Origin: Limnothrix sp. CACIAM 69d
GTDB lineage: Bacteria > Cyanobacteriota > Cyanobacteriia > CACIAM-69d
Direction of reading: 5' to 3'
NCBI GenBank assembly: GCA_001913845.2
Contig: MKGP02000063.1
Span: forward strand, 124,001-188,000
Length of the DNA stretch: 64,000 nt
The notes below the pieces were generated by a model. That model saw only the letters and a program-made list of their open reading frames with translations. It was not told where the DNA came from and ran no database searches. Below, piece after piece: positions 1 to 64,000 of the stretch. How positions within the stretch are numbered: position 1 is the stretch's first letter; each line of letters opens with the position of its first letter. The position numbers were made by a program, and so were the translations under genes.

Positions 1-981
1 GCACGAGCCATGGCCTCGGCGGTGGATTGTTTAATCACCCATCCCAACGTGTTGAACGGGGCCATGCTCTATTGGCCGTTGCCCAACACGCTGTATGTGG
101 AGGGCTATGCGCTCGATCGGCTCGCGGCGGGCGATTGGGGGCTGCGGCCGGTGCGCCAAAACCGGATTGCTCTGATTTTGGATCGGGCCATTGAGCCGGA
201 ATTGCAGCGGCGACAACTGCAAGCGGCCGATGCGGCCCGGGCCACCTTGGGCATTGACGTGATGGCGGCAATTGTGACCGATCGCCCCCTGGGAGTGGCC
301 CTCAAAATTTCCGCTTCCGGAGCCTCTTGGGGAACCATTGCCCAACCCGCCAGCCTGCTGAGGGCAGCGGAACGGGCGATCGAAGCCGGAGCCGAGGCGA
401 TCGCCGTGGTGGCCCGTTTTCCCGACGAAGACACCCCCCTAACCACCGCCTATCGTCAAGGCCGGGGTGTGGATCCGATCGCCGGAGCCGAAGCGGTGAT
501 CAGCCATTTGGTGGTGCGAGAATTTGCCGTGCCCTGTGCCCATGCGCCGGCCTTGGTCAGCGGCCCCCCAGCGGCGAACTTGGCCCCGCGATCGGCCGCC
601 GAAGAATTGGGCCATACTTTCCTGCCCTGCGTGCTGGCGGGTCTGTGGCGATCGCCTCAACTCCTGCGCGACTGGGCCCAATGGCAACCCTTAGACATCA
701 CCCGCAACTCGATCGATGTGGTGATTACGCCCACCAGTGCCTGTGGCGGCGCGGCCGTTTTGCATTGGGCCGCCGCCGGGGCCGATATCCTCGCGGTAGA
801 CGACAACGCCACGGCGATGCAAGTCCCCCCCGAAGCGCTGAATTTGCGAGCCACGCGGGTGCGATCATACTTAGAGGCGATCGGTTGGCTCACGGCCCGC
901 CGGGCCGGCCTCTGGCCCGACGCCTTGCGATCTGATCCAATCATGCCGTTATCACCAACGGTTGATTTGCCCGGGGATTAA
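1..981 (+). CDS. DUF3326 family protein, 5' end outside window
   Basis: This is the C-terminal part of a cyanobacterial DUF3326 protein of unknown function. The reading frame is open to base 1, and the residues before the first ATG at base 10 (Ala-Arg-Ala) fit the family pattern, so the true start lies upstream. Recognisable family segments are LITHPNVLNGA near the start, WPLPNTLYVEGYALDR, and a C-terminal region rich in Gly and Ala with STACGGAAVLHWAAAGADILAV-like spacing. No membrane segment or signal peptide is visible. The call rests on remembered similarity to the family; the biochemical role is unknown. The next gene starts about 90 bases downstream on the same strand. Confidence 0.8.
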   Translation, partial: ARAMASAVDCLITHPNVLNGAMLYWPLPNTLYVEGYALDRLAAGDWGLRPVRQNRIALILDRAIEPELQRRQLQAADAARATLGIDVMAAIVTDRPLGVALKISASGASWGTIAQPASLLRAAERAIEAGAEAIAVVARFPDEDTPLTTAYRQGRGVDPIAGAEAVISHLVVREFAVPCAHAPALVSGPPAANLAPRSAAEELGHTFLPCVLAGLWRSPQLLRDWAQWQPLDITRNSIDVVITPTSACGGAAVLHWAAAGADILAVDDNATAMQVPPEALNLRATRVRSYLEAIGWLTARRAGLWPDALRSDPIMPLSPTVDLPGD

Positions 982-1071
982 GCGCCACCCATCGCCGTTG
1001 ATTCGCCCTTCAGAGCCATTTTTCATGCACCCTTGCCCTCGCTCCATCCCCGCCCCGCCCCGTCAAGCCCT

Positions 1072-1653
1072 GTGAATGATTTTGAGGATTTGGATCTAGA
1101 ACCCCTAGAGCGATCACAGCTTTTGATGACGATCGCCCTCACGGCCCTGGCCTTTTGGGGAGGGGCACAACTGTGGCTCTGGTTGGGCCAAGTGCAGCGC
1201 TGGCCCGTGGTGTGGTCTTGGTCTGAGGCGGCGATCGGGCTGGGGCTAGGCCTCGCCATCACCGGCCTCAGCGGCGCGATCGCCCTAGTTTGGCCCGGAT
1301 ATCGCCGCAGCGCCCAGGCCTATCTCAACTGGCTGATGCCTTCCCTCTTGCCTTGGGATGCGCTTTGGGTGGGCCTGTTGCCCGGAGCCAGCGAAGAACT
1401 GTTCTTTCGGGGAGTGATGTTTCCCGGCTTGGGCGCTGACTGGCTTGCCCTGTTGGGATCTAGCCTTTGCTTTGGTTGGCTGCATTTGGCAGGACGCAAG
1501 CACTGGCCCTATGCCGCTTGGGCCGGCATCACTGGGGCTATTCTCTGCGGCAGTGCTTGGTGGACAAGCAATTTGCTGGTTCCCACCGTTGCCCACATCA
1601 CCACCAATGCATTGGCTGTGTTGATCTGGCACTATCAACGAGCCAAGGCCTAG
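1072..1653 (+). CDS. CPBP family intramembrane metalloprotease
   Basis: This is a membrane protein of the CPBP (CAAX protease and bacteriocin-processing, Rce1-like) family. The diagnostic motifs are present: EELFFRG (the Glu-Glu...Arg motif), then FGWLH with the metal-binding His, and a C-terminal PTVAHITTNA motif carrying another His. Several hydrophobic segments span the protein, the first right after the N-terminus. Substrates of cyanobacterial members are mostly unknown. An in-frame TTG at 1033 would add a Pro-rich stretch; the GTG at 1072 gives an N-terminus of normal length, so I prefer it, with modest certainty. Confidence 0.85.
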   Translation: MNDFEDLDLEPLERSQLLMTIALTALAFWGGAQLWLWLGQVQRWPVVWSWSEAAIGLGLGLAITGLSGAIALVWPGYRRSAQAYLNWLMPSLLPWDALWVGLLPGASEELFFRGVMFPGLGADWLALLGSSLCFGWLHLAGRKHWPYAAWAGITGAILCGSAWWTSNLLVPTVAHITTNALAVLIWHYQRAKA

Positions 1654-1760
1654 GGGCGAAACCGTCCAGTGCCCGCCCAGTGCGATAGACTAGGGGCTGC
1701 CAGCATCCGCCCGCCATTGCGGTTTGCGGCGGCTTTGTTCACTCTCTCAGCTTTTTGCCG

Positions 1761-2402
1761 ATGGGTTCTCCGTCCTCGATCGCCGTCCGTGAACTGCCGT
1801 TGTTCCCCCTTAACGACCTTGTGTTGTTTCCAGGACAACCCCTGCCGCTGCACATTTTTGAATATCGCTATCGGATCATGATGAACACCATCCTGGAAAC
1901 CGATCGACGGTTTGGGGTGTTGATGTCCGATGAGCAAAGCGGCGAAATTGCCACCATTGGTTGTTGTGCGGAAGTCCTGCGCTATCAACGGTTACCCGAT
2001 GGCCGGCTGAAGATGTTGACCCTCGGCCAACAGCGCTTTCGGCTGTTGGAATATGTGCGCGAAAAGCCCTACCGCGTTGGCTTGGTGGAATGGATCCAAG
2101 ATGATCCCCCCAGCGATGATCTGTATGGGTTAGCCGGGGAAGTGGAAACCCTGCTGAAGGACGTGGTGCGGTTGTCGGCAAAATTGTCCGATCGGGAAAT
2201 TGAGCTACCGGACGAAATTCCCACCCTGCCCACGGAATTGTCCTACTGGGTTGCAGCCAAGCTCTATGGCGTGGCGGCGGAACAACAGGCCCTGTTGGAA
2301 ATGCAAGATACGGCGGTGCGCCTGCAACGGGAAGCCGAAATTCTGAGTTCAACGCGCAACCACCTGGCGGCTCGCACGGCGCTGAAAGACGCACTCCCTT
2401 GA
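1761..2402 (+). CDS. LON peptidase substrate-binding domain protein
   Basis: This is a stand-alone Lon N-terminal (substrate-binding, LAN/PUA-like) domain without the ATPase or protease parts. The typical opening VRELPLFPLNDLVLFPGQPLPLHIFEYRYR is visible just after the start. The rest, about 210 residues, fits small cyanobacterial proteins of this family, and the C-terminal third is helical. Its role is not established; the domain suggests binding of unfolded or modified proteins. The ATG at 1761 is preferred over an in-frame TTG six bases upstream. It shares orientation with the CPBP gene, separated by about 107 bases. Confidence 0.88.
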   Translation: MGSPSSIAVRELPLFPLNDLVLFPGQPLPLHIFEYRYRIMMNTILETDRRFGVLMSDEQSGEIATIGCCAEVLRYQRLPDGRLKMLTLGQQRFRLLEYVREKPYRVGLVEWIQDDPPSDDLYGLAGEVETLLKDVVRLSAKLSDREIELPDEIPTLPTELSYWVAAKLYGVAAEQQALLEMQDTAVRLQREAEILSSTRNHLAARTALKDALP

Positions 2403-2507
2403 GGTTTTTCAGCGGTTTCTGGTTTTCAGCGTGGGCGATCGCCCCATGATGACTATGACCATGAGCCGATCGAGGGTGGTTATTGGGCCGGTGCTACTGG
2501 ACTATTG

Positions 2508-3242
2508 CTATTGGGCCGATCGCAGCGCTGCCAAATCGCCACCACAGATGGCGGGCAAATTGCGGGTGATTTTGGCAATCTCCCAATCCCACCAGCGAAT
2601 TTCCAGTAACGCGGCGATCGTTTCCTGATCAAACCGCTTCCGAATGGGTTGGGCTGGATTGCCACCCACGATCGTGTAAGGATCAACCGATCGGGTCACC
2701 ACTGCCCCCGTCGCCACGATCGCCCCATCCCCAATTTGCACCCCTGGCATAATCGTCACCCCATAGCCCAACCACACATCATTGCCGATCACCGTGTCGC
2801 CCTTGTGGGGCCAGTCGTCGGGCATGGCGGTTTCCCAACCATGGCCAAACACGGGAAAGGGATAGTTCGTGAACCAATCGGTGCGATGGTTGCCACCGTT
2901 CATGATGAATTTGCACTCGGCGGCGATCGAACAAAACTTGCCAATTCGAAGTTTGTCGCCAATGAAGTCAAAGTGGTAGAGCACATTGGCTTCAAAGCGT
3001 TCCGGCCCAGCGGGATCATCGTAGTAGGTGTAGTCGCCCACGACGATCTGAGGGTTTTTAATTAAAGGCTTCAAATAAACCAAGCGCCCTTGACCCGGCA
3101 TGGGATAGGGCTGTTCTGGATCGGGGCCACAGGAGACAGAATTAAAGGATTCAGAACCAAAAGGCTCAGCACTTACAGATTCAGCACTTACAGATTCAGA
3201 GCTAACAGATTCAGAGCTAACAGATTCAGGACGAGAAGACAT
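2508..3242 (-). CDS. CatB-related O-acetyltransferase (left-handed beta-helix)
   Basis: This is a xenobiotic/virginiamycin-type acetyltransferase of the LbH fold, transferring acetyl from acetyl-CoA to a hydroxyl group of an unknown substrate. Hexapeptide repeats with the family signature GNDVWLGYGVTIMPGVQIGDGAIVATGAVVTRSV lie in the C-terminal half. The segment IGKFCSIAAECKFIMNGGNHRTDW is typical of the CatB group, including the catalytic His region. The first 40 or so residues are an unusual Ser/Glu/Val-rich run made of 15-bp tandem repeats (3158-3232). The core domain could start at the ATG at 3101 (197 residues); neither start has a clear ribosome binding site. It lies 50 bases downstream of bvdR on the same strand. 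Confidence 0.88.
   Translation of the reverse strand: MSSRPESVSSESVSSESVSAESVSAEPFGSESFNSVSCGPDPEQPYPMPGQGRLVYLKPLIKNPQIVVGDYTYYDDPAGPERFEANVLYHFDFIGDKLRIGKFCSIAAECKFIMNGGNHRTDWFTNYPFPVFGHGWETAMPDDWPHKGDTVIGNDVWLGYGVTIMPGVQIGDGAIVATGAVVTRSVDPYTIVGGNPAQPIRKRFDQETIAALLEIRWWDWEIAKITRNLPAICGGDLAALRSAQ
3158..3232. repeat. 15-bp tandem repeat inside acetyltransferase N-terminus
   Basis: About five near-identical 15-bp units, in two alternating versions (AGATTCAGCACTTAC and AGATTCAGAGCTAAC). Read on the minus strand they encode the pentapeptides ESVSA and ESVSS. The unit length keeps the frame, so copy number can change without breaking the gene. Confidence 0.85.
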
Positions 3243-3292
3243 AGACAATTGCTGATAGTCGCCGGTTTCGTCGAACTCGCTTCGAGCAAGTT

Positions 3293-4288
3293 CTAGAGCA
3301 GGTCGATCGGGCGGCCCGTATGGGCCGATCGCGCCGCCGCATCCGCCACCCGCAGTGTGTATAAACTCTCTTCCGGGCGCACATACAGCGGCGTGCCATT
3401 CAGCAGGTAGGCCAAGACCGCGTGGGTGTCGCGGGCAAACAACCCCCGCCGACCGCCCACCTCCAGCGGTGTCACCTGATCGCCTTGGATCAGTTGCCCC
3501 TGATCGCCCTCATAAATCAATGTGCCCTGGCTGCCGCGCACTTCCAACAGCCGCTGGGAACCGTGGAATCGATCGCCCTTGCCATAGGTGACCGTGGCGA
3601 TCGGGCCGCTGCTAAAGATCAGCCTGGCTTCGCACCAACAGGCGTGATAATCCTCCACCTCCGCTGGCCAGTAGCGAGCCACAGCTCCCACCTGACGGAC
3701 GTTTTCAAACACATCCACCAGGCGATGGAGCCGAGATAGGGCCCCCACCAGCGGGAATCCAAACAGCGATCGGTTATAGGTCCATTTGCCTGGGGTGGGA
3801 ATTTGCGGCGTGATGGTGCTGTAGCGAGCGGAGATCACCTCGCCCACTTTGGGCAGCCAAGTCCGCAGGGATTGATGCACACCGCCCAACAGCTCAATGT
3901 GCTCCACATGCAACAGCCGATCGCGCGATCGGGCCAATTCCACCAACTCCGCCGCCTCGTTGGGATCCAGCGCCAAGGGATATTCCGTCACCACATGGCG
4001 ATCGGCCTCCAAGGCTGCCCGCACGATCGCCCCTCGCTCGGCGTTGGTGTTGCAAACCATCACCAGGTCCACATCCGCGTGGCTAACCAGCTCCCGCCAA
4101 GAGTCCAGGGCGATCGCCCCGTAAGTTGCCGCAAAATCCGCCACCTTCTCCGGTGTACGACCCGCCACCGCCACCAGCTTGGCCGCCAACCAGTCTCCCT
4201 GTGCATCCGGCAACAGGGCCTCTGCCCGCAACTTTGCCACAAAGCCCGTGCCCACCAGGCCGACGCGCACCGGATTACCCAATAGCAT
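3293..4288 (-). CDS. bvdR: Biliverdin reductase (Gfo/Idh/MocA family)
   Basis: This NAD(P)H-dependent reductase converts biliverdin IXalpha to bilirubin in the cytoplasm, in the tetrapyrrole branch that also feeds phycobilin synthesis. The N-terminal Rossmann fold has VGLVGTGFVAKLRAEAL. The middle contains LLHVEHIELLGGVHQ, ARYSTITPQ, and WTYN...FGFPLVGALSR, blocks I recognise from Synechocystis BvdR. A later GSRRGLF-like block (VGGRRGLFARDTHAVLAYL) also matches. The length of 331 residues is normal. The start is the ATG at 4288. A generic Gfo/Idh/MocA dehydrogenase is the alternative, but the block matches favour BvdR. The acetyltransferase gene follows in the same direction. Confidence 0.87.
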   Translation of the reverse strand: MLLGNPVRVGLVGTGFVAKLRAEALLPDAQGDWLAAKLVAVAGRTPEKVADFAATYGAIALDSWRELVSHADVDLVMVCNTNAERGAIVRAALEADRHVVTEYPLALDPNEAAELVELARSRDRLLHVEHIELLGGVHQSLRTWLPKVGEVISARYSTITPQIPTPGKWTYNRSLFGFPLVGALSRLHRLVDVFENVRQVGAVARYWPAEVEDYHACWCEARLIFSSGPIATVTYGKGDRFHGSQRLLEVRGSQGTLIYEGDQGQLIQGDQVTPLEVGGRRGLFARDTHAVLAYLLNGTPLYVRPEESLYTLRVADAAARSAHTGRPIDLL

Positions 4289-4923
4289 GACTACAGATCA
4301 CGAACATAGCATCCCGATCTTAGCCTTTTGCCCCGGTCTCCTAGCGCTGATTTCGGGTGGCGGAAGGGCCGGAAAACCGACAATTCGGGGTGTTTTTATA
4401 AAAATTTCTTATTTCAAAACAAAGCTTTAGCTAGGGTTATAAATCGAAGCAGTCTCAGAAGAATAAGCCTGGAAAGCCTTGAAAATATTGGTTTCAAGAC
4501 TTTAGACTAAGCCAAGAACCCACAGAAACTCTGCCGATTTTCGCAAAAACATCCAATAAGTATAAGTAATTAGAATCGAATCTGGAAAAACGATTAAGAA
4601 TAACGTTCTCGGATCCCTGTGCTCATCCGTAGTAGCAATAAAAATTTCTCGTAACATCAGAAGGCGAGGTTGGCTACACCGGAGCTGAACCATGTCTTAA
4701 CCCCATGGCTTCAATTGTCGGTGGCCTCAAACGTAACTAAGGGTTCAGTGGGCATCCCGCCGATCGCGTTGACTGAGACTCCCGATCGCGACTGTTGTGT
4801 CAGCAGTCAAAATCCCATGGTCGCCAGTTGGCAACCCCGTGCAAGCTGCGCCATTGACCCGGTTAATCCGTTGCGTTAGCCCCATACCGCCCCTGTTTTT
4901 ACGCGAGAGAGAGAGTCACAACC
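4289..4923. other. Intergenic region between bvdR and petF
   Basis: This 635-base region separates two divergent genes and should hold both promoters and the petF leader. It contains an AT-rich stretch around 4400-4660. I see no convincing gene, tRNA or repeat element. Purine-rich GCGAGAGAGAGAG just before 4924 may act as the petF ribosome binding region. Confidence 0.5.
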
Positions 4924-5217
4924 ATGGCGACCTTCAAGGTAACGCTCATTACTCCCGACGGCGAAAAGGTAATCAACTGCGCCGACGATCAGTTCATTCT
5001 CGATGCGGCTGAAGAGGCAAACCTCGATCTGCCCTACTCCTGCCGTGCAGGCGCTTGTTCGACCTGTGCTGGTAAGGTAATTGCCGGTTCGGTGGATCAA
5101 TCGGATCAGTCTTTCTTGGATGACGATCAAATCGAAGCGGGCTATGTGCTGACCTGTGCTGCTTACCCCACTTCAGACTGCACGATCGAAACCCACAAGG
5201 AAGAAGAGCTGTACTAA
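4924..5217 (+). CDS. petF: [2Fe-2S] ferredoxin, plant type
   Basis: This soluble ferredoxin accepts electrons from photosystem I and passes them to ferredoxin-NADP reductase and other enzymes. At 97 residues it has the standard length. The cluster ligands are visible in [13 protein letters not shown] (three Cys) plus the distal Cys in YVLTCAAYP. The acidic C-terminus (HKEEELY) is typical of the major PetF. It is preceded by a long leader and followed by a strong terminator hairpin, which fits a highly expressed monocistronic gene. Confidence 0.97.
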
Positions 5218-5251
5218 GCCTTTCTTCGGGTAGCAATGCCCAACTCATACG

Positions 5252-5287
5252 AAACGGGGCCGACCATGGTTGGCCCCGTTTTGTTTT
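5252..5287 (+). terminator. Rho-independent terminator of petF
   Basis: ACGGGGCCGACC pairs with GGTTGGCCCCGT (one G-U pair) around a short loop, followed by TTTGTTTT. It starts 35 bases after the petF stop codon. Confidence 0.85.
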
Positions 5288-5394
5288 CGCTGTTGAGTTG
5301 TTAGCTGTTGGCTTTTGGGGTCTGAATGGAGTCAATCCTTGGGCTATTGGGCCGAGGTGAGCTGATTGGATTGGCAAGCTGATGGGCGAGCTTA

Positions 5395-5536
5395 GGGCCT
5401 GTCGTCATTTCCTAGGATCAGGTGAAAACGATTGACTTTCCATGTCCCAGTCGTTGTAACAAGATGCTCAAGCCCCTTGTCCCCCACGATCTGATGACGG
5501 TGGAATAAGGGTTTCAGGCGATTTGACGACACACCC
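5395..5536. mobile_element. MITE family A, full copy (A1)
   Basis: A 142-bp non-coding element with terminal inverted repeats, GGGCCTGTCGTCA at the left and TTGACGACACACCC at the right. It is flanked by TA on both sides (5393-5394 and 5537-5538), as expected for a TA target duplication. It contains half of the shared core palindrome (AGCCCCTTGTCCCCC). Related copies are at 8849, 19449 and 44144. Confidence 0.8.
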
Positions 5537-5540
5537 TATT

Positions 5541-5616
5541 AAAGGGCTTAAGCCCCTTGTCCCCCACGATCTGATGACGGTGGAATAAGGGTTTCAGGCG
5601 ATTTGACGACACACCC
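5541..5616. mobile_element. MITE family A, truncated tandem copy
   Basis: Bases 5550-5620 repeat 5470-5540 identically over 71 bases with an offset of 80. This is a second right half of the element, starting within the core palindrome and ending at the rseP stop codon. The TAG stop of rseP (minus strand, 5618-5616) consists of the flanking TA plus the first G of the element. Confidence 0.85.
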
Positions 5617-6716
5617 TATTGTTGTTGCAGCAACCGTTGCACCCACTCCAGTTGGGTGGTGTCGCGCACAATCAACAAAATGCCCAGGCCCAACAGCAGC
5701 ACCAAACCCGTTTGCATGACGTTTTCTTGAAATTCCTGGGGTAAGGGCCGACCGCCTCGCAGGGCCTCGATCGCCAGGAAAAAGAGTTGCCCACCATCCA
5801 AGGCCGGCAGGGGCAGGATGTTGATGACGGCGAGGTTAATGCTGATCAGCGCCATGAAGGGAAAGAGGTTCCCGGCATCGGATTGGGCGATGTTGGCTCC
5901 CCATTCAATGATTTTGACGGGGCCAGACACTTGGGGTGCGGTTTCTCGGAAGTTGGCCGCCAGGGTCAAGAAGCCGCCAGCGGTTTGGGTCACCATGTTC
6001 TGGAATCGATCGGCCGCCAGGGTCAACACTTCGATCGGGTTGCGGGCGGGGCGATAGACCGGTCGGCCGTTGGGGGCCAGTTGCACGCCGATGCGTCCTT
6101 GGCCCGCTTCGTCCAGCTCGGGGGTGACTCGGAGGGTGAGGCGATCGGCTCCCCGTTGCACTTCCAGGATCAAGGGGCGATCGGGACTCGCCTTGATCTG
6201 CTCCATCAGCACCTTCACGCTTTCTTGTTCGGCGCTGAGGGGTTGCCCATCGATCGCCTGCACGATGTCCCCTGCCTTCAGTCCGGCTCGCCCGGCCGGA
6301 TTGTCAGGAGCCAGCACTTGGGGCACAATCACCCCTGCTTCGTAGCGGAAGCCATCGGGCACACCCATGAAGCCATATTGAGCCGCCAAAACCCCATAGG
6401 CAAAAATCAAATTAGCCACCACGCCGGCCGCAATCACAATGGCTCGATCGGCGATCGGGCGATTGCGCATCAAGTTGGGGTCATCGGCGGGAATGGAGCT
6501 GTCTTCGTCGTCATCCGGGAAGCCCACAAAGCCCCCGAGGGGAATGGCACGAATGGCGTATTCCGTTTGCGGCCCCTGATATTTCCAGAGGACGGGCCCA
6601 AAACCCAAGGAAAACTTGTTGGCGTAAATGCCCTGTAACCGAGCCGCTGCGAAGTGCCCTAATTCGTGAACGAACACCAGCAACGCCAATACACCGATCG
6701 CCACCAATACCGACAT
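5616..6716 (-). CDS. rseP: RseP-type site-2 protease
   Basis: This membrane-embedded zinc metalloprotease (M50) cleaves transmembrane substrates such as anti-sigma factors. The N-terminal membrane helix carries the zinc motif HELGH, and the third zinc ligand lies in NILPLPALDGG near the C-terminus. A PDZ domain sits between them (PAGRAGLKAGDIVQAIDGQPL). Family members are about 360 residues, matching the 366 here. The ATG at 6716 gives the usual MSVLVAIGVLALLVFVHELGH start; an in-frame TTG 15 bases upstream is less likely. Its stop codon lies at the border of a MITE. Confidence 0.95.
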   Translation of the reverse strand: MSVLVAIGVLALLVFVHELGHFAAARLQGIYANKFSLGFGPVLWKYQGPQTEYAIRAIPLGGFVGFPDDDEDSSIPADDPNLMRNRPIADRAIVIAAGVVANLIFAYGVLAAQYGFMGVPDGFRYEAGVIVPQVLAPDNPAGRAGLKAGDIVQAIDGQPLSAEQESVKVLMEQIKASPDRPLILEVQRGADRLTLRVTPELDEAGQGRIGVQLAPNGRPVYRPARNPIEVLTLAADRFQNMVTQTAGGFLTLAANFRETAPQVSGPVKIIEWGANIAQSDAGNLFPFMALISINLAVINILPLPALDGGQLFFLAIEALRGGRPLPQEFQENVMQTGLVLLLGLGILLIVRDTTQLEWVQRLLQQQ

Positions 6717-7050
6717 AGGCTTGCTGCTCAATGAAATGCAAAAGATGCAAAAAAGGATGCGAATGCGTGGAGGCTAATGCAATGGATGCGAGCGAACACT
6801 GACGAGGAAGGTGCAGTGATGCCTTGCGAAATCCAGCGCAGAAAATCCCGCGAAAAAATCTCGTAAAGATTCAGTATAGAAGGCTGGCGAGATCTGTGGG
6901 TGCGAGGCCCTGGCTCAGGGGCAGTGGGTTCAGCAACGGCTGTTCTTGGCGGGGCGATCGATCGGGCCTTGGGTCGCAGCCAACGGCTCTTGAAATCGCG
7001 ATGAGAGGCCGAGACCAAATCACGATCGCCCAAACCAACTCATGGGCGGC
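6717..7050. other. Intergenic region between rseP and the livF-type gene
   Basis: 334 bases between two minus-strand genes. It should contain the rseP promoter. I see GATGC-like short repeats near 6740-6800 but no gene, hairpin or element I can support. Confidence 0.4.
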
Positions 7051-7773
7051 CTAGTGGGCGGCAGCGCCACCGAGGTAGAGTTCCGCCACTTTTGGATCGT
7101 TGAGCAGATCGCGGCCTGGCCCCGTGAAGCGATCACGCCCTGCTTCTAGCACATAGCCCCGATTGGCCATTTCCAAAGCCTTGCGGGCGTTTTGTTCAAC
7201 CAAGATAATCGAAGTGCCCGTGCTGTTGATGGCCTTAATTTGCTCAAACACGTCGTTGACCAAAATGGGCGAAAGCGCAGCGGAAGGCTCATCCAACACC
7301 AGCAACGCCGGTTCCAGCATCAGGGCCTTGCCCATGGCCAACATTTGTCGCTCACCGCCGGACAATGTGCCCGCTTGCTGGTGGCGGCGCTCGTGCAGTC
7401 GGGGGAACATGGTGAAGATGCGTTCCTTCAGCGACCCGATCGGTTGTTCTAGGATGAATGCGCCCATTTCCAGGTTTTCTTCGACCGTGAGCGATCGAAA
7501 CACGTTGGCAATTTGCGGCACATAACAAACGCCCCGTTGCACCACTTCATTGGCCTTCAGGTGCCCGATCGACTCGCCATGAAATAAAATCTGACCCCGA
7601 TTGGGGTTCAGCAGCCCCGCGATCGTTTTGCCCAAGGTGGATTTACCCGCACCGTTGGGGCCAATGATCGCCACCAGTTCGCCAGGGGCCAGGGTCAAAT
7701 TCACCCCTTGTAAGATGTCGAGGCCCTTCAGGTAGCCAGCGTATACGTCTTGGACTTCAAGGAGAACTGACAC
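7051..7773 (-). CDS. livF: ABC transporter ATP-binding protein, LivF/NatE type
   Basis: This is the ATPase subunit of a branched-chain/neutral amino acid (HAAT family) importer working on the cytoplasmic membrane. Walker A is GPNGAGKST, the signature motif is LSGGERQML, Walker B is ALLVLDEPSAAL, and the switch His region is ILVEQNARKAL, typical of LivF. The 240-residue length is normal. The start codon is GTG at 7773, preceded by AAGGAG. The other subunits (LivG, LivH, LivM, binding protein) are not in the window, as is common in cyanobacteria where the nat genes are scattered. Confidence 0.9.
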   Translation of the reverse strand: MSVLLEVQDVYAGYLKGLDILQGVNLTLAPGELVAIIGPNGAGKSTLGKTIAGLLNPNRGQILFHGESIGHLKANEVVQRGVCYVPQIANVFRSLTVEENLEMGAFILEQPIGSLKERIFTMFPRLHERRHQQAGTLSGGERQMLAMGKALMLEPALLVLDEPSAALSPILVNDVFEQIKAINSTGTSIILVEQNARKALEMANRGYVLEAGRDRFTGPGRDLLNDPKVAELYLGGAAAH

Positions 7774-7873
7774 GATCGAGCAGGGGTGGAAGTTTCAACT
7801 AATCGTAATACCATTTTTGGCAAATGCCATTTCTGGCAAATGCCTTGTTTTGGCGAATGACCTGGGGTTCAGC

Positions 7874-8746
7874 ATGGAAAACTCAACCATGGCCGCGAAA
7901 TTGCTGTTGGAGCAACTGATTTCTCCGGAACAGTTGGCCCCAATGCTGTCGGATCCGGATTGGGTGGTGGTGGACTGTCGGTTTTCCTTGGGCGATCGCA
8001 ACTTGGGACAACAGCAATACCAAACCGCCCACATTCCCGGCGCAGTCTATGCGGATTTGGAGCGGGATTTGTCGGGCCCCGTCGGCCCCCATGGCGGTCG
8101 GCATCCGCTGCCCGTGATCGATCGCCTGGTGGATCAACTGGGCTTTTGGGGCATTGATACCGATCGGTGGGTTGCGGTCTACGACGATTCCCAATTTGGG
8201 TTTGCGGCCCGGTTCTGGTGGCTGTTGCGCTATTTGGGCCACGATCGAGTGGTGCTGCTGGATGGTGGTTGGTCGGCCTGGCGAAGAGCTGGTTTGCCCA
8301 CCACCAACCAACCCAGCCACCCGATCGTCCGTCAGTTTGTGCCCCGCCCGCGCTTGGAACTGCTGGCCTCGATCGACACAATCAAACAAGCCCAGCGATT
8401 GGCAGAAGGAACCATCATTGACTCCCGAGAACCCGCTCGATATCGCGGTGAAGTGGAGCCGATCGACCCCGTAGCGGGCCACATTCCCGGAGCCATGAAC
8501 TATCCCTGGGTGCAGGTTTGCGACCCAGAAGGCCGCGCCCACTCGATCGCCTCTTTGAAATCCCACTTTCAGGACTTGACCCCCAATCCGCCCCCGATCG
8601 TCTACTGCGGTTCTGGCGTGACAGCCTGCGTTAACCTGTGGGCCCTGGCCCGCGCTGGACTGCCCCAGGCTCGTCTCTACGTCGGCAGTTGGAGTGACTG
8701 GTGTTCCTATCCTGACTTGCCCACAGTCACTGCTCCGCCTGAGTGA
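7874..8746 (+). CDS. Sulfurtransferase with two rhodanese domains
   Basis: A thiosulfate/3-mercaptopyruvate sulfurtransferase that moves sulfane sulfur to a thiophilic acceptor. Two rhodanese domains are visible: the first (inactive) with VVDCRFSLGDRN and the second with IIDSREPARYRG, IPGAMNYPW and the catalytic-loop Cys in IVYCGSGVTACVN. The CGSGVT loop is the 3-mercaptopyruvate/thiosulfate type seen in many bacteria. The ATG at 7874 is chosen; the ATG at 7889 is also possible. The gene is divergent from the livF-type gene. Confidence 0.92.
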   Translation: MENSTMAAKLLLEQLISPEQLAPMLSDPDWVVVDCRFSLGDRNLGQQQYQTAHIPGAVYADLERDLSGPVGPHGGRHPLPVIDRLVDQLGFWGIDTDRWVAVYDDSQFGFAARFWWLLRYLGHDRVVLLDGGWSAWRRAGLPTTNQPSHPIVRQFVPRPRLELLASIDTIKQAQRLAEGTIIDSREPARYRGEVEPIDPVAGHIPGAMNYPWVQVCDPEGRAHSIASLKSHFQDLTPNPPPIVYCGSGVTACVNLWALARAGLPQARLYVGSWSDWCSYPDLPTVTAPPE

Positions 8747-8837
8747 GTATGTTTGAGGAGCCTAAATGATTACTCTGCTGACCCGATCGATTGACCTGAT
8801 CGATCGTCGAAGACAAGGGGCTAGCAATCACCAAAGA

Positions 8838-9002
8838 CAAGGGGCTTAGGGCCTGTCGTCGTTGAGTACGAAACCCTCGATCTGCTGCTAGTGGATCGTG
8901 GGGGGACAAGGGGCTTAAGCCCCTTGTTACGACGATTAGGGCACGGAAGATCAATCGTTTCAGCATCACCTCGAAAAATGACGATACCCCCTAAGCCCCT
9001 TG
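8838..9002. mobile_element. MITE family A copy nested in a core palindrome
   Basis: A 143-bp family A element (8849-8991) with ends GGGCCTGTCGTCG and ATGACGATACCCCC, flanked by TA on both sides. The outer flanks are CAAGGGGCT (8838-8846) and AGCCCCTTG (8994-9002). Joined through one TA they rebuild the palindrome CAAGGGGCTTAAGCCCCTTG. The element also carries its own intact palindrome at 8907-8926. Confidence 0.85.
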
Positions 9003-9115
9003 CCCCTATGGTTGTTGTTCATTAAATCAACTTTTCAAGGTAATTTTTCTAATCAAATAGCTTCTCAAAAATTTTCCTCAAAACAGCTTGAAATCGCCAA
9101 CGGAGCATCATCAAC

Positions 9116-9784
9116 ATGGCCCTTTCTGAAAAACTCATTGAACTGGTTGTTGATAAAGTGCTCATTGGCGGCATTGTGCTGATTGCTGGCTATTGGTTAA
9201 ACAAGCGATTTGAAATTTTTAAAAGTGACATTAACGAAAAATATCGCCAGCGCCAAATCCTAGTCGATTTGGAAAATCAGCAGAAACAGCGCGTTGCCGA
9301 ATTAGAACAAGAAATCGTGCTGGCTCGTCATCAGGCAGAACTGGAATTCTTGGAGCGCCAAATTGCCGAATTCTATTGGCCAATTTATTTACGCCTTGAA
9401 AAAGATAATGCCATGTGGCAGCGAATTGCCACTTTGGGCGCAAGAGATCATGCGCTGCCGGATTCTGCCGGAGAAATTATTGAGCGAGACTTTATTTTAA
9501 AAAATCATGATGAAATTGTTGCAATTATCGAATCCAAAATTCACCTGGCTGAACAAGCGGAAAATAGCCAAGAGCTGATTGAAGAATTGCTGAAATATCT
9601 GAAACATGTGGCAATTTACAAAGCTGTGCGATCGATCGAATCCATGCGCGGTGTGAACCCAATGGATTTAAACGAACCCTTTCCGTCCAAGCTGTTTCCC
9701 CTCATTCAGCACAACTTTCGATCGCTCCAAGCTCGGTATGAGCAACTGAAGCAAGCCAAATTCCGGGACTTGAACCCCTCCTGA
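9116..9784 (+). CDS. Hypothetical membrane-anchored coiled-coil protein
   Basis: I do not recognise a family. The 222-residue protein has one hydrophobic segment near the N-terminus (about residues 12-27, VDKVLIGGIVLIAGYWL), followed by a long charged heptad-like helix (about 30-85) rich in Glu, Gln and Lys. The rest is mainly helical and acidic. The topology suggests a short membrane anchor with a cytoplasmic coiled coil. Codon use is somewhat AT-richer than the neighbours. It stands alone, preceded by a MITE region and followed by a hairpin at 9816. Confidence 0.7.
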   Translation: MALSEKLIELVVDKVLIGGIVLIAGYWLNKRFEIFKSDINEKYRQRQILVDLENQQKQRVAELEQEIVLARHQAELEFLERQIAEFYWPIYLRLEKDNAMWQRIATLGARDHALPDSAGEIIERDFILKNHDEIVAIIESKIHLAEQAENSQELIEELLKYLKHVAIYKAVRSIESMRGVNPMDLNEPFPSKLFPLIQHNFRSLQARYEQLKQAKFRDLNPS

Positions 9785-9815
9785 ACCAGTCCGGGCGATC
9801 GCTGAAATCTTCCCC

Positions 9816-9841
9816 GATCGAGCTGTAAAGGCAGCTCGATC
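9816..9841. terminator. Perfect 10-bp hairpin downstream of 9116-9784
   Basis: GATCGAGCTG, a 6-base loop, then CAGCTCGATC. No T-run follows, so it may be a factor-dependent terminator or an mRNA 3'-end stabiliser and not a classical terminator. Confidence 0.5.
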
Positions 9842-10090
9842 GCGCCCATATTTGCAAAGATCTGCATTTAAACAGGGTGGCTGTAGCCCTTAATCGCAAG
9901 TTAATCGCTCTGATCTCCTGGGATCTATAAACTTTTGCAAAGGGTTGATCGGCCCCCAATTGGCCCGGCCCGATTCCGGCACGATCGCCCTAAAGCCCCA
10001 CCCCTCAACAACTTGATGGCCCACCCGATCGTCAGGGCGATCAGCACGGGAAGACCCCAGCGGCCCATTCTCTGAAACTCGACTTAAGAT

Positions 10091-10103
10091 TTATTCTCAA
10101 TAA
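10091..10103. promoter_or_regulatory. Candidate Fur box upstream of fur
   Basis: TTATT-CTC-AATAA is a perfect 5-3-5 inverted repeat in AT-rich sequence 83-95 bases upstream of the fur start. FurA is known to regulate its own gene in cyanobacteria. The assignment is inference from position and AT-rich symmetry. Confidence 0.4.
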
Positions 10104-10185
10104 TACGAGCTTCTTGCAAATGCTCATTTGTACCTGTTACCATTTGGCAGAGGGAAACGCTTCAGGTCAAACCTCGCCAACCCCT

Positions 10186-10641
10186 ATGTTTTCCTACACA
10201 CCACAGTCCCTAAAAGCCGAGTTAAACGAGCGCGGTTGGCGGATGACTCCCCAACGCGAAGTGATCCTCAATGTCTTCAAGGATCTGCCCGAAGGTCGCC
10301 ACCTCAGCGCCGAAGATCTGTATCACTTGCTTGAAGAGCAAGACCAGGGCATCAGCCTTTCTACGATCTATCGGACTCTGAAATTAATGTCGCGCATGGG
10401 CATTTTGCGCGAACTAGAACTAGCAGAAGGCCACAAGCACTACGAACTGAATCAGCCCTATCCCCATCATCACCATCACTTAATTTGCGTTAAGTGCAAT
10501 AAAACGATCGAATTCAAGAACGATTCGGTTTTGAAAATGGGAATTAAGCAATCGGAAAAAGAGGGCTACCATCTGCTCGATTGCCAGCTAACCATCCACG
10601 CCATTTGCCCTTCCTGTCAACGATCGCTCTTGCCGCTTTAA
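10186..10641 (+). CDS. fur: Ferric uptake regulator, FurA type
   Basis: This iron-responsive repressor binds iron boxes when Fe2+ is present. The opening SLKAELNERGWRMTPQRE and the helix ISLSTIYRTLKLMSRMGILRELELAEGHKHYELN match Anabaena FurA closely, which separates it from the Zur (FurB) and PerR (FurC) paralogues. The His-rich stretch HHHHHLICVKC carries metal ligands. Cysteines fall at 101, 104, 133, 141 and 144, with two CxxC motifs. The C-terminus is shorter than in Anabaena. The ATG at 10186 gives 151 residues; an in-frame TTG at 10114 is less likely. A Fur-box candidate lies upstream. Confidence 0.93.
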   Translation: MFSYTPQSLKAELNERGWRMTPQREVILNVFKDLPEGRHLSAEDLYHLLEEQDQGISLSTIYRTLKLMSRMGILRELELAEGHKHYELNQPYPHHHHHLICVKCNKTIEFKNDSVLKMGIKQSEKEGYHLLDCQLTIHAICPSCQRSLLPL

Positions 10642-10851
10642 TCTGTGAATAATGATCCTAAATTAGGGGTTGGCTGAGTGGAAATCCATTGAGCCAACCT
10701 TTGGTCATGATTGGGCGTGCTAGGCTCCTGTGTCCTGCAATTTCTGTATTCTGAAATCTGGGTGTTTTAGGGGCTTAAATTTTGGTTCACCTAGTTTATT
10801 TGGGGGCTATGGAGATGATTTCAACACCTTGAATGATCTGAACCTAGTACA

Positions 10852-11337
10852 CTAGTCGATCGAGTCTTGAGCGTCCAAATTGTGATTGCCCAAGTCTTGA
10901 GCATCAAAGTTTTGAGCGTCAAAGTTTTGAGCGTCATAGTCGATCGGCAAGCGTGGCAACGCTGGCTCCCCATGCACAGGATGATCAGTGACACCCTGAG
11001 CGGTCTGATAGTGCAGTCCCCAGTTGTGCATCGCTTCCAGGACTGACCACAGGGATTCGCCCAAGGGCGTGAGGGAATATTCCACCCTGGGCGGCACTTC
11101 CGGATAAACTTGCCGGCGAACAATGCCGTCGGCTTCCAACTCCCGCAACTGCTGAGTCAGCATTTTTTGTGTCACGCCCTGAAGCGCTCGCCGCAGTTGA
11201 GCAAAACGCATGGTTCCTGCAAATAGCTCGCGCAAAATCAGCACTTTCCAGCGCCCATCAATGATGTTGAGCGTTGTCTCAACGGCGCAACTGAGGCGCG
11301 TGAAGCCTGTGGTGGGTGCTGGATTCGGGGTAATCAT
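10852..11337 (-). CDS. HxlR-family transcriptional regulator
   Basis: This winged-helix DNA-binding protein of the HxlR/MarR-like group has the core CAVETTLNIIDGRWKVLILRELFAGTMRFAQLRRAL and VTQKMLTQQLRELEADGIVRR. Members often sense redox or electrophile stress through the N-terminal Cys, which is present here (about residue 16). The C-terminal tail of about 30 residues is a repeat of DAQNF-like pentapeptides encoded by 15-bp units and is probably disordered. The start is the ATG at 11337. It lies divergent from a CDGSH protein and near a pirin gene, a combination that suggests a stress regulon. Confidence 0.9.
   Translation of the reverse strand: MITPNPAPTTGFTRLSCAVETTLNIIDGRWKVLILRELFAGTMRFAQLRRALQGVTQKMLTQQLRELEADGIVRRQVYPEVPPRVEYSLTPLGESLWSVLEAMHNWGLHYQTAQGVTDHPVHGEPALPRLPIDYDAQNFDAQNFDAQDLGNHNLDAQDSID
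10862..10940. repeat. 15-bp tandem repeat inside HxlR C-terminus
   Basis: Units of TCAAAGTTTTGAGCG and degenerate versions, in frame, encode DAQNF/DAQDL on the minus strand. The pattern parallels the 15-bp repeats in the acetyltransferase at 3158-3232. Confidence 0.75.
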
Positions 11338-12075
11338 GGGCGATCGATCCTCATGCAGCGAAGGAAGCCACAGCAAACCATATCAAAAGCAATATAGATC
11401 AATTTCTTCAAGTTGATGGTTGAAATATTTCTTGAACATGCTCTTGAATGCTCTCTTGAATTTTCTAGAAACTGCATTTAGAAATTACATTTAGAAATTA
11501 CGCTTCCGAGAAAACCTAAAATTGAGTTGTAGTTGCGGTTGTAGATTAGATTGAGGCACGAAACCCAACCACAGCAAAGTTCGTGGTGATTGAGTTAGGT
11601 TTCGCAAAGCTCAACCCAACCTACAGGAAAACCACATAGGAACTAGGTAATTATAAAGTTTGCTAGTCAATCAGCAATCTTGGAGAAAAATTTAAAATAA
11701 AGATCGTGATTGATGCAAGAGGTCTGTTGAGTCTTGGTTCAGTAAAATCTTCAAGTTTCTTCTAGTCCTAAGAGGATGTCTGAGAAGTATCTTTCAATAT
11801 GGGCTGAAGATTAATTGTCGTAGGAACAAGGGGCTTAAGCCCCTTGTCTACATCGATCTCTGAGGCTTACAGAGTAGCAATTTTGGCTTTTCAGACATCC
11901 TCTAAGTCTCTTCATTGAGTCAATTGATTGATTTGATTGATTGATTTGATTGATTTACTGGGTGGTTTCTTTTTAGTAACTACCGCACTTTTTTGTGCGT
12001 ACTTGTTGCCGCCGAGAGAAGCCCCTAGGATTAATTCAATCGCCTAGTTTACTGAACCGAGAGAGAGTTTTAGGC
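11338..12075. other. Repeat-rich intergenic region
   Basis: 738 bases without a convincing gene. It holds short tandem repeats (TTTAGAAATTACA twice near 11476-11502), an imperfect inverted repeat of the type CACGAAACCCAACC...GGTTTCGCAAAGCTCAACCCAACC (about 11545-11625), the family B MITE, and a TTGATTGATT microsatellite near 11930-11957. The promoters of the HxlR and CDGSH genes must lie here. Confidence 0.6.
11772..11902. mobile_element. MITE family B, full copy
   Basis: A 131-bp element with terminal inverted repeats GAGGATGTCTGAGAAG and CTTTTCAGACATCCTC (one mismatch), flanked by TAA on both sides. The centre is the intact 20-bp palindrome CAAGGGGCTTAAGCCCCTTG at 11827-11846. No coding capacity. 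Confidence 0.85.
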
Positions 12076-12330
12076 ATGACTGCTCCCAATGAGGCTGTGA
12101 TTGCTGATACAAAGCCTGAGGTGATTGAACTGACACCGGGGAAATATTTCTGGTGTACTTGTGGTCGATCGGCTTCTCAGAAATTCTGCGATGGCTCCCA
12201 CCAGGGAACGAGTTTCACGCCCTTCGCCTTTGAGGTGACAGAAACGAAGAAGGTCGCGATTTGTAATTGCAAGCAAACTCAAAATTCACCTTTCTGTGAT
12301 GGTTCCCATCAGCCGCTGGTGGCTAATTAG
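12076..12330 (+). CDS. CDGSH iron-sulfur domain protein (two motifs)
   Basis: An 84-residue protein with two CDGSH-type [2Fe-2S] binding motifs: CTCGRSASQKFCDGSHQG and CNCKQTQNSPFCDGSHQP. Each motif has three Cys and one His as ligands. Such proteins are small redox or Fe-S transfer proteins. The start is the ATG at 12076, with GAGAGAG eleven bases upstream. It precedes the pirin gene in the same direction with a 190-base gap. Confidence 0.93.
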   Translation: MTAPNEAVIADTKPEVIELTPGKYFWCTCGRSASQKFCDGSHQGTSFTPFAFEVTETKKVAICNCKQTQNSPFCDGSHQPLVAN

Positions 12331-12520
12331 GACTCGAATTTGGTGAAAATGGCTGATTTTTTCGGCGTTTTGAAATGGTCAAATGTTGATCAGATCATGA
12401 TCCTGAGGTGAATCGGCGTTACCGGTGGCTGCGGTTGTTGATGTGATTTGCTGATTGCTGAATTTTGCGTTTCTGAATTTTGCACGGTTTGATTAGGTTG
12501 AACAGTGGAGTAATTGAGCC

Positions 12521-13273
12521 ATGACTATTTCGTCTTCTGCTGCTGCCTCGATCGCCCCGACCACTGCGGGCAACATCACGATTCGGCGATCGGGCGATCG
12601 GGGCCATGCCAATCACGGCTGGTTGGATAGCTATCACAGTTTTTCGTTTAGCAGTTACTACGACCCCAATCACATGGGATTTCGGACGTTGCGAGTGATC
12701 AATGAGGATGTGATTGCCCCCAAGCAAGGGTTTGGCACCCATGGCCATCGCGACATGGAAATCGTGACCTATGTGCTGAGTGGGTTGTTGGAACACCGGG
12801 ACAGCATTGGCAACGGCTCCCTGATTCGGCCGGGCGACGTGCAGCGGATGAGCGCCGGAACGGGCATTTTGCACAGCGAATTTAATGCGTCGGATTCGGA
12901 GCCGCTGCACCTGTTGCAAATTTGGATTTTGCCCGATCGCAACAACTTGCAACCGGGCTATGAGCAGGTGTTCTTTGCGCCGGAAGACAAGCAGGGCCGG
13001 TTACGGGTGGTGGCTTCGCCCGATGGTCGCGATGGCTCGGTGACGATTCATCAGGATGCGCTGATTTTTGCCAGTTCGTTGGCGGCGGGCGATCGGGTGG
13101 TGCATCAATTTGCCAGCCCTGAACGCGGCGGGTGGTTGCAGGTGGCTCGTGGGGCGATCGCCCTGAATGGGGTGACGCTGGAGGCGGGCGACGCGGCAGC
13201 CATCACGGCCCTGGAGCAGGTGGAAATTACGGCTTCAGAGAGTGCGGAGCTGTTGCTGTTTGACCTGGCTTAA
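12521..13273 (+). CDS. Pirin family protein
   Basis: A bicupin of the pirin family (YhhW-like), often with quercetin dioxygenase or redox-sensor activity. The metal-binding cupin motif is visible as [19 protein letters not shown] with two His and a Glu, and again a His in [10 protein letters not shown]. The opening [27 protein letters not shown] is a family hallmark. The length of 250 residues is usual (about 230 plus an N-terminal extension). It sits with the HxlR regulator and the CDGSH protein. Confidence 0.93.
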
Positions 13274-13401
13274 GGCTGGCTTAAGGCCGAACCAATGGCC
13301 GCTGCATGGATGATGGATTCGGAGGGGCGATCGCTTGACGACGGAGCCGCAAAACGATTGCATGGATTCGATCGCTGTTTTTAGGGCCTGATCCCGAATC
13401 C

Positions 13402-13866
13402 ATGAGCACCAACGGCAATCCGTTTCACGATCGCCCCTCTGAATCGGGCGCTGATAGCCTGCCGGGTGACCAACTGCCCCCCGAAGACTACGCCCGCAAG
13501 CTCTATGAAATGCAGTTGCGGGCGGAGGAACGCCGCTTGCGGGAAGAGGCCCGACAAATGGCGATCGCGCGGCGCAATGAGGTGTTGCGGCGGGTGCAAC
13601 AGGGAACCTATTACCTGATTGTGGCCCTGGAAATTTTGATTGGGATGCGATTCCTGTTGCAACTAACGGGAGCGAATCCCCGCAGTCCCTTTGCTCAGGG
13701 CATTGAGTTTTTGGCCAATCCCTACATTGGCCCTTTTTCAACGTTATTTCCGGTATTTCGGTTTGGTCAGTTCAATGCGTTGGATCTGAATGCGATCGTG
13801 GCGATGCTGACCTATGCCCTGTTGGGGGTGTTGTTTGTGCGGCTGCTGAAGATTGTGTCGGATTAG
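13402..13866 (+). CDS. YGGT family membrane protein
   Basis: The N-terminal half (about 1-70) is hydrophilic and rich in Arg/Glu helices. The C-terminal half has two membrane segments of a YGGT domain (YYLIVALEILIGMRFLLQL, then LNAIVAMLTYALLGVLFVRLLKIV). In cyanobacteria such proteins are linked to chloroplast YCF19/YlmG, which affects nucleoid and membrane organisation. The specific role here is unknown. Confidence 0.75.
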   Translation: MSTNGNPFHDRPSESGADSLPGDQLPPEDYARKLYEMQLRAEERRLREEARQMAIARRNEVLRRVQQGTYYLIVALEILIGMRFLLQLTGANPRSPFAQGIEFLANPYIGPFSTLFPVFRFGQFNALDLNAIVAMLTYALLGVLFVRLLKIVSD

Positions 13867-13982
13867 CCGATCGGGGCTAGTGATTACCCTCGAAGGCTAG
13901 CGATCGAGGGCGTTGGGCATTGGGTCGCAGGGGAGCAATGCCCATCCGGCAGCCCCAAGGAAAAGTCTTGACTCGCGATCCA

Positions 13983-15449
13983 TCAAGTCTTGCGGCGATC
14001 GAGTGCATCGCCCAATCCCTGAATGATGCCGCGGCCGATGAAGCCAAGGCCGCGCCCGATCGCCTGGAGCACCATCAGGGCCCCACGACCGGCCAGGGTG
14101 ACCGTGGCCCGCACCCGAGGGGCGATCGCGTCGCGGGCTTCAATCAGCAACGTGACCCCCAAGGGCACACCGGACAGGGCCCGCCATTCCTGGTTGCGGG
14201 GCGCATAAACCGGCAGGGCCACAATACCCCGATCGCTGGCCGTTAGCAGCCAATAGCGACTTTCGTAGATGGCTTTGGGTTCACTGACCCAGCGTTGCAC
14301 TCGATATTTCCAAGCCAGGTCATTGCGAAACCGTTCCACTTCTCGGGTGGGTAACCAGCGCCGATCGAACAGGGCCAGCTTCAGACCTTCCCGATCGCCA
14401 TAGCGATTCAAAACCGGTTGCACCACGGCACAGGCCAAACAAAGCACCAGGTTATGCAGCAGGGCACTGGCCCGATCGAGGGCGGCCCCGGTTCCCGCCT
14501 CCACCGTCACCCCATCCACCGTTAAGGGCAGGCCCCACAGCAGATGTTCCAGCAGGGGGCCCAAGTCCACGGCGCGATTCAGAATGTCTGCGGCCACAAT
14601 CGCCCAATCCTGAAGCAGTCGATCGCGCTGGAGCCGCAGGGCCCCACTGCCCGATCGCAGGGTTGAGCGTTCCGTGAGCCAGTCGCCTAAAAAGTCATCC
14701 AGGAGCTGAACCCACCAGGTTTGCAGCAAGGCTTCCTGTTGAGCCAGTAGCCGATCGCCCCGCAGCCGATCGCGGCGCACTTCCTCCAGGCCCCGTTCCA
14801 CACGCCGCAACACCAGGGCCAACAGTTCCCGGCGGCGATCGGGATGCAAAATTTCAATTTCCAGGGGGGAACCGGTTAAATTCACCAGTCGATCGACCGT
14901 CAGCCGGGCCACCGCATCGTCAAAGAGGGTCGATCGCCAAAGGGTCAGGTCTAAGGCGGTCGGTGTGGAACCACCCGCCGGATCCTCAGGGGGCGGATTG
15001 CGGCTGGGGTCGATCGCGCCGGAGCCGATCGGGCGATTGGGTGGCGCATTGGCCGATGGGTTGCCCCCACCCGCAGCTTGATTAGCGGCTGAATTGGCCG
15101 GTGGGCGGTTAATCGGGCCTGTCGCCGATCGACCCAGGGGCGAATTGAGCGCCGAGGCTGACGATGCCGTATCGTTTTCTGGATCCCAGCCGCTCCCGTC
15201 CCAACTCATTGGATCCACATTAGTTGGATCCATATTGATCGATGGGTCGGGAATGCCGCCCGCCAACCAGCTCAAAACCGAGCGGGCCGCCCGCAACTCG
15301 CGCTGCCGGCCCGCCAAGACCCACTGATCCCACCAGGGGCGATCGCGTCGTTGGGCCAACGTGGCCCCGTCTCGCAGGGCCCGGTCAACCTCCAGCCACT
15401 GGGATTGGAACCAGCGCTGCCGATTGCTGAGGGCTGGCGGTCGGCTCAA
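13983..15449 (-). CDS. DUF3685 (Ycf55-like) protein
   Basis: A cyanobacterial/plastid protein of unknown function. The C-terminal part has the recognisable run EVERFRNDLAWKYRVQRWVSEPKAIYESRYWLL and APRNQEW, followed by a hydrophobic Gly-rich tail (LQAIGRGLGFIGRGIIQGLG). The middle contains a long, low-complexity Pro/Asn/Ala-rich linker (about residues 75-165). The start codon appears to be TTG at 15449; an alternative start downstream cannot be excluded. The next gene upstream is convergent, and the neighbouring secreted protein follows it in the same direction. Confidence 0.75.
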   Translation of the reverse strand: MSRPPALSNRQRWFQSQWLEVDRALRDGATLAQRRDRPWWDQWVLAGRQRELRAARSVLSWLAGGIPDPSINMDPTNVDPMSWDGSGWDPENDTASSASALNSPLGRSATGPINRPPANSAANQAAGGGNPSANAPPNRPIGSGAIDPSRNPPPEDPAGGSTPTALDLTLWRSTLFDDAVARLTVDRLVNLTGSPLEIEILHPDRRRELLALVLRRVERGLEEVRRDRLRGDRLLAQQEALLQTWWVQLLDDFLGDWLTERSTLRSGSGALRLQRDRLLQDWAIVAADILNRAVDLGPLLEHLLWGLPLTVDGVTVEAGTGAALDRASALLHNLVLCLACAVVQPVLNRYGDREGLKLALFDRRWLPTREVERFRNDLAWKYRVQRWVSEPKAIYESRYWLLTASDRGIVALPVYAPRNQEWRALSGVPLGVTLLIEARDAIAPRVRATVTLAGRGALMVLQAIGRGLGFIGRGIIQGLGDALDRRKT

Positions 15450-15464
15450 TTGTCCCTACCCCAA

Positions 15465-16043
15465 CTAGCGAGGTGTGGCAGCGGGAGCCGGTGCGGGTGC
15501 TGGACGCAGGGCCCCCGGACTGATGAAGCCCAGCTCCGCCAGTTGTTGATAGGCCTTGGTTCCCAAATCTCGCGTGGGGCTTTGGCTCGAAACAATCTGC
15601 ACCAACAGGGGAATGGCTAATTCCGGTTGATTTTGGGCCCGGTGAACCAAGGCAAGCTGATAGGTCGATAAATCGCGCATTTGGGCCGCTTCAAGGGCGT
15701 TCTTGCGCTGTTCTTGGGAAATGCGGTTGTCGATCGCGGAAAATGCACCAGACAATTGCTGATGGAAGTTTGACAACTGGTTAAACACCTGTCGAGCTTG
15801 CTGCAAGCGCTGTTGAGCCAAACCGTAGTTTTGGGACTCGATCGCGCGGGCAGCTTCATCCATCAAGCGTTGACCGCCGGCCATGCTCAACAGTCCCGTT
15901 GCTTGAACCACCGCCGGTTCAGGGTTAGCTGGCGTGGCATCGGGCAAATTCGTTTCTTGGGCCCGCACGCTGGGGGCCAGCGCGGCAACTGCCAACAGGG
16001 GTAAAACAACAGGCAGCAACCGGGGGAATCGAAGGGCTAGCAT
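15465..16043 (-). CDS. Secreted helical-repeat protein, unknown function
   Basis: A 192-residue protein with a clear signal peptide (RLLPVVLPLLAVAALAPSVRA, cut before QETN). The mature part is helical, with segments such as ARAIESQNYGLAQQRLQQARQVFNQL that look like TPR-type helices. It ends in a Pro/Ala-rich tail. I do not recognise a named family. The ATG at 16043 is preferred because it places the signal peptide at the N-terminus. It ends 15 bases before the DUF3685 start, which suggests co-transcription. Confidence 0.75.
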   Translation of the reverse strand: MLALRFPRLLPVVLPLLAVAALAPSVRAQETNLPDATPANPEPAVVQATGLLSMAGGQRLMDEAARAIESQNYGLAQQRLQQARQVFNQLSNFHQQLSGAFSAIDNRISQEQRKNALEAAQMRDLSTYQLALVHRAQNQPELAIPLLVQIVSSQSPTRDLGTKAYQQLAELGFISPGALRPAPAPAPAATPR

Positions 16044-16075
16044 GGGCTGGGTGGATTGATTAGGAGCCGCTTGAC

Positions 16076-16272
16076 ATCCTCCCCACCCCAAGGGCGTGGG
16101 GATTCTGGTGCTAACCAAGCAACCGGAGTTGCTCGACTAGACCATGGGTTGACGCTTCATGGGCCGCTACCAGCGAACTGGATTCACGCTGGCCTCCGCG
16201 TCCGTTTTGAGTCTCGGACTGCCCGCCCGCGACTGGGATCAAGCCACTCTCTAAGGGCGAGGCTTGTATCCA
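16076..16272 (-). mobile_element. Relic of IS200/IS605 right end with tnpB 3' tail
   Basis: Read on the minus strand, about 53 codons (16272-16111) resemble the Gln/Ser/Gly-rich C-terminal tail of cyanobacterial TnpB and end in TAG. They are followed by a hairpin, CCCCACG...GTGGGG type, and GAGGATGTCAAG at 16076-16101, the characteristic right end of these elements. The frame is closed by TAA just upstream and no further tnpB is present. In active elements this region also forms the reRNA/omegaRNA that guides TnpB. Confidence 0.7.
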
Positions 16273-16397
16273 TTACTTTGGTCAAATCGGCTCTATTCTA
16301 CGACAAGGTTCGATCGCCCTTGGGCCCCTCCGCGCCCGATCAGCCTAGATTGGTGGCGGCATTGACCGTTCTGGCTGGCTGATTTCCGTTGCCGTCA

Positions 16398-19300
16398 ATG
16401 CCCCCCCTGTTGTCTTCAGGGCAATCTGCTTCCCAGCCTGTTTTCAGCCTGTTTCAGGAGATATTCCCCGTGGCGGATTTGCAACCTTCTTCTCATCCCG
16501 TGCCGTCCGATTTGGACTTTGTGGGGGCCGTTGGTGTGCCGCCCCAGTTTCTGGGCCTGGTGTTGCAACGGGGTGGAGATGAAGTCCTCCTAGAAAAAGT
16601 GCCCGATCGCTTCGTGGTGCGCCCCAAAGCCGCCCAGCCGATCGACCCCACCCGCTGGCCCGACGTAACCCAGGTGCGACCTCTGGGGCGAGGCGTGGCC
16701 CTGGTGGAGTTGCGGGTGGCTCCGGCCCGGTTGGATCCGGTGATGGACGAGGCTCGCCGCTCCGGAGCCTTTGACTACGTGAGCCATGTTTATCAGTACC
16801 AAGGCCAGGGGGCCACAAGGGTCTATTTGGGGGATGAGGTGACGATCGTGTTTCATCCCACCCTGGTGGCCCAGGCGGTGGATGCGATCGCCCAAGGCCT
16901 GGGACTGGTGTTGGTCAAACCCCTGGACGGCATTCCCAATGCGTTTATCTATCGCCTGAGCGATCGAACGCCCCTGAACCCCCTGAAAATTGCCAACACC
17001 CTGCTGGAAAATCCGGCCGTTCTGAGCGCCGAACCCAACGCCATCCTCGAAAGCCAACCCTTCTACCGGCCACGGGATGGGTTTTACAGTTCCCAGTGGT
17101 ATTTGCAAAACAACGGCGGCAGCAGCATCAGTGCCGGTTCCCACATCGATGCGGAAAAGGCCTGGGATATTACCCGGGGCGATCGATCCATCATCATCGC
17201 GATCGCCGACGATGGCATCGACCTCAGCCACCCGGACTTTCAGGGAACCGGCAAAATCGTCAGCCCCAAAGACTTTAAAGACAACGACTTTAACCCCCTG
17301 CCCGGCACGCGGGACGACAGCCACGGAACTGCCTGCGCTGGGGTTGCCGTGGCCGAAGAAAACGGCAGCGGCATTGTGGGAGTGGCTCCCCGTTGTGCCT
17401 TGATGCCCATTCGCACCACCGGCTATCTAGATGACCAAGCGGTGGAAGAACTGTTTGATTGGTGTGTGTCTCGGGGGGCCGCCGTGGTCTCCTGTAGCTG
17501 GGGCCCGGGCAGCATTTATTTTCCCCTCTCCACCCGGCAACGGGCCGCCCTCAGTCGGGCCGCCACCCAGGGCCGCAATGGCAAGGGCTGCGTCATTGTG
17601 TTTGCGGCCGGCAATGCCAATCGGCCCGTGAATGGCACGGTGAATGAGCAGGGTTGGCCCAACAAGGTGTTGTCGGGATCCACGGAATGGCTGTCGGGGT
17701 TTGCGGCCCATCCGGACGTGATTGCCGTTTCCGCTGCCACCAGCTTGAACCGCAAAGCCGCCTACAGCAATTGGGGCGATAACATTTCCGTTTGTGCCCC
17801 CAGCAACAATGCACCGCCGGGAATTTGGTTGCCGGAAACCGGTGCCATTCTGACTCCGCCCCAGGTGACCAGCAACCTGGCCGGAGCCGGAGTGTTCACG
17901 ACCGATCGCCTGGGGTCAGCGGGCTACAGCAGCACGGACTTCACCGCCGACTTTGGGGGCACATCCAGCGCTTGCCCAGTGGTGGCGGGCGTGGCGGCCC
18001 TGGTGTTGTCCGCGAATCCCAACCTGACGGCGCGGGAGGTGAAACAAATTCTGGAAGCAACGGCGGACAAAATTGTGGACACCAACGCCGATCCACAGTT
18101 TGGATTTCGCTACGGTTCCTATGACAGTCGCGGGTTTTCCCGGTGGTTTGGCTACGGCAAGGTGAACGCTTACAAGGCGGTGTTGGAGGCTCGACGACGG
18201 GCGGGCGGCGGCAGTCCGGCTCCGACCCCTGGCCCAACGCCCAGTCCCGGCCCGCTGGGGGATGACGTGACCGGTCATTGGGCCGAAGCGTTTATTCGCC
18301 AATTGATCCAACGGCAAATCATGAGCGGCTACAAGGAGGATGGCACCTTTCGCCCCAACACCAACCTGACGCGGGGGCAGTTTGCGGCCCTGTTGGTGAA
18401 GGCTTTTCCCAGCTTGCCCAACCTGCGATCGGGGGCGAAATTTTGGGACGTGCCGGCCAGTTTTTGGGCCGCCGGGGCGATCGACCAATGCTATCGACGC
18501 GGACTATTGGCAGGGTTTCCCGACGGCAGCTTTAAGCCCAATGCCAACCTCACCCGGGCCCAAGCATTGGTCGCCCTGGTGAATGGTCTGGGTTTGACGG
18601 GGGGAACCTTGAGTGTTTTGAGCTATTACAGCGATGCGATTCGGATTCCCAACTTTGCCCGCGATGCGATCGCCACGGCCACGGTGCGACGCATGGTGGT
18701 GAACTATCCAGACCTGGCCCGCCTGGAAGCCGAGCGGGCCATCACCCGGGGGGAAGTATCCGCCTTCCTTTACCAAGCCCTGGTTACCAAGGGCCTGGCC
18801 AGCGCCCTGCGATCGCCCTACATTGTCGATTTGGGCAGCAACAACACCAACGCCGATCCGGCCAGCAGCCCCTTCAGCGACATCGCTAACCATTGGGCCG
18901 CCCCCTTCATCAATACGCTGGCGGCACAGGGCATCCTCAGCGGCTACGAGGATGGCTCGTTCCATCCCGATGAGCCGATTAACCGGGCCCAATTGGCGGC
19001 GGTGTTGGTCAAGGCTTTTGATCCAGGCGATCGGCGATCGGGCAAGGTCTTTCAAGATGTGCCTGCGGGCTATTGGGCGGCGGCGGCGATCGATCGCGCC
19101 TACCGGGGTCAGTTCCTCTCGGGTATGGATGCCGATCGATTTGGCCCCGAGCTGGGTGTGCCCCGTTGGCAGTTGGCCGCGGCCCTGGCCGGAGGGTTGG
19201 CTTGGCCCGATGAGTCTCCCGAAGGCTTGGCAGTGCTGGACGATCGCGCCGAAATTCCCAGCGCCGTGCAGGGCAAAATTGCCGCCGCCCTCAAGCGCCA

Positions 19301-19406
19301 AATCCTGCAAGGGCAACCCAGTCCCGATCGCCTGAATCCCAATCAGCCCACCACCCGCGCCGACCTGGCCAGCTTCATTCACCAGGCCCTGATCGCTGAA
19401 GGTTAA
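16398..19406 (+). CDS. Subtilisin-like S8 protease with SLH domains
   Basis: A large surface-type protease. Residues about 230-600 form the S8 domain with the catalytic triad Asp in AIADDGID (about 271), His in DDSHGTACAG (about 309) and Ser in GGTSSACPVVAG (about 523). A Pro-rich linker follows (SPAPTPGPTPSPGP), then about six SLH repeats with FxDV/HWA patterns, which bind cell-wall polymers. The first 220 residues resemble a prodomain region. No clear signal peptide is visible at the chosen ATG (16398) or the TTG nine bases upstream, which is odd for an SLH protein. The gene stands alone in the plus direction. Confidence 0.92.
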   Translation: MPPLLSSGQSASQPVFSLFQEIFPVADLQPSSHPVPSDLDFVGAVGVPPQFLGLVLQRGGDEVLLEKVPDRFVVRPKAAQPIDPTRWPDVTQVRPLGRGVALVELRVAPARLDPVMDEARRSGAFDYVSHVYQYQGQGATRVYLGDEVTIVFHPTLVAQAVDAIAQGLGLVLVKPLDGIPNAFIYRLSDRTPLNPLKIANTLLENPAVLSAEPNAILESQPFYRPRDGFYSSQWYLQNNGGSSISAGSHIDAEKAWDITRGDRSIIIAIADDGIDLSHPDFQGTGKIVSPKDFKDNDFNPLPGTRDDSHGTACAGVAVAEENGSGIVGVAPRCALMPIRTTGYLDDQAVEELFDWCVSRGAAVVSCSWGPGSIYFPLSTRQRAALSRAATQGRNGKGCVIVFAAGNANRPVNGTVNEQGWPNKVLSGSTEWLSGFAAHPDVIAVSAATSLNRKAAYSNWGDNISVCAPSNNAPPGIWLPETGAILTPPQVTSNLAGAGVFTTDRLGSAGYSSTDFTADFGGTSSACPVVAGVAALVLSANPNLTAREVKQILEATADKIVDTNADPQFGFRYGSYDSRGFSRWFGYGKVNAYKAVLEARRRAGGGSPAPTPGPTPSPGPLGDDVTGHWAEAFIRQLIQRQIMSGYKEDGTFRPNTNLTRGQFAALLVKAFPSLPNLRSGAKFWDVPASFWAAGAIDQCYRRGLLAGFPDGSFKPNANLTRAQALVALVNGLGLTGGTLSVLSYYSDAIRIPNFARDAIATATVRRMVVNYPDLARLEAERAITRGEVSAFLYQALVTKGLASALRSPYIVDLGSNNTNADPASSPFSDIANHWAAPFINTLAAQGILSGYEDGSFHPDEPINRAQLAAVLVKAFDPGDRRSGKVFQDVPAGYWAAAAIDRAYRGQFLSGMDADRFGPELGVPRWQLAAALAGGLAWPDESPEGLAVLDDRAEIPSAVQGKIAAALKRQILQGQPSPDRLNPNQPTTRADLASFIHQALIAEG

Positions 19407-19872
19407 TCAACAGTTCTTCCATCCCCTCACCGCCCTAGACAAGGGGCTTAGGGCCTGTCGTCATTTCCATCGCCGTAGGGGTTGGGTCTCCCAACCCTAA
19501 CCCGGGCGATCGCCACAACCCTGGCCACCCCTGGGAACACCCAAGGATTACGGGCACTGGGCGGGGAAACCCCGCCCCTACGACTGATTGGTTTGAAGAA
19601 CGAGGTCATCAGGGTTTCAGGCAATTTGACGATCGCCCCTCAGCCCCTTGTCTCTGTCGATCGATCAAACCCACCCGGTAGCCGTTTGGGCTGTTCAGAC
19701 TTCCTGGGCGATCGGTGCTGCTGGGTTGTGGAAATCACGCCGGGCCTAGACCTCTCGGCCAAATCCGGCACAATAGGAACATTGGCCCCATGGGCTAATC
19801 AACCGTGCTGGTCAACAGTACAGTGCCACGCCCCAACCTGTTCGCATTCCAATTGCTGCTCCATCCCTGACC
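19407..19872. other. Intergenic region between the S8 protease and metH
   Basis: 466 bases that hold the nested repeats described at 19440-19653 and the metH leader. Short inverted repeats of the GTAGGGGTTGGGTCTCCCAACCC and GGGCGGGGAAACCCCGCCCC kind lie at about 19475-19590. I saw no cobalamin-riboswitch B12 box. Confidence 0.5.
19440..19653. mobile_element. Decayed MITE family A copy nested in palindrome, with inner repeat
   Basis: The left flank CAAGGGGCTTA leads directly into GGGCCTGTCGTCA (family A left end). On the right, GGGTTTCAGGCAATTTGACGATCGCCCC leads into AGCCCCTTGTC. So the element again splits the core palindrome at its central TA. Inside lies a second repeat unit (about 19475-19592) with GGGGAAACCCCGCCCC stems. 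The right TA has decayed to TC. Confidence 0.65.
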
Positions 19873-22800
19873 ATGACTCATCCCTTTTTGGAACGGTTGC
19901 ATCACCCTTCGCGTCCGGTGATCGTTTTTGACGGCGGCATGGGGACGCTCCTCCAGGCGCAGAACCTGACGGCCGAAGACTTTGGCGGCCCGCAGTATGA
20001 GGGGTGTAATGAGTATTTGGTGGAAAGCAAGCCGGAAGCCGTGGCCTATGTGCATCGGGAATATCTGAAGGCGGGCGCAGATGTGATCGAAACCGACACC
20101 TTTGGGGGCACTTCGATCGTCCTGGCAGAATACGATTTGGCGGATCAAGCCTATGAACTTAACCGCAAGGCCGTGGAGCTGGCCAAGGAGCTGACCCGCG
20201 AATTTTCGACCCCCGAAAAACCGCGTTTTGTGGCTGGTTCCATGGGGCCAGGAACCAAGCTGCCGACCCTCGGCCACATTGATTACGACACGATGAAAGC
20301 AGCCTATGTAGAACAGGCTTCGGCTCTGTTTGATGGGGGTGCAGATTTATTCATCGTGGAAACTTGCCAGGATGTGTTGCAAATTAAGTCGGCACTGAAC
20401 GCGATCGAGGAAGTTTTTGCCCAAAAAGGATCGCGGATTCCGTTGATGGTTTCCGTGACCATGGAAACCACCGGCACGATGTTGGTGGGGACGGATATTA
20501 ACGCCGTCGTGGCGATTTTGGAACCCTACCCGATCGATATTTTGGGGTTGAATTGTGCCACGGGGCCCGATCGAATGGCGGAGCATATTCGCTATCTGTG
20601 TGAGCGATCGCCCTTTGTGGTGTCCTGCATTCCCAACGCAGGTTTGCCCGAAAACGTCGGCGGCCATGCCCACTACCGCCTGACCCCAATGGAACTGCGG
20701 ATGGCGATGCATAAATTCGTGGAAGATTGGGGCGTGCAAGTGGTGGGCGGCTGCTGCGGCACGCGCCCCGATCACATCAAGGAATTGGTCGGTATTTCCG
20801 AATCCTTGCAACCGAAAGCTCGCGAGATTCGGGTTCCCCAAAACCTGGAGCCGGGCCGGTTCGATCGCAACCCATTGCATTACGAACCCGCCGCCGCTTC
20901 AATCTATGGAACCCAGCTTTATCAGCAGGATAATTCTTTCTTGATTGTGGGCGAGCGCCTGAATGCCAGCGGTTCCAAAAAATGTCGAGAACTGCTGAAC
21001 GCTGAAGATTGGGATGGGCTAGTTTCCCTCGCCAAAGCCCAAGTCCGCGAGGGCGCTCATGTGCTCGATGTGAACGTCGATTATGTGGGTCGCGATGGCG
21101 AGCGGGATATGCGGGAGCTGGTGTCGCGGCTGGTGAATAATGTCACCTTGCCGCTGATGTTGGACTCTACGGAATGGCAAAAGATGGAAGCCGGTTTGAA
21201 AGTGGCCGGCGGCAAATGTTTGCTGAATTCCACTAACTATGAAGATGGCGAAGAGCGCTTTTTAAAAGTGCTGGAGCTGGCCAAAACCTACGGCGCGGGG
21301 GTGGTGATCGGGACGATCGATGAAGAGGGCATGGCCCGCACTGCCGAGCAGAAGTTCGCGATCGCCCAGCGGGCCTATCGGCAAGCGGTGGAATTCGGGA
21401 TTCCCGCCCATGAAATCTTCTTCGACACCCTGGCTCTGCCGATTTCCACGGGGATCGAAGAAGACCGTAAAAACGGAGCCGCCACGATCGAATCGATTCG
21501 GTTGATTCGGGAAAATCTACCCGGCTGCCACATTTTGCTCGGGGTTTCCAACATCTCCTTTGGCTTGAATCCAGCGGCGCGGCAGGTGTTGAACTCCATG
21601 TTCCTGCATGAATGTATGCAGGTGGGGATGGACTCCTCGATCGTTAGTGCCGCTAAGATTTTGCCCCTGGCCAAAATTGAACCGGAGCATCAGGAAGTCT
21701 GCCGGGATTTGATCTTCGATCGCCGCCGGTTTGAGGGAGAAATTTGCGTCTATGATCCCCTGACGAAACTCACCCAACTCTTTGAGGGAGCCACCACCAA
21801 AAAAGCGGCCGGTGTGGATGAAAACCTGTCGCTCGAAGAGAAGCTGAAACGCCACATCATCGATGGCGAACGGCAGGGATTAGAGACAGTCTTGCAGCAA
21901 GCAATGACCCAATATCCACCGCTGGAAATCATCAATACCTATCTGTTGGATGGGATGAAAGTGGTGGGGGAATTGTTCGCCTCGGGGCAAATGCAATTGC
22001 CCTTTGTGTTGCAATCGGCGGAAACCATGAAAGCAGCGGTGGCTTTTTTGGAACCGCACATGGAGAAATCCGAAACCAGCAACAATGCCAAGGGCACGTT
22101 CGTGATCGCTACGGTCAAGGGCGATGTGCATGACATTGGCAAAAACCTGGTGGATATTATCCTCACCAACAACGGCTATCGGGTGATCAATTTGGGCATT
22201 AAACAGCCCGTGGAAAACATCATTGATGCCTACGAAGAACACAAGCCCGATTGCATTGCCATGAGCGGTTTGTTGGTGAAATCCACGGCGTTCATGAAGG
22301 AAAACTTGGAAACCTTCAACGATCGCGGCATCACCGTGCCTGTGATTTTGGGCGGCGCGGCACTCACGCCGAAGTTTGTCTATGAGGATTGCCAAAAGAC
22401 CTATCGCGGTCGGGTGATCTATGGCAAAGATGCCTTCTCGGATCTCAGCTTTATGGATAAGTTGATGCCCGCGAAAGCTGCCAAAAAATGGGACGATTCC
22501 CAGGGCTTTTTAGGGGAATTTGCCGATGATCCGGCGGCGTTGGGTCGCTACGGCCAAGCCAAGGCGGACGGTGATGATGGGGCTGAGAAACCCGCCAAGG
22601 CCGAGAAATCAAAGGTGATTGATACGCGGCGATCGGAAGCGGTTGATCCGCATATCGATCGCCCCCAACCGCCGTTCTGGGGAACTCAATTGTTGAACCC
22701 GGCGGACATTGCGATCGAGGAAGTGTTCAACTATCTCGACTTGCAAGCGCTATTTGTGGGGCAGTGGCAATTCCGCAAACCGAAGGAGCAATCGCGCGCC

Positions 22801-23481
22801 GATTACGATGCTTTTATTGATGAAAAGGTGCGGCCAATTTTGGCGGAATGGAAGGCGAAAGTAATTGCGGAAAACTTGCTGCAACCGCAAGTGATCTATG
22901 GCTATTTCCCCTGCAACGCTGAGGGAAATACGCTCTATATCTACGACCCGGAAGCGGTCAGCGCGGGTCAAACCGACCTAGAGCCGATCGCCCAATTTGA
23001 GTTTCCGCGCCAAGGATCGTTACGCCGCCTTTGCATTGCCGATTTCTTTGCGCCGAAGGAGTTGGGCATCTTTGATGTGTTCCCGATGCAGGCGGTGACG
23101 GTGGGCGAAGTTGCTACGGAATATGCCCAAAAACTGTTTGGGGCGAATCAATATTCCGATTATTTGTACTTCCACGGGATGGCGGTGCAAACGGCGGAAG
23201 GGTTGGCGGAATGGACGCACGCGCGCATCCGGCGGGAGCTGGGGTTTGGTGCGCAGGAGCCGGACAATTTGCGGGACATTTTGGCGCAACGCTATCAGGG
23301 GTCGCGCTACAGCTTTGGCTATCCGGCTTGTCCAAATATTCAGGATCAGTTGATTCAGTTGCAGTTGTTGCAAACCGATCGAATCAACATGTATATGGAC
23401 GAGAGCGAGCAGCTCTATCCGGAGCAGTCCACTACGGCGATTATTGCCTACCACCCGATCGCGAAGTACTTCACGGCATAG
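19873..23481 (+). CDS. metH: Cobalamin-dependent methionine synthase
   Basis: This enzyme transfers a methyl group from 5-methyltetrahydrofolate through cobalamin to homocysteine. Four modules are visible in order: homocysteine-binding domain with zinc Cys residues ([12 protein letters not shown] near 225 and [12 protein letters not shown] near 290), pterin-binding domain ([18 protein letters not shown]), cobalamin domain with the lower-ligand His in [12 protein letters not shown] (about residue 755), and the AdoMet reactivation domain ([15 protein letters not shown]) at the C-terminus. The length of 1202 residues is normal for the cyanobacterial form. An Ala/Lys-rich linker (about 890-925) separates the last two domains. 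Confidence 0.97.
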
Positions 23482-23505
23482 TCACAATTCCAGCTTGAAT
23501 GATAA

Positions 23506-23536
23506 GGGGCCGAGAGTTTGCTCGGCTCCTTTCTTA
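23506..23536 (+). terminator. Rho-independent terminator of metH
   Basis: GGGGCCGAG, loop AGTTTG, then CTCGGCTCC (one G-U pair) and TTTCTT, 24 bases after the metH stop. Confidence 0.8.
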
Positions 23537-23619
23537 TTGAGTTATTGAGCAGTAAGCGATCAAAGTTCTCCAACTCATTGCCAGATTGCGTATAAGTCGC
23601 TCTAGAAAGACAAGCTCTT

Positions 23620-26600
23620 CTACGCCATTAAGCTTTTGATGTGAGTAATCAGTTTTTCAGTCTCAGATGTGGGGTTAGCAAACCAGTCTGTAGACCAAAT
23701 TCGATAGAGTTTCCACCCCAATCGTTCTAGGACTTGTTGACGGAGACGATCACGATCGCGCGCCGCTTTTGAAGAATGATAAGTAGCCCCATCACATTCA
23801 ACTCCGAGTAAGTAAGTGCCTGGTCTCTGAGGATCAACAATGGCTAGATCAATGAAATAGCCAGAAACACCTACTTGAGGTACAACTTCGTAACCTTGTT
23901 GGCGCAGCCGTTCAGCAACAAAAATCTCAAAATCACTATCCGGTTCCCTGCCAGTCGCGACTGCTGTTTGTAACCGTTGAGTTTGAGCATACTCTAAATA
24001 TTCTTTCAAAATCTGCACGCCACGATTAGAAGTTGGGCTTGGGCGAATATCACTAGGCTGCATCGAAGAGAAGACAATCACACGTTCTTTTGCACGGGTG
24101 AATAAAACATTTAAGCGACGATGACCATTGTGGGAGTTAATTGGGCCAAACCTCTGCATAACGGGCATACCAGGCTTTTCAGGCCCGTATACCGTTGAAA
24201 TAAAGATGACATCTCGCTCATCCCCTTGCACGTTTTCTATATTCTTAACAAAGAATGGCTCCACCGTTTTTTCTTGTTCCGTGCGATATGTTTCAAGCTC
24301 TGGATGAAGAGAAAAGAGCCGATCCATTTCATCTAATAGTAACTCTTGCTGCTTTTGATTAAGCGTAACAATTCCTAATGAAAGATTAGGATGCTGCCTC
24401 ATGAAATCTGCTGCTTTTTCCGCAACGTATAGCGCCTCAGGGACATTGGCTCTAGAGCGATACGCTCCTGCTTCAACATATTGATACTCAACCGCAAATT
24501 GATTGTTGGGTGAGGGGAAAATAGTAAGGCTATTTTCGTAAAAATGTTGATTGGAGAAGGCAATTAAGCTTTCATGACGTGAACGATAATGCCACTTCAA
24601 TCGGCGAGCAGGATAAAAGACCTTGAGCGACATATCCAAGATGGATTCGTCGTCTAGAGTATCGACTTCCTCTCCAGAGTCTTCCTCAGTATCCTGGTCA
24701 AGCCGAGCTTTAAAGAAGTCAGTCGGTGGTAATTGTTTAGGATCACCTACAACTACTAATTGCTTTGCCCTGGCAATTGAGCCTAAAGCTTCTTCAGGGC
24801 GCATTTGGGAAGCTTCATCAATAATGACCATATCAAAGACAACAGCACCCGGAGGAATGAACTGAGCAACGCTTGCAGGCGACATCATCCAACAAGGTTT
24901 TAACTGCTGTAGCGCCACGCTTGCACGCTTGAATAAGTCACGTTGAGGAATATGGCTTCTTTGCTTATTAATTTCATTCTGAATCAAGGCAAGGTTCGTC
25001 CACTCCGTTCTACGTCCCCGGCTATTTCCTGGTTCAACGAAAGCCTGTGATAGCTTTAGTGCCAACTGTTTTTGGTACAAGCTCAGTAACTCTCGATCTG
25101 CTCGTTGAAACTGCTCGCGAGCCTGCGTCTGGCTAATGCCAGAAAGCTGTTTCAACTCGGGGTGCTGCTCATAGGCAAATCTCAGAAGTGATCGGTAGAA
25201 AACAATCTGATACACATCTTCTATATTTTCCAATACTAATTTTTCATGCTCAAAGGCTTCAACAAGGGGCTGTACACCATCGTCAATAACCTGTTGATAG
25301 GCTCGACGATAGCAAATCCAGGCAGGCAAGTCACTACTGGCTGCTACTGCGCGATCAAGATGTTTTGTCACTTTTTCAAGTTTCAAAGTATTCAAATCTT
25401 GATCACCAAACATTGCTTGAATATCAGTTATGCCTTGTTGAAAAAATGCTTTTCGACAGTCCTCCTCTTCTTCAAGATACCTAGACAAATCGCCTGAAGC
25501 AGACTGTATTTCTCCCACTAAGCGAATAGTATCTTGGGTGAATAGTTTGTCCTGAACAAATTGAGGTAACTGAGATTGAGTGACTAATTTTGCAAAGTTT
25601 GTAGTTGTCTCTAACCGATCAATATCTGTTTCTTCCTCTTGATAAGAGTAACCAAGTATATTTACTGCTTCAGATGAAATAATTTTCTTCTCAGTAGCAT
25701 CAAGTTCCTCATAGCGCTGGATGAGTTCAGAAGCAAAAGAACTAACAGCAAGAAGTTTGTCAAAATTGGTCTCTAATCCATTGAAAAACTGACCACAAAT
25801 TTGGCTAAGGGTAGAATCTTGTTTGAAGTTGATCAATTGCTTATGAAAGTTAGCAATTTGGGTGAAAATTTCTGCTATTTCATAATCTTTGCGCTGAGTA
25901 GGGTGCTTCCGGATCTTCTCCCATAGCTCCTTAGCTGAACGATACTGAGCATCAAAGAAAGAGGAGAAGAAATTAGACTGACGAAGATTATTGGCATAGA
26001 AAGAAAGCTGCTCTGAGCCTGGGCAGGCATCAAGATAGTAGTTTCGGCTCAATTCGGACTGGGATGATTTCAGGCTGTTGCTAGTAGCTCGTGCTTGGAG
26101 TAACAGGGGATGACAAGATGAGTTACAAAGTTCAGGAATTTTCGTACGAAAAGTTTGAATGGCGCTGACTATACGCTCAATATCCTGCTCACTATTTGCT
26201 TGTTCTGTAGATGTGTCAGCTAGGTGAATCAGTTCAGAGTAGGCTACGCCGGTTTGGAAAAACCGTATTAGGGATTGCTTTTGTGTTTTAAAGCGCTTTA
26301 GCTGAGATATAAAATTTGCAACAGAAGCCTGCGCTTGAGTAGTCTTCAGAGCTGGTAATAGTGCTGTTTCAATTAGAGGACTAATCTCAGGGCATTCTCC
26401 CAACTGTCGTTGTAACTCATTCACATCTGCTAATGTGGATGGCTGGTTAACAGCTAGTATTTCAGCAGCTTGTTGAGAGGTAGACTGCAACTGCTTTAAA
26501 ATGCTTGACCACCTCTTTGTGTACCCTAGTAAATCGCTCTGGTCAATGGGTGATAGATTATAGGCAGTCAGTCCAAACCAAGGATGATTTTCAACTTGAT

Positions 26601-28332
26601 TGTATTTCTGGATTAGTTGCTGATGCTGTTGACAAAATTCCTTGAGATGTTGACATTTGCGCTGAATGTCAGCACCAGTCATAGACAGTGCTTGATTATC
26701 GCGAATAGTTGATAAAGCAGAGGGTAATGGCATTTCAGCTACTAAATCATTTACCCGCTGAGTACACCAGAGTAACTCTTGAATGGTCTTGCCAATCCTG
26801 CCAAAAGGCTGATTGAGCAATAGTACATAGCGAGATAGCAACTGTTTCAGTTGGCTACACTCTTTAAGCTGCTCTTCTAGCTCTCGTGATACATCATCTG
26901 GTTGAGCTTGTTCTACTCGTCGTTTCAGTCGTTCATAAAAAGACTGCCGGGAGGTTGTTGTTGAGTGAGCTTCTAGACAATAATTTTCTAAGCCTGCATC
27001 TGCTAAGCGGTTATAAACAACCTCAAGAGCCGCTTTTTTTGCAGCAACAAATAGTACGCTCTTACCCTTGCTCAAAGCAGCAGCGATCAAATTTGTGATC
27101 GTTTGGCTTTTGCCTGTACCTGGAGGCCCTTCAATAACTAAATTTTTACCGTCAATCGCATCAACAATAGCTGAAAATTGGGATGCATCTGCATCTGTAA
27201 TGAGCAAGGGTACTTTATTGGCTACAGTTGGATGATCAACTTCGTAATCTTGCGCAATCACATCTTGGCTGGCTTCTTCCTGACCACACAGGATGGATGA
27301 TACTAATGGATGCTTAAGGATAGATACTTGGTTAGGCCACCGTTCCGGATTCAAATCCTGAAAGAGAGCAATTCTCCCAAACGAGAATAAACTCAAAGTA
27401 AGGAAGTGTCGTACCTTCCATCGGCTGTAATTGCAAGTTAGCTGTTCAACTTGTCTGAAATAGTGCTCAAGGTTAGCCCTAGGCTTCTCTTCTCCGTTAA
27501 TAGTGATATTGAATGTAGGTAGAACAATTCCAAAATCTTTCTGCAGTCGTTCTCTTAGGCTAAGATTTTCCTCTACTTCCTCGCCACAAGATTTAAGTGT
27601 GTATTCATATCGACCAAAACGAAGTTGCCGTTCCAGAGTTACTGGATAAAGTAGTAAGGGTGCTAAGAATTGCTTATCGGATTGATTAGATTCATACCAC
27701 TCCAACATTCCAAAGGAGAGGTAAAGGGTATTGAGTCCAGTTTCTTGAATCGATTTACGCGCACCCTCCCGTAACCCTGCCAACTTACGTTCTAGGTCAT
27801 TGGGGTAGAGCAAAGTTTGCAAATTCTTATTTCGATGAGCAGCTCTGCTAACATCCTTACATTGCGACTTTGGTAAGTCATAGTCAGGATTTATACCAAG
27901 TGATTTAGCGCAATCTGCCTCATTATGGGATTTTGAATCTGTTGTTCGAGCGGGCATTCCCAGTTCATCCCGCACTTTATCCCTTAGCGTTTGTTCAATT
28001 CGCTGGAACTCGTCTGAGTCACGGCCAGCCTCATCAAGGGATGCAACTGCAGCTATATACTCTTCATCTGCGTCCCGCATGGCTTCAAGCCGGAGACGAA
28101 AGGCATCCTCATCTTCATCTCCTAGATGTTCTGGTGGCTCTGGTAGTGAGGTAATTGTCAGTGCAGTGCCACTTTGCAACTTCTCAAAAACCTGGTCAGG
28201 GAATTCATCAACAAACCTGGCCTGCGTGCGAGAGCGTTCCGAGAATTTGAAATTCAGGAACGGATTTCGACCCCCTAGGTCGAGTAGACGAAGGCGGAGT
28301 TTTTCAAGATTTTGAGCTACTAGATGATCCAT
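23620..28332 (-). CDS. DUF4011 / SF1 helicase / Vsr-like nuclease fusion
   Basis: A 1570-residue protein. The N-terminus (about 1-90, LEKLRLRLLDLGGRNPFLNFKF) is the DUF4011 signature. An SF1 helicase follows, with Walker A EGPPGTGKSQT at about 401-411, a long helical insertion of about 750 residues, Walker B VIIDEASQM (about 1168), GDPKQLPPTDF, and LNVLFTRAKERVIVF late. The last 105 residues form a Vsr/DUF559-like nuclease (VECDGATYHSSKAARDRDRLRQ and GWKLYRIWS.DW). Such helicase-nuclease fusions are commonly found in anti-phage contexts, but a defence role here is inference. The gene is AT-richer and nearly free of HIP1 sites, unlike its neighbours, which suggests transfer. It faces metH tail to tail. 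Confidence 0.88.
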   Translation of the reverse strand: MDHLVAQNLEKLRLRLLDLGGRNPFLNFKFSERSRTQARFVDEFPDQVFEKLQSGTALTITSLPEPPEHLGDEDEDAFRLRLEAMRDADEEYIAAVASLDEAGRDSDEFQRIEQTLRDKVRDELGMPARTTDSKSHNEADCAKSLGINPDYDLPKSQCKDVSRAAHRNKNLQTLLYPNDLERKLAGLREGARKSIQETGLNTLYLSFGMLEWYESNQSDKQFLAPLLLYPVTLERQLRFGRYEYTLKSCGEEVEENLSLRERLQKDFGIVLPTFNITINGEEKPRANLEHYFRQVEQLTCNYSRWKVRHFLTLSLFSFGRIALFQDLNPERWPNQVSILKHPLVSSILCGQEEASQDVIAQDYEVDHPTVANKVPLLITDADASQFSAIVDAIDGKNLVIEGPPGTGKSQTITNLIAAALSKGKSVLFVAAKKAALEVVYNRLADAGLENYCLEAHSTTTSRQSFYERLKRRVEQAQPDDVSRELEEQLKECSQLKQLLSRYVLLLNQPFGRIGKTIQELLWCTQRVNDLVAEMPLPSALSTIRDNQALSMTGADIQRKCQHLKEFCQQHQQLIQKYNQVENHPWFGLTAYNLSPIDQSDLLGYTKRWSSILKQLQSTSQQAAEILAVNQPSTLADVNELQRQLGECPEISPLIETALLPALKTTQAQASVANFISQLKRFKTQKQSLIRFFQTGVAYSELIHLADTSTEQANSEQDIERIVSAIQTFRTKIPELCNSSCHPLLLQARATSNSLKSSQSELSRNYYLDACPGSEQLSFYANNLRQSNFFSSFFDAQYRSAKELWEKIRKHPTQRKDYEIAEIFTQIANFHKQLINFKQDSTLSQICGQFFNGLETNFDKLLAVSSFASELIQRYEELDATEKKIISSEAVNILGYSYQEEETDIDRLETTTNFAKLVTQSQLPQFVQDKLFTQDTIRLVGEIQSASGDLSRYLEEEEDCRKAFFQQGITDIQAMFGDQDLNTLKLEKVTKHLDRAVAASSDLPAWICYRRAYQQVIDDGVQPLVEAFEHEKLVLENIEDVYQIVFYRSLLRFAYEQHPELKQLSGISQTQAREQFQRADRELLSLYQKQLALKLSQAFVEPGNSRGRRTEWTNLALIQNEINKQRSHIPQRDLFKRASVALQQLKPCWMMSPASVAQFIPPGAVVFDMVIIDEASQMRPEEALGSIARAKQLVVVGDPKQLPPTDFFKARLDQDTEEDSGEEVDTLDDESILDMSLKVFYPARRLKWHYRSRHESLIAFSNQHFYENSLTIFPSPNNQFAVEYQYVEAGAYRSRANVPEALYVAEKAADFMRQHPNLSLGIVTLNQKQQELLLDEMDRLFSLHPELETYRTEQEKTVEPFFVKNIENVQGDERDVIFISTVYGPEKPGMPVMQRFGPINSHNGHRRLNVLFTRAKERVIVFSSMQPSDIRPSPTSNRGVQILKEYLEYAQTQRLQTAVATGREPDSDFEIFVAERLRQQGYEVVPQVGVSGYFIDLAIVDPQRPGTYLLGVECDGATYHSSKAARDRDRLRQQVLERLGWKLYRIWSTDWFANPTSETEKLITHIKSLMA

Positions 28333-28817
28333 AGGAATTGATTATTTAGTACTTTTCGTATTCTCTATTTTCAGTTTTGGGAGTATGAGTGCGTGTCGCG
28401 GGATAGTTGCTAGTTTTCAGAGAGCTGGCACTATTGCGGCTAGTCTTTATCGCCAAATTGTCAGGGTGAAGGAGTATGGTCTGAGGCGATTAGCCGTAGT
28501 AACTCTGTTGGTAGTACCGCCATCCAGTAATGATGAGCAGGTGAAGGCCTTGCAAAATTAGCACTCTTTCTTGCCTCACAAAAACTACCCAGCACGCGCC
28601 TACCGAGACTATAAGTTCAGACAGCACTTAGCTGCAACTCCACTTCATTATAAGAGTAGGGTGGACATTGCCCAGTACTATTCAGCTAAAACAGTAAAAC
28701 AACGATCGCCTCTTGCCACAGCGTGATCACATTGCTTTAGCATTGGGCTATTAGGTGTAGGTGGGCAATACTCACCCTATGGATGTTCAAAGCTATGCAC
28801 GAGAGTCTTGCCGATCG
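28333..28817. other. Intergenic region with a possible decayed gene
   Basis: 485 bases between the helicase and xisI. It contains the broken reading frame at 28385-28726 and GTAGGGTGGACATTGCCC / GTAGGTGGGCAATACTCACCC repeat-like segments at about 28658-28785. No promoter could be assigned. Confidence 0.5.
28385..28726 (+). pseudogene. Possible degraded small gene with one internal stop
   Basis: From ATG 28385 the frame runs 58 codons to TAG (28559-28561) and continues in the same frame for 54 more sense codons to TGA at 28724. The second part (about YPARAYRDYKFRQHLAATPL) looks protein-like in composition. I recognise no family. It may be a chance frame or a relic of a transferred gene beside the helicase. 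Confidence 0.25.
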
Positions 28818-29153
28818 TCAACTCACTGCAAAACCATTATATTGGCGCATCAGAGGCGAGTGATACGCCAGCACAATTTCCTCTCTGGGAATTCCCCGAT
28901 CGACCAGCTCATTCGCAACACCCACCTCCGTCCCGTCATACTGAATCCAGACCTTACCTTGCTCTAGATCGATGTGAATCAATGCGCCATAGACCCGGCG
29001 TTCCTCAAGCCAGCCCGTGCGCAGCAGTTGATAGCGATCGCGCTCCCCATCAAACATCAACTTCATCTGAATTTCGCCATAGGCAGGCTTGATCTGACTA
29101 TGTTCAATCAGAACTTCCTGAATGATCCGCCGGTAGCCTTCTAGTTTATCCAT
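28818..29153 (-). CDS. xisI: XisI family protein (orphan)
   Basis: A member of the XisI family, first known as a factor controlling excision of the Anabaena fdxN element and now found widely in cyanobacteria next to XisH. Family features seen: YRRIIQEVLIEH near the N-terminus, DRYQLLRTGWLEERRVYGALIHIDLEQGKVWIQYDGTE in the middle, and GIPREEIVLAYHSPLMRQY at the C-terminus. The length of 111 residues is usual. No xisH gene is present next to it. The start is the ATG at 29153; an upstream TTG is less likely. The neighbouring gene is a nucleotidyltransferase in the same orientation. Confidence 0.92.
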   Translation of the reverse strand: MDKLEGYRRIIQEVLIEHSQIKPAYGEIQMKLMFDGERDRYQLLRTGWLEERRVYGALIHIDLEQGKVWIQYDGTEVGVANELVDRGIPREEIVLAYHSPLMRQYNGFAVS

Positions 29154-29219
29154 TGGATGCCTACAGCATGAATTTTGACCAATACTATCCAATATCTCTA
29201 CGATTGCTGGAACTTCTAG

Positions 29220-29558
29220 TTATCCCGCTGTATAAATCATTTCTGCCGAATCTAAAATAGCCTGACGACGAAGGAAATTACGACTATTCATAATGCTTTG
29301 GCGAGTCAATAAATCCACTGGGCGTTGCAAGAGCACTGCCAATTCTTCTCGCATTTGAATAAATTCTAACCCCCAAGAATGATGAGGGCTAAATTTGACC
29401 AAAAAATCCACATCGCTATTCACGGAAAAGTCGTCTCTCAGCACCGAGCCAAAGAGAGCGAGTTCAGCAACTTTCCATCGCTCGCAAAATTCAGCAAGCT
29501 GCTCTGGGGTAATGCCTAATCGAGATTGAAGTTTAGGGTTGAGTTGCCGTGTGGTCAT
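29220..29558 (-). CDS. MNT-type nucleotidyltransferase (orphan antitoxin-like)
   Basis: A minimal nucleotidyltransferase with the motif ALFGSVLRDDFSVNSDVDFLVKF, where GS and the two Asp residues form the active site. In paired MntA-HepT systems this protein adds AMP to the HEPN toxin HepT and so neutralises it. No HepT/DUF86 gene is adjacent; xisI lies in that position. It is therefore either a solitary member or the survivor of a broken pair. The length of 112 residues is normal. Confidence 0.88.
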   Translation of the reverse strand: MTTRQLNPKLQSRLGITPEQLAEFCERWKVAELALFGSVLRDDFSVNSDVDFLVKFSPHHSWGLEFIQMREELAVLLQRPVDLLTRQSIMNSRNFLRRQAILDSAEMIYTAG

Positions 29559-29603
29559 TAACCATCACCTCTATTGTCTTGGCTTCTATCCGGCGCTATT
29601 GCA

Positions 29604-30683
29604 TTACTGAAAGGTTGGGGACTGTTGCCACACAGGAATTTCAATCATAAACTCCGTGCCTGCTCCCTTTATTGAATGACAGTAAAGTTTACCTTTGTGT
29701 TTTTCAGTAATAATTTGGTAACTAATGGAAAGTCCTAAACCTGTGCCCTTGCCTACGGGCTTCGTGGTGAAAAAGGGGTCAAAAATGCGCGATCGCACCT
29801 CTTCAGGAATCCCTTGACCATTATCAGTAATCGTAATTTTAATTTGGTCTCGATCGTTAACTTCCGTGCGCAGCAAAATTGTATGAGGATTATTTTTGAC
29901 CTCTTGATCGGTGCGCATTTGGTTTGAGTCTTCAAGCGCATCAATTGCATTGTTGAGTAAATGCATAAAGACTTGATTGAGAGATCCGGCATAGCATTCC
30001 ACCAGGGGTAAATCGCCATATTGCTTGTTCACTTGAATGGCTGGACGAGTTGCCGTTGCCTGAAGCCGATGCTGCAAAATCATCAGAGTATTATCAATTC
30101 CCGCGTGGATATCAACTGCTTTGAATTTAGATTCATCCAATCGCGAAAAATTGCGTAATGAGAGTACAATTTTTTGAATTCGCTCACTTCCAGTTTGCAT
30201 GGATTTGAGAATATTAATCATGTCTTCTTGTAGGAAGCCAAGATCAATTTCTTCCGCTAAGTCCTGTAACTCTTGAATAGAGTCGGGAACATATTTTTGA
30301 TAGACCGTAACAAGTTTTAATAGGTTTTGAGTGTAGATGTTGACGTGATCTAAATTGCCATGAATGAAGTTAATGGGATTATTAATTTCATGGGCAACGC
30401 CAGCCATCAGTACACCCAAGGCTGACATTTTTTCAGATTCAATTAGCTTAACTTGCAACTGTTTGAGATTCTCCAACGCAATCTCTAGCTCATGAGTGCG
30501 CTTTTCGAGATTTGCTTGAGATGTTTCAAAATCTCGGATTACCTCTTTGAGAATGTGTTCTCGCTCTTCGCTTGTGTCTTCCAACTGTCGTCGATCGGCT
30601 TCTGAGCGCTCCAGTTTCTTCGTGAGAACCCGCACTCTTTTTTCTAGTTCTTTTAGCTTTTGCTGATCAGCATTGGCTTCCAT
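29604..30683 (-). CDS. Sensor histidine kinase with N-terminal coiled coil
   Basis: A soluble histidine kinase without a membrane segment. Residues 1-85 form a strong coiled coil. The H-box is GVLMAGVAHEINNPINFIHGN with the phospho-acceptor His about 99. The ATP-binding domain shows N-box LLNNAIDAL, G1 DNGQGIPEEVRSRIFDPFFTTK and G2 GKGTGLGLSISYQI. The 4-residue gap to the FIST gene (8 bases) indicates one operon in which the FIST protein probably supplies the sensory input and this kinase the output. No response regulator is adjacent. Confidence 0.93.
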   Translation of the reverse strand: MEANADQQKLKELEKRVRVLTKKLERSEADRRQLEDTSEEREHILKEVIRDFETSQANLEKRTHELEIALENLKQLQVKLIESEKMSALGVLMAGVAHEINNPINFIHGNLDHVNIYTQNLLKLVTVYQKYVPDSIQELQDLAEEIDLGFLQEDMINILKSMQTGSERIQKIVLSLRNFSRLDESKFKAVDIHAGIDNTLMILQHRLQATATRPAIQVNKQYGDLPLVECYAGSLNQVFMHLLNNAIDALEDSNQMRTDQEVKNNPHTILLRTEVNDRDQIKITITDNGQGIPEEVRSRIFDPFFTTKPVGKGTGLGLSISYQIITEKHKGKLYCHSIKGAGTEFMIEIPVWQQSPTFQ

Positions 30684-30690
30684 AGGACTT

Positions 30691-31857
30691 TTATGCTGTG
30701 CCTAAAAGCAGAGTGACGAAAGTTTCTTGGTGATAGTAATTAGAACCCTGTTGTTGAAGTGGTGCAAACTCGCCGTAGGTATAAAAGCCCGCGATCGGCA
30801 TGATTTTAGGCAGCGCAGTTTTGACTAAATCATATTCTTCCTTGGCTCTTGTTCCTAACAGCCAACGACGACAACAACAAGAGAAGATCAGCACTGTTTC
30901 CGGTTCGGTTCCAGGATAATTGTCTAGCGCCATTTTGAAAGAAGTCTCAGAGGCAGCAATCACTTGATCTCGACTAATTTCAGCCAGTTGCACGATCGCG
31001 CCTTGGGGAACATTTCCCAAAAAATTAATACTGCCGGTTTCTAGGTCGCAGGTGTTGGGAACTCGTAGATAGCAGCGATCGCTATCTCCTTCATAAACAT
31101 AGAGAGGATGCTCTGCGGTAGGAGAGCGATCGCCCAAGTATTTTTGGTAAAAGTTCAGCGCCGATTGACCATCAATTTCATACAAAACTGTGTTGTGAGA
31201 TTTGGTGACTGTGCTCTTGGAGCCAATGGGTTGCCAACCGCAGCCCGTGCCATGGGAAAAGCGCAAATCTCCAGCAAAAATCAGAACCGGCAGAGCATCG
31301 GTGAAGACTTCTGTTCCAAAAAATTGATAGGTTTTCTGAAATCGAAATTGATCGCCTGCGGTGCCACCCACAACGGGGACATTTTTGCCTAACGCTAGCT
31401 CCAATCCTTTCAGAATTTGCTCACCGCTAGTTGTTGAACCATCGGCCGTATAGCTAGCTGGAACTGTGATGCAGAGTTTGGCAGGGGTTAGGCTTTTTTC
31501 GGTGGCTTGCTGCACGGCCTGGCGGGCAGCGGCGATCGCGTCCTGCTCGGTTTGGCGACCCACACCCGCGCAAATTTCCACAGTGTCTGAGCAAAACAAC
31601 GTTAGGGTCAGCGAGTCTTGTTGAAACCCTAAAATCGAAGAGATCTCTCCATCGGTGGTGCAACCAATGAGTTGCAAATCCGGGAAAGCTTGATTGATTT
31701 TTTGTAAAATTAAGGCATGATCAAAATCAATAGCCGCAAATAATAGTCCTGCCTTGGGCAGCATTCCCGCCAATTCACGGGTACATTGCTCTAGCACTTC
31801 TTCAATAGCACCTTGGGAATCAGGATCATCACTATGACCAAGAACTGTTTTGAGCAT
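30691..31857 (-). CDS. FIST domain sensory protein
   Basis: A FIST-N/FIST-C protein (F-box and intracellular signal transduction), a predicted small-ligand (amino-acid) sensor. FIST-N features are LIGCTTDGEISS and VVGGTAGDQFRF; FIST-C shows GRSPTAEHPL-like and IFSCCCRRWLLGTRAKEEYDLVKTALP.IAGFYTYGEFAPL. No membrane segment is present. The ATG at 31857 is preferred: GCGGAGGAAAG lies just upstream. It is the first gene of a two-gene operon with a histidine kinase. Confidence 0.9.
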   Translation of the reverse strand: MLKTVLGHSDDPDSQGAIEEVLEQCTRELAGMLPKAGLLFAAIDFDHALILQKINQAFPDLQLIGCTTDGEISSILGFQQDSLTLTLFCSDTVEICAGVGRQTEQDAIAAARQAVQQATEKSLTPAKLCITVPASYTADGSTTSGEQILKGLELALGKNVPVVGGTAGDQFRFQKTYQFFGTEVFTDALPVLIFAGDLRFSHGTGCGWQPIGSKSTVTKSHNTVLYEIDGQSALNFYQKYLGDRSPTAEHPLYVYEGDSDRCYLRVPNTCDLETGSINFLGNVPQGAIVQLAEISRDQVIAASETSFKMALDNYPGTEPETVLIFSCCCRRWLLGTRAKEEYDLVKTALPKIMPIAGFYTYGEFAPLQQQGSNYYHQETFVTLLLGTA

Positions 31858-32368
31858 GTGTCTTTCCTCCGCAAGGAGACTGATCAATGTGATTGGCTTG
31901 AGTGTCCTGAAAGCTTTACGATGTCAGTCATCTTTCAACAGGAATTATTACCTGACCGACACTGACGATCAAGTTAAGTTTCATGAGCGAAAAATAATAA
32001 ATGCTTTGTCTAATCTGCGATAGGGGGCATATCCAGCTCATTACCCTCTGTTGTTACTACAATTTGGCAAATGATGACATGGCGAATGTATAAATCACTA
32101 CTAGCCCTTGAGCCACTACAACGATTTATTAAACCGCAAGGGCGGGATTATTTTCTGTTGAGGGATGAGTTAACTTTGTTACAGCCTCCCATGCCGAAAG
32201 AACAGCACTCAAGTCAGGATCTTGATGCTGTTCGAGTCTGCATGACTTGATTTCCTGCTGATTGGGGACTGAGAGACGGTTTGGCTGCTCGTGACTCAGG
32301 AGTGGAATTGTGGACGATCGAGCCGATCGAGCAATGGGCTGCGACGGTCGATCGCCCTATGGCCTAAG
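31858..32368. other. Intergenic region upstream of FIST gene
   Basis: 511 bases with the FIST-kinase promoter and one short plus-strand frame at 32071-32250. No repeat element or RNA gene was recognised. Confidence 0.4.
32071..32250 (+). CDS. Possible 59-residue protein
   Basis: An open frame starting with two ATG codons and ending in TGA. The product has a basic N-terminus and the segment PQGRDYFLLRDELTLLQP. I recognise no family and no strong ribosome binding site. It could be a gene remnant or chance. Confidence 0.25.
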   Translation: MMTWRMYKSLLALEPLQRFIKPQGRDYFLLRDELTLLQPPMPKEQHSSQDLDAVRVCMT

Positions 32369-32611
32369 TCAATCCTCTGTCGTCGCCAAATCCAACAGCA
32401 ATCGCCCCAACAGCCGCGCGTCCTCATCGGACATTACCAAACACAGCGATTCCGTTTGCCCCAAACAATCATCCAGTGATTGAGGCTGTTTTAACGCAAA
32501 GCTCAAATGCACCTCGTTGGTCAAATGACAGATCCGTTGCCCCACGATCGTCACACTGGTGCGATCGCTCATTAACGTCATGTCATGGGTCACGAGCGCT
32601 TGAATCTGCAT
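32369..32611 (-). CDS. Small hypothetical protein
   Basis: An 80-residue acidic protein from the ATG at 32611. It has a beta-like segment (RTSVTIVGQRICHLTNEVHLSFAL) and a helical C-terminus (DEDARLLGRLLLDLATTED). I do not recognise a family. Codon use is genome-like, with several GATCGC sites, which supports a real gene. Confidence 0.55.
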   Translation of the reverse strand: MQIQALVTHDMTLMSDRTSVTIVGQRICHLTNEVHLSFALKQPQSLDDCLGQTESLCLVMSDEDARLLGRLLLDLATTED

Positions 32612-32746
32612 GGTCTTTTCCTGCCAATTGTTTGGGGATCTTTTGTGACGCTTGGAAATACTTTTGAAAAGCGTGATCATCAAGCTTCAACCCGGGATTC
32701 AGTCAGGTGTTTAACGCCCTACAGGCCAAATATGGTGGACTGAAAA

Positions 32747-33346
32747 TTATGATCCGGATTCAGTCAAAGCGGCCGCTAAATCGGGAATAAAGGTGGCGTA
32801 CATTCCTCGCAAATCACCGGGCTTGAAATCATAGGCCAGATCTTCGGGATAGTTGTCGGCTACGAATTTGGGCCGGCGGGATTTTTGCCCATGACAAGCT
32901 AAACAACCAGGCGATACATTAATGCGGCGAAAATAGTGCATTCCAGGCTGGCCATTCACCTGGCCTCGCTGCCACAAACCTTGTAATTCGGGATTGGCTG
33001 AAAACTGTTCTAAGACCGCCAATTCTGTGGCGTTCTGGGGCCGATGTTCTGGGTTTCGATACTTTTGGGAAACTTGGCGCAACTGCCAACCTTCCGTTTG
33101 GGCGATCCGTTTGGCTTCCATTCCCACTGGCTTACACACGGCTTTCATGGTTTCGGCAGTGGGGGGAGCGGTTTGGCCTTCCAAGGTGGAGGCGAGTCCC
33201 GATCGCAGAGCATCGAGGTTTTCAATGGCTTCCACCGCTTTGGCCAATTGCTCGGGGCTGGCGTTGGCTTGGGCCACCGGGGCGATCGTGCAATTGAGGG
33301 CGATCGCCCAAATCAGACTGATACCAACCATTAGGATTCGTCGCAT
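32747..33346 (-). CDS. Secreted DUF3365 (Tll0287-like) haem protein
   Basis: A 199-residue exported protein with signal peptide (about 1-27, ending VAQA). The mature part contains one c-type haem site, CLACH (Cys148, Cys151, His152), in the Tll0287-like/DUF3365 domain, which forms a PAS-like fold. The first codons overlap the end of the arsR gene by 16 bases, so it belongs to the sqr-arsR transcript. In this setting it may take part in periplasmic or luminal redox chemistry of sulfur compounds; that is inference. Confidence 0.88.
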   Translation of the reverse strand: MRRILMVGISLIWAIALNCTIAPVAQANASPEQLAKAVEAIENLDALRSGLASTLEGQTAPPTAETMKAVCKPVGMEAKRIAQTEGWQLRQVSQKYRNPEHRPQNATELAVLEQFSANPELQGLWQRGQVNGQPGMHYFRRINVSPGCLACHGQKSRRPKFVADNYPEDLAYDFKPGDLRGMYATFIPDLAAALTESGS

Positions 33347-33705
33347 GTGGAAATCTCCGGTGGGGAAAAAGTGGAAAGATCAATCAATGATTGAGCACAA
33401 AGCCCTAAATATTTCTGATCAGAAAGAAAGTAAATTCGCGCATTTCCTTCCTTCCGACAGGCTACCAACCGAGCCATTCGTAACATTTGCAAATGTTTGG
33501 AAACGTTGGCTTGGCTCAGACTCGTTGATTCGCTAATTTCGGTAACATTGCACTCACCTTGGCAAATGCGCCAAAGAATTCCCAATCGACTGCGATCGCC
33601 CAACAATTTGAACAGGTCAGCGAGTCGATCTAAATCAGGGCTGGCCGCAGCGGGAGTCATTTCAGCCGACAAGTTCAACAGGGAATTAGGTGTGGTGCGG
33701 GGCAT
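33331..33705 (-). CDS. ArsR-family transcriptional regulator
   Basis: A winged-helix repressor of the ArsR/SmtB group. The DNA-binding region is NVTEISESTSLSQANVSKHLQMLRMARLVACRKEGNARIYFL. The start of that helix segment carries Cys in GECNV, and another Cys lies at ACRKEG. Two such Cys are used by sulfide/persulfide-sensing SqrR/BigR-type regulators, so this could sense sulfide. The ATG at 33705 overlaps the sqr 3' end by 20 bases; another possible start is the ATG at the MTPAAAS position, which is the same. It sits between sqr and the DUF3365 gene. Confidence 0.9.
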   Translation of the reverse strand: MPRTTPNSLLNLSAEMTPAAASPDLDRLADLFKLLGDRSRLGILWRICQGECNVTEISESTSLSQANVSKHLQMLRMARLVACRKEGNARIYFLSDQKYLGLCAQSLIDLSTFSPPEISTCDES

Positions 33706-35008
33706 GAAGATGAGAGCCAGCGTTTGGCTCAAAGGATTGGGAAATGGGCCGCAGGAGCGAAAGGCCAAATAAAAGCTTTAGCCCCCACAGTTCAAACCAG
33801 GGTAGCCCAATTCCCCATTGCATTTTGAGTAGGAAGTAGCGTTCAAAGGCTGCTTTTGCCCAATTCACCCAAGCGCCTCGGGTGGTGTAGGAATAGCGTC
33901 GTTGGCCACTAACGGGATCAGGCAAAATTGGGGCAGCAATGTAGGCAATGCCGGTTTGGCCAAATTCCGCAAAGCAAAGGGCTTCGAGGGTGGGAACTTG
34001 GTGTGGACGGGGCAAAGATCCCAAGTCTACGGCGATGTTGTAGGCCACCGCTGCGCCCATGGCTTCGGTCATTTGGCCGCTCTTGGGTAGCCCGATCGGG
34101 ACAGGTGTGTGATAGGGCTGCTCCAGATGCACACTCACCCCCAGGGCATAGATCCGCTCGTGGTCTCGGTGGCGCTGGGTGGGCAGGATCGGAATAAAGC
34201 CTCGATCGTTCCCTAACTCAGAAGCCTGCACATATTCCGCTCCCCGGAAAGCGGGCAAAATCATCGCGTAGCCAAAGGGAAATGGGCGACCATCGGCGAG
34301 TTCCACTCGATCGGGCAACACTCGATCGATCTCCGCATTGGTCACCACCTGTATCCCCTGCTCTGCCAGAGCTCCTTCCGTTAGCTCGCGAGCCATATAC
34401 AGATCCGGCAGTCCCAAATAGCCCGCGTAGGGTTCCGGTGTGATGTAGGTAATCGTCACCTGATCCCGCAGGCCGCGTTTGCGCAATTCCTCATCGGCCA
34501 GCAGTGCAAACTCATAACCCGGCCCCAAGCAACCGGTTTTCGGCGCGGCTCCCACCACCAAATCCGTCGGATTTTCCAGAAAAGCTTCCCAGGCCTCCCG
34601 GGCGATCAGCGCATGAGCGGGATTGCAAACAGACTGGGTATAACCCCCGTGGGGCCCCAAACCGGGGATTTCATCAAAAGCCAATGAAGGGCCGCTGGCA
34701 ATGACTAAGTAGTCGTAGGAAAGCACCTGATCATTGGCGAGCTGCACCGTTTGTCGATCGGGATCCACCCGCACCACCGCACTGTCCACCCACTCCAACC
34801 CATGGCGCTGGCAGAGGGAAGCCACATCAAGCTGCACATGCTCCAGGGGAATTTTGCCCAAGGCCACCTGAATCAGGCCCGGAATGAAGGTGAACTGGGG
34901 ACGGTCAGACACCAAGGTAATTTGATGCCCGCCCTTGAGCCAATGTCGCAGTTCATAGGCCGTGGGCAAACCGCCTAATCCTGCGCCGATTACGATTACC
35001 TGTGCCAT
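33686..35008 (-). CDS. sqr: Sulfide:quinone oxidoreductase
   Basis: A membrane-associated flavoprotein that oxidises sulfide and reduces quinone. The FAD-binding motif GAGLGGLPTAYEL opens the protein. Three cysteines at 128 (TQSVCNPAH), 160 (KTGCLGPGYEF) and 345 (EALCFAEFG) match the three redox Cys known in Rhodobacter SQR. The hydrophobic/amphipathic C-terminus fits membrane attachment. The length of 440 residues is normal. In cyanobacteria SQR allows sulfide detoxification or anoxygenic electron supply. The gene leads a minus-strand operon with arsR and DUF3365 genes, divergent from DUF302 and a permease. Confidence 0.92.
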   Translation of the reverse strand: MAQVIVIGAGLGGLPTAYELRHWLKGGHQITLVSDRPQFTFIPGLIQVALGKIPLEHVQLDVASLCQRHGLEWVDSAVVRVDPDRQTVQLANDQVLSYDYLVIASGPSLAFDEIPGLGPHGGYTQSVCNPAHALIAREAWEAFLENPTDLVVGAAPKTGCLGPGYEFALLADEELRKRGLRDQVTITYITPEPYAGYLGLPDLYMARELTEGALAEQGIQVVTNAEIDRVLPDRVELADGRPFPFGYAMILPAFRGAEYVQASELGNDRGFIPILPTQRHRDHERIYALGVSVHLEQPYHTPVPIGLPKSGQMTEAMGAAVAYNIAVDLGSLPRPHQVPTLEALCFAEFGQTGIAYIAAPILPDPVSGQRRYSYTTRGAWVNWAKAAFERYFLLKMQWGIGLPWFELWGLKLLFGLSLLRPISQSFEPNAGSHLHAPHHT

Positions 35009-35244
35009 TGCCGGGTGCTCCCTTATTTCGTACTTGCTTATTTAGTTATATAGTTTATTATACAGAAAGCAGCAAGTCCCGATCGCAATTCCTCCGAATC
35101 CCCAAATCCCCGGCTGGCAAGATTTCCAGGGGTTGATTGTCTTGCCTGCGATCGCCCCGCCTTTTCCCAGTTGCTGGGTTTTTGCCCTGGGGCTGACGGA
35201 ATTGCCCCAAACCACCTCTATTACCCATTGCGGAGTTTTTTCGG
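35009..35244. promoter_or_regulatory. Divergent control region of the sulfide cluster
   Basis: 236 bases between sqr and the DUF302 gene. An AT-rich stretch at about 35040-35066 contains TATATAGTTTATTATA, an imperfect inverted repeat that could be the ArsR operator. The assignment is inference from position. Confidence 0.35.
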
Positions 35245-35628
35245 ATGTATCACCTCAGCAAAGTTCTGAATCTGCCCTTTGATGAAGCCATTACCCACAC
35301 CAAAGAAGCCCTCAAACAGCAAGGCTTTGGGGTGCTGACGGAAATTGATGCCAAAGCGGCCTTTAAACAAAAACTCGATGCGGAATTCCGGCGCTACACC
35401 ATCCTGGGAGCCTGCCATCCACGCATTGCCTACGGCATCTTGCAAGCGGAAGACAAAGCCGGCGTTTTCTATCCCTGCAATGTGGTGGTGCAAGAACAGG
35501 CGGGCGGAACTGTGGAAGTGTCTGCGATCGACCCCACAGTCATGTTTGCAGCCCTCGAAAACCCAGAGGCCAAGGGTCTTGCTCTGGAAGCCAAAACCTT
35601 GATGGACAAGGTGATGGAACAGCTATAG
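35245..35628 (+). CDS. DUF302 family protein
   Basis: A 127-residue DUF302 protein, function unknown. The family pattern is visible: VLNLPFDEAITHTKEALKQQGFGVLTEIDAKAAFKQKL, then YTILGACHPRIAYGILQAEDKAGVFYPCNVVV. DUF302 genes are commonly found near sulfur-oxidation genes, which fits the position opposite sqr. The start ATG at 35245 is clear. Confidence 0.92.
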   Translation: MYHLSKVLNLPFDEAITHTKEALKQQGFGVLTEIDAKAAFKQKLDAEFRRYTILGACHPRIAYGILQAEDKAGVFYPCNVVVQEQAGGTVEVSAIDPTVMFAALENPEAKGLALEAKTLMDKVMEQL

Positions 35629-35889
35629 CTCCTGCCCGATCGCCCGCTGAGTGAACCGCCCGCGTGAGTCGGCCCGCAACCCGCATGTCTCACCCCCCGC
35701 TCCAAAGTTGCTTGCAGGCAAAACGGTAATCGTGGGGGACGGTGGTCTTGTTGCTGGTTGTCTAGTTTCTTATCTGACTGGAAAGCGTGATCAAGGGCGA
35801 TCGGGTAAAGCCTAAACCGGTTGAACAATGCTTCAATTCATTTGCCCTGTTAGGTCATTCAAGCATCAAGAATTTGGAGAACAATCAAT

Positions 35890-36870
35890 ATGTGGAAATT
35901 ACTAGCACTGCTGCAAAATCAACTGATTTGGTCAGTACCAATTTTCATGGCTGCAGGAATTTTATTTGGACTCGTCACTGATCCGGGGGGACTCAAGGAT
36001 CTAATTGTTCCCCTCACCTTTCTCATGGTTTATCCAATGATGATCAACTTGCAATTTGGCAAGTTGGTGGCTGGGGGAAACTGGAAACTGCAAGGGGTTG
36101 CCCAGTTTATTAACTTTGGACTTGTGCCATTTTTGGCTTATGGTATTGGCTGGCTTTTCTTCCGCGATCAACCGCTGATTTGGCTGGGGTTGTTGTTAAC
36201 GGGATTGCTTCCCACCAGCGGCATGACCATTTCTTGGACAGGCTTTGCGAAGGGAAACCTGACAGCCGCAATTCAAATGACCGTGATTGGCTTGATTTTA
36301 GGTTCTCTGGCCACGCCCCTCTATGCCCAAGCTTTGCTAGGACGAGCCATTGAAATTCCCTTGATGGAAACCTTTAAGCAAATTGCGATCGTGGTGTTTT
36401 TGCCCATGATTTTGGGTTTGGTCACGAAAAAAGTGCTGATTTCAACGGTTGGAAAACAAAAGTATGAGGGAAACCTGAAGAAAAAGTTTCCAGTCTTTTC
36501 AACCCTAGGCGTGTTGGGAATTGTGTTTGTGGCAATGGCGCTGAAAGCGAAGGCGATTGTGGCTTCACCGCTCGTGTTTCTGGGCTATTTCGGGCCGTTG
36601 ATGCTGATTTACCTGATCAACTTTGTGTTGAGTACGGTGGTGGGCAAAATTTGGTTTTCCCGCGAAGATGCGATCGCTCTGGTCTATGGCACGGTAATGC
36701 GTAATTTGTCGATCGCCCTGGCTATTGCAATGACGGTATTTGGGGCTAAGGCGGGCGCTGAAATTGCCCTAATTATTTCTATGAGCTACATCATCCAGGT
36801 ACAGGCGGCGGCTTGGTACGTGAAGCTAAGCGATCGCTGGTTTGGTAAACCTGTTGTGGAAGGTCTGTAG
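35890..36870 (+). CDS. Bile acid:sodium symporter/ACR3-like permease
   Basis: An integral membrane protein of the BASS/ACR3 superfamily with about nine hydrophobic segments. Family traits are LLLTGLLPTSGMTISWTGFAKGNLTAAIQMT (a conserved discontinuous-helix region) and a second half with VMRNLSIALAIAMTVFG. The substrate may be arsenite, an organic anion or a sulfur anion. I recall a similar gene set in the plasmid-borne sulfide-quinone reductase operon of Synechocystis 6803, which includes a permease. The ATG at 35890 is preceded by GGAGAAC. It may be controlled with sqr. Confidence 0.85.
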   Translation: MWKLLALLQNQLIWSVPIFMAAGILFGLVTDPGGLKDLIVPLTFLMVYPMMINLQFGKLVAGGNWKLQGVAQFINFGLVPFLAYGIGWLFFRDQPLIWLGLLLTGLLPTSGMTISWTGFAKGNLTAAIQMTVIGLILGSLATPLYAQALLGRAIEIPLMETFKQIAIVVFLPMILGLVTKKVLISTVGKQKYEGNLKKKFPVFSTLGVLGIVFVAMALKAKAIVASPLVFLGYFGPLMLIYLINFVLSTVVGKIWFSREDAIALVYGTVMRNLSIALAIAMTVFGAKAGAEIALIISMSYIIQVQAAAWYVKLSDRWFGKPVVEGL

Positions 36871-36942
36871 CGGCTGGGCTGCTCTGAGGCGATCGGAAGG
36901 GCGATCCAAATCGATCGCCCTGAAAAGTTTTCGGAAAAGGTT

Positions 36943-37491
36943 TTAGGGAGTCGATCGGGGAAGGGGCGGCAAAGAGCGCGGTGGGCCGCCACCGTTGAAC
37001 ATATTGAACGGCGAAGCGGCGCGGCTTTGGATGAGGGCCTTGAGGCGATCGATCTCCGTCACCAGGCTGAAGGGCCGGAAATCATTCAAAGAAGCCACCT
37101 GATCGAGATGAATTAGCGACACATGAATCGGCGTGCTGCCATTGACGGCGGCCGGTTCCGTAATGCTGCCGGGCATGACGCGGTAGGCAACCAAAAAGCG
37201 CTCGCCGCCCACCTCCGCAATCTCGCCCTTGGTGTAATAGTCGCTGGGCGATGCGCCAAAAATTGCCGCCGTTAGGGACAGCATGTTGCTGGTTTCAATT
37301 TGCCCCGTGACACTGAACACGCGCCACTGATCGTCCAATTCCTGAAGCGTGAGGCTGAGGGGAGCCGATCCTTGAAAAAAGCTGGGCGCAATGGTCTCCG
37401 CTTGGGCCGGCAGCCCGATCGCCCCGATCATCACCATGGGACTCACGAGGCCAAGCAACCATCGCCGCAGATTCGGGTGAATCTTCTGCAT
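36943..37491 (-). CDS. Secreted protein, unknown function
   Basis: A 182-residue protein with a signal peptide (RRWLLGLVSPMVMIGAIGLPAQA, cut before ETIA). The mature part is beta-rich up to about 120, then has a helical segment (LVTEIDRLKALIQS) and a Pro-rich tail. I recognise no family. No operon partner is close on the same strand. Confidence 0.7.
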   Translation of the reverse strand: MQKIHPNLRRWLLGLVSPMVMIGAIGLPAQAETIAPSFFQGSAPLSLTLQELDDQWRVFSVTGQIETSNMLSLTAAIFGASPSDYYTKGEIAEVGGERFLVAYRVMPGSITEPAAVNGSTPIHVSLIHLDQVASLNDFRPFSLVTEIDRLKALIQSRAASPFNMFNGGGPPRSLPPLPRSTP

Positions 37492-37807
37492 AGAATTTTG
37501 TTAGAACCGGAGAAAGCGGGACGATTCAGGATAGATTCCGGTCGCGCTTCAGTCATAGCCTAGAAAAAAGCCATCGCTTGTGGCTGCTCAATGGTTCTCA
37601 ATCAATGTTTGCTGTGGGTGCTTTGCTGTGGGTGCTTTGCTGTGGGTGGCGATTCCTTGGGCTGCCGGTGCGTCGGTTGTCGGGGTGATGAGTGGTCTTC
37701 AGTGCGGTTGAAGGTTTCAGCGTTGGGTTCCTTGCTATCGTTTGGATGGCGATGGTTGGGGCCCGCCAGCGTTCAATGCGTTTTTTCTCCGGCAGGAGGT
37801 GCAAATC

Positions 37808-39103
37808 ATGCCAGCCCTTGTGCAATGTGCCCTCAGTGATGCCAATTTGGATGCCAAGTTGGCCCGTAACCAGCGGCAACTGGCGATTTCGGTGGCGGCC
37901 CAGGCCGGCCATGGCCGGGTGCGATCGAACCTGTGCTTGATTCTCGATCGCAGCGGCTCCATGCGCGGCCGACCGATGGAGATGGTGAAAGCGGCGGCGC
38001 GTCAGTTGGTGGGTCAGTTGGCCCTGGGCGATCGCCTGTCGTTGGTAGCCTTTGACCACGAGGCCCAAGTGATTTTGCCTTGTCAGGAAGTGGCCCCGGA
38101 GCCGCTGTCAATTTTGCAGGCGATCGAGGGTTTAGCGGCCGGCGGCGGCACTTGCATTGATGAAGGCCTGAAGCTGGGCATTGAAGAACTGGCGCGATCG
38201 CGTAAGGAATCGGGCCTTTTGGGCAACGTCAGCGCCGATCAAAGCGGAATTTTGCCCACTGCGCCCTCGGTGTCGCAAATTTTCCTGCTAACTGATGGGG
38301 AAAACGAGCATGGCAACGATCCCCGCTGCTTAAAGATGGCGGAATTGGCCGCGAGCTACGGCATTTCAGTCCATTGCCTCGGATTCGGTAGCCATTGGAA
38401 CCAAGACACCCTGGAACAGATTGCCGACGCGGGAGCCGGGGCCCTTTGCTACATCGAACAGCCGGAAGATGCGCCCGCCGCCTTTGAAACGCTCTTGACC
38501 CGGGTGCAGTCGGTGCAGTTAACCAATGCGCGGTTGTTGTTGGCGTTGGAGTCACCTGTGCGCTTGGCGGAGCTGAAGCCGATCGCCCAGGTGGCCCCGG
38601 AAACGGTGGAACTGACGGCGCAGGAGCTGCCCGATGGTCGGCTGGAGGTGCGGTTGGGCGATTTGATGGTGGATGGGCCGCGGGTGGTGTTGGTGAATGC
38701 CTATGTGGCCCAGGTGCCGCCGGGGGATCATCAGTTGGTTCAGGTGCAGGTTTGTTATGACGATCCGGCGACGGGTCAGGTGGATGTGCTGTCGGAACCG
38801 ATCGCGGTGATGGGGCGATCTTTGGAACTCTTTCACCCGGCTCCCAATGCCCCAGTACAGGCTCACATCGGCGCATTGGCCAAATATCGCCAAACCCAAA
38901 TTGCTGAAACCAAGCTGCAAACGGGCGATCGCCAAGGAGCGGTAACCATGCTGCAAGCGGCGGCCCAAACAGCTTTGCAAATGGGCGATCGCAACGCGGC
39001 GACAGTGCTGCAAACCCAAGCCACCAAACTCCAGGCGGGCGATGACCTGTCGGAGGCCGATCGCAAAAAGACCCGCATTGCCTCAAAAACCACCCTTCGC
39101 TAG
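37808..39103 (+). CDS. VWA domain protein
   Basis: A cytoplasmic von Willebrand factor A protein of 431 residues. The MIDAS metal site begins at CLILDRSGSMRGRPME (Asp47, Ser49, Ser51); the later MIDAS Thr is in GGGTCID and the Asp in LLTDGENEHGND. After the VWA domain (about 40-240) the protein is beta-rich, then helical. Function is probably protein binding in an assembly or stress complex; no partner gene such as a MoxR ATPase lies next to it. The strong ribosome binding site GGAGGT seven bases before 37808 decides the start against an upstream in-frame ATG-like frame. Confidence 0.88.
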   Translation: MPALVQCALSDANLDAKLARNQRQLAISVAAQAGHGRVRSNLCLILDRSGSMRGRPMEMVKAAARQLVGQLALGDRLSLVAFDHEAQVILPCQEVAPEPLSILQAIEGLAAGGGTCIDEGLKLGIEELARSRKESGLLGNVSADQSGILPTAPSVSQIFLLTDGENEHGNDPRCLKMAELAASYGISVHCLGFGSHWNQDTLEQIADAGAGALCYIEQPEDAPAAFETLLTRVQSVQLTNARLLLALESPVRLAELKPIAQVAPETVELTAQELPDGRLEVRLGDLMVDGPRVVLVNAYVAQVPPGDHQLVQVQVCYDDPATGQVDVLSEPIAVMGRSLELFHPAPNAPVQAHIGALAKYRQTQIAETKLQTGDRQGAVTMLQAAAQTALQMGDRNAATVLQTQATKLQAGDDLSEADRKKTRIASKTTLR

Positions 39104-39257
39104 GGGGGCGATCCCGTCCGATTGCGCCGGGCAACCCCACCCCCGATCGGCTTGGGTTGGCCACCCCTGCGGCCCATACTGGAAACGGGGCATTTTCTGC
39201 ATTCCAGACAGCTCAGCGCTGAACATGGCATTGCGGCACCTTGGGATTATTTTTGGG

Positions 39258-39280
39258 GTTATTTAATGAGGTTAAATAAC
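39258..39280. promoter_or_regulatory. Perfect 9-5-9 inverted repeat
   Basis: GTTATTTAA, TGAGG, TTAAATAAC lies 56 bases upstream of the GTG start at 39336, in otherwise GC-rich sequence. It looks like an operator for a dimeric regulator. The regulator is unknown. Confidence 0.45.
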
Positions 39281-39335
39281 AAATTCTGAGGAACCCCGAT
39301 CGCCCCCATTGTTTCGCTAAGAGGCTGACCCGATC

Positions 39336-39749
39336 GTGAACCGTTTTAATTGGAAATCAACCCAAGCTTGGCCCATTCTGATCGCGGCCCTGGGGCCCTG
39401 GTTGCTGATTTTAGGGGCGATCGGGCTGCTGAATGCGATCGGTTTAGGGGTGGTGGTGCAGGCGATCGGTTGGTTACTGTTGCTGGTGATTTTGACCCCG
39501 ATCGTGCTCAGTGTGGTTGGTTTATGGTGGCTGCGGCGCAACTTGGTGGCCGGCCCCTGCCCCGCCTGTGGCTATCCCGTCACCACCCTACGCGGCTTCA
39601 GCAGCAACTGCCCGAACTGCGGCACTCCCCTAAGCGGGTTGGAGCAAACGGTGCAGCGCCAATCGGCTCCCGGCACGATCGATGTGCAAGCGGTGGAGGT
39701 GGGCAAACGAGAGCTAAGAGATGCCACCCCACCCGACCAACGCTATTGA
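39336..39749 (+). CDS. Membrane protein with zinc-ribbon motif
   Basis: A 137-residue protein with two hydrophobic helices (about 13-30 and 36-60) followed by CPACGYPV...NCPNCGTPL, two CxxC pairs of a zinc ribbon, on the cytoplasmic or stromal side. The tail is polar. Start codon is GTG with AAGAGG upstream. I recognise no named family. A candidate operator lies upstream. Confidence 0.65.
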   Translation: MNRFNWKSTQAWPILIAALGPWLLILGAIGLLNAIGLGVVVQAIGWLLLLVILTPIVLSVVGLWWLRRNLVAGPCPACGYPVTTLRGFSSNCPNCGTPLSGLEQTVQRQSAPGTIDVQAVEVGKRELRDATPPDQRY

Positions 39750-39792
39750 ACGCTCATGCAGTTTTCGATCCCTAATCTTGAGCACTAGGCAA

Positions 39793-40209
39793 TTAATTAG
39801 TGGAAATCGAAAGTTGATAGGGTTGGCGGCCGCTGGGGTTGCGATCGCCCACAAAAATCTCATAGTTGCCCGCGCTCCAATAGCCCGGCATTTCCGCCAC
39901 CCCGTTGGCCGCCGGAATGCAAAATTGACCGCTCGGCCCCACCACCAACAGCGTTAACCCATCACCCCCCTGCACCTTCACCCGCAGGGAGCCAAAATCC
40001 TGACCCACCGCCAAGCGATGGTTGGGCGCACCGGCCACAAAGCCACAACTGGTGCTGGTGCTGCCGCCGGCCGTGCCCGATCGAAGAACCGGTTCACTCA
40101 TGCCCGGCCCCAGGGCAATCAAATCGGCCCGGGCCGGCGCTGCCCAAGGCACGATCGTGACGATCGCCAGGCTGGCGGTCAAAATCGAGAAAAATCGGTT
40201 GGTTTTCAT
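39793..40209 (-). CDS. Secreted protein with beta-rich domain
   Basis: A 138-residue exported protein from the ATG at 40209 with a signal peptide ending in ARA (before DLIALG). The body is beta-rich (LRVKVQGGDGLTLLVVGPSGQF, GNYEIFVGDRNPSGRQPYQLSIS), reminiscent of PPC-like secreted domains. Two Cys may form a disulfide. No named family is recognised. Confidence 0.7.
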   Translation of the reverse strand: MKTNRFFSILTASLAIVTIVPWAAPARADLIALGPGMSEPVLRSGTAGGSTSTSCGFVAGAPNHRLAVGQDFGSLRVKVQGGDGLTLLVVGPSGQFCIPAANGVAEMPGYWSAGNYEIFVGDRNPSGRQPYQLSISTN

Positions 40210-40439
40210 GGCAGCATCTCCTGATGGTGAGCAGCCGGGCCTCCAAAACTTGGCAGAACGCCGGATCGCGAATAAATCCAGTATGCGGCCCATGCTCTAC
40301 CCGATCGCGGGGGCACTTCCTGTTTATGAACTGGCCGCCCTCAGGGAACCCACTCTCCACAAATTCCGCGCGATCTCATGCCGCTGGACTTCACCAGCGA
40401 GCAGATAGTTGGGTAATGCGTAACCTGAGTTTGATTAAG

Positions 40440-40859
40440 TTAGGGGCGAAAGACCCGAATAAAAGGCTCTTTGCGGTAGCGACGATACACATCGAAATCC
40501 TGATCTAAAGTTGCAATTTCTGGAATTCGTAATCGTTCTGAAATAGCTACCAATGCTAAATCTGCAAAGTCTCCAGGTAAATTTGAGTATTGTTCATTGA
40601 GTTCTACAATTCTTTGAAAATCATGACGATTTAATGACTCACAGCGATAAATATTCTGTGCTAAATGGTTCAGAAAAATATTTTGAACCTGCCAACTTTT
40701 ATTCAATAACCAAAGTACTTCCGTGACACAAGCCAAAGTTGTAATCAGTTCACTTCGACAAGCGCCAAAGAAATCAACAACTCGACTGTGGTATCGATCC
40801 TCAGCATTATAAAAAGCAATTAAAACGCCTGAGTCCACTAGCACTTTTGCTGGCTTCAT
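40440..40859 (-). CDS. PIN domain ribonuclease toxin
   Basis: A VapC-like PIN protein of 139 residues. Acidic active-site residues are seen at VLVDSGVLIAFYN (Asp), TEVLWLLN (Glu), DFADLALVAISE (Asp) and ATLDQDFDVYR (Asp). It would cleave RNA when free of its antitoxin. The ATG overlaps the stop of the upstream small gene by 4 bases, the usual toxin-antitoxin arrangement. Confidence 0.9.
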   Translation of the reverse strand: MKPAKVLVDSGVLIAFYNAEDRYHSRVVDFFGACRSELITTLACVTEVLWLLNKSWQVQNIFLNHLAQNIYRCESLNRHDFQRIVELNEQYSNLPGDFADLALVAISERLRIPEIATLDQDFDVYRRYRKEPFIRVFRP

Positions 40860-41098
40860 GATTGATCTGTAGTGGATTGATGGAGTCGATCGGCCAAGGC
40901 TACTCGCCTTAAATCTCGATCAGCCAAGTCACCATCATGCAGCCAATGCTCTGGTAACCCACCCATGCGCTCAAGGATCGTCGGTGGCATTTCCTGTTGT
41001 TTGAAACTGAAGAGTGATCGAATGACAGTCCAAAGAAGTAACCACCGATCTCGCCATGGCAAGGCTAAGGTTGCCTCACGAAGCTCCAATAAAGTCAT
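40856..41098 (-). CDS. Putative antitoxin of the PIN pair
   Basis: An 80-residue protein directly upstream of and overlapping the PIN gene. The N-terminus is helical (TLLELREATLALPWRDRWLLLWTVIRSL), the C-terminus acidic and polar (HDGDLADRDLRR). The role is inferred from position; no known antitoxin DNA-binding fold is recognised. Confidence 0.65.
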   Translation of the reverse strand: MTLLELREATLALPWRDRWLLLWTVIRSLFSFKQQEMPPTILERMGGLPEHWLHDGDLADRDLRRVALADRLHQSTTDQS

Positions 41099-41148
41099 GC
41101 TTGTGTCTTTTCAGTTAATGTTATTTGGGGTTCTGAGCAAATCATATC

Positions 41149-41721
41149 TTACACTTCAAATACAATTCCTTCATAGAATTCCTCGATCGCCACGGTTAGC
41201 CCAATACTTTGCAGTTCGACCCGATCGCCCGATCGATAACTCAGAATCACCCAATCTCCCGCACTATTCTTGTGGTAGATATCAACCGCCACCTCTTCGG
41301 AACTAACTAACATGTAGTCAATCAAATTTGGATTGCGGCGATATTTTTCAAATTTTTTCCAGCGATCGTAGGACTCAGTACTGGGGGAGAGAACTTCAAC
41401 AATCAAGCAGGGATAAGTAATGTAAAGTGGATGCTCCCGATCTCGTAGGTCGCAAGTTACGCTGAGATCTGGATAGGTATAGTTAGACGTATTAAAAATA
41501 TTGACCTTTACATCAGAATTCAAAACTCGACATTGATTACCTCTTAAGTGAGGATAAATCAACGTAAGAATGTTAATTGCGATCGCACCGTGATTTTGTG
41601 TGCCGCCACTCATGGCGTAGACATGCCCATCAATTAGCTCATGCCGTTCGAGCTGTTGGGCTTCCCACTCAAAATAGGCTTCCGGTGTAAAATGGGGCTG
41701 ATTCTCTCTGGCGGCAACCAT
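41149..41721 (-). CDS. Uma2 family (DUF820) nuclease-like protein
   Basis: A 190-residue Uma2/DUF820 protein, very common in cyanobacteria, with a PD-(D/E)XK-type fold. The features are EAYFEWEAQQLERHELIDGHVYAMSGGTQNHGAIAINI, PDLSVTC and PCLIVEVLSPSTESYDRWKKFEKYRRNPNLIDYMLV. The Asp, Glu and Lys of the active site are in place. The biological role is unknown. Confidence 0.92.
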   Translation of the reverse strand: MVAARENQPHFTPEAYFEWEAQQLERHELIDGHVYAMSGGTQNHGAIAINILTLIYPHLRGNQCRVLNSDVKVNIFNTSNYTYPDLSVTCDLRDREHPLYITYPCLIVEVLSPSTESYDRWKKFEKYRRNPNLIDYMLVSSEEVAVDIYHKNSAGDWVILSYRSGDRVELQSIGLTVAIEEFYEGIVFEV

Positions 41722-41797
41722 TCTTTTTCCCCTGGCATTTTCGAGCTAATTCTATTGTGCTTCAGGTCGATGAGAAAAGCATCAGCCAAGCGGCTAA

Positions 41798-42490
41798 CTA
41801 GCTTCTGAAGAGGCGGCTGTATTGGGTTTCGTGGGTCATGCTGGCGATCGAGAGGCCCCAACCACAAGCAAACCAATCATCATCCGTATCAGCGGTGGCG
41901 AATTGCTGAATTTCAGTGATGGCGGCGGTTAAATCGGGCCATAAATTGAGTAATGTTTGCTGACCTTGGGTTTGACCGATCGGGATGGAACGAACCCCGG
42001 CACTCACCAAATTGCTAGCCCAAGATTGTAGATAGGCGGTCAACATTTCCGCATGGTTCAGTTGCCAATGGGCAGCCAAACTAGAAAAGGCGATCGCATA
42101 GTTCACCGGCTCCAAGTTCAGCGTCACTAAGGTGGTATCGGCTGGATTGAGATCCTTGGCCAAGGTGACCAACGATCGCCCCATTTGCCAACTTTGTAAC
42201 CGCAATTCTTCCGTTTCTCGTAGGGCCGAAATCCATTGATTCCAGTGGTGAATGGAGTCCCGATCGCCCTGATCGATCGCCTGCCGAGCTTTCAGCAGGG
42301 CCGCCGCTTCCAGGCGAATGCTGCCCACCCGTAACTCCTGCCGCAACCAGTCGGTCAAATCGGCAGCCGATCGCACCTGGCCCTTGTCCACCAAGGTTTC
42401 GATCGCCTCGGAATAGCTAAAGGCTCCCACGGGCAAGGCCGGGCTAGCCAATTGCAACAGGGCAAGCGATCGGGACAGTGGCTCACTCAT
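41798..42490 (-). CDS. ureF: Urease accessory protein UreF
   Basis: UreF helps load nickel into urease, working with UreD, UreG and UreE. The opening LLQLASPALPVGAFSYSEAIETLVDKGQV is typical. The all-helical body of 230 residues has normal length. The ATG at 42490 is preferred; it overlaps the ureE end by 8 bases. Urease structural genes and ureG are not in the window. Confidence 0.94.
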   Translation of the reverse strand: MSEPLSRSLALLQLASPALPVGAFSYSEAIETLVDKGQVRSAADLTDWLRQELRVGSIRLEAAALLKARQAIDQGDRDSIHHWNQWISALRETEELRLQSWQMGRSLVTLAKDLNPADTTLVTLNLEPVNYAIAFSSLAAHWQLNHAEMLTAYLQSWASNLVSAGVRSIPIGQTQGQQTLLNLWPDLTAAITEIQQFATADTDDDWFACGWGLSIASMTHETQYSRLFRS

Positions 42491-43064
42491 GGTGGTGGGA
42501 ATGGGCGTGGTCGTGATGATGGTTGTGGGCGTGATGGGTGCGATCAACCATTGAATAGGCTCCTGGATCCGGCACAAAGGGAGCGATCTCCTCAATCACT
42601 TGGAGGCCGCGTCGTTCCAGCAAATCCTTCAGGGTGGGATCCGGCGCGAGCCGCAAATAGTCGATCGCGATTTCCAGCGGTGCATGGCGGTTGCCCAAAT
42701 GATAGGCCGCTTGCAACAGGGACAGCCGATCGGGCGATCGCACCGTCAGCACCGGTTCCGGTTGCGCCACCACCCGGCAACCGTCTCCCTGGGCGGTGCG
42801 CAGTCGATCGCCCGGCCGCAGCACTGTGCCCCGGGCCAGTTGCAACCAAGCCACCGTCCCATCATCAAGGGTGACCTGTCGGCGCACCTTCACCCGATCC
42901 TCGGCCACCAAGGCCAACTGGCGCAGGCCATGATCGGCAGCGGCGGCATCCTGGGTTTGGGTCTCGGGCGGTTCCGGGCGATCGACCTGAATGAACACCC
43001 AGTGAGGCGGAATGGTGGACTCGGTTGGGGGATTGGGTTGTTGGGTCGAATTTCCCGAAGTCAC
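42483..43064 (-). CDS. ureE: Urease accessory protein UreE
   Basis: A nickel metallochaperone of 193 residues. The central fold has YHLGNRHAPLEI with the conserved metal-site His, and the C-terminus is His-rich (HHAHNHHHDHAHSHHH), a nickel-binding tail. The first 55 residues extend past the usual N-terminus. The start is GTG at 43064. It is translationally coupled with ureF and divergent from a secreted Cys-rich peptide gene. Confidence 0.93.
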   Translation of the reverse strand: MTSGNSTQQPNPPTESTIPPHWVFIQVDRPEPPETQTQDAAAADHGLRQLALVAEDRVKVRRQVTLDDGTVAWLQLARGTVLRPGDRLRTAQGDGCRVVAQPEPVLTVRSPDRLSLLQAAYHLGNRHAPLEIAIDYLRLAPDPTLKDLLERRGLQVIEEIAPFVPDPGAYSMVDRTHHAHNHHHDHAHSHHHE

Positions 43065-43126
43065 AGGGGCTGCTCCATCAAAACCGGCTGCTTCATTCCC
43101 ATTGTCTTACTCGATCGCGCCGCCTC

Positions 43127-43155
43127 TTGACTCTATAGCTTGCTAGAGAGAATAG
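43127..43155 (+). promoter_or_regulatory. Candidate promoter of the Cys-rich peptide gene
   Basis: TTGACT is followed after 17 bases by GAATAG, and CTCTA...TAGAG forms a small inverted repeat between them (43131-43148). The distance to the ATG is about 50 bases. The -10 match is weak. Confidence 0.3.
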
Positions 43156-43205
43156 AGTTGAGTTGTTAGTCAAGCTTGCCCTTGTGCAAGCAGGAGAACA
43201 AACCC

Positions 43206-43391
43206 ATGACTCAACAGACTTCGACATCGCAATCATCCAAAGGTCGCCGCACGATCAAGCTTGTGGGTGCTGTGGCTGCTGCTTTGACCGTGATCGCGCC
43301 GACCGCTGCCTATGCCTCAAGCTGCGGTTGTGGTGGTTCCGGTTCCTGTACCTGCGGTGCGAACTGTACCTGCACGAATTGCGGCAATTAG
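43206..43391 (+). CDS. Exported metallothionein-like Cys-rich peptide
   Basis: A 61-residue precursor. Residues about 14-37 form a signal peptide (basic KGRRTIK, then LVGAVAAALTVIAPTAAYA). The mature part of about 24 residues has seven Cys arranged as CGC, CTC, CTC and single Cys (SSCGCGGSGSCTCGANCTCTNCGN type), a metallothionein pattern. Ribosome binding site CAGGAG lies 9 bases before the ATG at 43206. Known cyanobacterial metallothionein SmtA is cytoplasmic and longer, so an exported form would be unusual. The position opposite ureE suggests a link with nickel or other metals, by inference. A short lipid- or wall-bound peptide is an alternative. Confidence 0.75.
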   Translation: MTQQTSTSQSSKGRRTIKLVGAVAAALTVIAPTAAYASSCGCGGSGSCTCGANCTCTNCGN

Positions 43392-43420
43392 GGTTGGCAA
43401 CTCTGACACCGCTTAAGCTG

Positions 43421-43602
43421 GAGAGGATGTCAAAACAGCGTTGATGGTGACGGCCCCAACCGCGCGATCGTGGTCTGCCCTCAAGCCAAAGTTGTTACCT
43501 TGCGGGTTGCCTCGATCGACGAAGACAAGGGGCTTAAGCCCCTTGCCCCTACGACTACTCGTATCTTGCTAGTAGCCCCAGTTCCTGCTCAAACATCCTC
43601 TG
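43421..43602. mobile_element. MITE family B, diverged copy
   Basis: Left end GAGAGGATGTCAAAACAG, right end CTGCTCAAACATCCTCTGA, about 180 bp apart, with the intact palindrome CAAGGGGCTTAAGCCCCTTG at 43526-43545. The ends have drifted more than in the copy at 11772. Confidence 0.65.
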
Positions 43603-43627
43603 AAAGCGGGTTTAGGAGCGATCGCCC

Positions 43628-44089
43628 ATGACTGCCAAAACCATTGCCGCCAACACCTACGAAACGGATTACCACGGCTGGATTCAGCAGCAAGTTGCGT
43701 TGCTGAAATCCGGTCGTTTGGCAGATATTGATCTAGAAAATCTGATTGAGGAGATCGAGAGCTTGGGGGCATCGAAACGAGACGCACTCGTTAACCAGCT
43801 TGCACGCCTCTATCTGCATCTCCTGAAGTGGCACTATCAAGCTCACAGGCGATCGCGCTCATGGTCAATTTCGATCAAAAATGCACGGATCGAGATTGAA
43901 GACCTGCTAACCGATAATCCCAGCCTGAAAGCTCGACTATCGGAGTTCGTCGATAAAGCCTATGCGAAGGCTCGCAGGCAGGCGGAAGCTGAAACCGATC
44001 TGCCGATCGACCAGTTCCCAACCGCCCCAGTCTTGAACTTTGAACAGGCTATGACTATAGATTTTGCGGAATGGAGCGATCGCCCATAA
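43628..44089 (+). CDS. DUF29 family protein
   Basis: A 153-residue DUF29 protein, abundant in cyanobacteria and often present in many copies. The family run YETDYHGWIQQQVALLKSGRLADIDLENLIEEIESLGASKRDALVNQLARLYLHLLKWHYQ is complete, and the C-terminus has FPTAPVLNFEQAMTIDF-like pattern. Function is unknown. The gene lies between two MITEs. Confidence 0.94.
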   Translation: MTAKTIAANTYETDYHGWIQQQVALLKSGRLADIDLENLIEEIESLGASKRDALVNQLARLYLHLLKWHYQAHRRSRSWSISIKNARIEIEDLLTDNPSLKARLSEFVDKAYAKARRQAEAETDLPIDQFPTAPVLNFEQAMTIDFAEWSDRP

Positions 44090-44143
44090 TCGCCCATAGC
44101 GTTAATTTCTGAATTGATTCCTGGTATGAGTAGATCATCCCTA

Positions 44144-44287
44144 GGGGGTGTCGTCAAATGAGCTAAAACCTGGATTCCATCGGGACGAGATCGTGGGGGG
44201 GCAAGGGGCTTAAGCCCCTTGTCTGGGGTGGTTAGGGTATGGAAGATCAACCATTTTTACTGGATCCCAGGCAATGACGACAGGCCC
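44144..44287. mobile_element. MITE family A, full copy
   Basis: A 144-bp element with ends GGGGGTGTCGTCAAAT and GCAATGACGACAGGCCC, flanked by TA on both sides (44142-44143 and 44288-44289). The intact palindrome is at 44202-44221. Its right end contains the start codon of the glycosyltransferase gene. Confidence 0.88.
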
Positions 44288-45239
44288 TAAGGTTTCAGTC
44301 ATCATTCCGGCCTATAACGCGGCGGCCACTTTGCCCGAAACCCTTGCCGCCTTGCGATCGCAGACTTGGACAGATTGGGAAGCGATCGTGGTGGATGACG
44401 GCTCCACGGATCAGACGGGGGAGATTGCCCTGCAAACGGCTGATCCGCGAATTCGAGTGTTGCGCCAACCCAATGGGGGTCAAGCGATCGCCCGAAATTG
44501 CGGCCTGGTGGCGGCTCGGGGATCCCTGATTGCCTTTTTGGATGCGGATGATTGGTGGACGGCAACGGCCTTGGCCGATCGGGTGGCTGCCTTGGCGGAC
44601 AACCCGGCCGCTGTGTTGGCCTACAGTTGGACGGACTATGTGGATGATGACAACCAACTGCGTCACCCGGGCTTTCGCGATCGCCATCAGGGCCAGGTGT
44701 TCACCGCCCTGTTGCTGAATAATTTCATTGAAAATGGCTCCAATCCCCTGATTCGTCGATCGGCCCTGGAGCAGGTGGGGGGCTTCCAAACGGAACTCAT
44801 CCCGGCGGAAGACTGGGACTTGTGGTTGCGCTTGGCTGGGTTGGGTGAATTTGTGCTGATTCCCGAGGCCCAAGTGCGCTACCGAGTTTCGGATCGATCG
44901 TCCTCGGCCAATTTGCGGCGGTTGGAGCGGGCTTGTAATGCGGTGTTAGAGCGCCATTTGGCCAAGGCGGGGTCAAGGTCTCAGGCTTTGGGGCGATCGG
45001 CGCGATCGCGGTTTTATAAAGGCTTGGCCTGCAAAGCCCTGACGGCGGGGCCGCGCGATCGGGGGCGTGGGTGGCGATCGGCTCGGTTGCTGTTGCTGGC
45101 CCTGTGGTTTGGGCCGCACCTGTGGCGAGAATGGCGATTTTTGGCAATCCTCAGCGGCAAGATTGGCCTCACGATCCTGTTGGGGCCAACGCGGTTCGAT
45201 CGCCTGTGGTCGCAATCGGGTGCGTCCAAATTCAGCTAA
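44274..45239 (+). CDS. Family 2 glycosyltransferase
   Basis: A GT-A fold glycosyltransferase using a nucleotide sugar. Motifs: VSVIIPAYNAAATLPETLAAL, WEAIVVDDGSTDQTGEI, GQAIARNCGL and the DXD-type LDADDWW; a later ED/Q region is IPAEDWDLWLRLA. The C-terminal 80 residues include a hydrophobic segment that may touch the membrane. The acceptor is unknown. The first five codons (MTTGP) lie inside the right end of a MITE, so the start may have been supplied by the insertion. The gene is convergent with an ABC exporter. Confidence 0.93.
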   Translation: MTTGPKVSVIIPAYNAAATLPETLAALRSQTWTDWEAIVVDDGSTDQTGEIALQTADPRIRVLRQPNGGQAIARNCGLVAARGSLIAFLDADDWWTATALADRVAALADNPAAVLAYSWTDYVDDDNQLRHPGFRDRHQGQVFTALLLNNFIENGSNPLIRRSALEQVGGFQTELIPAEDWDLWLRLAGLGEFVLIPEAQVRYRVSDRSSSANLRRLERACNAVLERHLAKAGSRSQALGRSARSRFYKGLACKALTAGPRDRGRGWRSARLLLLALWFGPHLWREWRFLAILSGKIGLTILLGPTRFDRLWSQSGASKFS

Positions 45240-45272
45240 CTCAAATCCGCAAGACCCAACAACTGGCTTCTC

Positions 45273-47849
45273 CTAAGCACTTAAGGACGTGGCGCGGGTT
45301 TCAATGGCCGCCAGCCGATCGAGTAGCGAAATCGACACATCGTAGGCCGCGCGATAGTCGGTTTGGCGGCTGGCCTGTTGGGAAATGGACTGATCGGGCA
45401 GCAATTCATCAATCAGCTCGCTGGCCAAAATCTCCAACATTTCCGCCAACTGTTTCACCTGTGGATAAACCGCGCGGGAAATGGAGGTTTGCGCCTCATC
45501 GCGATCGCCCTTTTTGCCCGATCGGGGTTTGAACTCCAGCCCCCCGGTGGCATCCTCCAACAACTCCAGCGTGGCCAGCAACTGCATGGTGGCTCGGTAG
45601 GCCTCCTTCAAGGACTCGTATTCCTCCTGGGGCGACTCCACCAACCCATCCGCCAACAGCGCCAACGTGCCAATCACCGCATTCAACCGCAACCGTCCCT
45701 CATAGGACAACCGCTCCACCAACACCACCGATCGCATCCGAATTTGTTCAATCAGGGGATGTCGCTCATCCTCCCAATGGGATTGCTGGACTTGCTCGAT
45801 CGCCTCCGCCACCCGATCGCTGACTGTCGATCGCCACACATCTTCCGCCACATAGCGCTGAAACGCAGCCCCCTCTTGGGTGGCCGCATAGAGCGATGGC
45901 AACCGATTCAGGGCCCAAGCCATCACACTGCCCGGATCGAAGGCAATCTTCACCCCCTCCGCTTCCAGTGCGCCCAACTGGGAAACGGTTTCCTCCATCA
46001 CCAGTTTTTCCATGGCGTTTTCGCAGCGCACGGGGGTTTTCGTGGCGCTTTCGGAAAACTGCACCGCATAAAGGCGAGCATAGTAACCCCGCTTGCTCAA
46101 CAACTCCGCATGGGTTCCCACTTCCACCACCTGCCCCTTATCGAGCACGGCGATTTGGTCGGCATTTTGCACCGTGGACAGGCGGTGAGCAATCACGATC
46201 GTGGTGCGATCGCGGCTTAATTCGTTAATGGCCTGTTGCACCTGGCGCTCCGAGACCGTATCCAGGGCGCTGGTGGCCTCATCCAAAATCAAAATGTCGG
46301 GGTTGCGCAACAGGGCCCGGGCGATCGCAATCCGCTGCTGTTGGCCCCCAGACAGGCGCACCCCTCGATCGCCCAGCATGGTTTCAAACTGCTCCGGCAA
46401 ATCCATGATGAAGTCATAGGCATTGGCTCGCCTGGCCGCTTCCATCACCGCCTTGTCTGTTAACTCCTCGCAGCCATAGGCAATATTGGCCCGCACCGTG
46501 TCGTTAAACAAAAAGGTGTCTTGGCTAACGATACCCATGGACTGGTGCAAACTGCGGAGGGAAAACGTGCGCAAATCCTGGCCATCGATCGTGATCCGGC
46601 CGCCCGTGGGGTCATAAAACCGAATCATCAAATCCGCCAGGGTGGACTTGCCGGCCCCTGAGGAACCAACCAGGGCCAGGGTTGTCCCCCGAGGAATGCG
46701 CAAACTGACCCGATCGAGCACCCGGCTTTTGTCGCGGCTGGGGTAAGCAAAGGACACATTTTCAAATCGAATTTCTTGCCGCAGACCGGGAAAGGGCACT
46801 GCCCCATCGGGTACAAAATGTTTGCCTTGGCGGCTTAAAAAACGCACCATGGCATCCACGGCCGCCGAGCAAAGGGCTAAGTTATTGAGGGCTTTCCCGA
46901 GGGTGGTGACAAAGGCAAAAACCCGCGAAATTAAGAATAGGTAAGTTAATAGAATGGCCGCATAGGCTTCGAGGGATCCGGGAAATACAAATCGCCCGAT
47001 CCAGACGATCGAGAGCAACGAAGCCACCACCAAAAATTCATTGACCGAAGCCACAAAAGAGCTGAAGGTTTGGGAATATAAATCCACCCGTTGCCGCTTC
47101 AGCAATGTGCCCGTTAAGCGGTTATATTCCAAATCCTCGCTGCTGGTGGCCTTGATTAGTCGAATTCCCCCGATCGCCTCCAAAAGTTGACTGGTGTAAA
47201 GCCGGCTGAGCTGCACCCCCCGCTTGCCATATTCCTTGAGCTTTTTGGCAAATCGTTGGTTACTCAGTACCACCGACAGAGCAAAAATGCTGGAAATAAT
47301 CGTGAGTTGCCAGGAAATGGCCACCAATAAACCAATGAAGGTGAGCAAGGTGACCATGGTGGCCACGATTTGCACCACGGTGTTGATTGTGCCCACGGCT
47401 CCGCTCATTTCCGAGCCAAGACGTTGAATTAAATCGCCAGCTTTGGTGCGGCTATAGAAATCCAAACCCACCCCAAGGAGCATCCGAATTCCTTGAAATG
47501 TGCCGTCATTTACCAAGGCCCGGGAGAGGTGGCCCCCAACGGCAGTGCTCAAAAAAGCCAGGATATTCTTAATCAGAATGGCTCCCACGATGGTGGCCAC
47601 CATGGCAGCACCCCGCTGCTCTTCGGGCAAAGCATCAAAGGTGGAAAGAAGGTTGCGCACCAGCTCTGGGGCATCGGCTCCGAGGTCAATTTTGCGACCC
47701 AAAAAAGCCAGGATGCCCGGAACCAGAAGGGCAATGCTGACACCGTTAAAGATGCCGCTCCAGAAACTCAGAATCACCGTCCCAAGAATCCAAAGCCAAT
47801 TGCGAAGGGCAATGGCAAACAGTAAACGGTTGCTGGGCGAAAGTTTCAT
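45273..47849 (-). CDS. ABC exporter (ABCB type) fused to a ComFB-like domain
   Basis: A half-size ABC transporter with a long C-terminal extension, 858 residues. Six membrane helices fall in about 1-330. The nucleotide-binding domain (about 355-595) has Walker A VGSSGAGKST, signature LSGGQQQR and Walker B ILILDEATSALD. Then comes a segment at about 613-690 (EKLVMEETVSQL...FDPGSVMAWALNRLPSLYAATQEGAAFQRY) that matches the ComFB family, some cyanobacterial members of which bind c-di-GMP. The last 165 residues are helical and unrecognised. ABC exporters of this type usually end after the NBD. The ATG at 47849 is preferred over a TTG upstream. Substrate could be a lipid or glycolipid. Confidence 0.9.
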   Translation of the reverse strand: MKLSPSNRLLFAIALRNWLWILGTVILSFWSGIFNGVSIALLVPGILAFLGRKIDLGADAPELVRNLLSTFDALPEEQRGAAMVATIVGAILIKNILAFLSTAVGGHLSRALVNDGTFQGIRMLLGVGLDFYSRTKAGDLIQRLGSEMSGAVGTINTVVQIVATMVTLLTFIGLLVAISWQLTIISSIFALSVVLSNQRFAKKLKEYGKRGVQLSRLYTSQLLEAIGGIRLIKATSSEDLEYNRLTGTLLKRQRVDLYSQTFSSFVASVNEFLVVASLLSIVWIGRFVFPGSLEAYAAILLTYLFLISRVFAFVTTLGKALNNLALCSAAVDAMVRFLSRQGKHFVPDGAVPFPGLRQEIRFENVSFAYPSRDKSRVLDRVSLRIPRGTTLALVGSSGAGKSTLADLMIRFYDPTGGRITIDGQDLRTFSLRSLHQSMGIVSQDTFLFNDTVRANIAYGCEELTDKAVMEAARRANAYDFIMDLPEQFETMLGDRGVRLSGGQQQRIAIARALLRNPDILILDEATSALDTVSERQVQQAINELSRDRTTIVIAHRLSTVQNADQIAVLDKGQVVEVGTHAELLSKRGYYARLYAVQFSESATKTPVRCENAMEKLVMEETVSQLGALEAEGVKIAFDPGSVMAWALNRLPSLYAATQEGAAFQRYVAEDVWRSTVSDRVAEAIEQVQQSHWEDERHPLIEQIRMRSVVLVERLSYEGRLRLNAVIGTLALLADGLVESPQEEYESLKEAYRATMQLLATLELLEDATGGLEFKPRSGKKGDRDEAQTSISRAVYPQVKQLAEMLEILASELIDELLPDQSISQQASRQTDYRAAYDVSISLLDRLAAIETRATSLSA

Positions 47850-48287
47850 GCCAAGGGGGCCAATCAACAGCGATTGAACAGGAGTTGAGCAGGGGTTAGA
47901 TAGTGATCAAAGTGATCAAGCAGTGATTCCTTTGTTGCGGCTGACTGGCGGTTTCCTCGGGGCACTCTGTTGAAATCGTGACAGAAAAGGCAGGATCTAG
48001 GCGGCCCAGTTGGAGGTAAGTATTGTTACAGGGACGGCTTGAGGCAGGGAAACAGAAAAGCGGCGCGATCGAGTCCTGCGATCAAAGTATCGCGAAAAGT
48101 ATCGCGAAACGTTCAGGTGCTGTGGCCAACGCGCCAATACTTTTTCGCCAATTTTTACCAATTTTCGCCAATATTTTCTATTGAATGACAATTAAATGGC
48201 GATTGGCCGGCGATCGCCCTGGGAAATCCCGAAGCGGCGCAACCCGTCTTGAAGAGGAGATTACGCTCGTGCTTCTGGACGCTGGCC
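47850..48287. other. Divergent intergenic region
   Basis: 438 bases between the ABC exporter and the TPR gene. A 12-bp tandem repeat AAGTATCGCGAA lies at 48085-48108, followed by three CGCCAAT-like units (about 48129-48175). These could be regulatory; no gene was recognised. Confidence 0.45.
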
Positions 48288-50096
48288 ATGCCCACTTTGC
48301 TGCCTATCCTGTCAAGTTTTGCCAGTTCCGGTTCGTCCTTGCTGGAGGTGTCGGGGGTTGCTCGGTCTGCCCGTCGATCGAGCCAGAATTTGACCGATCG
48401 CCCTCGGGCCAGCCGTTCGATCGCCCGTTCCGCTGCGGCCGGCAGTTGGAACCAAGAGCTATATCAACGGTTGCGGCTGTCCTTGGGGTTGGGGTTGCGG
48501 CGGCAGGTGTTTTTGGTGGTTTGTGATGATTTGCCCCTGCGCGATCGACTGGCGGGACGGTTGGCCCAGGAGTTGCCCGCACCGCAGCTCACCACCTTGC
48601 GCCTGGAACCCCATCAACCCACCCTCTCTGGGGCGATCGAGTCCCTTTCCGAAACCACGGTGCAACTGCTGGGGGTGGAACAACTGACCCGGCAAGCGGC
48701 CCGACTGCAACGGCAATTTTTAGCGGAATTGGAAGCGCTGGCCAGCAATTGGGCCAACGGAAATTTGAGTCTGTTGTTGTGGGTTCCCCGACCTTGGCTG
48801 TACACGATTCGGGAATCGGCTCCGCAGTTTTGGGCCTGTTGCACGGGCACGTTTGAGTTTGAAGGCCAGCCAACGGTATTGCTGAACCCCTTGTCGGGAG
48901 CCGATCGGGCAGCATCCTGGGTTGGGCGCGATCGGGGACGGCCGACCCTGACGGTGTTGCCCCGACCCCACGAAGGAGCCAAGCCGATTGTGCCGCCCTG
49001 TCCGCCCGCGCCGACGGTTTGGGAACGATGGGTGATGGAAGCCACGGCGGCCCGCGCCAAGGCTGCGGCCAAAGGAGTAGCGGCGGAGGTGGCCCGGGCC
49101 AGCTTGGAAACGGCGGCCCAATGCTATCAACGGGCGATCGACTGGGTAAAAACTCACGGGGAGCCGGCCGCCCTGCGATCGCTTTACTACGACCTGGGCG
49201 GAGTTTATGGCGATTGGGTGCGCTGGGGCGATCCGGCCTGGGCTTGGGAGCGGGCGGTGCTGGCCTACCGAGCGGCGATCGGGGATGGTTCCGGCGGCGA
49301 TCGGGCTTGGCGAGTGGCGGCGCGAAATAATTTAGGTACGGCCCTTTGGAGTTGGGCCCGCTATGGCGACTCAGTGACCCGGTTGCAGGGGGCGATCGAC
49401 AGTTACCGGGCGGCTTTGGCGGAATATGCAGAATCTTCGGGGGCCGAACCGGCCATCGGGCGATCGCATCCCGGTGATGAGCGCCTGCAACCCGACTTGC
49501 TCTATGGCACGGTGCAGGCGAATTTGGGAACCGCTTACCTAAACTTGGCCCAAGTGGATGCCCAAGAACAATGGCTGCTGCTGGCCGCCAGCGCCTTTGA
49601 AGCGGCCTTGCCCTATCGCAGCCCGGCCGATCGCCCCGCCGCCTATGCGGCCACCCAAAATAACCTGGGCACAACCTATTGGCAACTAGGGCGACAACTG
49701 CAACCGCTGGATCCCCAACGGCGGCGAGACTGCTGGCAACGGGCCGCCCAGGCCTATGCCCAAGCCCTGACCATTGACCCCACCATTCCCGTTGGGTTCG
49801 ATCGCGCCGCCGCCGCCAGCCAACTAGCCTGGATTTACTTACAGTTGGGCATCGATTCCTACTTGCCCCTGACGGGGAGCGATCGGGCAGTCCAGCTCGA
49901 TCGGGCCCTCGCGACCTACGTGCAGATTTTGACCGCCCATGGGGATCAGCCCCCCCTGCGCGATCGGGCCCTCAGCGGGGCGATCGCCACCATTCGCGCC
50001 ATCTATCAACACCTGGGCCTTGAGGGCCAAAGCCGCGCCCTCTCCAGCATTCCCGGCCAATGGTTACCGGCCGTGATCGATCGCCTCACCCACTAA
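48288..50096 (+). CDS. TPR protein with N-terminal ATPase-like domain
   Basis: A 602-residue protein from the ATG at 48288; a TTG at 48249 would add 13 residues. The N-terminal part (about 60-280) begins NQELYQRLRLSLGLGLRRQVFLVVCDDLPLRDRLAGRLAQEL, a pattern I have seen in cyanobacterial proteins that pair this domain with TPRs; a clear Walker A is not visible. From about 290 on there are TPR-like helices, with NNLGTALWSWARYGD, QANLGTAYLNLA and QNNLGTTYWQLG as repeat cores. Role is probably protein-protein interaction. Confidence 0.75.
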   Translation: MPTLLPILSSFASSGSSLLEVSGVARSARRSSQNLTDRPRASRSIARSAAAGSWNQELYQRLRLSLGLGLRRQVFLVVCDDLPLRDRLAGRLAQELPAPQLTTLRLEPHQPTLSGAIESLSETTVQLLGVEQLTRQAARLQRQFLAELEALASNWANGNLSLLLWVPRPWLYTIRESAPQFWACCTGTFEFEGQPTVLLNPLSGADRAASWVGRDRGRPTLTVLPRPHEGAKPIVPPCPPAPTVWERWVMEATAARAKAAAKGVAAEVARASLETAAQCYQRAIDWVKTHGEPAALRSLYYDLGGVYGDWVRWGDPAWAWERAVLAYRAAIGDGSGGDRAWRVAARNNLGTALWSWARYGDSVTRLQGAIDSYRAALAEYAESSGAEPAIGRSHPGDERLQPDLLYGTVQANLGTAYLNLAQVDAQEQWLLLAASAFEAALPYRSPADRPAAYAATQNNLGTTYWQLGRQLQPLDPQRRRDCWQRAAQAYAQALTIDPTIPVGFDRAAAASQLAWIYLQLGIDSYLPLTGSDRAVQLDRALATYVQILTAHGDQPPLRDRALSGAIATIRAIYQHLGLEGQSRALSSIPGQWLPAVIDRLTH

Positions 50097-50569
50097 GCAT
50101 TTGCCCTGCTGCCCCGAGCACCCAAGCACCAGAACACCCAATAAGCACCTACTCACCAGACAAGAGGTTTAAACCCCTTGCCCCCAAGGATCCGGTGGCC
50201 CCTGGGAATCTCGCAGCGGATGCTTGATCGATCGCCCTGGCCAACCCAAAAAAATGCGCCAAACCCAGGGGATGCTGTCCCGAAGTTTGGCGCGTCAACC
50301 ATTCGTTATCAATCAGTTCTGAAGAAGCTCTGGATTAGAGGAGTCGCTTTGGCGTTCAAAACGCAACCCTACCCGATCGGCACACAAACGATTGCTAGAC
50401 GATGGCGGTGCGAGGAGTGGAAACTATTTTTGGCACACCAACTTTTAGCACATTGCGGCCCGAGTCTTGCGAAATTGCAGGTCTCCTTTGGGCGCAAGCC
50501 CTGCCAAAACCTGGGTGAGTTCGATGCACCCTGAATGACCAGGTAGTTTCAAGATCGGGCGATCGCCCC
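50097..50569. other. Region between the TPR gene and psaK
   Basis: 473 bases with a decayed core palindrome (ACAAGAGGTTTAAACCCCTTG, about 50160-50180) and a strong minus-strand terminator. No gene is supported; the space between terminator and psaK (50294-50569) may be psaK 3' UTR or a small RNA. Confidence 0.5.
50248..50293 (-). terminator. Rho-independent terminator on minus strand
   Basis: Read on the minus strand, GCGCCAAAC pairs with GTTTGGCGC around a 20-base loop and is followed by ATTTTTTT. It lies about 280 bases downstream of the psaK stop codon. Confidence 0.75.
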
Positions 50570-50836
50570 TTACAGCGCACCCAGATAGGACAAGCCCAGG
50601 ATCGTCCCCAACCCGAGAATGTGGCCAAAGCTCGTGGTGGCCAGCAGGGCCGGGAAGCCCATCCCACCGAACAAAGCAGGCGAGGGCAGGGCCGGAGCCG
50701 CACTGGGGTACTTAATCGAGTATTTGCCGATGGCGATCGCCAGCACATTGCAAGCAATCATTACCGCACCCACCTTCGGACTCCATTCGAGGGTCGTGGG
50801 TACAGCCGCCAGCAAGGATAAGGAAACGTTCAGCAT
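50570..50836 (-). CDS. psaK: Photosystem I subunit PsaK
   Basis: An 88-residue photosystem I reaction-centre subunit that lies at the outer edge of the complex in the thylakoid membrane and binds chlorophyll. The match is clear: TTLEWSPKVGAVMIACNVLAIAIGKYSIKYPSAAPALPSPALFGGMGFPALLATTSFGHILGLG, with two transmembrane helices around a stromal loop. The start is the ATG at 50836; upstream in-frame sequence is leader. Nearby genes are unrelated. A long 5' region to about 51130 may carry light-response elements. Confidence 0.95.
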   Translation of the reverse strand: MLNVSLSLLAAVPTTLEWSPKVGAVMIACNVLAIAIGKYSIKYPSAAPALPSPALFGGMGFPALLATTSFGHILGLGTILGLSYLGAL

Positions 50837-51188
50837 AGATTCTGAAGGGGTGAAACGCCCGAAACACAGCAAATTTGAGGCTATCTTGAACCGAAACCTT
50901 GGGGAACGGTGGAGTTTGTTTGCAAGATTTAACGTTTCTTTGAAGAGTTCCAGCAATTCCTTAAGCGGCCTTAAGCGGCCCTGCGGATATTGCGAATCTG
51001 CCGATCCCCTATTCTGATCCCCCAGGCCCAATCGATCGCCCGAGATCGCCCGATCGCCCGCCCCCAGCCGCGCCCCAGACCGGTTTGGCCCTCGGATCCC
51101 CACGAAGGACAACCCCGCGTGGCACAATAGCCCCCGGATTCCCCATTCGCTTCAGTTCCCCATTAACCGGCTCAAGGCGCGATCGACC

Positions 51189-52847
51189 ATGCAAGTCGTT
51201 AACCAATGGTTCACCCTCGGGCGCAATACCCTGCGCGATCGCCCCAATCTGCGCCATGTTTGCATCGTGGCCGCCCTGTTCGGTGCAGTGACCCTCATCC
51301 TGGGCTTGCACCGCTACTTCACCCTCTACGCCTCCTACGACCAGGGCATCTTTAACCAAGTTTTTTGGAATAACCTGCACGGGCGCTGGTTCGAGAGTTC
51401 CCTCTCCTCCTCCCTCTCCAGTGCCGTCAAACAAGATGGGCAAGCCGCCGAAGTGTTCTATCGCCGTCTGGGGCAACACTTCACCCCCGCCTTGCTCCTG
51501 TGGCTGCCGATCTATGCCCTCCATTCCCAGGCGGTCACCCTGGTGTTTTTGCAAGTGGGGCTAATTACCGCCGCTGGCTTTGTGTTGTATGCCCTGGCCC
51601 GGCAACACCTCAGTGGCCCCGTTTCCGCTTGGATTGTCACGGGCTACTACGCGGCCAACGCTGTCATTGGCCCCACCTTTTCCAACTTTCATGATCTGTG
51701 CCAAATTCCGCTCTTTTTCTTCACCATTTTGTTGGCCATGGAAAGGCGAATTTGGTGGTTGTTTTGGCTAGTGGCAGGCCTCAGTTTATTGGTGCGTGAA
51801 GATCAAGGAATTGGGTTATTTGGCATCGGGGCTTATATGGTCTTGAGTCGTCGGTTTCCATCCCAAGGATTGGGGCTTTGCACCCTGTCGTTTCTGTATG
51901 TGGTGACCTGTACCAATGTATTCATGCCCTTCTTTTCGCCAGATATTTCCAAACGATTCATGATTGAGCGTTTTGGGCAATATGTGGGAGATGAGGAGGC
52001 TTCCTCGATCGACATTTTGAAAGCCATGCTGACCCAGCCTTGGCTATTGATTTGGGAGCTAGTGAATCCGCCCTTTGAAACCTTGAAATATTTGGCAGGT
52101 CATTGGTTGCCTTTGGCTTTTGTGCCGGCCCTGTCTCCCGCCAGTTGGATTATTTCTGGGTTCGGGTTGTTGAAGATTTTCTTGCAACAAGGGGAATCGG
52201 CCCTGTCCATTAACATTCGCTACGCAATCACGATCGTACCGGGGATGTTTTATGGGGCGATTTTGTGGTGGAAGTCCCATGGCGATCGATTCAAACAACC
52301 GAAATTTCGGCGGTTTTGGGCCGCTTGCATTGCCCTCTCACTGCTGTTTTCCTTCACGTCCAATCCCCATCGAGTTTTATATTTTCTAATTCCCGATTCG
52401 GTGCAGCCTTGGGTTTATGTGTCGCTGCCGGAACAGTGGAGCCATGTGGGCCATGTGCGCAAGGTTTTGGCGCAAATTCCTGAGGATGCGAGCATTGCGG
52501 CCACCACCTATTTGGTTCCCCCTCTTTCCAGCCGCCGAGCGATTATTCGCCTCCCTTGGACGGAAATTCGCCGTGATGATCAACAGGTTTATTCCGCTGA
52601 TTATTTGGTGGCGGATACTTGGCACTTAGCCCGCTATCAGGTGGCTTTCAGCAAGGAACGGGGGGAGTTGCGGGAGTTTGTGCCCTTAGCCGATCGCACG
52701 TTGGCCCAAGGTCAATATGGGGTGCAAATGGTGGAAGATGGGGTGGTTTTGCTGAAGCTCAATACCCCTTCGGATCCGGCGGCTTTGGCTGCTTGGAATC
52801 AACGACGATCGGAGCTATTGCCGCTGATTCAACCCACCCAATCTTAA
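51189..52847 (+). CDS. DUF2079 membrane protein
   Basis: A polytopic membrane protein of 552 residues from the DUF2079 family, related to membrane glycosyltransferases of the GT-C type. The family opening is seen in LYASYDQGIFNQVFWNNLHGRWFESSLS, followed by a luminal loop with GQHFTPALLLWLPIYAL and the helix-rich middle, including FSNFHDLCQIPLFFF and REDQGIGLFGIGAY. The last 130 residues are soluble. Its stop TAA lies at the edge of a MITE. The substrate is unknown. Confidence 0.9.
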   Translation: MQVVNQWFTLGRNTLRDRPNLRHVCIVAALFGAVTLILGLHRYFTLYASYDQGIFNQVFWNNLHGRWFESSLSSSLSSAVKQDGQAAEVFYRRLGQHFTPALLLWLPIYALHSQAVTLVFLQVGLITAAGFVLYALARQHLSGPVSAWIVTGYYAANAVIGPTFSNFHDLCQIPLFFFTILLAMERRIWWLFWLVAGLSLLVREDQGIGLFGIGAYMVLSRRFPSQGLGLCTLSFLYVVTCTNVFMPFFSPDISKRFMIERFGQYVGDEEASSIDILKAMLTQPWLLIWELVNPPFETLKYLAGHWLPLAFVPALSPASWIISGFGLLKIFLQQGESALSINIRYAITIVPGMFYGAILWWKSHGDRFKQPKFRRFWAACIALSLLFSFTSNPHRVLYFLIPDSVQPWVYVSLPEQWSHVGHVRKVLAQIPEDASIAATTYLVPPLSSRRAIIRLPWTEIRRDDQQVYSADYLVADTWHLARYQVAFSKERGELREFVPLADRTLAQGQYGVQMVEDGVVLLKLNTPSDPAALAAWNQRRSELLPLIQPTQS

Positions 52848-53075
52848 AGGATGTCTGAAAGGAAGGATGTCTGAAAAGTGTCTGGAAGCACTGGCTAAAT
52901 ACCAGTCGTCGCAGGGGCAAGGGAACACCAGCAGTCGGGGAACAAGAGAACACCAGCAGTCGGGGAGCAAGGGGCTTAAGCCCCTTGTCTTGGTTGACTT
53001 GTGTTCGTTGCCTTGTGTTCGTTGATTAATTGGGTCAGTTGCGGATCACTTTTGGCTGTTCAGACATTCTCAACG
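52848..53075. mobile_element. MITE family B, long copy with internal repeats
   Basis: The left end is doubled (AAGGATGTCTGAAAGGAAGGATGTCTGAAAAG in two units), and the right end reads CTTTTGGCTGTTCAGACATTCTCAA. The palindrome CAAGGGGCTTAAGCCCCTTG is at 52968-52987. Inside are short tandem duplications (ACACCAGCAGTCGGGG twice and TTGTGTTCGTTG twice). Confidence 0.75.
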
Positions 53076-53113
53076 ATGGCTGAATTGGGGATGCAAATAC
53101 AGGAGGAAAATCG

Positions 53114-53596
53114 ATGGCAATTCGGATTGGCAATGGCTATGACATTCATCGCCTGGGGCCCGATCGGGACTTGATTTTGGGCGGCATCAAAATCGATCAC
53201 GAGTTGGGGTTGGAAGGTCACAGCGATGCGGATGTGCTGACCCACGCAATTATGGATGCGATGTTGGGGGCCCTCAGCTTGGGCGATATTGGTCACTACT
53301 TTCCGCCCACGGATCCCCAGTGGAAAGGGGCAGACAGCCTGAAGCTCCTGACTCAGGTCAACCAGCTCCTGCGCGATCGGGGTTGGCAGGTCAGCAACAT
53401 TGACTCGGTGGTGGTGGCGGAACGGCCCAAGCTGAAACCCCACATCAACGCCATGCGATCGCGCCTTGCAGAAGTTTTGGGCATTGAACCCGATCGCGTT
53501 GGCGTGAAGGCCACCACGAATGAAAAATTGGGCCCCACGGGACGCGAGGAGGGCATCTGTGCCTATGCCGTGGCTCTCTTGGAAACCGTTGCTTAG
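53114..53596 (+). CDS. ispF: 2-C-methyl-D-erythritol 2,4-cyclodiphosphate synthase
   Basis: This enzyme forms the cyclic diphosphate in the MEP pathway for isoprenoids. Metal ligands are in GYDIHRL (Asp and His) and the later His in [15 protein letters not shown]. Further matches are [17 protein letters not shown] and [25 protein letters not shown], the substrate-binding C-terminus. The length of 160 residues is normal. GGAGGAAAATCG precedes the ATG. The TAG stop codon is made partly by the first base of a MITE-type end. Confidence 0.97.
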
Positions 53597-53622
53597 GGGA
53601 TGTCTGAGGCCGGTTGCGATGG

Positions 53623-54318
53623 CTAGCGGGGATTGGCGGGCGCTGCGTTGGGGCTGGGGTTGGGCTGAATTTGGGGTTGGGCTGGCTGGAAGGGTTTTTG
53701 CTTGCTGTCCATGATCGGCCGCACCAGGGCAAAGCTAATGCCAAAGGCCGTCATGGCAATCAGGGCGATCGCCAAAATGGGCCAAATGCCAGAGCTGGAC
53801 TCGCCGGAGCCGCCGTTGGGGGTCGATCGCCCAAAGTTGCCCAAGCCTCCCAGCCGGGTCGATTGTGGTTCGTTGGCGGCTCCATAGAACTCTGCCATGG
53901 GTTCCAAGTCCGGCAAAGCGTTCCAATCGCTCACGGCCGCTTGCTGGAACGGATCTCCCGCGATTGGGGCGTTGGGGGCCCAGGCGGGCTGGGGCGGCAT
54001 GGCAGCGATCGGCGGTGGCGGGGCGATCGGGGCGCTGGGCGCAACACTCAGGGGATTGGGATCTAAGGGGCGTGGGGCATCCTGGGGCGTGGCGTTGGCC
54101 CGCAGGGTGGCCACGGCTTCCGCCAAGGCATCCAAGTCCGATCGCAGGTGATCGCGCTGTTGGGTCAGTTGGGCATTGTGCTTTTGCACCGCTTCCAACA
54201 TGGCGCGGGTAGCTTGCAGCTCCGAAGCCAATTGGCGATAAACCGCCACGGGAATTGTGCCTTGGGAACCGCTTGGCCCGGACGACACAAGGGACTTCGG
54301 CGAAACGTTGCTATCCAT
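53623..54318 (-). CDS. Membrane-anchored coiled-coil protein, unknown
   Basis: A 231-residue protein. It has a helical coiled-coil part (about 25-75), a long Pro/Ala-rich linker, one transmembrane segment near the C-terminus (GIWPILAIALIAMTAFGISFALV, about 183-203) and a Pro/Gln-rich tail. The topology is that of a tail-anchored protein. No family was recognised. It is convergent with ispF and divergent from queF. Confidence 0.7.
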   Translation of the reverse strand: MDSNVSPKSLVSSGPSGSQGTIPVAVYRQLASELQATRAMLEAVQKHNAQLTQQRDHLRSDLDALAEAVATLRANATPQDAPRPLDPNPLSVAPSAPIAPPPPIAAMPPQPAWAPNAPIAGDPFQQAAVSDWNALPDLEPMAEFYGAANEPQSTRLGGLGNFGRSTPNGGSGESSSGIWPILAIALIAMTAFGISFALVRPIMDSKQKPFQPAQPQIQPNPSPNAAPANPR

Positions 54319-54554
54319 AGCTCAACCCAACCCAACGTTGAATAACGGCAAAGACTCCCGGCCATTATCAACGATCGCCCTTAGGATCGACTCCCCAATC
54401 TGGGTTGTGGACTGGTGCAATGTGGATTTCCCGATCAGGCTGGGTTGATCGCGCGGCCGATCGCCCGTGGCCTAAATGGGGCTGGTTGGCTGGAGTCAGT
54501 CCATCAAGTTTTGTAAACTGTTCTCCAGTCTCGCAACCTCACAGAGCCACAGTT

Positions 54555-54968
54555 ATGAGCCAAGCTACCGCCGACACCGCCCACGAACCCGTGAAATACG
54601 GTGAGCGCCAAATTGAAGAAGGACAATTGATCACCTTCCCCAATCCGCGGCCGGGTCGGATCTATCATGTGCAAATTAGCTTGCCGGAATTTACCTGCAA
54701 ATGCCCCTTTTCCGGCTATCCCGACTTTGCCAAAATTTCGATCGACTATGTGCCCGATCAAAAGGTTGTGGAACTGAAGGCGATCAAGCTCTATATCAAC
54801 AGCTACCGCGATCGCTACATTTCCCACGAAGAATCCATTAACCAAATTTTGGACGACTTTGTGGCAGCCGCTGATCCGTTGGAAGCGACGATCGTGGGTG
54901 ATTTTAACCCCCGTGGCAATGTCCACACCGTGGTGGAAGTGCGCCACCAAAAACCCGCCCAAGCCTAG
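54555..54968 (+). CDS. queF: NADPH-dependent 7-cyano-7-deazaguanine reductase
   Basis: QueF reduces preQ0 to preQ1 in queuosine biosynthesis. It is the short (type I) form of 137 residues. The catalytic Cys lies in FTCKCPFSGYPDFAKISIDYVPD, and the family segments KLYINSYRDRYISHEESINQI and VGDFNPRGNVHTVVEVRH are present, with the catalytic Asp/His region and substrate Glu. The ATG at 54555 is chosen because it gives the normal N-terminus. Confidence 0.97.
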   Translation: MSQATADTAHEPVKYGERQIEEGQLITFPNPRPGRIYHVQISLPEFTCKCPFSGYPDFAKISIDYVPDQKVVELKAIKLYINSYRDRYISHEESINQILDDFVAAADPLEATIVGDFNPRGNVHTVVEVRHQKPAQA

Positions 54969-54989
54969 CCCCATTTCGGAGTCGATCGC

Positions 54990-55403
54990 GTGAGCCAACC
55001 CTGGCGACAAATTACCCAACAACCCTGGGGATCCATGGCCGGTGCGGCGGCCCTCAGCCTTGCCCTGGCCATGGCGATCGACCAAGGGGTGATTATCTTG
55101 GCCGAAGCCTGGCCGCCTCTCGCAGCGGGGTTGATGGGGTTAGGATCCTGGTCAACTTTTTTAATCCTGGCGATCGGGCTGGGTGTGGGAGCCTTGGCGG
55201 TGCATTGTGCCGAGCGGCTGTTTCCGCAAGTGCGACTCAATGGGGGCAGCCTGTGGACGTTGGTGGCCTGTGTGGGGGGCGAGCTGGGTCTGTTGAGCTT
55301 GTTGCCGTTGCCGGTGTTGCTGATTTCCTTCAGCGAGCTGATGGTGATGGCAATTTTAGTCGGTGTGTTTTGGCGGGGCCGTGCCCACTGGCAACGCTTT
55401 TAA
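54990..55403 (+). CDS. Small membrane protein, unknown function
   Basis: A 137-residue protein with three or four hydrophobic segments (about 15-40, 55-72, 88-110, 113-130). A short, charged C-terminus (GRAHWQRF) follows. The start is GTG at 54990, 21 bases after the queF stop, which suggests the same transcript. I recognise no family. Confidence 0.7.
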   Translation: MSQPWRQITQQPWGSMAGAAALSLALAMAIDQGVIILAEAWPPLAAGLMGLGSWSTFLILAIGLGVGALAVHCAERLFPQVRLNGGSLWTLVACVGGELGLLSLLPLPVLLISFSELMVMAILVGVFWRGRAHWQRF

Positions 55404-55480
55404 CCGAACTGGCGACCGGCCCTCAGTCTCCACAAATACTAGTGTTTTGCCAGTGTCCCAAGTAACCTCTCAGACATCCT

Positions 55481-56407
55481 CTAAGTTCTTGGATCCGTTT
55501 TCCAAAGCACCATAAAAGCGCCACTGCTATTGGTCAGCTTCACCAGGCTAAAGAAGAAAGTAATACCACCGGTATTTTTAGCCATGAACAATTTAGATCC
55601 GCCATAGTTGGGATCCATTTCTGTGACTTCAAATCCCAGTTTCTGCGACAGGGTTGGCTCAATGTAATCCGAGTAGGCAGCATTGGCGGACATTTGGGGA
55701 ATTGCCAGCGAGGCAAAGGCCCCGCGATCGACCAAAATTTGGCCATCAGCTCCCACAAAATCCCCATAAACTCCCTCAGGAATGGTTTCAGGAATACTGA
55801 CCATAAATTCCTGAAGCGTAGCCTCATCATTAGTGCCACTTTCCAGCAATTTAGCCAGAATTTCTTTGCTTAATTCATCCACTAATCCCTTGCCGCTGCC
55901 GGTGCTGTCGCCGCCCACTTGATTCACGGGGGGCGTGTTGACCGGCGGCGTATTGGCTAAGGGATCTTCGCCTTGGGGATCGGGTTTTGGGGTGGGTTCA
56001 GGCTTATTTGTGGGGGTTGGTTTGGCTGGCTCTCTAGGCTCAGGTTTGGGTTTGGGCGGCGTGGCTACCAATGCGGCCGATCGCCTGGGGGGCGTGGCTT
56101 TGGGCTTTTGGGGCTTCGGTTTTGGGGGTTTGGGCTTGGCGTTTTTGGGTTTTTGAGGCTTGGGTTTTGGCGGAGCGGCGCTTAATTGGGAAACCTTAAT
56201 CACTTCCTTGGGGGGCTGTTTTTCGGCTTCAGTGCGATCGGGTGTGGGCAACATCAACACCGCCACATGCAGCCCGATCGCCACAAACAGCAATGGCCGA
56301 TTGCAGAGGTTCAGCAAATAAGGAATCGATCGCTGAATCTGTTTCCACTGGTTGGCAGCCCAGGGTAGGGAGTCAAGTTTAAAGTTCAGCATTGGTGAAG
56401 AACCCAT
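55481..56407 (-). CDS. TonB-like protein with novel C-terminal domain
   Basis: A 308-residue protein with an N-terminal membrane anchor of TonB type (PLLFVAIGLHVAVLMLPTP, with the His in the helix) and a Lys-Pro-rich spacer of about 85 residues (KPKPQKPK repeats). The last 120 residues form a folded domain that does not look like the TonB C-terminal domain (TIPEGVYGDFVGADGQILVDRGAF...). TonB couples the proton gradient through ExbB-ExbD to outer-membrane transport; exbB-exbD genes lie 5 kb away. It is upstream of pstB in gene order but has a separate transcript. Its TAG stop lies in a family B end. Confidence 0.75.
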   Translation of the reverse strand: MGSSPMLNFKLDSLPWAANQWKQIQRSIPYLLNLCNRPLLFVAIGLHVAVLMLPTPDRTEAEKQPPKEVIKVSQLSAAPPKPKPQKPKNAKPKPPKPKPQKPKATPPRRSAALVATPPKPKPEPREPAKPTPTNKPEPTPKPDPQGEDPLANTPPVNTPPVNQVGGDSTGSGKGLVDELSKEILAKLLESGTNDEATLQEFMVSIPETIPEGVYGDFVGADGQILVDRGAFASLAIPQMSANAAYSDYIEPTLSQKLGFEVTEMDPNYGGSKLFMAKNTGGITFFFSLVKLTNSSGAFMVLWKTDPRT

Positions 56408-56528
56408 GGGAGGCGATCGTCCAAGTGAGTAATGGCAACCGGTCTAAATAGCAATCAAAATCAAAATCAAAGTCAAAATCAACGCTAGTTAACAGTTGAG
56501 CAATGAATGCTTCAGATCTCAAAATTCT

Positions 56529-57332
56529 TTAGCCAACACTGCCCGATAAATAGGATTGGGTCAGTGGATCTTGTGGTTCAGCAAAAAGCTTTGTCGTTTT
56601 TTGAAACTCCACGAGTTTTCCCAAATACATAAAAGCGGCATAGTCTGAAAATCGTGCTGCCTGCTGCAAACTGTGGGTCACAATCAAAATCGTGACTTGG
56701 GCTTTCAGTTGCCGCATCAATTCTTCAATATGGGCCGTGGACATTGGATCCAATGCAGAGGTTGGCTCGTCAAACAACACTAAATCGGGGTTGGTTACGA
56801 GGGCACGAGCAATACAAAGTCGTTGTTGTTGACCACCGGAAAGGTTAAAAGCTGGCTCTTTCAAGCGATCTTTTACCTCATGCCAAAGGGCGGCTGACTT
56901 GAGCGCCGCTTCCACCTTTTCGTCTAAGTCCGATCGCTGAGTGCGACCCTGAACCCGTAAACCGTAGGCTACATTTTCATAAACCGATTTTGGGAAAGGA
57001 TTTGGCTTTTGAAAAACCATCCCAATTCGCATCCGCACCTCGATCGGGTCAATGGTGGGACTGAGAATATTGTGTCGTTGATCTAAGAGAATTTCGCCCC
57101 GATAGCGATTGTTAGGATATAGGTCATGCATTCGGTTAAAACACCGCAATAGGGTTGTTTTACCGCACCCCGAAGGCCCCATGAGGGCCGTAATTTGCCG
57201 ATCGGGAATCGCAAGGTTGATATCGTTCAGAACTTGGGACTGACCGTAGTAAAAATCAAGCGATCGCACTTCGGCTTTAATGGGAAATTGGCTATCAAGT
57301 CGCTGCATAGTCTGTGAACTACTGGTTACCAT
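56529..57332 (-). CDS. pstB: Phosphate ABC transporter ATP-binding protein
   Basis: The ATPase of the high-affinity phosphate importer. Walker A is GPSGCGKTT, the signature [15 protein letters not shown], Walker [14 protein letters not shown]. The C-terminal [25 protein letters not shown] is typical of PstB. The ATG overlaps the pstA 3' end by 7 bases, so translation is coupled. Confidence 0.96.
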
Positions 57333-58267
57333 TTGATTCCTTGACGCAGACGATAGCGGAGATAAATTGCAAAGCCATTCATCAGCAAAGTCATGGTCAT
57401 TAACACTGTGCCTGCTGCTGCCGCGTTGACCTGAAATTCAGGATTGGGCCGAGAAACCCAATTGAACATTTGAATTGGCATCACGGTGAAGGGAGAATTC
57501 AACCATTCCCAGGACACAAAAGGTGGTTTGCCTTGAAAAGGAGACTCGGGCAAAAAGGCAATAAAGGTTAAAGCACCAATCGTAATCAAGCTGGAGGTTT
57601 CACCAATTGCCCGCGACAAACCAATGATGGTTCCCGTCAAAATGCCCCCGATCGAGTAGGGCAAAACATGATGCCAAATTACTTGCCATTGAGTGGCTCC
57701 CACCGCATAGGCCGCCTCGCGAATCATTTGCGGAATCGATCGCAAGGACTCCCGCGTGGTCACAATTACGATCGGCAAAATCAACAGTGCCAGCGTGCAA
57801 CCAGCCGTTAAGACACTACGCCCAAACTTGAACTCATAAACAAACACACCCAAGGCCAAAAGGCCATAAATAATGGAAGGAACTCCAGCTAAGTTGGTGA
57901 CGTTTATTTCAATCAATTCTGAAAGCCAATTTTTGCGCGCATATTCTTCCAAATAAATACCCGCCGCCACCCCGATCGGCACTGCCACAATGGCCGTAAC
58001 CGAAATTACCAACAAACTGCCAACCCAAGCGGCTAAAATGCCAGCACGTTCTGGGCGGCGGCTGGCAAAAGCCGTGAAAAATTCCCAGGTACTGAGCCTT
58101 GGCCAGCCACTCATGGCCATATGAATAATCAAGGCTGCCAGGGTGAACAATGCCACCATAATTGCCACCAAGCCCATCACCATAAAGCCCAAATTCAGCA
58201 GCTTACGTTGATGGAGTTGGTGACCCAGTTGGGGTGTAATGAGGTCTGAAAACTTGGCAGCTAACAT
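57326..58267 (-). CDS. pstA: Phosphate ABC transporter permease PstA
   Basis: A six-helix permease subunit. The characteristic region [55 protein letters not shown] contains the EAA loop that contacts PstB. At 313 residues it has the standard length. The start overlaps the pstC stop by one base (TGATG type), consistent with one operon. Confidence 0.95.
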
Positions 58268-59193
58268 CAGTAACGCTCGCGATAACGTTTTGTCAGTAAG
58301 TGACCAATAATGTTCAGGACAAGGGTTAAAAGAACCAGCGTTAATCCTGCGGCAAAAATGGTTTGATATTGCAAAGTGCCGTGGGGCAAATCGCCCATGC
58401 TGACCTGCACAATGTAGGCCGTGATCGTGGCAGCTTGCTCAAAGGGATTGAAGGTGAGGGTGGGTTGCAAACCAGCCGCGATCGTCACGATCATGGTTTC
58501 CCCCAAGGCGCGGGATGTGCCCAAAATATAGGCGGACATAATCCCAGAGATGGCCGACGGAAACACCACTTTCAACGCCGTTTGAAGCTTGGTTGCCCCC
58601 ATGGCATAGGATCCCTCGCGCAGGGTATTGGGCACGGCTTGCATGGCATCTTCACTGATGGAACTAACCAGCGGAATAATGGCTAATCCCATGACTGCGC
58701 CCGCGCTGATCATGTTGAAACCGGGGAGCCAAGGAAGCACCTGTTGCAATAGGGGCGTGACCACCAACAGGGCAAAGTAGCCATAAACAACGCTGGGCAC
58801 ACCGGCTAACAATTCCAGCAGTGGTTTTAGAATTTCGCGCACTGTGGCGGGTGCAAATTCACTGGAATAAATGGCGATCGCAGTGCCGAAGGGAATGGCA
58901 ATCAGCAAAGCCACAAAGGTGGTGGTTAAGGTTCCAGACAGCAGCGGCCAAATGCCATATTTGGGATCGCCAAACAGGGGAGTCCAGCGGGTTCCAGTGA
59001 TGAATTCCCAAAGGGAAACTTGCTGAAAAAACTGTAGGGATTCACCCACCAAAACGTAAAGAATGCCGAGCAGGGTGGCGATCGAAGAGAGGGCCGCCAG
59101 CAACAGCAACAGTTCGATCGCCCGTTCAGTCCAGCGCTGTCGATCGCGCGATCGCCGCCAAGGGTTGAGGGGAGTTGAATCTCGCAAAGCCAT
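58267..59193 (-). CDS. pstC: Phosphate ABC transporter permease PstC
   Basis: The partner permease of PstA. The EAA region reads MQAVPNTLREGSYAMGATKLQTALKVVFPSAISGIMSAYILGTSRALGETMIVTIAAG. The protein has six membrane helices. The ATG at 59193 is preferred; an in-frame TTG at 59208 is possible. It follows pstS by about 175 bases. Confidence 0.95.
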   Translation of the reverse strand: MALRDSTPLNPWRRSRDRQRWTERAIELLLLLAALSSIATLLGILYVLVGESLQFFQQVSLWEFITGTRWTPLFGDPKYGIWPLLSGTLTTTFVALLIAIPFGTAIAIYSSEFAPATVREILKPLLELLAGVPSVVYGYFALLVVTPLLQQVLPWLPGFNMISAGAVMGLAIIPLVSSISEDAMQAVPNTLREGSYAMGATKLQTALKVVFPSAISGIMSAYILGTSRALGETMIVTIAAGLQPTLTFNPFEQAATITAYIVQVSMGDLPHGTLQYQTIFAAGLTLVLLTLVLNIIGHLLTKRYRERY

Positions 59194-59367
59194 AGGTCTT
59201 GATATCAAAGGAGCAAGCGATCGACCCCATTGGCAGACCGCTTGCCCCAGTTCATTCGGTTGGATTCGCCCAAGCGCTGGGCCACCGTTGCGATCGACCC
59301 ATGATCCCCGGCGGGGTTCGATCGATCCACAGTTGCCCCGAGTCGCCTGCTATCTCAGCGATTTGGC

Positions 59368-60345
59368 CTACAGGCCCGCCCGCAGCGGCTTGCGGCCCAC
59401 TTCCCGTTGGCTCAAGCGCTGGGTCGCCGCTCGGTAGTCCGCATCCGGCAGCGGCACGTAGTCCACTTCCCGCACCAGACGAGTTGCATTCTTCAGGTAA
59501 AACTCCGAAAACTCGCGCACCTCAGCGCGATCGAGCGCCGACTTCTTCACATAGATGTAGATGGGGCGCGACAGCGGCTTATAGGTTCCGTCATTCACCG
59601 TTGCCACGGCCGGCATCACAGCGCCCTTGCCCGAGTCAATGGCCACCGCCTTCACGCGGCTCTTGTTCAGGTCATAGTAGGCAAAGCCGAAATAGCCCAA
59701 GGCGTTTTGATCGCGCGAAACACCCTGCACCAACACGTTGTCATCTTCGCTGGGCGTGTAGTCCGTGCGGCTCTTGTTGTCCTTGCCCAAAATCACTTCA
59801 TTGAAATAATCAAACGTGCCCGAATCTGCACCAGGGCCAAACAGCGTGAACTTCACATCCGGCCAACCGGGACGAATTTGGCTCCACTTCGTAATTTTTC
59901 CTTCCGCAGCCCCTTCCCACATGGCCTTCAATTCTGCGGTGGTCATGCTGGCGGCCCAGGTGTTGCGGGGGTTCACCACCACCGTCAGCGCATCGTAGGC
60001 GATCGGCAGCTCCACGTACTCAATTCCCTTAGCGGCGCAAGCCTGTTGCTCGCTTTCCTTAATTGGCCGCGATGCGTTGCTGATATCCAATTCACCGTTG
60101 CAGAACTTCTTGAAACCGCCACCGGTTCCCGAGATCCCAACCGTCACCCGCACAGCTCCCCGCTTGGAAGCTTGGAACTCTTCGGCCACCGCTTCCGTAA
60201 TGGGGAACACCGTGCTCGACCCATCAATGGCGATCGTGTTGTTCTGGGACTGAGCGGCTTGGGTACCCCAGTTCGTAACAAATGCCAGCGCTGCCACTGC
60301 TCCGGCCAAAATCGCGCTCCGACGACGCAACTTCGTAGAGATCAT
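59368..60345 (-). CDS. pstS: Phosphate-binding protein PstS/SphX type
   Basis: The periplasmic phosphate receptor of the Pst system. A signal peptide covers about 1-35 ([21 protein letters not shown]). Phosphate-binding segments are [32 protein letters not shown] and [12 protein letters not shown]. The [13 protein letters not shown] opening fits the cyanobacterial SphX subgroup as well as PstS. The ATG at 60345 is chosen to place the signal peptide correctly. A Pho box candidate lies about 390 bases upstream. Confidence 0.95.
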
Positions 60346-61636
60346 AAACACTTCACTCCAGCACAAAGATTGATTACGAACACCAGCAACCCATCCCAAG
60401 ACCCGGCCCGCAGCCGTCAGTCAATGTTCAAGCCCTGCCCCAATAGCAAAACCTTAAAACCATTGGTGATTGAAACTGCTGGCCCAGATCTTGGCCGCAC
60501 TCAATTGGTGCGGAATCGATGCAGTATTTTGTGTGATGCCAATAGAGCATCGACATTGCCTTGGATTGGCTTGCGATTCATTGAAAATTTGCTGGCAATT
60601 GAATCACCGACTCAACACTTGTCTGCCTGAAGTGGGTGATCAAAAGCAAACAAATTTCAAGAGGTTGTTAAAAAATTCCAACTTAGCAGCCTCATTATTT
60701 CGGAAATCGGTTATTAGAAGTCTTCTATTGAATTAAGAATGGGTTAAAGAAAATTTAAAATCATTCTGATTCGTTCTGAAATCCTGACAGAGTGACCAAA
60801 AATCGCGCAATTTTGCGTCTTATTCAAAAATTTAATTGCATTTAAACTTTTCTTAATTTAAACAAGATTGACTTTAGGCAGAAGCAATTAAAAACAGCTT
60901 TGAACGCTTAAATGGATTGATTAAGGTGCTCAATCAGCCCTCAATAGTCACATTCCAAGCTAAAAATCTGTGCTAAAAATCTGCATGACGAAATAGAATC
61001 GCCTGAGTTAAGGGCAGTTCACGGGCGACTGTCAAAGCAGATTCGAGAGCTTTTTTCACAATTTTTCCAAATCAGAACACTTCCAAAGTTTTCATACGAT
61101 ACCTAGAAAGCACTTCAGAAAGCATTTTAAAAAAGCATCCTAGAGAGCATCTTTCAAAAACTTCTCTTCTAAAAATTGCCGAAAAATCGCAAGCCAGTTT
61201 CAGAATTTAATTTAACTGTGTTGATAAAATCCAGATTAGTTCTGGCTATTTTTGTTTTTCTTCTTGCATTAATTTTCCGACTTTTCTTACATTGTATTGA
61301 CGATTTTCCTGATTTTTCTTGCATTGTATTGACGAGTTGATCAGTGAATTGATTGACCTGTGAATCAATGACACGAATGAACTGATAAATAATTGGTATT
61401 TTCTGATATTTTGTGATCGATTACGGACTCTGCCACCGTACTGAACCGATCAGGCGAGGGCCGTGAGTTAAGGGTGCGATCGAACCTTGCAGCTACCCAG
61501 GAATCGGTTAGGACATCGATCGACTGACCAAATCGACTAACCAATGGGATGCTTGGGGCTGGTGGGGGCGATCGAGCGGGATCAATGGGAATCGGCAACG
61601 CTAGGTATCACAACGCTTTTGGGTTTTAGGGCGGCC
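60346..61636. other. Long AT-rich region upstream of pstS
   Basis: About 1.3 kb without a convincing gene and much richer in A and T than neighbouring genes. It has a Pho box candidate at 60730-60759, more TTAA-type direct repeats at about 60826-60865, GAAAGCAT-like repeats at about 61108-61155, and a direct repeat TTTTCTTRCATTGTATTGACGA at about 61282 and 61314. It probably holds the divergent promoters of pstS and exbB. Confidence 0.6.
60730..60759 (-). promoter_or_regulatory. Candidate Pho box for the pst operon
   Basis: On the minus strand the sequence reads TTTAAATT-TTC-TTTAACCC-ATT-CTTAATTC, three 8-base direct repeats spaced by 3 bases. This matches the cyanobacterial SphR (PhoB) box pattern of PyTTAACC(T/A) repeats. 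The distance to pstS is about 390 bases, which is long. Confidence 0.6.
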
Positions 61637-62383
61637 ATGTCTCAGGTTTTTGATTTGCTGGTGAAAGGGGGGCCGGTCATGTGGCCCCTGCTGGGATTGT
61701 CGATCGCGACAGTGGCTGTCGCTCTCGAACGGGCGGTGTTTTGGGTGCGGTTAATGGCCCAGGAAGATCGGATTGTCCATGACGTGTTGGCGGCGGCCAA
61801 ATATAACTTGGAGGATGCGGCGGCCACGGCTCGCGATGCCCAAGCGCTCCCGATCGGGCGATTTTTGTTGGCTCCCTTGGCGCTGAACCAGCCCACCCCG
61901 GAAACGTTTAATTTGGCGTTGGAAACGGCCGCCGAACGGGAATTCGTGAAAATGCGGCGCGGCGATAAATTGCTGGAGACGATCGTGGCCGTTGCGCCCT
62001 TGCTGGGATTGCTGGGAACGGTGACAGGACTCATCATCACCTTTGATAATTTGAATATTGGTGGCGGCGGCGACACCAAGGCCGCCACGGCCGCCGCCGC
62101 TGGGATCGGTGAAGCCCTGTTGACCACGGCCTTTGGCATGATTGTGGCGATTATGGCTTTGGTGGTGTTTCGGGTGTTGGTGGTGCTGCAATCTCAGCAA
62201 ATTGACTATTTCACCGAGGTGGGCAGTCGCTTGGAGCTGATCTATCGCCAGGTTTGGTATGAACCCCTGTTCCCCACGCCAGACTTGCCCAGCGGTGGCG
62301 GTCGATCGCACGGTGGGGAACGGCCAACCCATGGGTTCGACCCTTTACCCTATGCCGATCGCCCGCCGTCGTTGGTGGATTAG
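61637..62383 (+). CDS. exbB: ExbB/TolQ-type proton channel
   Basis: A membrane protein of the MotA/TolQ/ExbB family, which uses the proton gradient to drive TonB- or Tol-type work. Membrane segment 1 is in VMWPLLGLSIATVAVALERAVFW. The C-terminal half has LLGLLGTVTGLIITFDNLN and GIGEALLTTAFGMIVAIMALVVFRVL, the channel helices. The ATG at 61637 is preferred, as the ORF start 93 bases upstream gives an atypical N-terminus. Two exbD genes follow in the same direction. Confidence 0.93.
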   Translation: MSQVFDLLVKGGPVMWPLLGLSIATVAVALERAVFWVRLMAQEDRIVHDVLAAAKYNLEDAAATARDAQALPIGRFLLAPLALNQPTPETFNLALETAAEREFVKMRRGDKLLETIVAVAPLLGLLGTVTGLIITFDNLNIGGGGDTKAATAAAAGIGEALLTTAFGMIVAIMALVVFRVLVVLQSQQIDYFTEVGSRLELIYRQVWYEPLFPTPDLPSGGGRSHGGERPTHGFDPLPYADRPPSLVD

Positions 62384-62412
62384 GAGTGGATTAGGACAGG
62401 AAACCAGGCCCC

Positions 62413-62823
62413 ATGCGACCCAAGACCCGATCGGCCAATCAGCTCCCAGATGTCAACCTCGTGCCAATGATGGACGTGTTGATGACGGTGCTCACGTTCT
62501 TTATTTTGGTGTCCATGACCCTGACCGGGGCGCAGATGCCCAACGTGCAGTTGCCCAAGGCCAAAACCTCAGCGGCGGCGACGGTTCCTAAGGATCCGCT
62601 GCTGGTGGGGCTAGACCAAAAAAAACAGATTTTGCTGAATGACAAACCGGTGACCCCAGCAGAATTGGATCAAGCCGTGGCGGACTATTTTGCCAAACAG
62701 CCGGATGGGATGGTGGTGTTGAAGGCCGATCGCACCTTGCCGTTTCGATCGATTGAAGAAGTCTTGACGCTCCTGAAAGCCGTGGGGGGCGATCGGGTCG
62801 GTCTTTCCTTCGAGCAGGGTTAG
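62413..62823 (+). CDS. exbD: ExbD/TolR family protein (first copy)
   Basis: A 136-residue membrane protein with one N-terminal helix. The conserved NLVPMMDVLMTVLTFFIL has the functional Asp. The rest is the periplasmic domain (PLLVGLDQKKQILLNDKPVTPAELDQAV). It lies 29 bases after exbB. Confidence 0.93.
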   Translation: MRPKTRSANQLPDVNLVPMMDVLMTVLTFFILVSMTLTGAQMPNVQLPKAKTSAAATVPKDPLLVGLDQKKQILLNDKPVTPAELDQAVADYFAKQPDGMVVLKADRTLPFRSIEEVLTLLKAVGGDRVGLSFEQG

Positions 62824-62916
62824 CCGGTTGGTTTTCCGGCCGCTGCCTGTCGCTTCCGTTGATTAACCCTTGTCCTCGGCACTCATGCCCCCCTCAACCG
62901 GAGTGGATCCCCAACC

Positions 62917-63519
62917 ATGCGATCGCGCAATCGACAGACTCACCACAAGCCCCCGGAAGTCAACCTTGTGCCGATGCTGGACGTGTTGATGACGGTGCTT
63001 ACCTTTTTCATCATTTTGTCCATGGTGTTGGGCAGCCAAAACAGCCTGGAGGTGAACCTGCCCGCCAGCGGTGAGGATGCGCCTGCGGAACCCGACCAGG
63101 GGCCACCGCCACCGCCTTTGTTGATTAAGCTGGATCGCCAGGGACAAACGGTGGTGCTCGATCGCGCCATTCCCAAGGATCAACTCAAGGCGGATATTCA
63201 GAACTACCTCAAGAATCCCAAGGGCGTGGTACTGATTCAGCCCGATCGCAACTTGCCCTACGAGAAGGTGTTGCAGTTGGTCAGTGAGCTGCGGGCTGCC
63301 GGCCCCGATCGGGTCACCCTGGCGATCGGGGAGGAATGGGCAACGCCTGCGGAGAATGCCCCGGAAAGCGAAGCCGCGTCGAATGCGGAAGCGGCCGCCC
63401 CGGCGGAAGATGCCACCAACGAGGCCAACAACAACGAAGCCGCCGAGGCAGAAACGGCCCCAGCGGCTTCGACTCCCGGCCGAGTGCTCTCGGATGTGCC
63501 GGACGTAACGAACGATTAG
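62917..63519 (+). CDS. exbD: ExbD/TolR family protein (second copy) with acidic tail
   Basis: A second ExbD, with VNLVPMLDVLMTVLTFFIILSMVLG carrying the same Asp, and a periplasmic domain up to about 145. The last 55 residues are a Glu/Ala/Asn-rich low-complexity tail, unusual for ExbD. Two non-identical ExbD proteins may form mixed complexes with ExbB. Confidence 0.93.
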   Translation: MRSRNRQTHHKPPEVNLVPMLDVLMTVLTFFIILSMVLGSQNSLEVNLPASGEDAPAEPDQGPPPPPLLIKLDRQGQTVVLDRAIPKDQLKADIQNYLKNPKGVVLIQPDRNLPYEKVLQLVSELRAAGPDRVTLAIGEEWATPAENAPESEAASNAEAAAPAEDATNEANNNEAAEAETAPAASTPGRVLSDVPDVTND

Positions 63520-63531
63520 GGAAATCGGCCC

Positions 63532-64000
63532 CTAACGTCGGGCCCCCAAGAACGAGGGTGTGAGGTTCAGGTTTTCGGGCCCCCAGGCGGGAAACCAATT
63601 GGCCAGCAGCCGTTGATAGAGCCAAGCGCCTCCCACTCGCATCACGATCGAGGGATGAAACAGGGCTTGGGGCGAGAGGATCATGTGCTGGATTTTCCAG
63701 ACAATCTCATGGATGTCCTTGTGGGCATCGGTGAGATGCAAAACTCGCTCCAGATAAGCTTGCATCCAGCGTGTGGGGCGATCGGGCCGCGGCCCTTCGG
63801 TGGCAGGCCAACGCAGGTCTTCCCCGGTGGCCATCAACCAAGGCAACTGAATCACGCGGGCCAACTCTTGCCGGAACAGGTGGGTAAATTGTCCCCAATC
63901 TAGGCCCAGTTCCGATTGGGACCGATCGAGACAATCACCCAAGGTCACTGCGCCGAGGGCAGCCCCAGTCATCCCCTGGCCATAGAGCGGGTTGAAGGTG
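63532..64000 (-). CDS. FAD-dependent oxidoreductase, 5' part outside window
   Basis: The C-terminal part of a flavoprotein monooxygenase or reductase. The frame continues past base 64000 with FNPLYGQGMTGAALGAVTLGDCLDRS, the conserved flavin-binding NP.YGQGM motif of this superfamily. The visible part (about 155 residues) is helical and ends in LTPSFLGARR. The exact reaction is unknown; tryptophan-halogenase-like or geranylgeranyl-reductase-like proteins are possible. The gene is convergent with exbD. Confidence 0.75.
   Translation of the reverse strand, partial: TFNPLYGQGMTGAALGAVTLGDCLDRSQSELGLDWGQFTHLFRQELARVIQLPWLMATGEDLRWPATEGPRPDRPTRWMQAYLERVLHLTDAHKDIHEIVWKIQHMILSPQALFHPSIVMRVGGAWLYQRLLANWFPAWGPENLNLTPSFLGARR

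Follow-up and report, generated by a model that had tools for sequence, protein, structure and literature searches.

Family A, a MITE, inserts repeatedly at the exact center of a 20-bp palindrome, of which a further copy lies in the element's own core. With good confidence, this repeated insertion at the palindrome's center is explained by a MITE acting together with an IS5_3-type transposase that prefers symmetric targets. Direct support exists for the insertion itself, the TA duplication, the excess over chance, the contrast with a control family, the target consensus, the presence of palindromes prior to insertion, and a matching IS in a relative. In the proposed mechanism, an IS5-family transposase (NCBIfam IS5_3) would mobilize family A, which has a 2-bp TA duplication, and would favor targets with two-fold symmetry that follow the pattern RRSC-Y-TA-R-GSYY. 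The element would land time and again at the exact center because the palindrome, CAAGGGGCTTAAGCCCCTTG, conforms to this pattern and has many copies in DNA outside genes, and copies of family A would themselves be targets because they carry it. Tandem half units would arise mostly by local duplication, with some arrays perhaps aided by the direct repeats that are made when the palindrome is inserted into.

Split palindromes and empty sites in a sister species

The window, the whole 64-kb stretch of DNA that was analyzed (G000:C63:124001-188000), belongs to a 4.57-Mb draft genome and harbors eight copies of the palindrome with at most three mismatches, five of them exact, against a shuffled-window expectation of 0.01. 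At one site, the palindrome is split by a family A element. The left half CAAGGGGCT and the target TA (together CAAGGGGCTTA) occupy 8838-8848, the 143-bp element with ends GGGCCTGTCGTCG and GACGATACCCCC occupies 8849-8991, and a second TA with the right half AGCCCCTTG (together TAAGCCCCTTG) occupies 8992-9002, all on the forward strand. The preliminary description had given exactly this layout and had stated that the element carries the same palindrome itself; a palindrome scan locates an intact copy, a potential target, at 8907-8926. It had also proposed that the palindrome is restored once the element is taken away, and the sister species G002 displays just such a locus, with the unsplit palindrome CAAGGGACTTAAGCCCCTTG and no element. 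Short tandem CAAGGGGCTAGCAATCACCAAA units beside this target (window 8800-8848) and, on the reverse strand, at L160 echo the left half of the palindrome; G002 has one unit more at the 8838 locus.

Unsplit palindromes without an element are present at further G002 loci, corresponding to L253 1923, L102 8620, L133 523, L120 8788, and L113 4834, and at some of the six loci they differ by one or two bases. The searched palindrome sites at L137 and L265 could not be cleanly compared with G002, and the G002 locus of L115 is missing the palindrome stretch. Precise loss from G002, rather than gain here, is possible at single loci; insertion is the simple reading because TA joints are found at six loci and other copies reside at ordinary sites. 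The flanks CAAGGGGCTTA and TAAGCCCCTTG could also be regarded as the outer TIR of the element, with no target preference involved, as both are perfect inverted repeats that recur at many copies. However, they are missing from 47 of the 78 curated copies, and the element-free, unsplit palindromes at six orthologous G002 loci rule out this extended-TIR reading, which is extremely improbable.

A second split palindrome consists of a left half with TA at 19440-19450, an insert at 19451-19639, and a right half at 19640-19650, again on the forward strand, where the duplication is TC rather than TA. The G002 locus lacks the insert and contains a degenerate version of the palindrome (AGGGCTTGAGCATCT). 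The preliminary description had regarded this insert as a decayed copy in the same arrangement; the arrangement is correct, but the insert has the same ends with another interior and thus represents a second size class, not a decayed 143-bp copy. This 189-bp class, which combines family A ends with a distinct interior containing GGGGCGGGG and GGGTTGGGAGACCCAACCC motifs, accounts for 13 of the 78 curated copies. A GA flank (TC on the other strand) replaces TA recurrently, at several palindrome insertions (L102 4772, L155 3300, L158 17599, L092 12040, L113 4834, and window 19639). Elsewhere in the window, a family A element at 44144-44287 lies in an ordinary CTA insertion site with its core palindrome intact at 44202-44221, and a core palindrome at 11827-11846 lies close to a family B end at 11902. 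An Rfam scan of the window returned no family at the gathering threshold.

Target preference and its basis

Family A displays the characteristics of a MITE: it is short and non-coding, has TIRs and a constant target duplication, and is present in many copies. Its members are 142-143 bp or 189 bp in size with an imperfect TIR, GGGNNTGTCGTCA, and TA is found at both sides of 51 of the 78 curated copies. The palindrome is more widely distributed, with 238 exact copies in the G000 genome, 272 and 109 in two congeneric species, and occurrences in 11 of the 39 genomes searched. Some copies stand alone, and others form the core of family A or of the unrelated family B, a second mini-transposon with ends GAGGATGTCTGAAAAG. 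GCGATCGC sites are numerous in the G000 genome, which is suggestive of a cyanobacterium. REP sequences are defined by a GTAG/CGTC tag beside a hairpin, whereas the conserved unit here is a perfect 20-bp palindrome without a tag, and a literature search for AAGGGGCTTAAGCCCCTT found no paper with that sequence. In distant cyanobacteria (L182:1504 and L184:1507), the same 20-bp palindrome lies within repeats with TATAGC-like ends that resemble neither A nor B.

The central TA is missing from the core of 23 of the 78 family A copies, which carry the variant CAAGGGGCTTGAGCATCTTG (for example L100 10407-10548 and L156 1976-2117) and hence cannot be centrally nested into. Unlikely is the proposal that the palindrome is a module common to several unrelated MITE families, located at their centers, which an IS5-type transposase came to prefer, each MITE copy then providing safe landing sites for subsequent ones. 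If that were true, the CAAGGGGCTTGAGCATCTTG variant would be a self-immune form, closed to nesting.

Base-level tables were generated from 2.32 Mb of the 4.57 Mb, in 119 stretches of which some were picked for family A ends, while exact end and palindrome counts cover whole genomes; a flank was called a palindrome half when at least 7 of 9 bases matched. Both halves flank 17 of the 78 curated copies, representing at least 16 separate events, and a single half flanks 14, with the other 47 (∼60%) at ordinary sites. Palindrome centers constitute 183 of the 58,680 TA sites in the 2.3-Mb sample, and family A therefore shows a 70-fold excess over random TA sites, in agreement with the preference for the central TA claimed beforehand. 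The flank tabulation that had been suggested as a check points the same way: a CAAGGGGCT match of at least 7/9 adjoins 48 of 160 TA-flanked family A ends versus 0.55% of random TA half-sites. Related genomes show the excess too: in whole-genome counts, CAAGGGGCT lies directly before 22 of 125 TAGGGNNTGTCGTC ends in G000, 24 of 74 in G001, 8 of 29 in G002, and 2 of 14 in G004.

Part of such an excess could reflect survivorship, in that palindromes lie in harmless intergenic DNA where insertions are kept while others are lost. Indeed, 155 of the 183 palindromes lie outside ORFs, and correcting for this cuts the 70-fold excess to 33-fold. Nonetheless, TA sites outside ORFs alone still give that 33-fold excess (p = 2e-19), and family B, under the same filter, is almost without excess, which makes survivorship a very improbable explanation.

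Family B, whose core contains the same palindrome, also serves as a control for the idea that the palindrome acts as a hot spot, for example as a cruciform or exposed loop, for every TA-targeting transposon, with family A itself unselective. A perfectly palindromic target and insertion exactly on its axis are consistent with that idea, but only 2 of 161 family B ends adjoin a palindrome half (at least 7/9) versus the 48 of 160 for TA-flanked family A, and on these grounds a hot spot open to all transposons is rejected. A preference for cruciforms is unsupported by the palindromy of other family A targets, which average 2.59 of 9 self-matches versus 2.30 at random TA sites (p = 0.12), and these targets nonetheless have bases in common with the palindrome. 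The hot-spot explanation as a whole is improbable.

The shared bases define a broader preference. The 26 cleanest non-palindrome insertions of family A have the symmetric consensus RRSC-Y-TA-R-GSYY in common (leave-one-out AUC 0.91), and the palindrome fits it, its score ranking within the top 1.8% of TA sites. When non-ORF sites of equal consensus score are compared, insertions favor the palindrome ∼2.5-fold over the others (p = 0.008); both the comparison and its p value are rough because the training set of the score included some of these sites. With only ∼2.5-fold remaining at equal score, the preference consists mostly of the general consensus with a modest palindrome-specific extra, and can be ascribed chiefly to sequence recognition by the transposase. 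The earlier claim of a preference for the palindrome's center thus stands as an excess far above chance, refined to one that follows mostly from a broader consensus.

Nesting, tandem arrays, and the candidate transposase

An element that targets its own core can nest, and the preliminary description had proposed self-nesting as the source of tandem arrays. Among the 17 palindrome insertions, the host on both sides is family A in two (L265 1538 and L267 8202) and family B in five; seven have no recognized host family, and the rest are one-sided. The sample contains ∼204 intact palindromes: 44 are enclosed by A ends on both sides and 30 by B ends, and 75 have no A or B end on either side, indicating that family A shows no particular bias toward its own copies. 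Family A serves as host less often than free-standing palindromes and family B do. Self-nesting does occur, in the two clean A-in-A cases and in an IS of G004 inserted in an A-like element, yet it is a minority outcome.

Regular tandem arrays have a different character. In seven regular tandem pairs, neighboring units are 90-99% identical, mostly above their identity to any other sampled locus, versus a between-locus median of 78%, which points toward local duplication and does not support self-nesting as their source. The family A element at 5395-5616 of the window (reverse strand), in which one half unit is tandemly duplicated with an 80-bp shift and 99% identity between units, belongs with these arrays, which on their sequence identities look like local duplications. 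Looser junctions with 71-82% identity (L155, L070, L111, L125, L113, and L140) may be nested insertions that subsequently lost a half. At L158 17599 and L136 344, the left half derives from family A and the right half is family B-like, the two meeting at the palindrome; such hybrids probably arose through nesting followed by loss.

The nested copies could in theory all stem from a single insertion that then spread as copies, which the preliminary description had named as a refuting outcome. L074 and L116 do have like elements (99%) and B-host flanks (82%), and this B-with-A-inside composite moved as a unit. No other pair of the 17 has both a near-identical element and matching flanks, however, and the hosts are varied, comprising unique sequence, B elements, and A elements. 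Outside that one pair, a single-duplication origin was not found, and as a general account it is vanishingly improbable.

A candidate autonomous partner is present in the family-level relative G004. The IS at L192 959-1820 is 862 bp long and contains two overlapping ORFs that match NF033580 (IS5 family), DUF4096 (PF13340), and DDE_Tnp_1 (PF01609), all above cut-offs. It terminates in GGGGGTGTCGTCA and GGGGCTGTCGTCA, is bordered by a TA duplication, and is placed between CAAGGGGCT and AGCCCCTTG, inside the palindrome of an A-like element, the host comprising a single left half and two right halves, all of them A-like. An autonomous IS with ends matching the MITE, the sole such copy seen, is therefore found in this relative. 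In the host genome G000 and in G001, a profile search for DUF4096 (PF13340) returned nothing, and a protein search for the IS5_3 transposase at E 1e-60 found none in G000, a draft assembly that may miss copies. The sole IS-sized pair of family A ends in the sample (L138 2785-3931) was rejected as a candidate; its lone long ORF (250 aa) is, by eye, unlike a transposase.

A close relative (E at most 1e-60) is present in only three of the 390 genomes of the class. Elsewhere among cyanobacteria, more distant relatives with TAGGGCATGTCGTCA or TAGGGCGTGTCATCA at their ends and with TA occupy ordinary sites; Moorena and two other cyanobacterial genomes harbor similar ends and TA in CTA/TTA/GTA-type sites. 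With no IS5_3 transposase detected in G000 or G001, we infer the mobilization of family A from its ends and duplication only. A transposase of the G004 type would, judging by these features, have moved family A and set its target preference.

Comparison with palindrome-targeting insertion sequences

Each new copy of family A may add a harmless landing site, and this offers a route, open to testing, by which nesting, mosaic elements, and short tandem arrays could come about. The natural variants, with the core intact or without its TA, allow tests of the way in which an IS5-type transposase recognizes symmetric targets.

Insertion sequences that hit palindromes are already known. According to the passages of Tobes and Pareja (2006, PMC1525189) on this element, ISRm22 of Sinorhizobium meliloti belongs to the IS4 family, makes a 6-bp duplication, and lies in REPs in all of its copies. 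Family A resembles it in inserting on the symmetry axis of a repeated palindrome, and differs in being a MITE that has a 2-bp TA duplication, is only partly targeted, and carries its own copy of the target palindrome. IS1397 and ISKpn1, cited in the same passages, are autonomous members of the IS3 family that target the palindromic units of BIMEs. The likeness lies in specificity for a repeated palindrome, there attributed to the transposase; the palindromes are different, and those passages report no target copy within these elements. In the manner typical of REP-targeting ISs, family A inserts at one set position within a repeated palindrome at a frequency far beyond chance; it thus works like ISRm22 and IS1397 with a transposase of a different family.

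Within the NF033580 type (transpos_IS5_3), the G004 IS shares DUF4096 and DDE_Tnp_1, A-like ends, and the TA duplication, whereas the relatives in Moorena and two other cyanobacteria, unlike family A, use ordinary sites despite similar ends. As far as the literature searched shows, two features are new in comparison with these systems: a MITE whose core contains the target that it prefers, and an autonomous partner that sits within an element of this kind.
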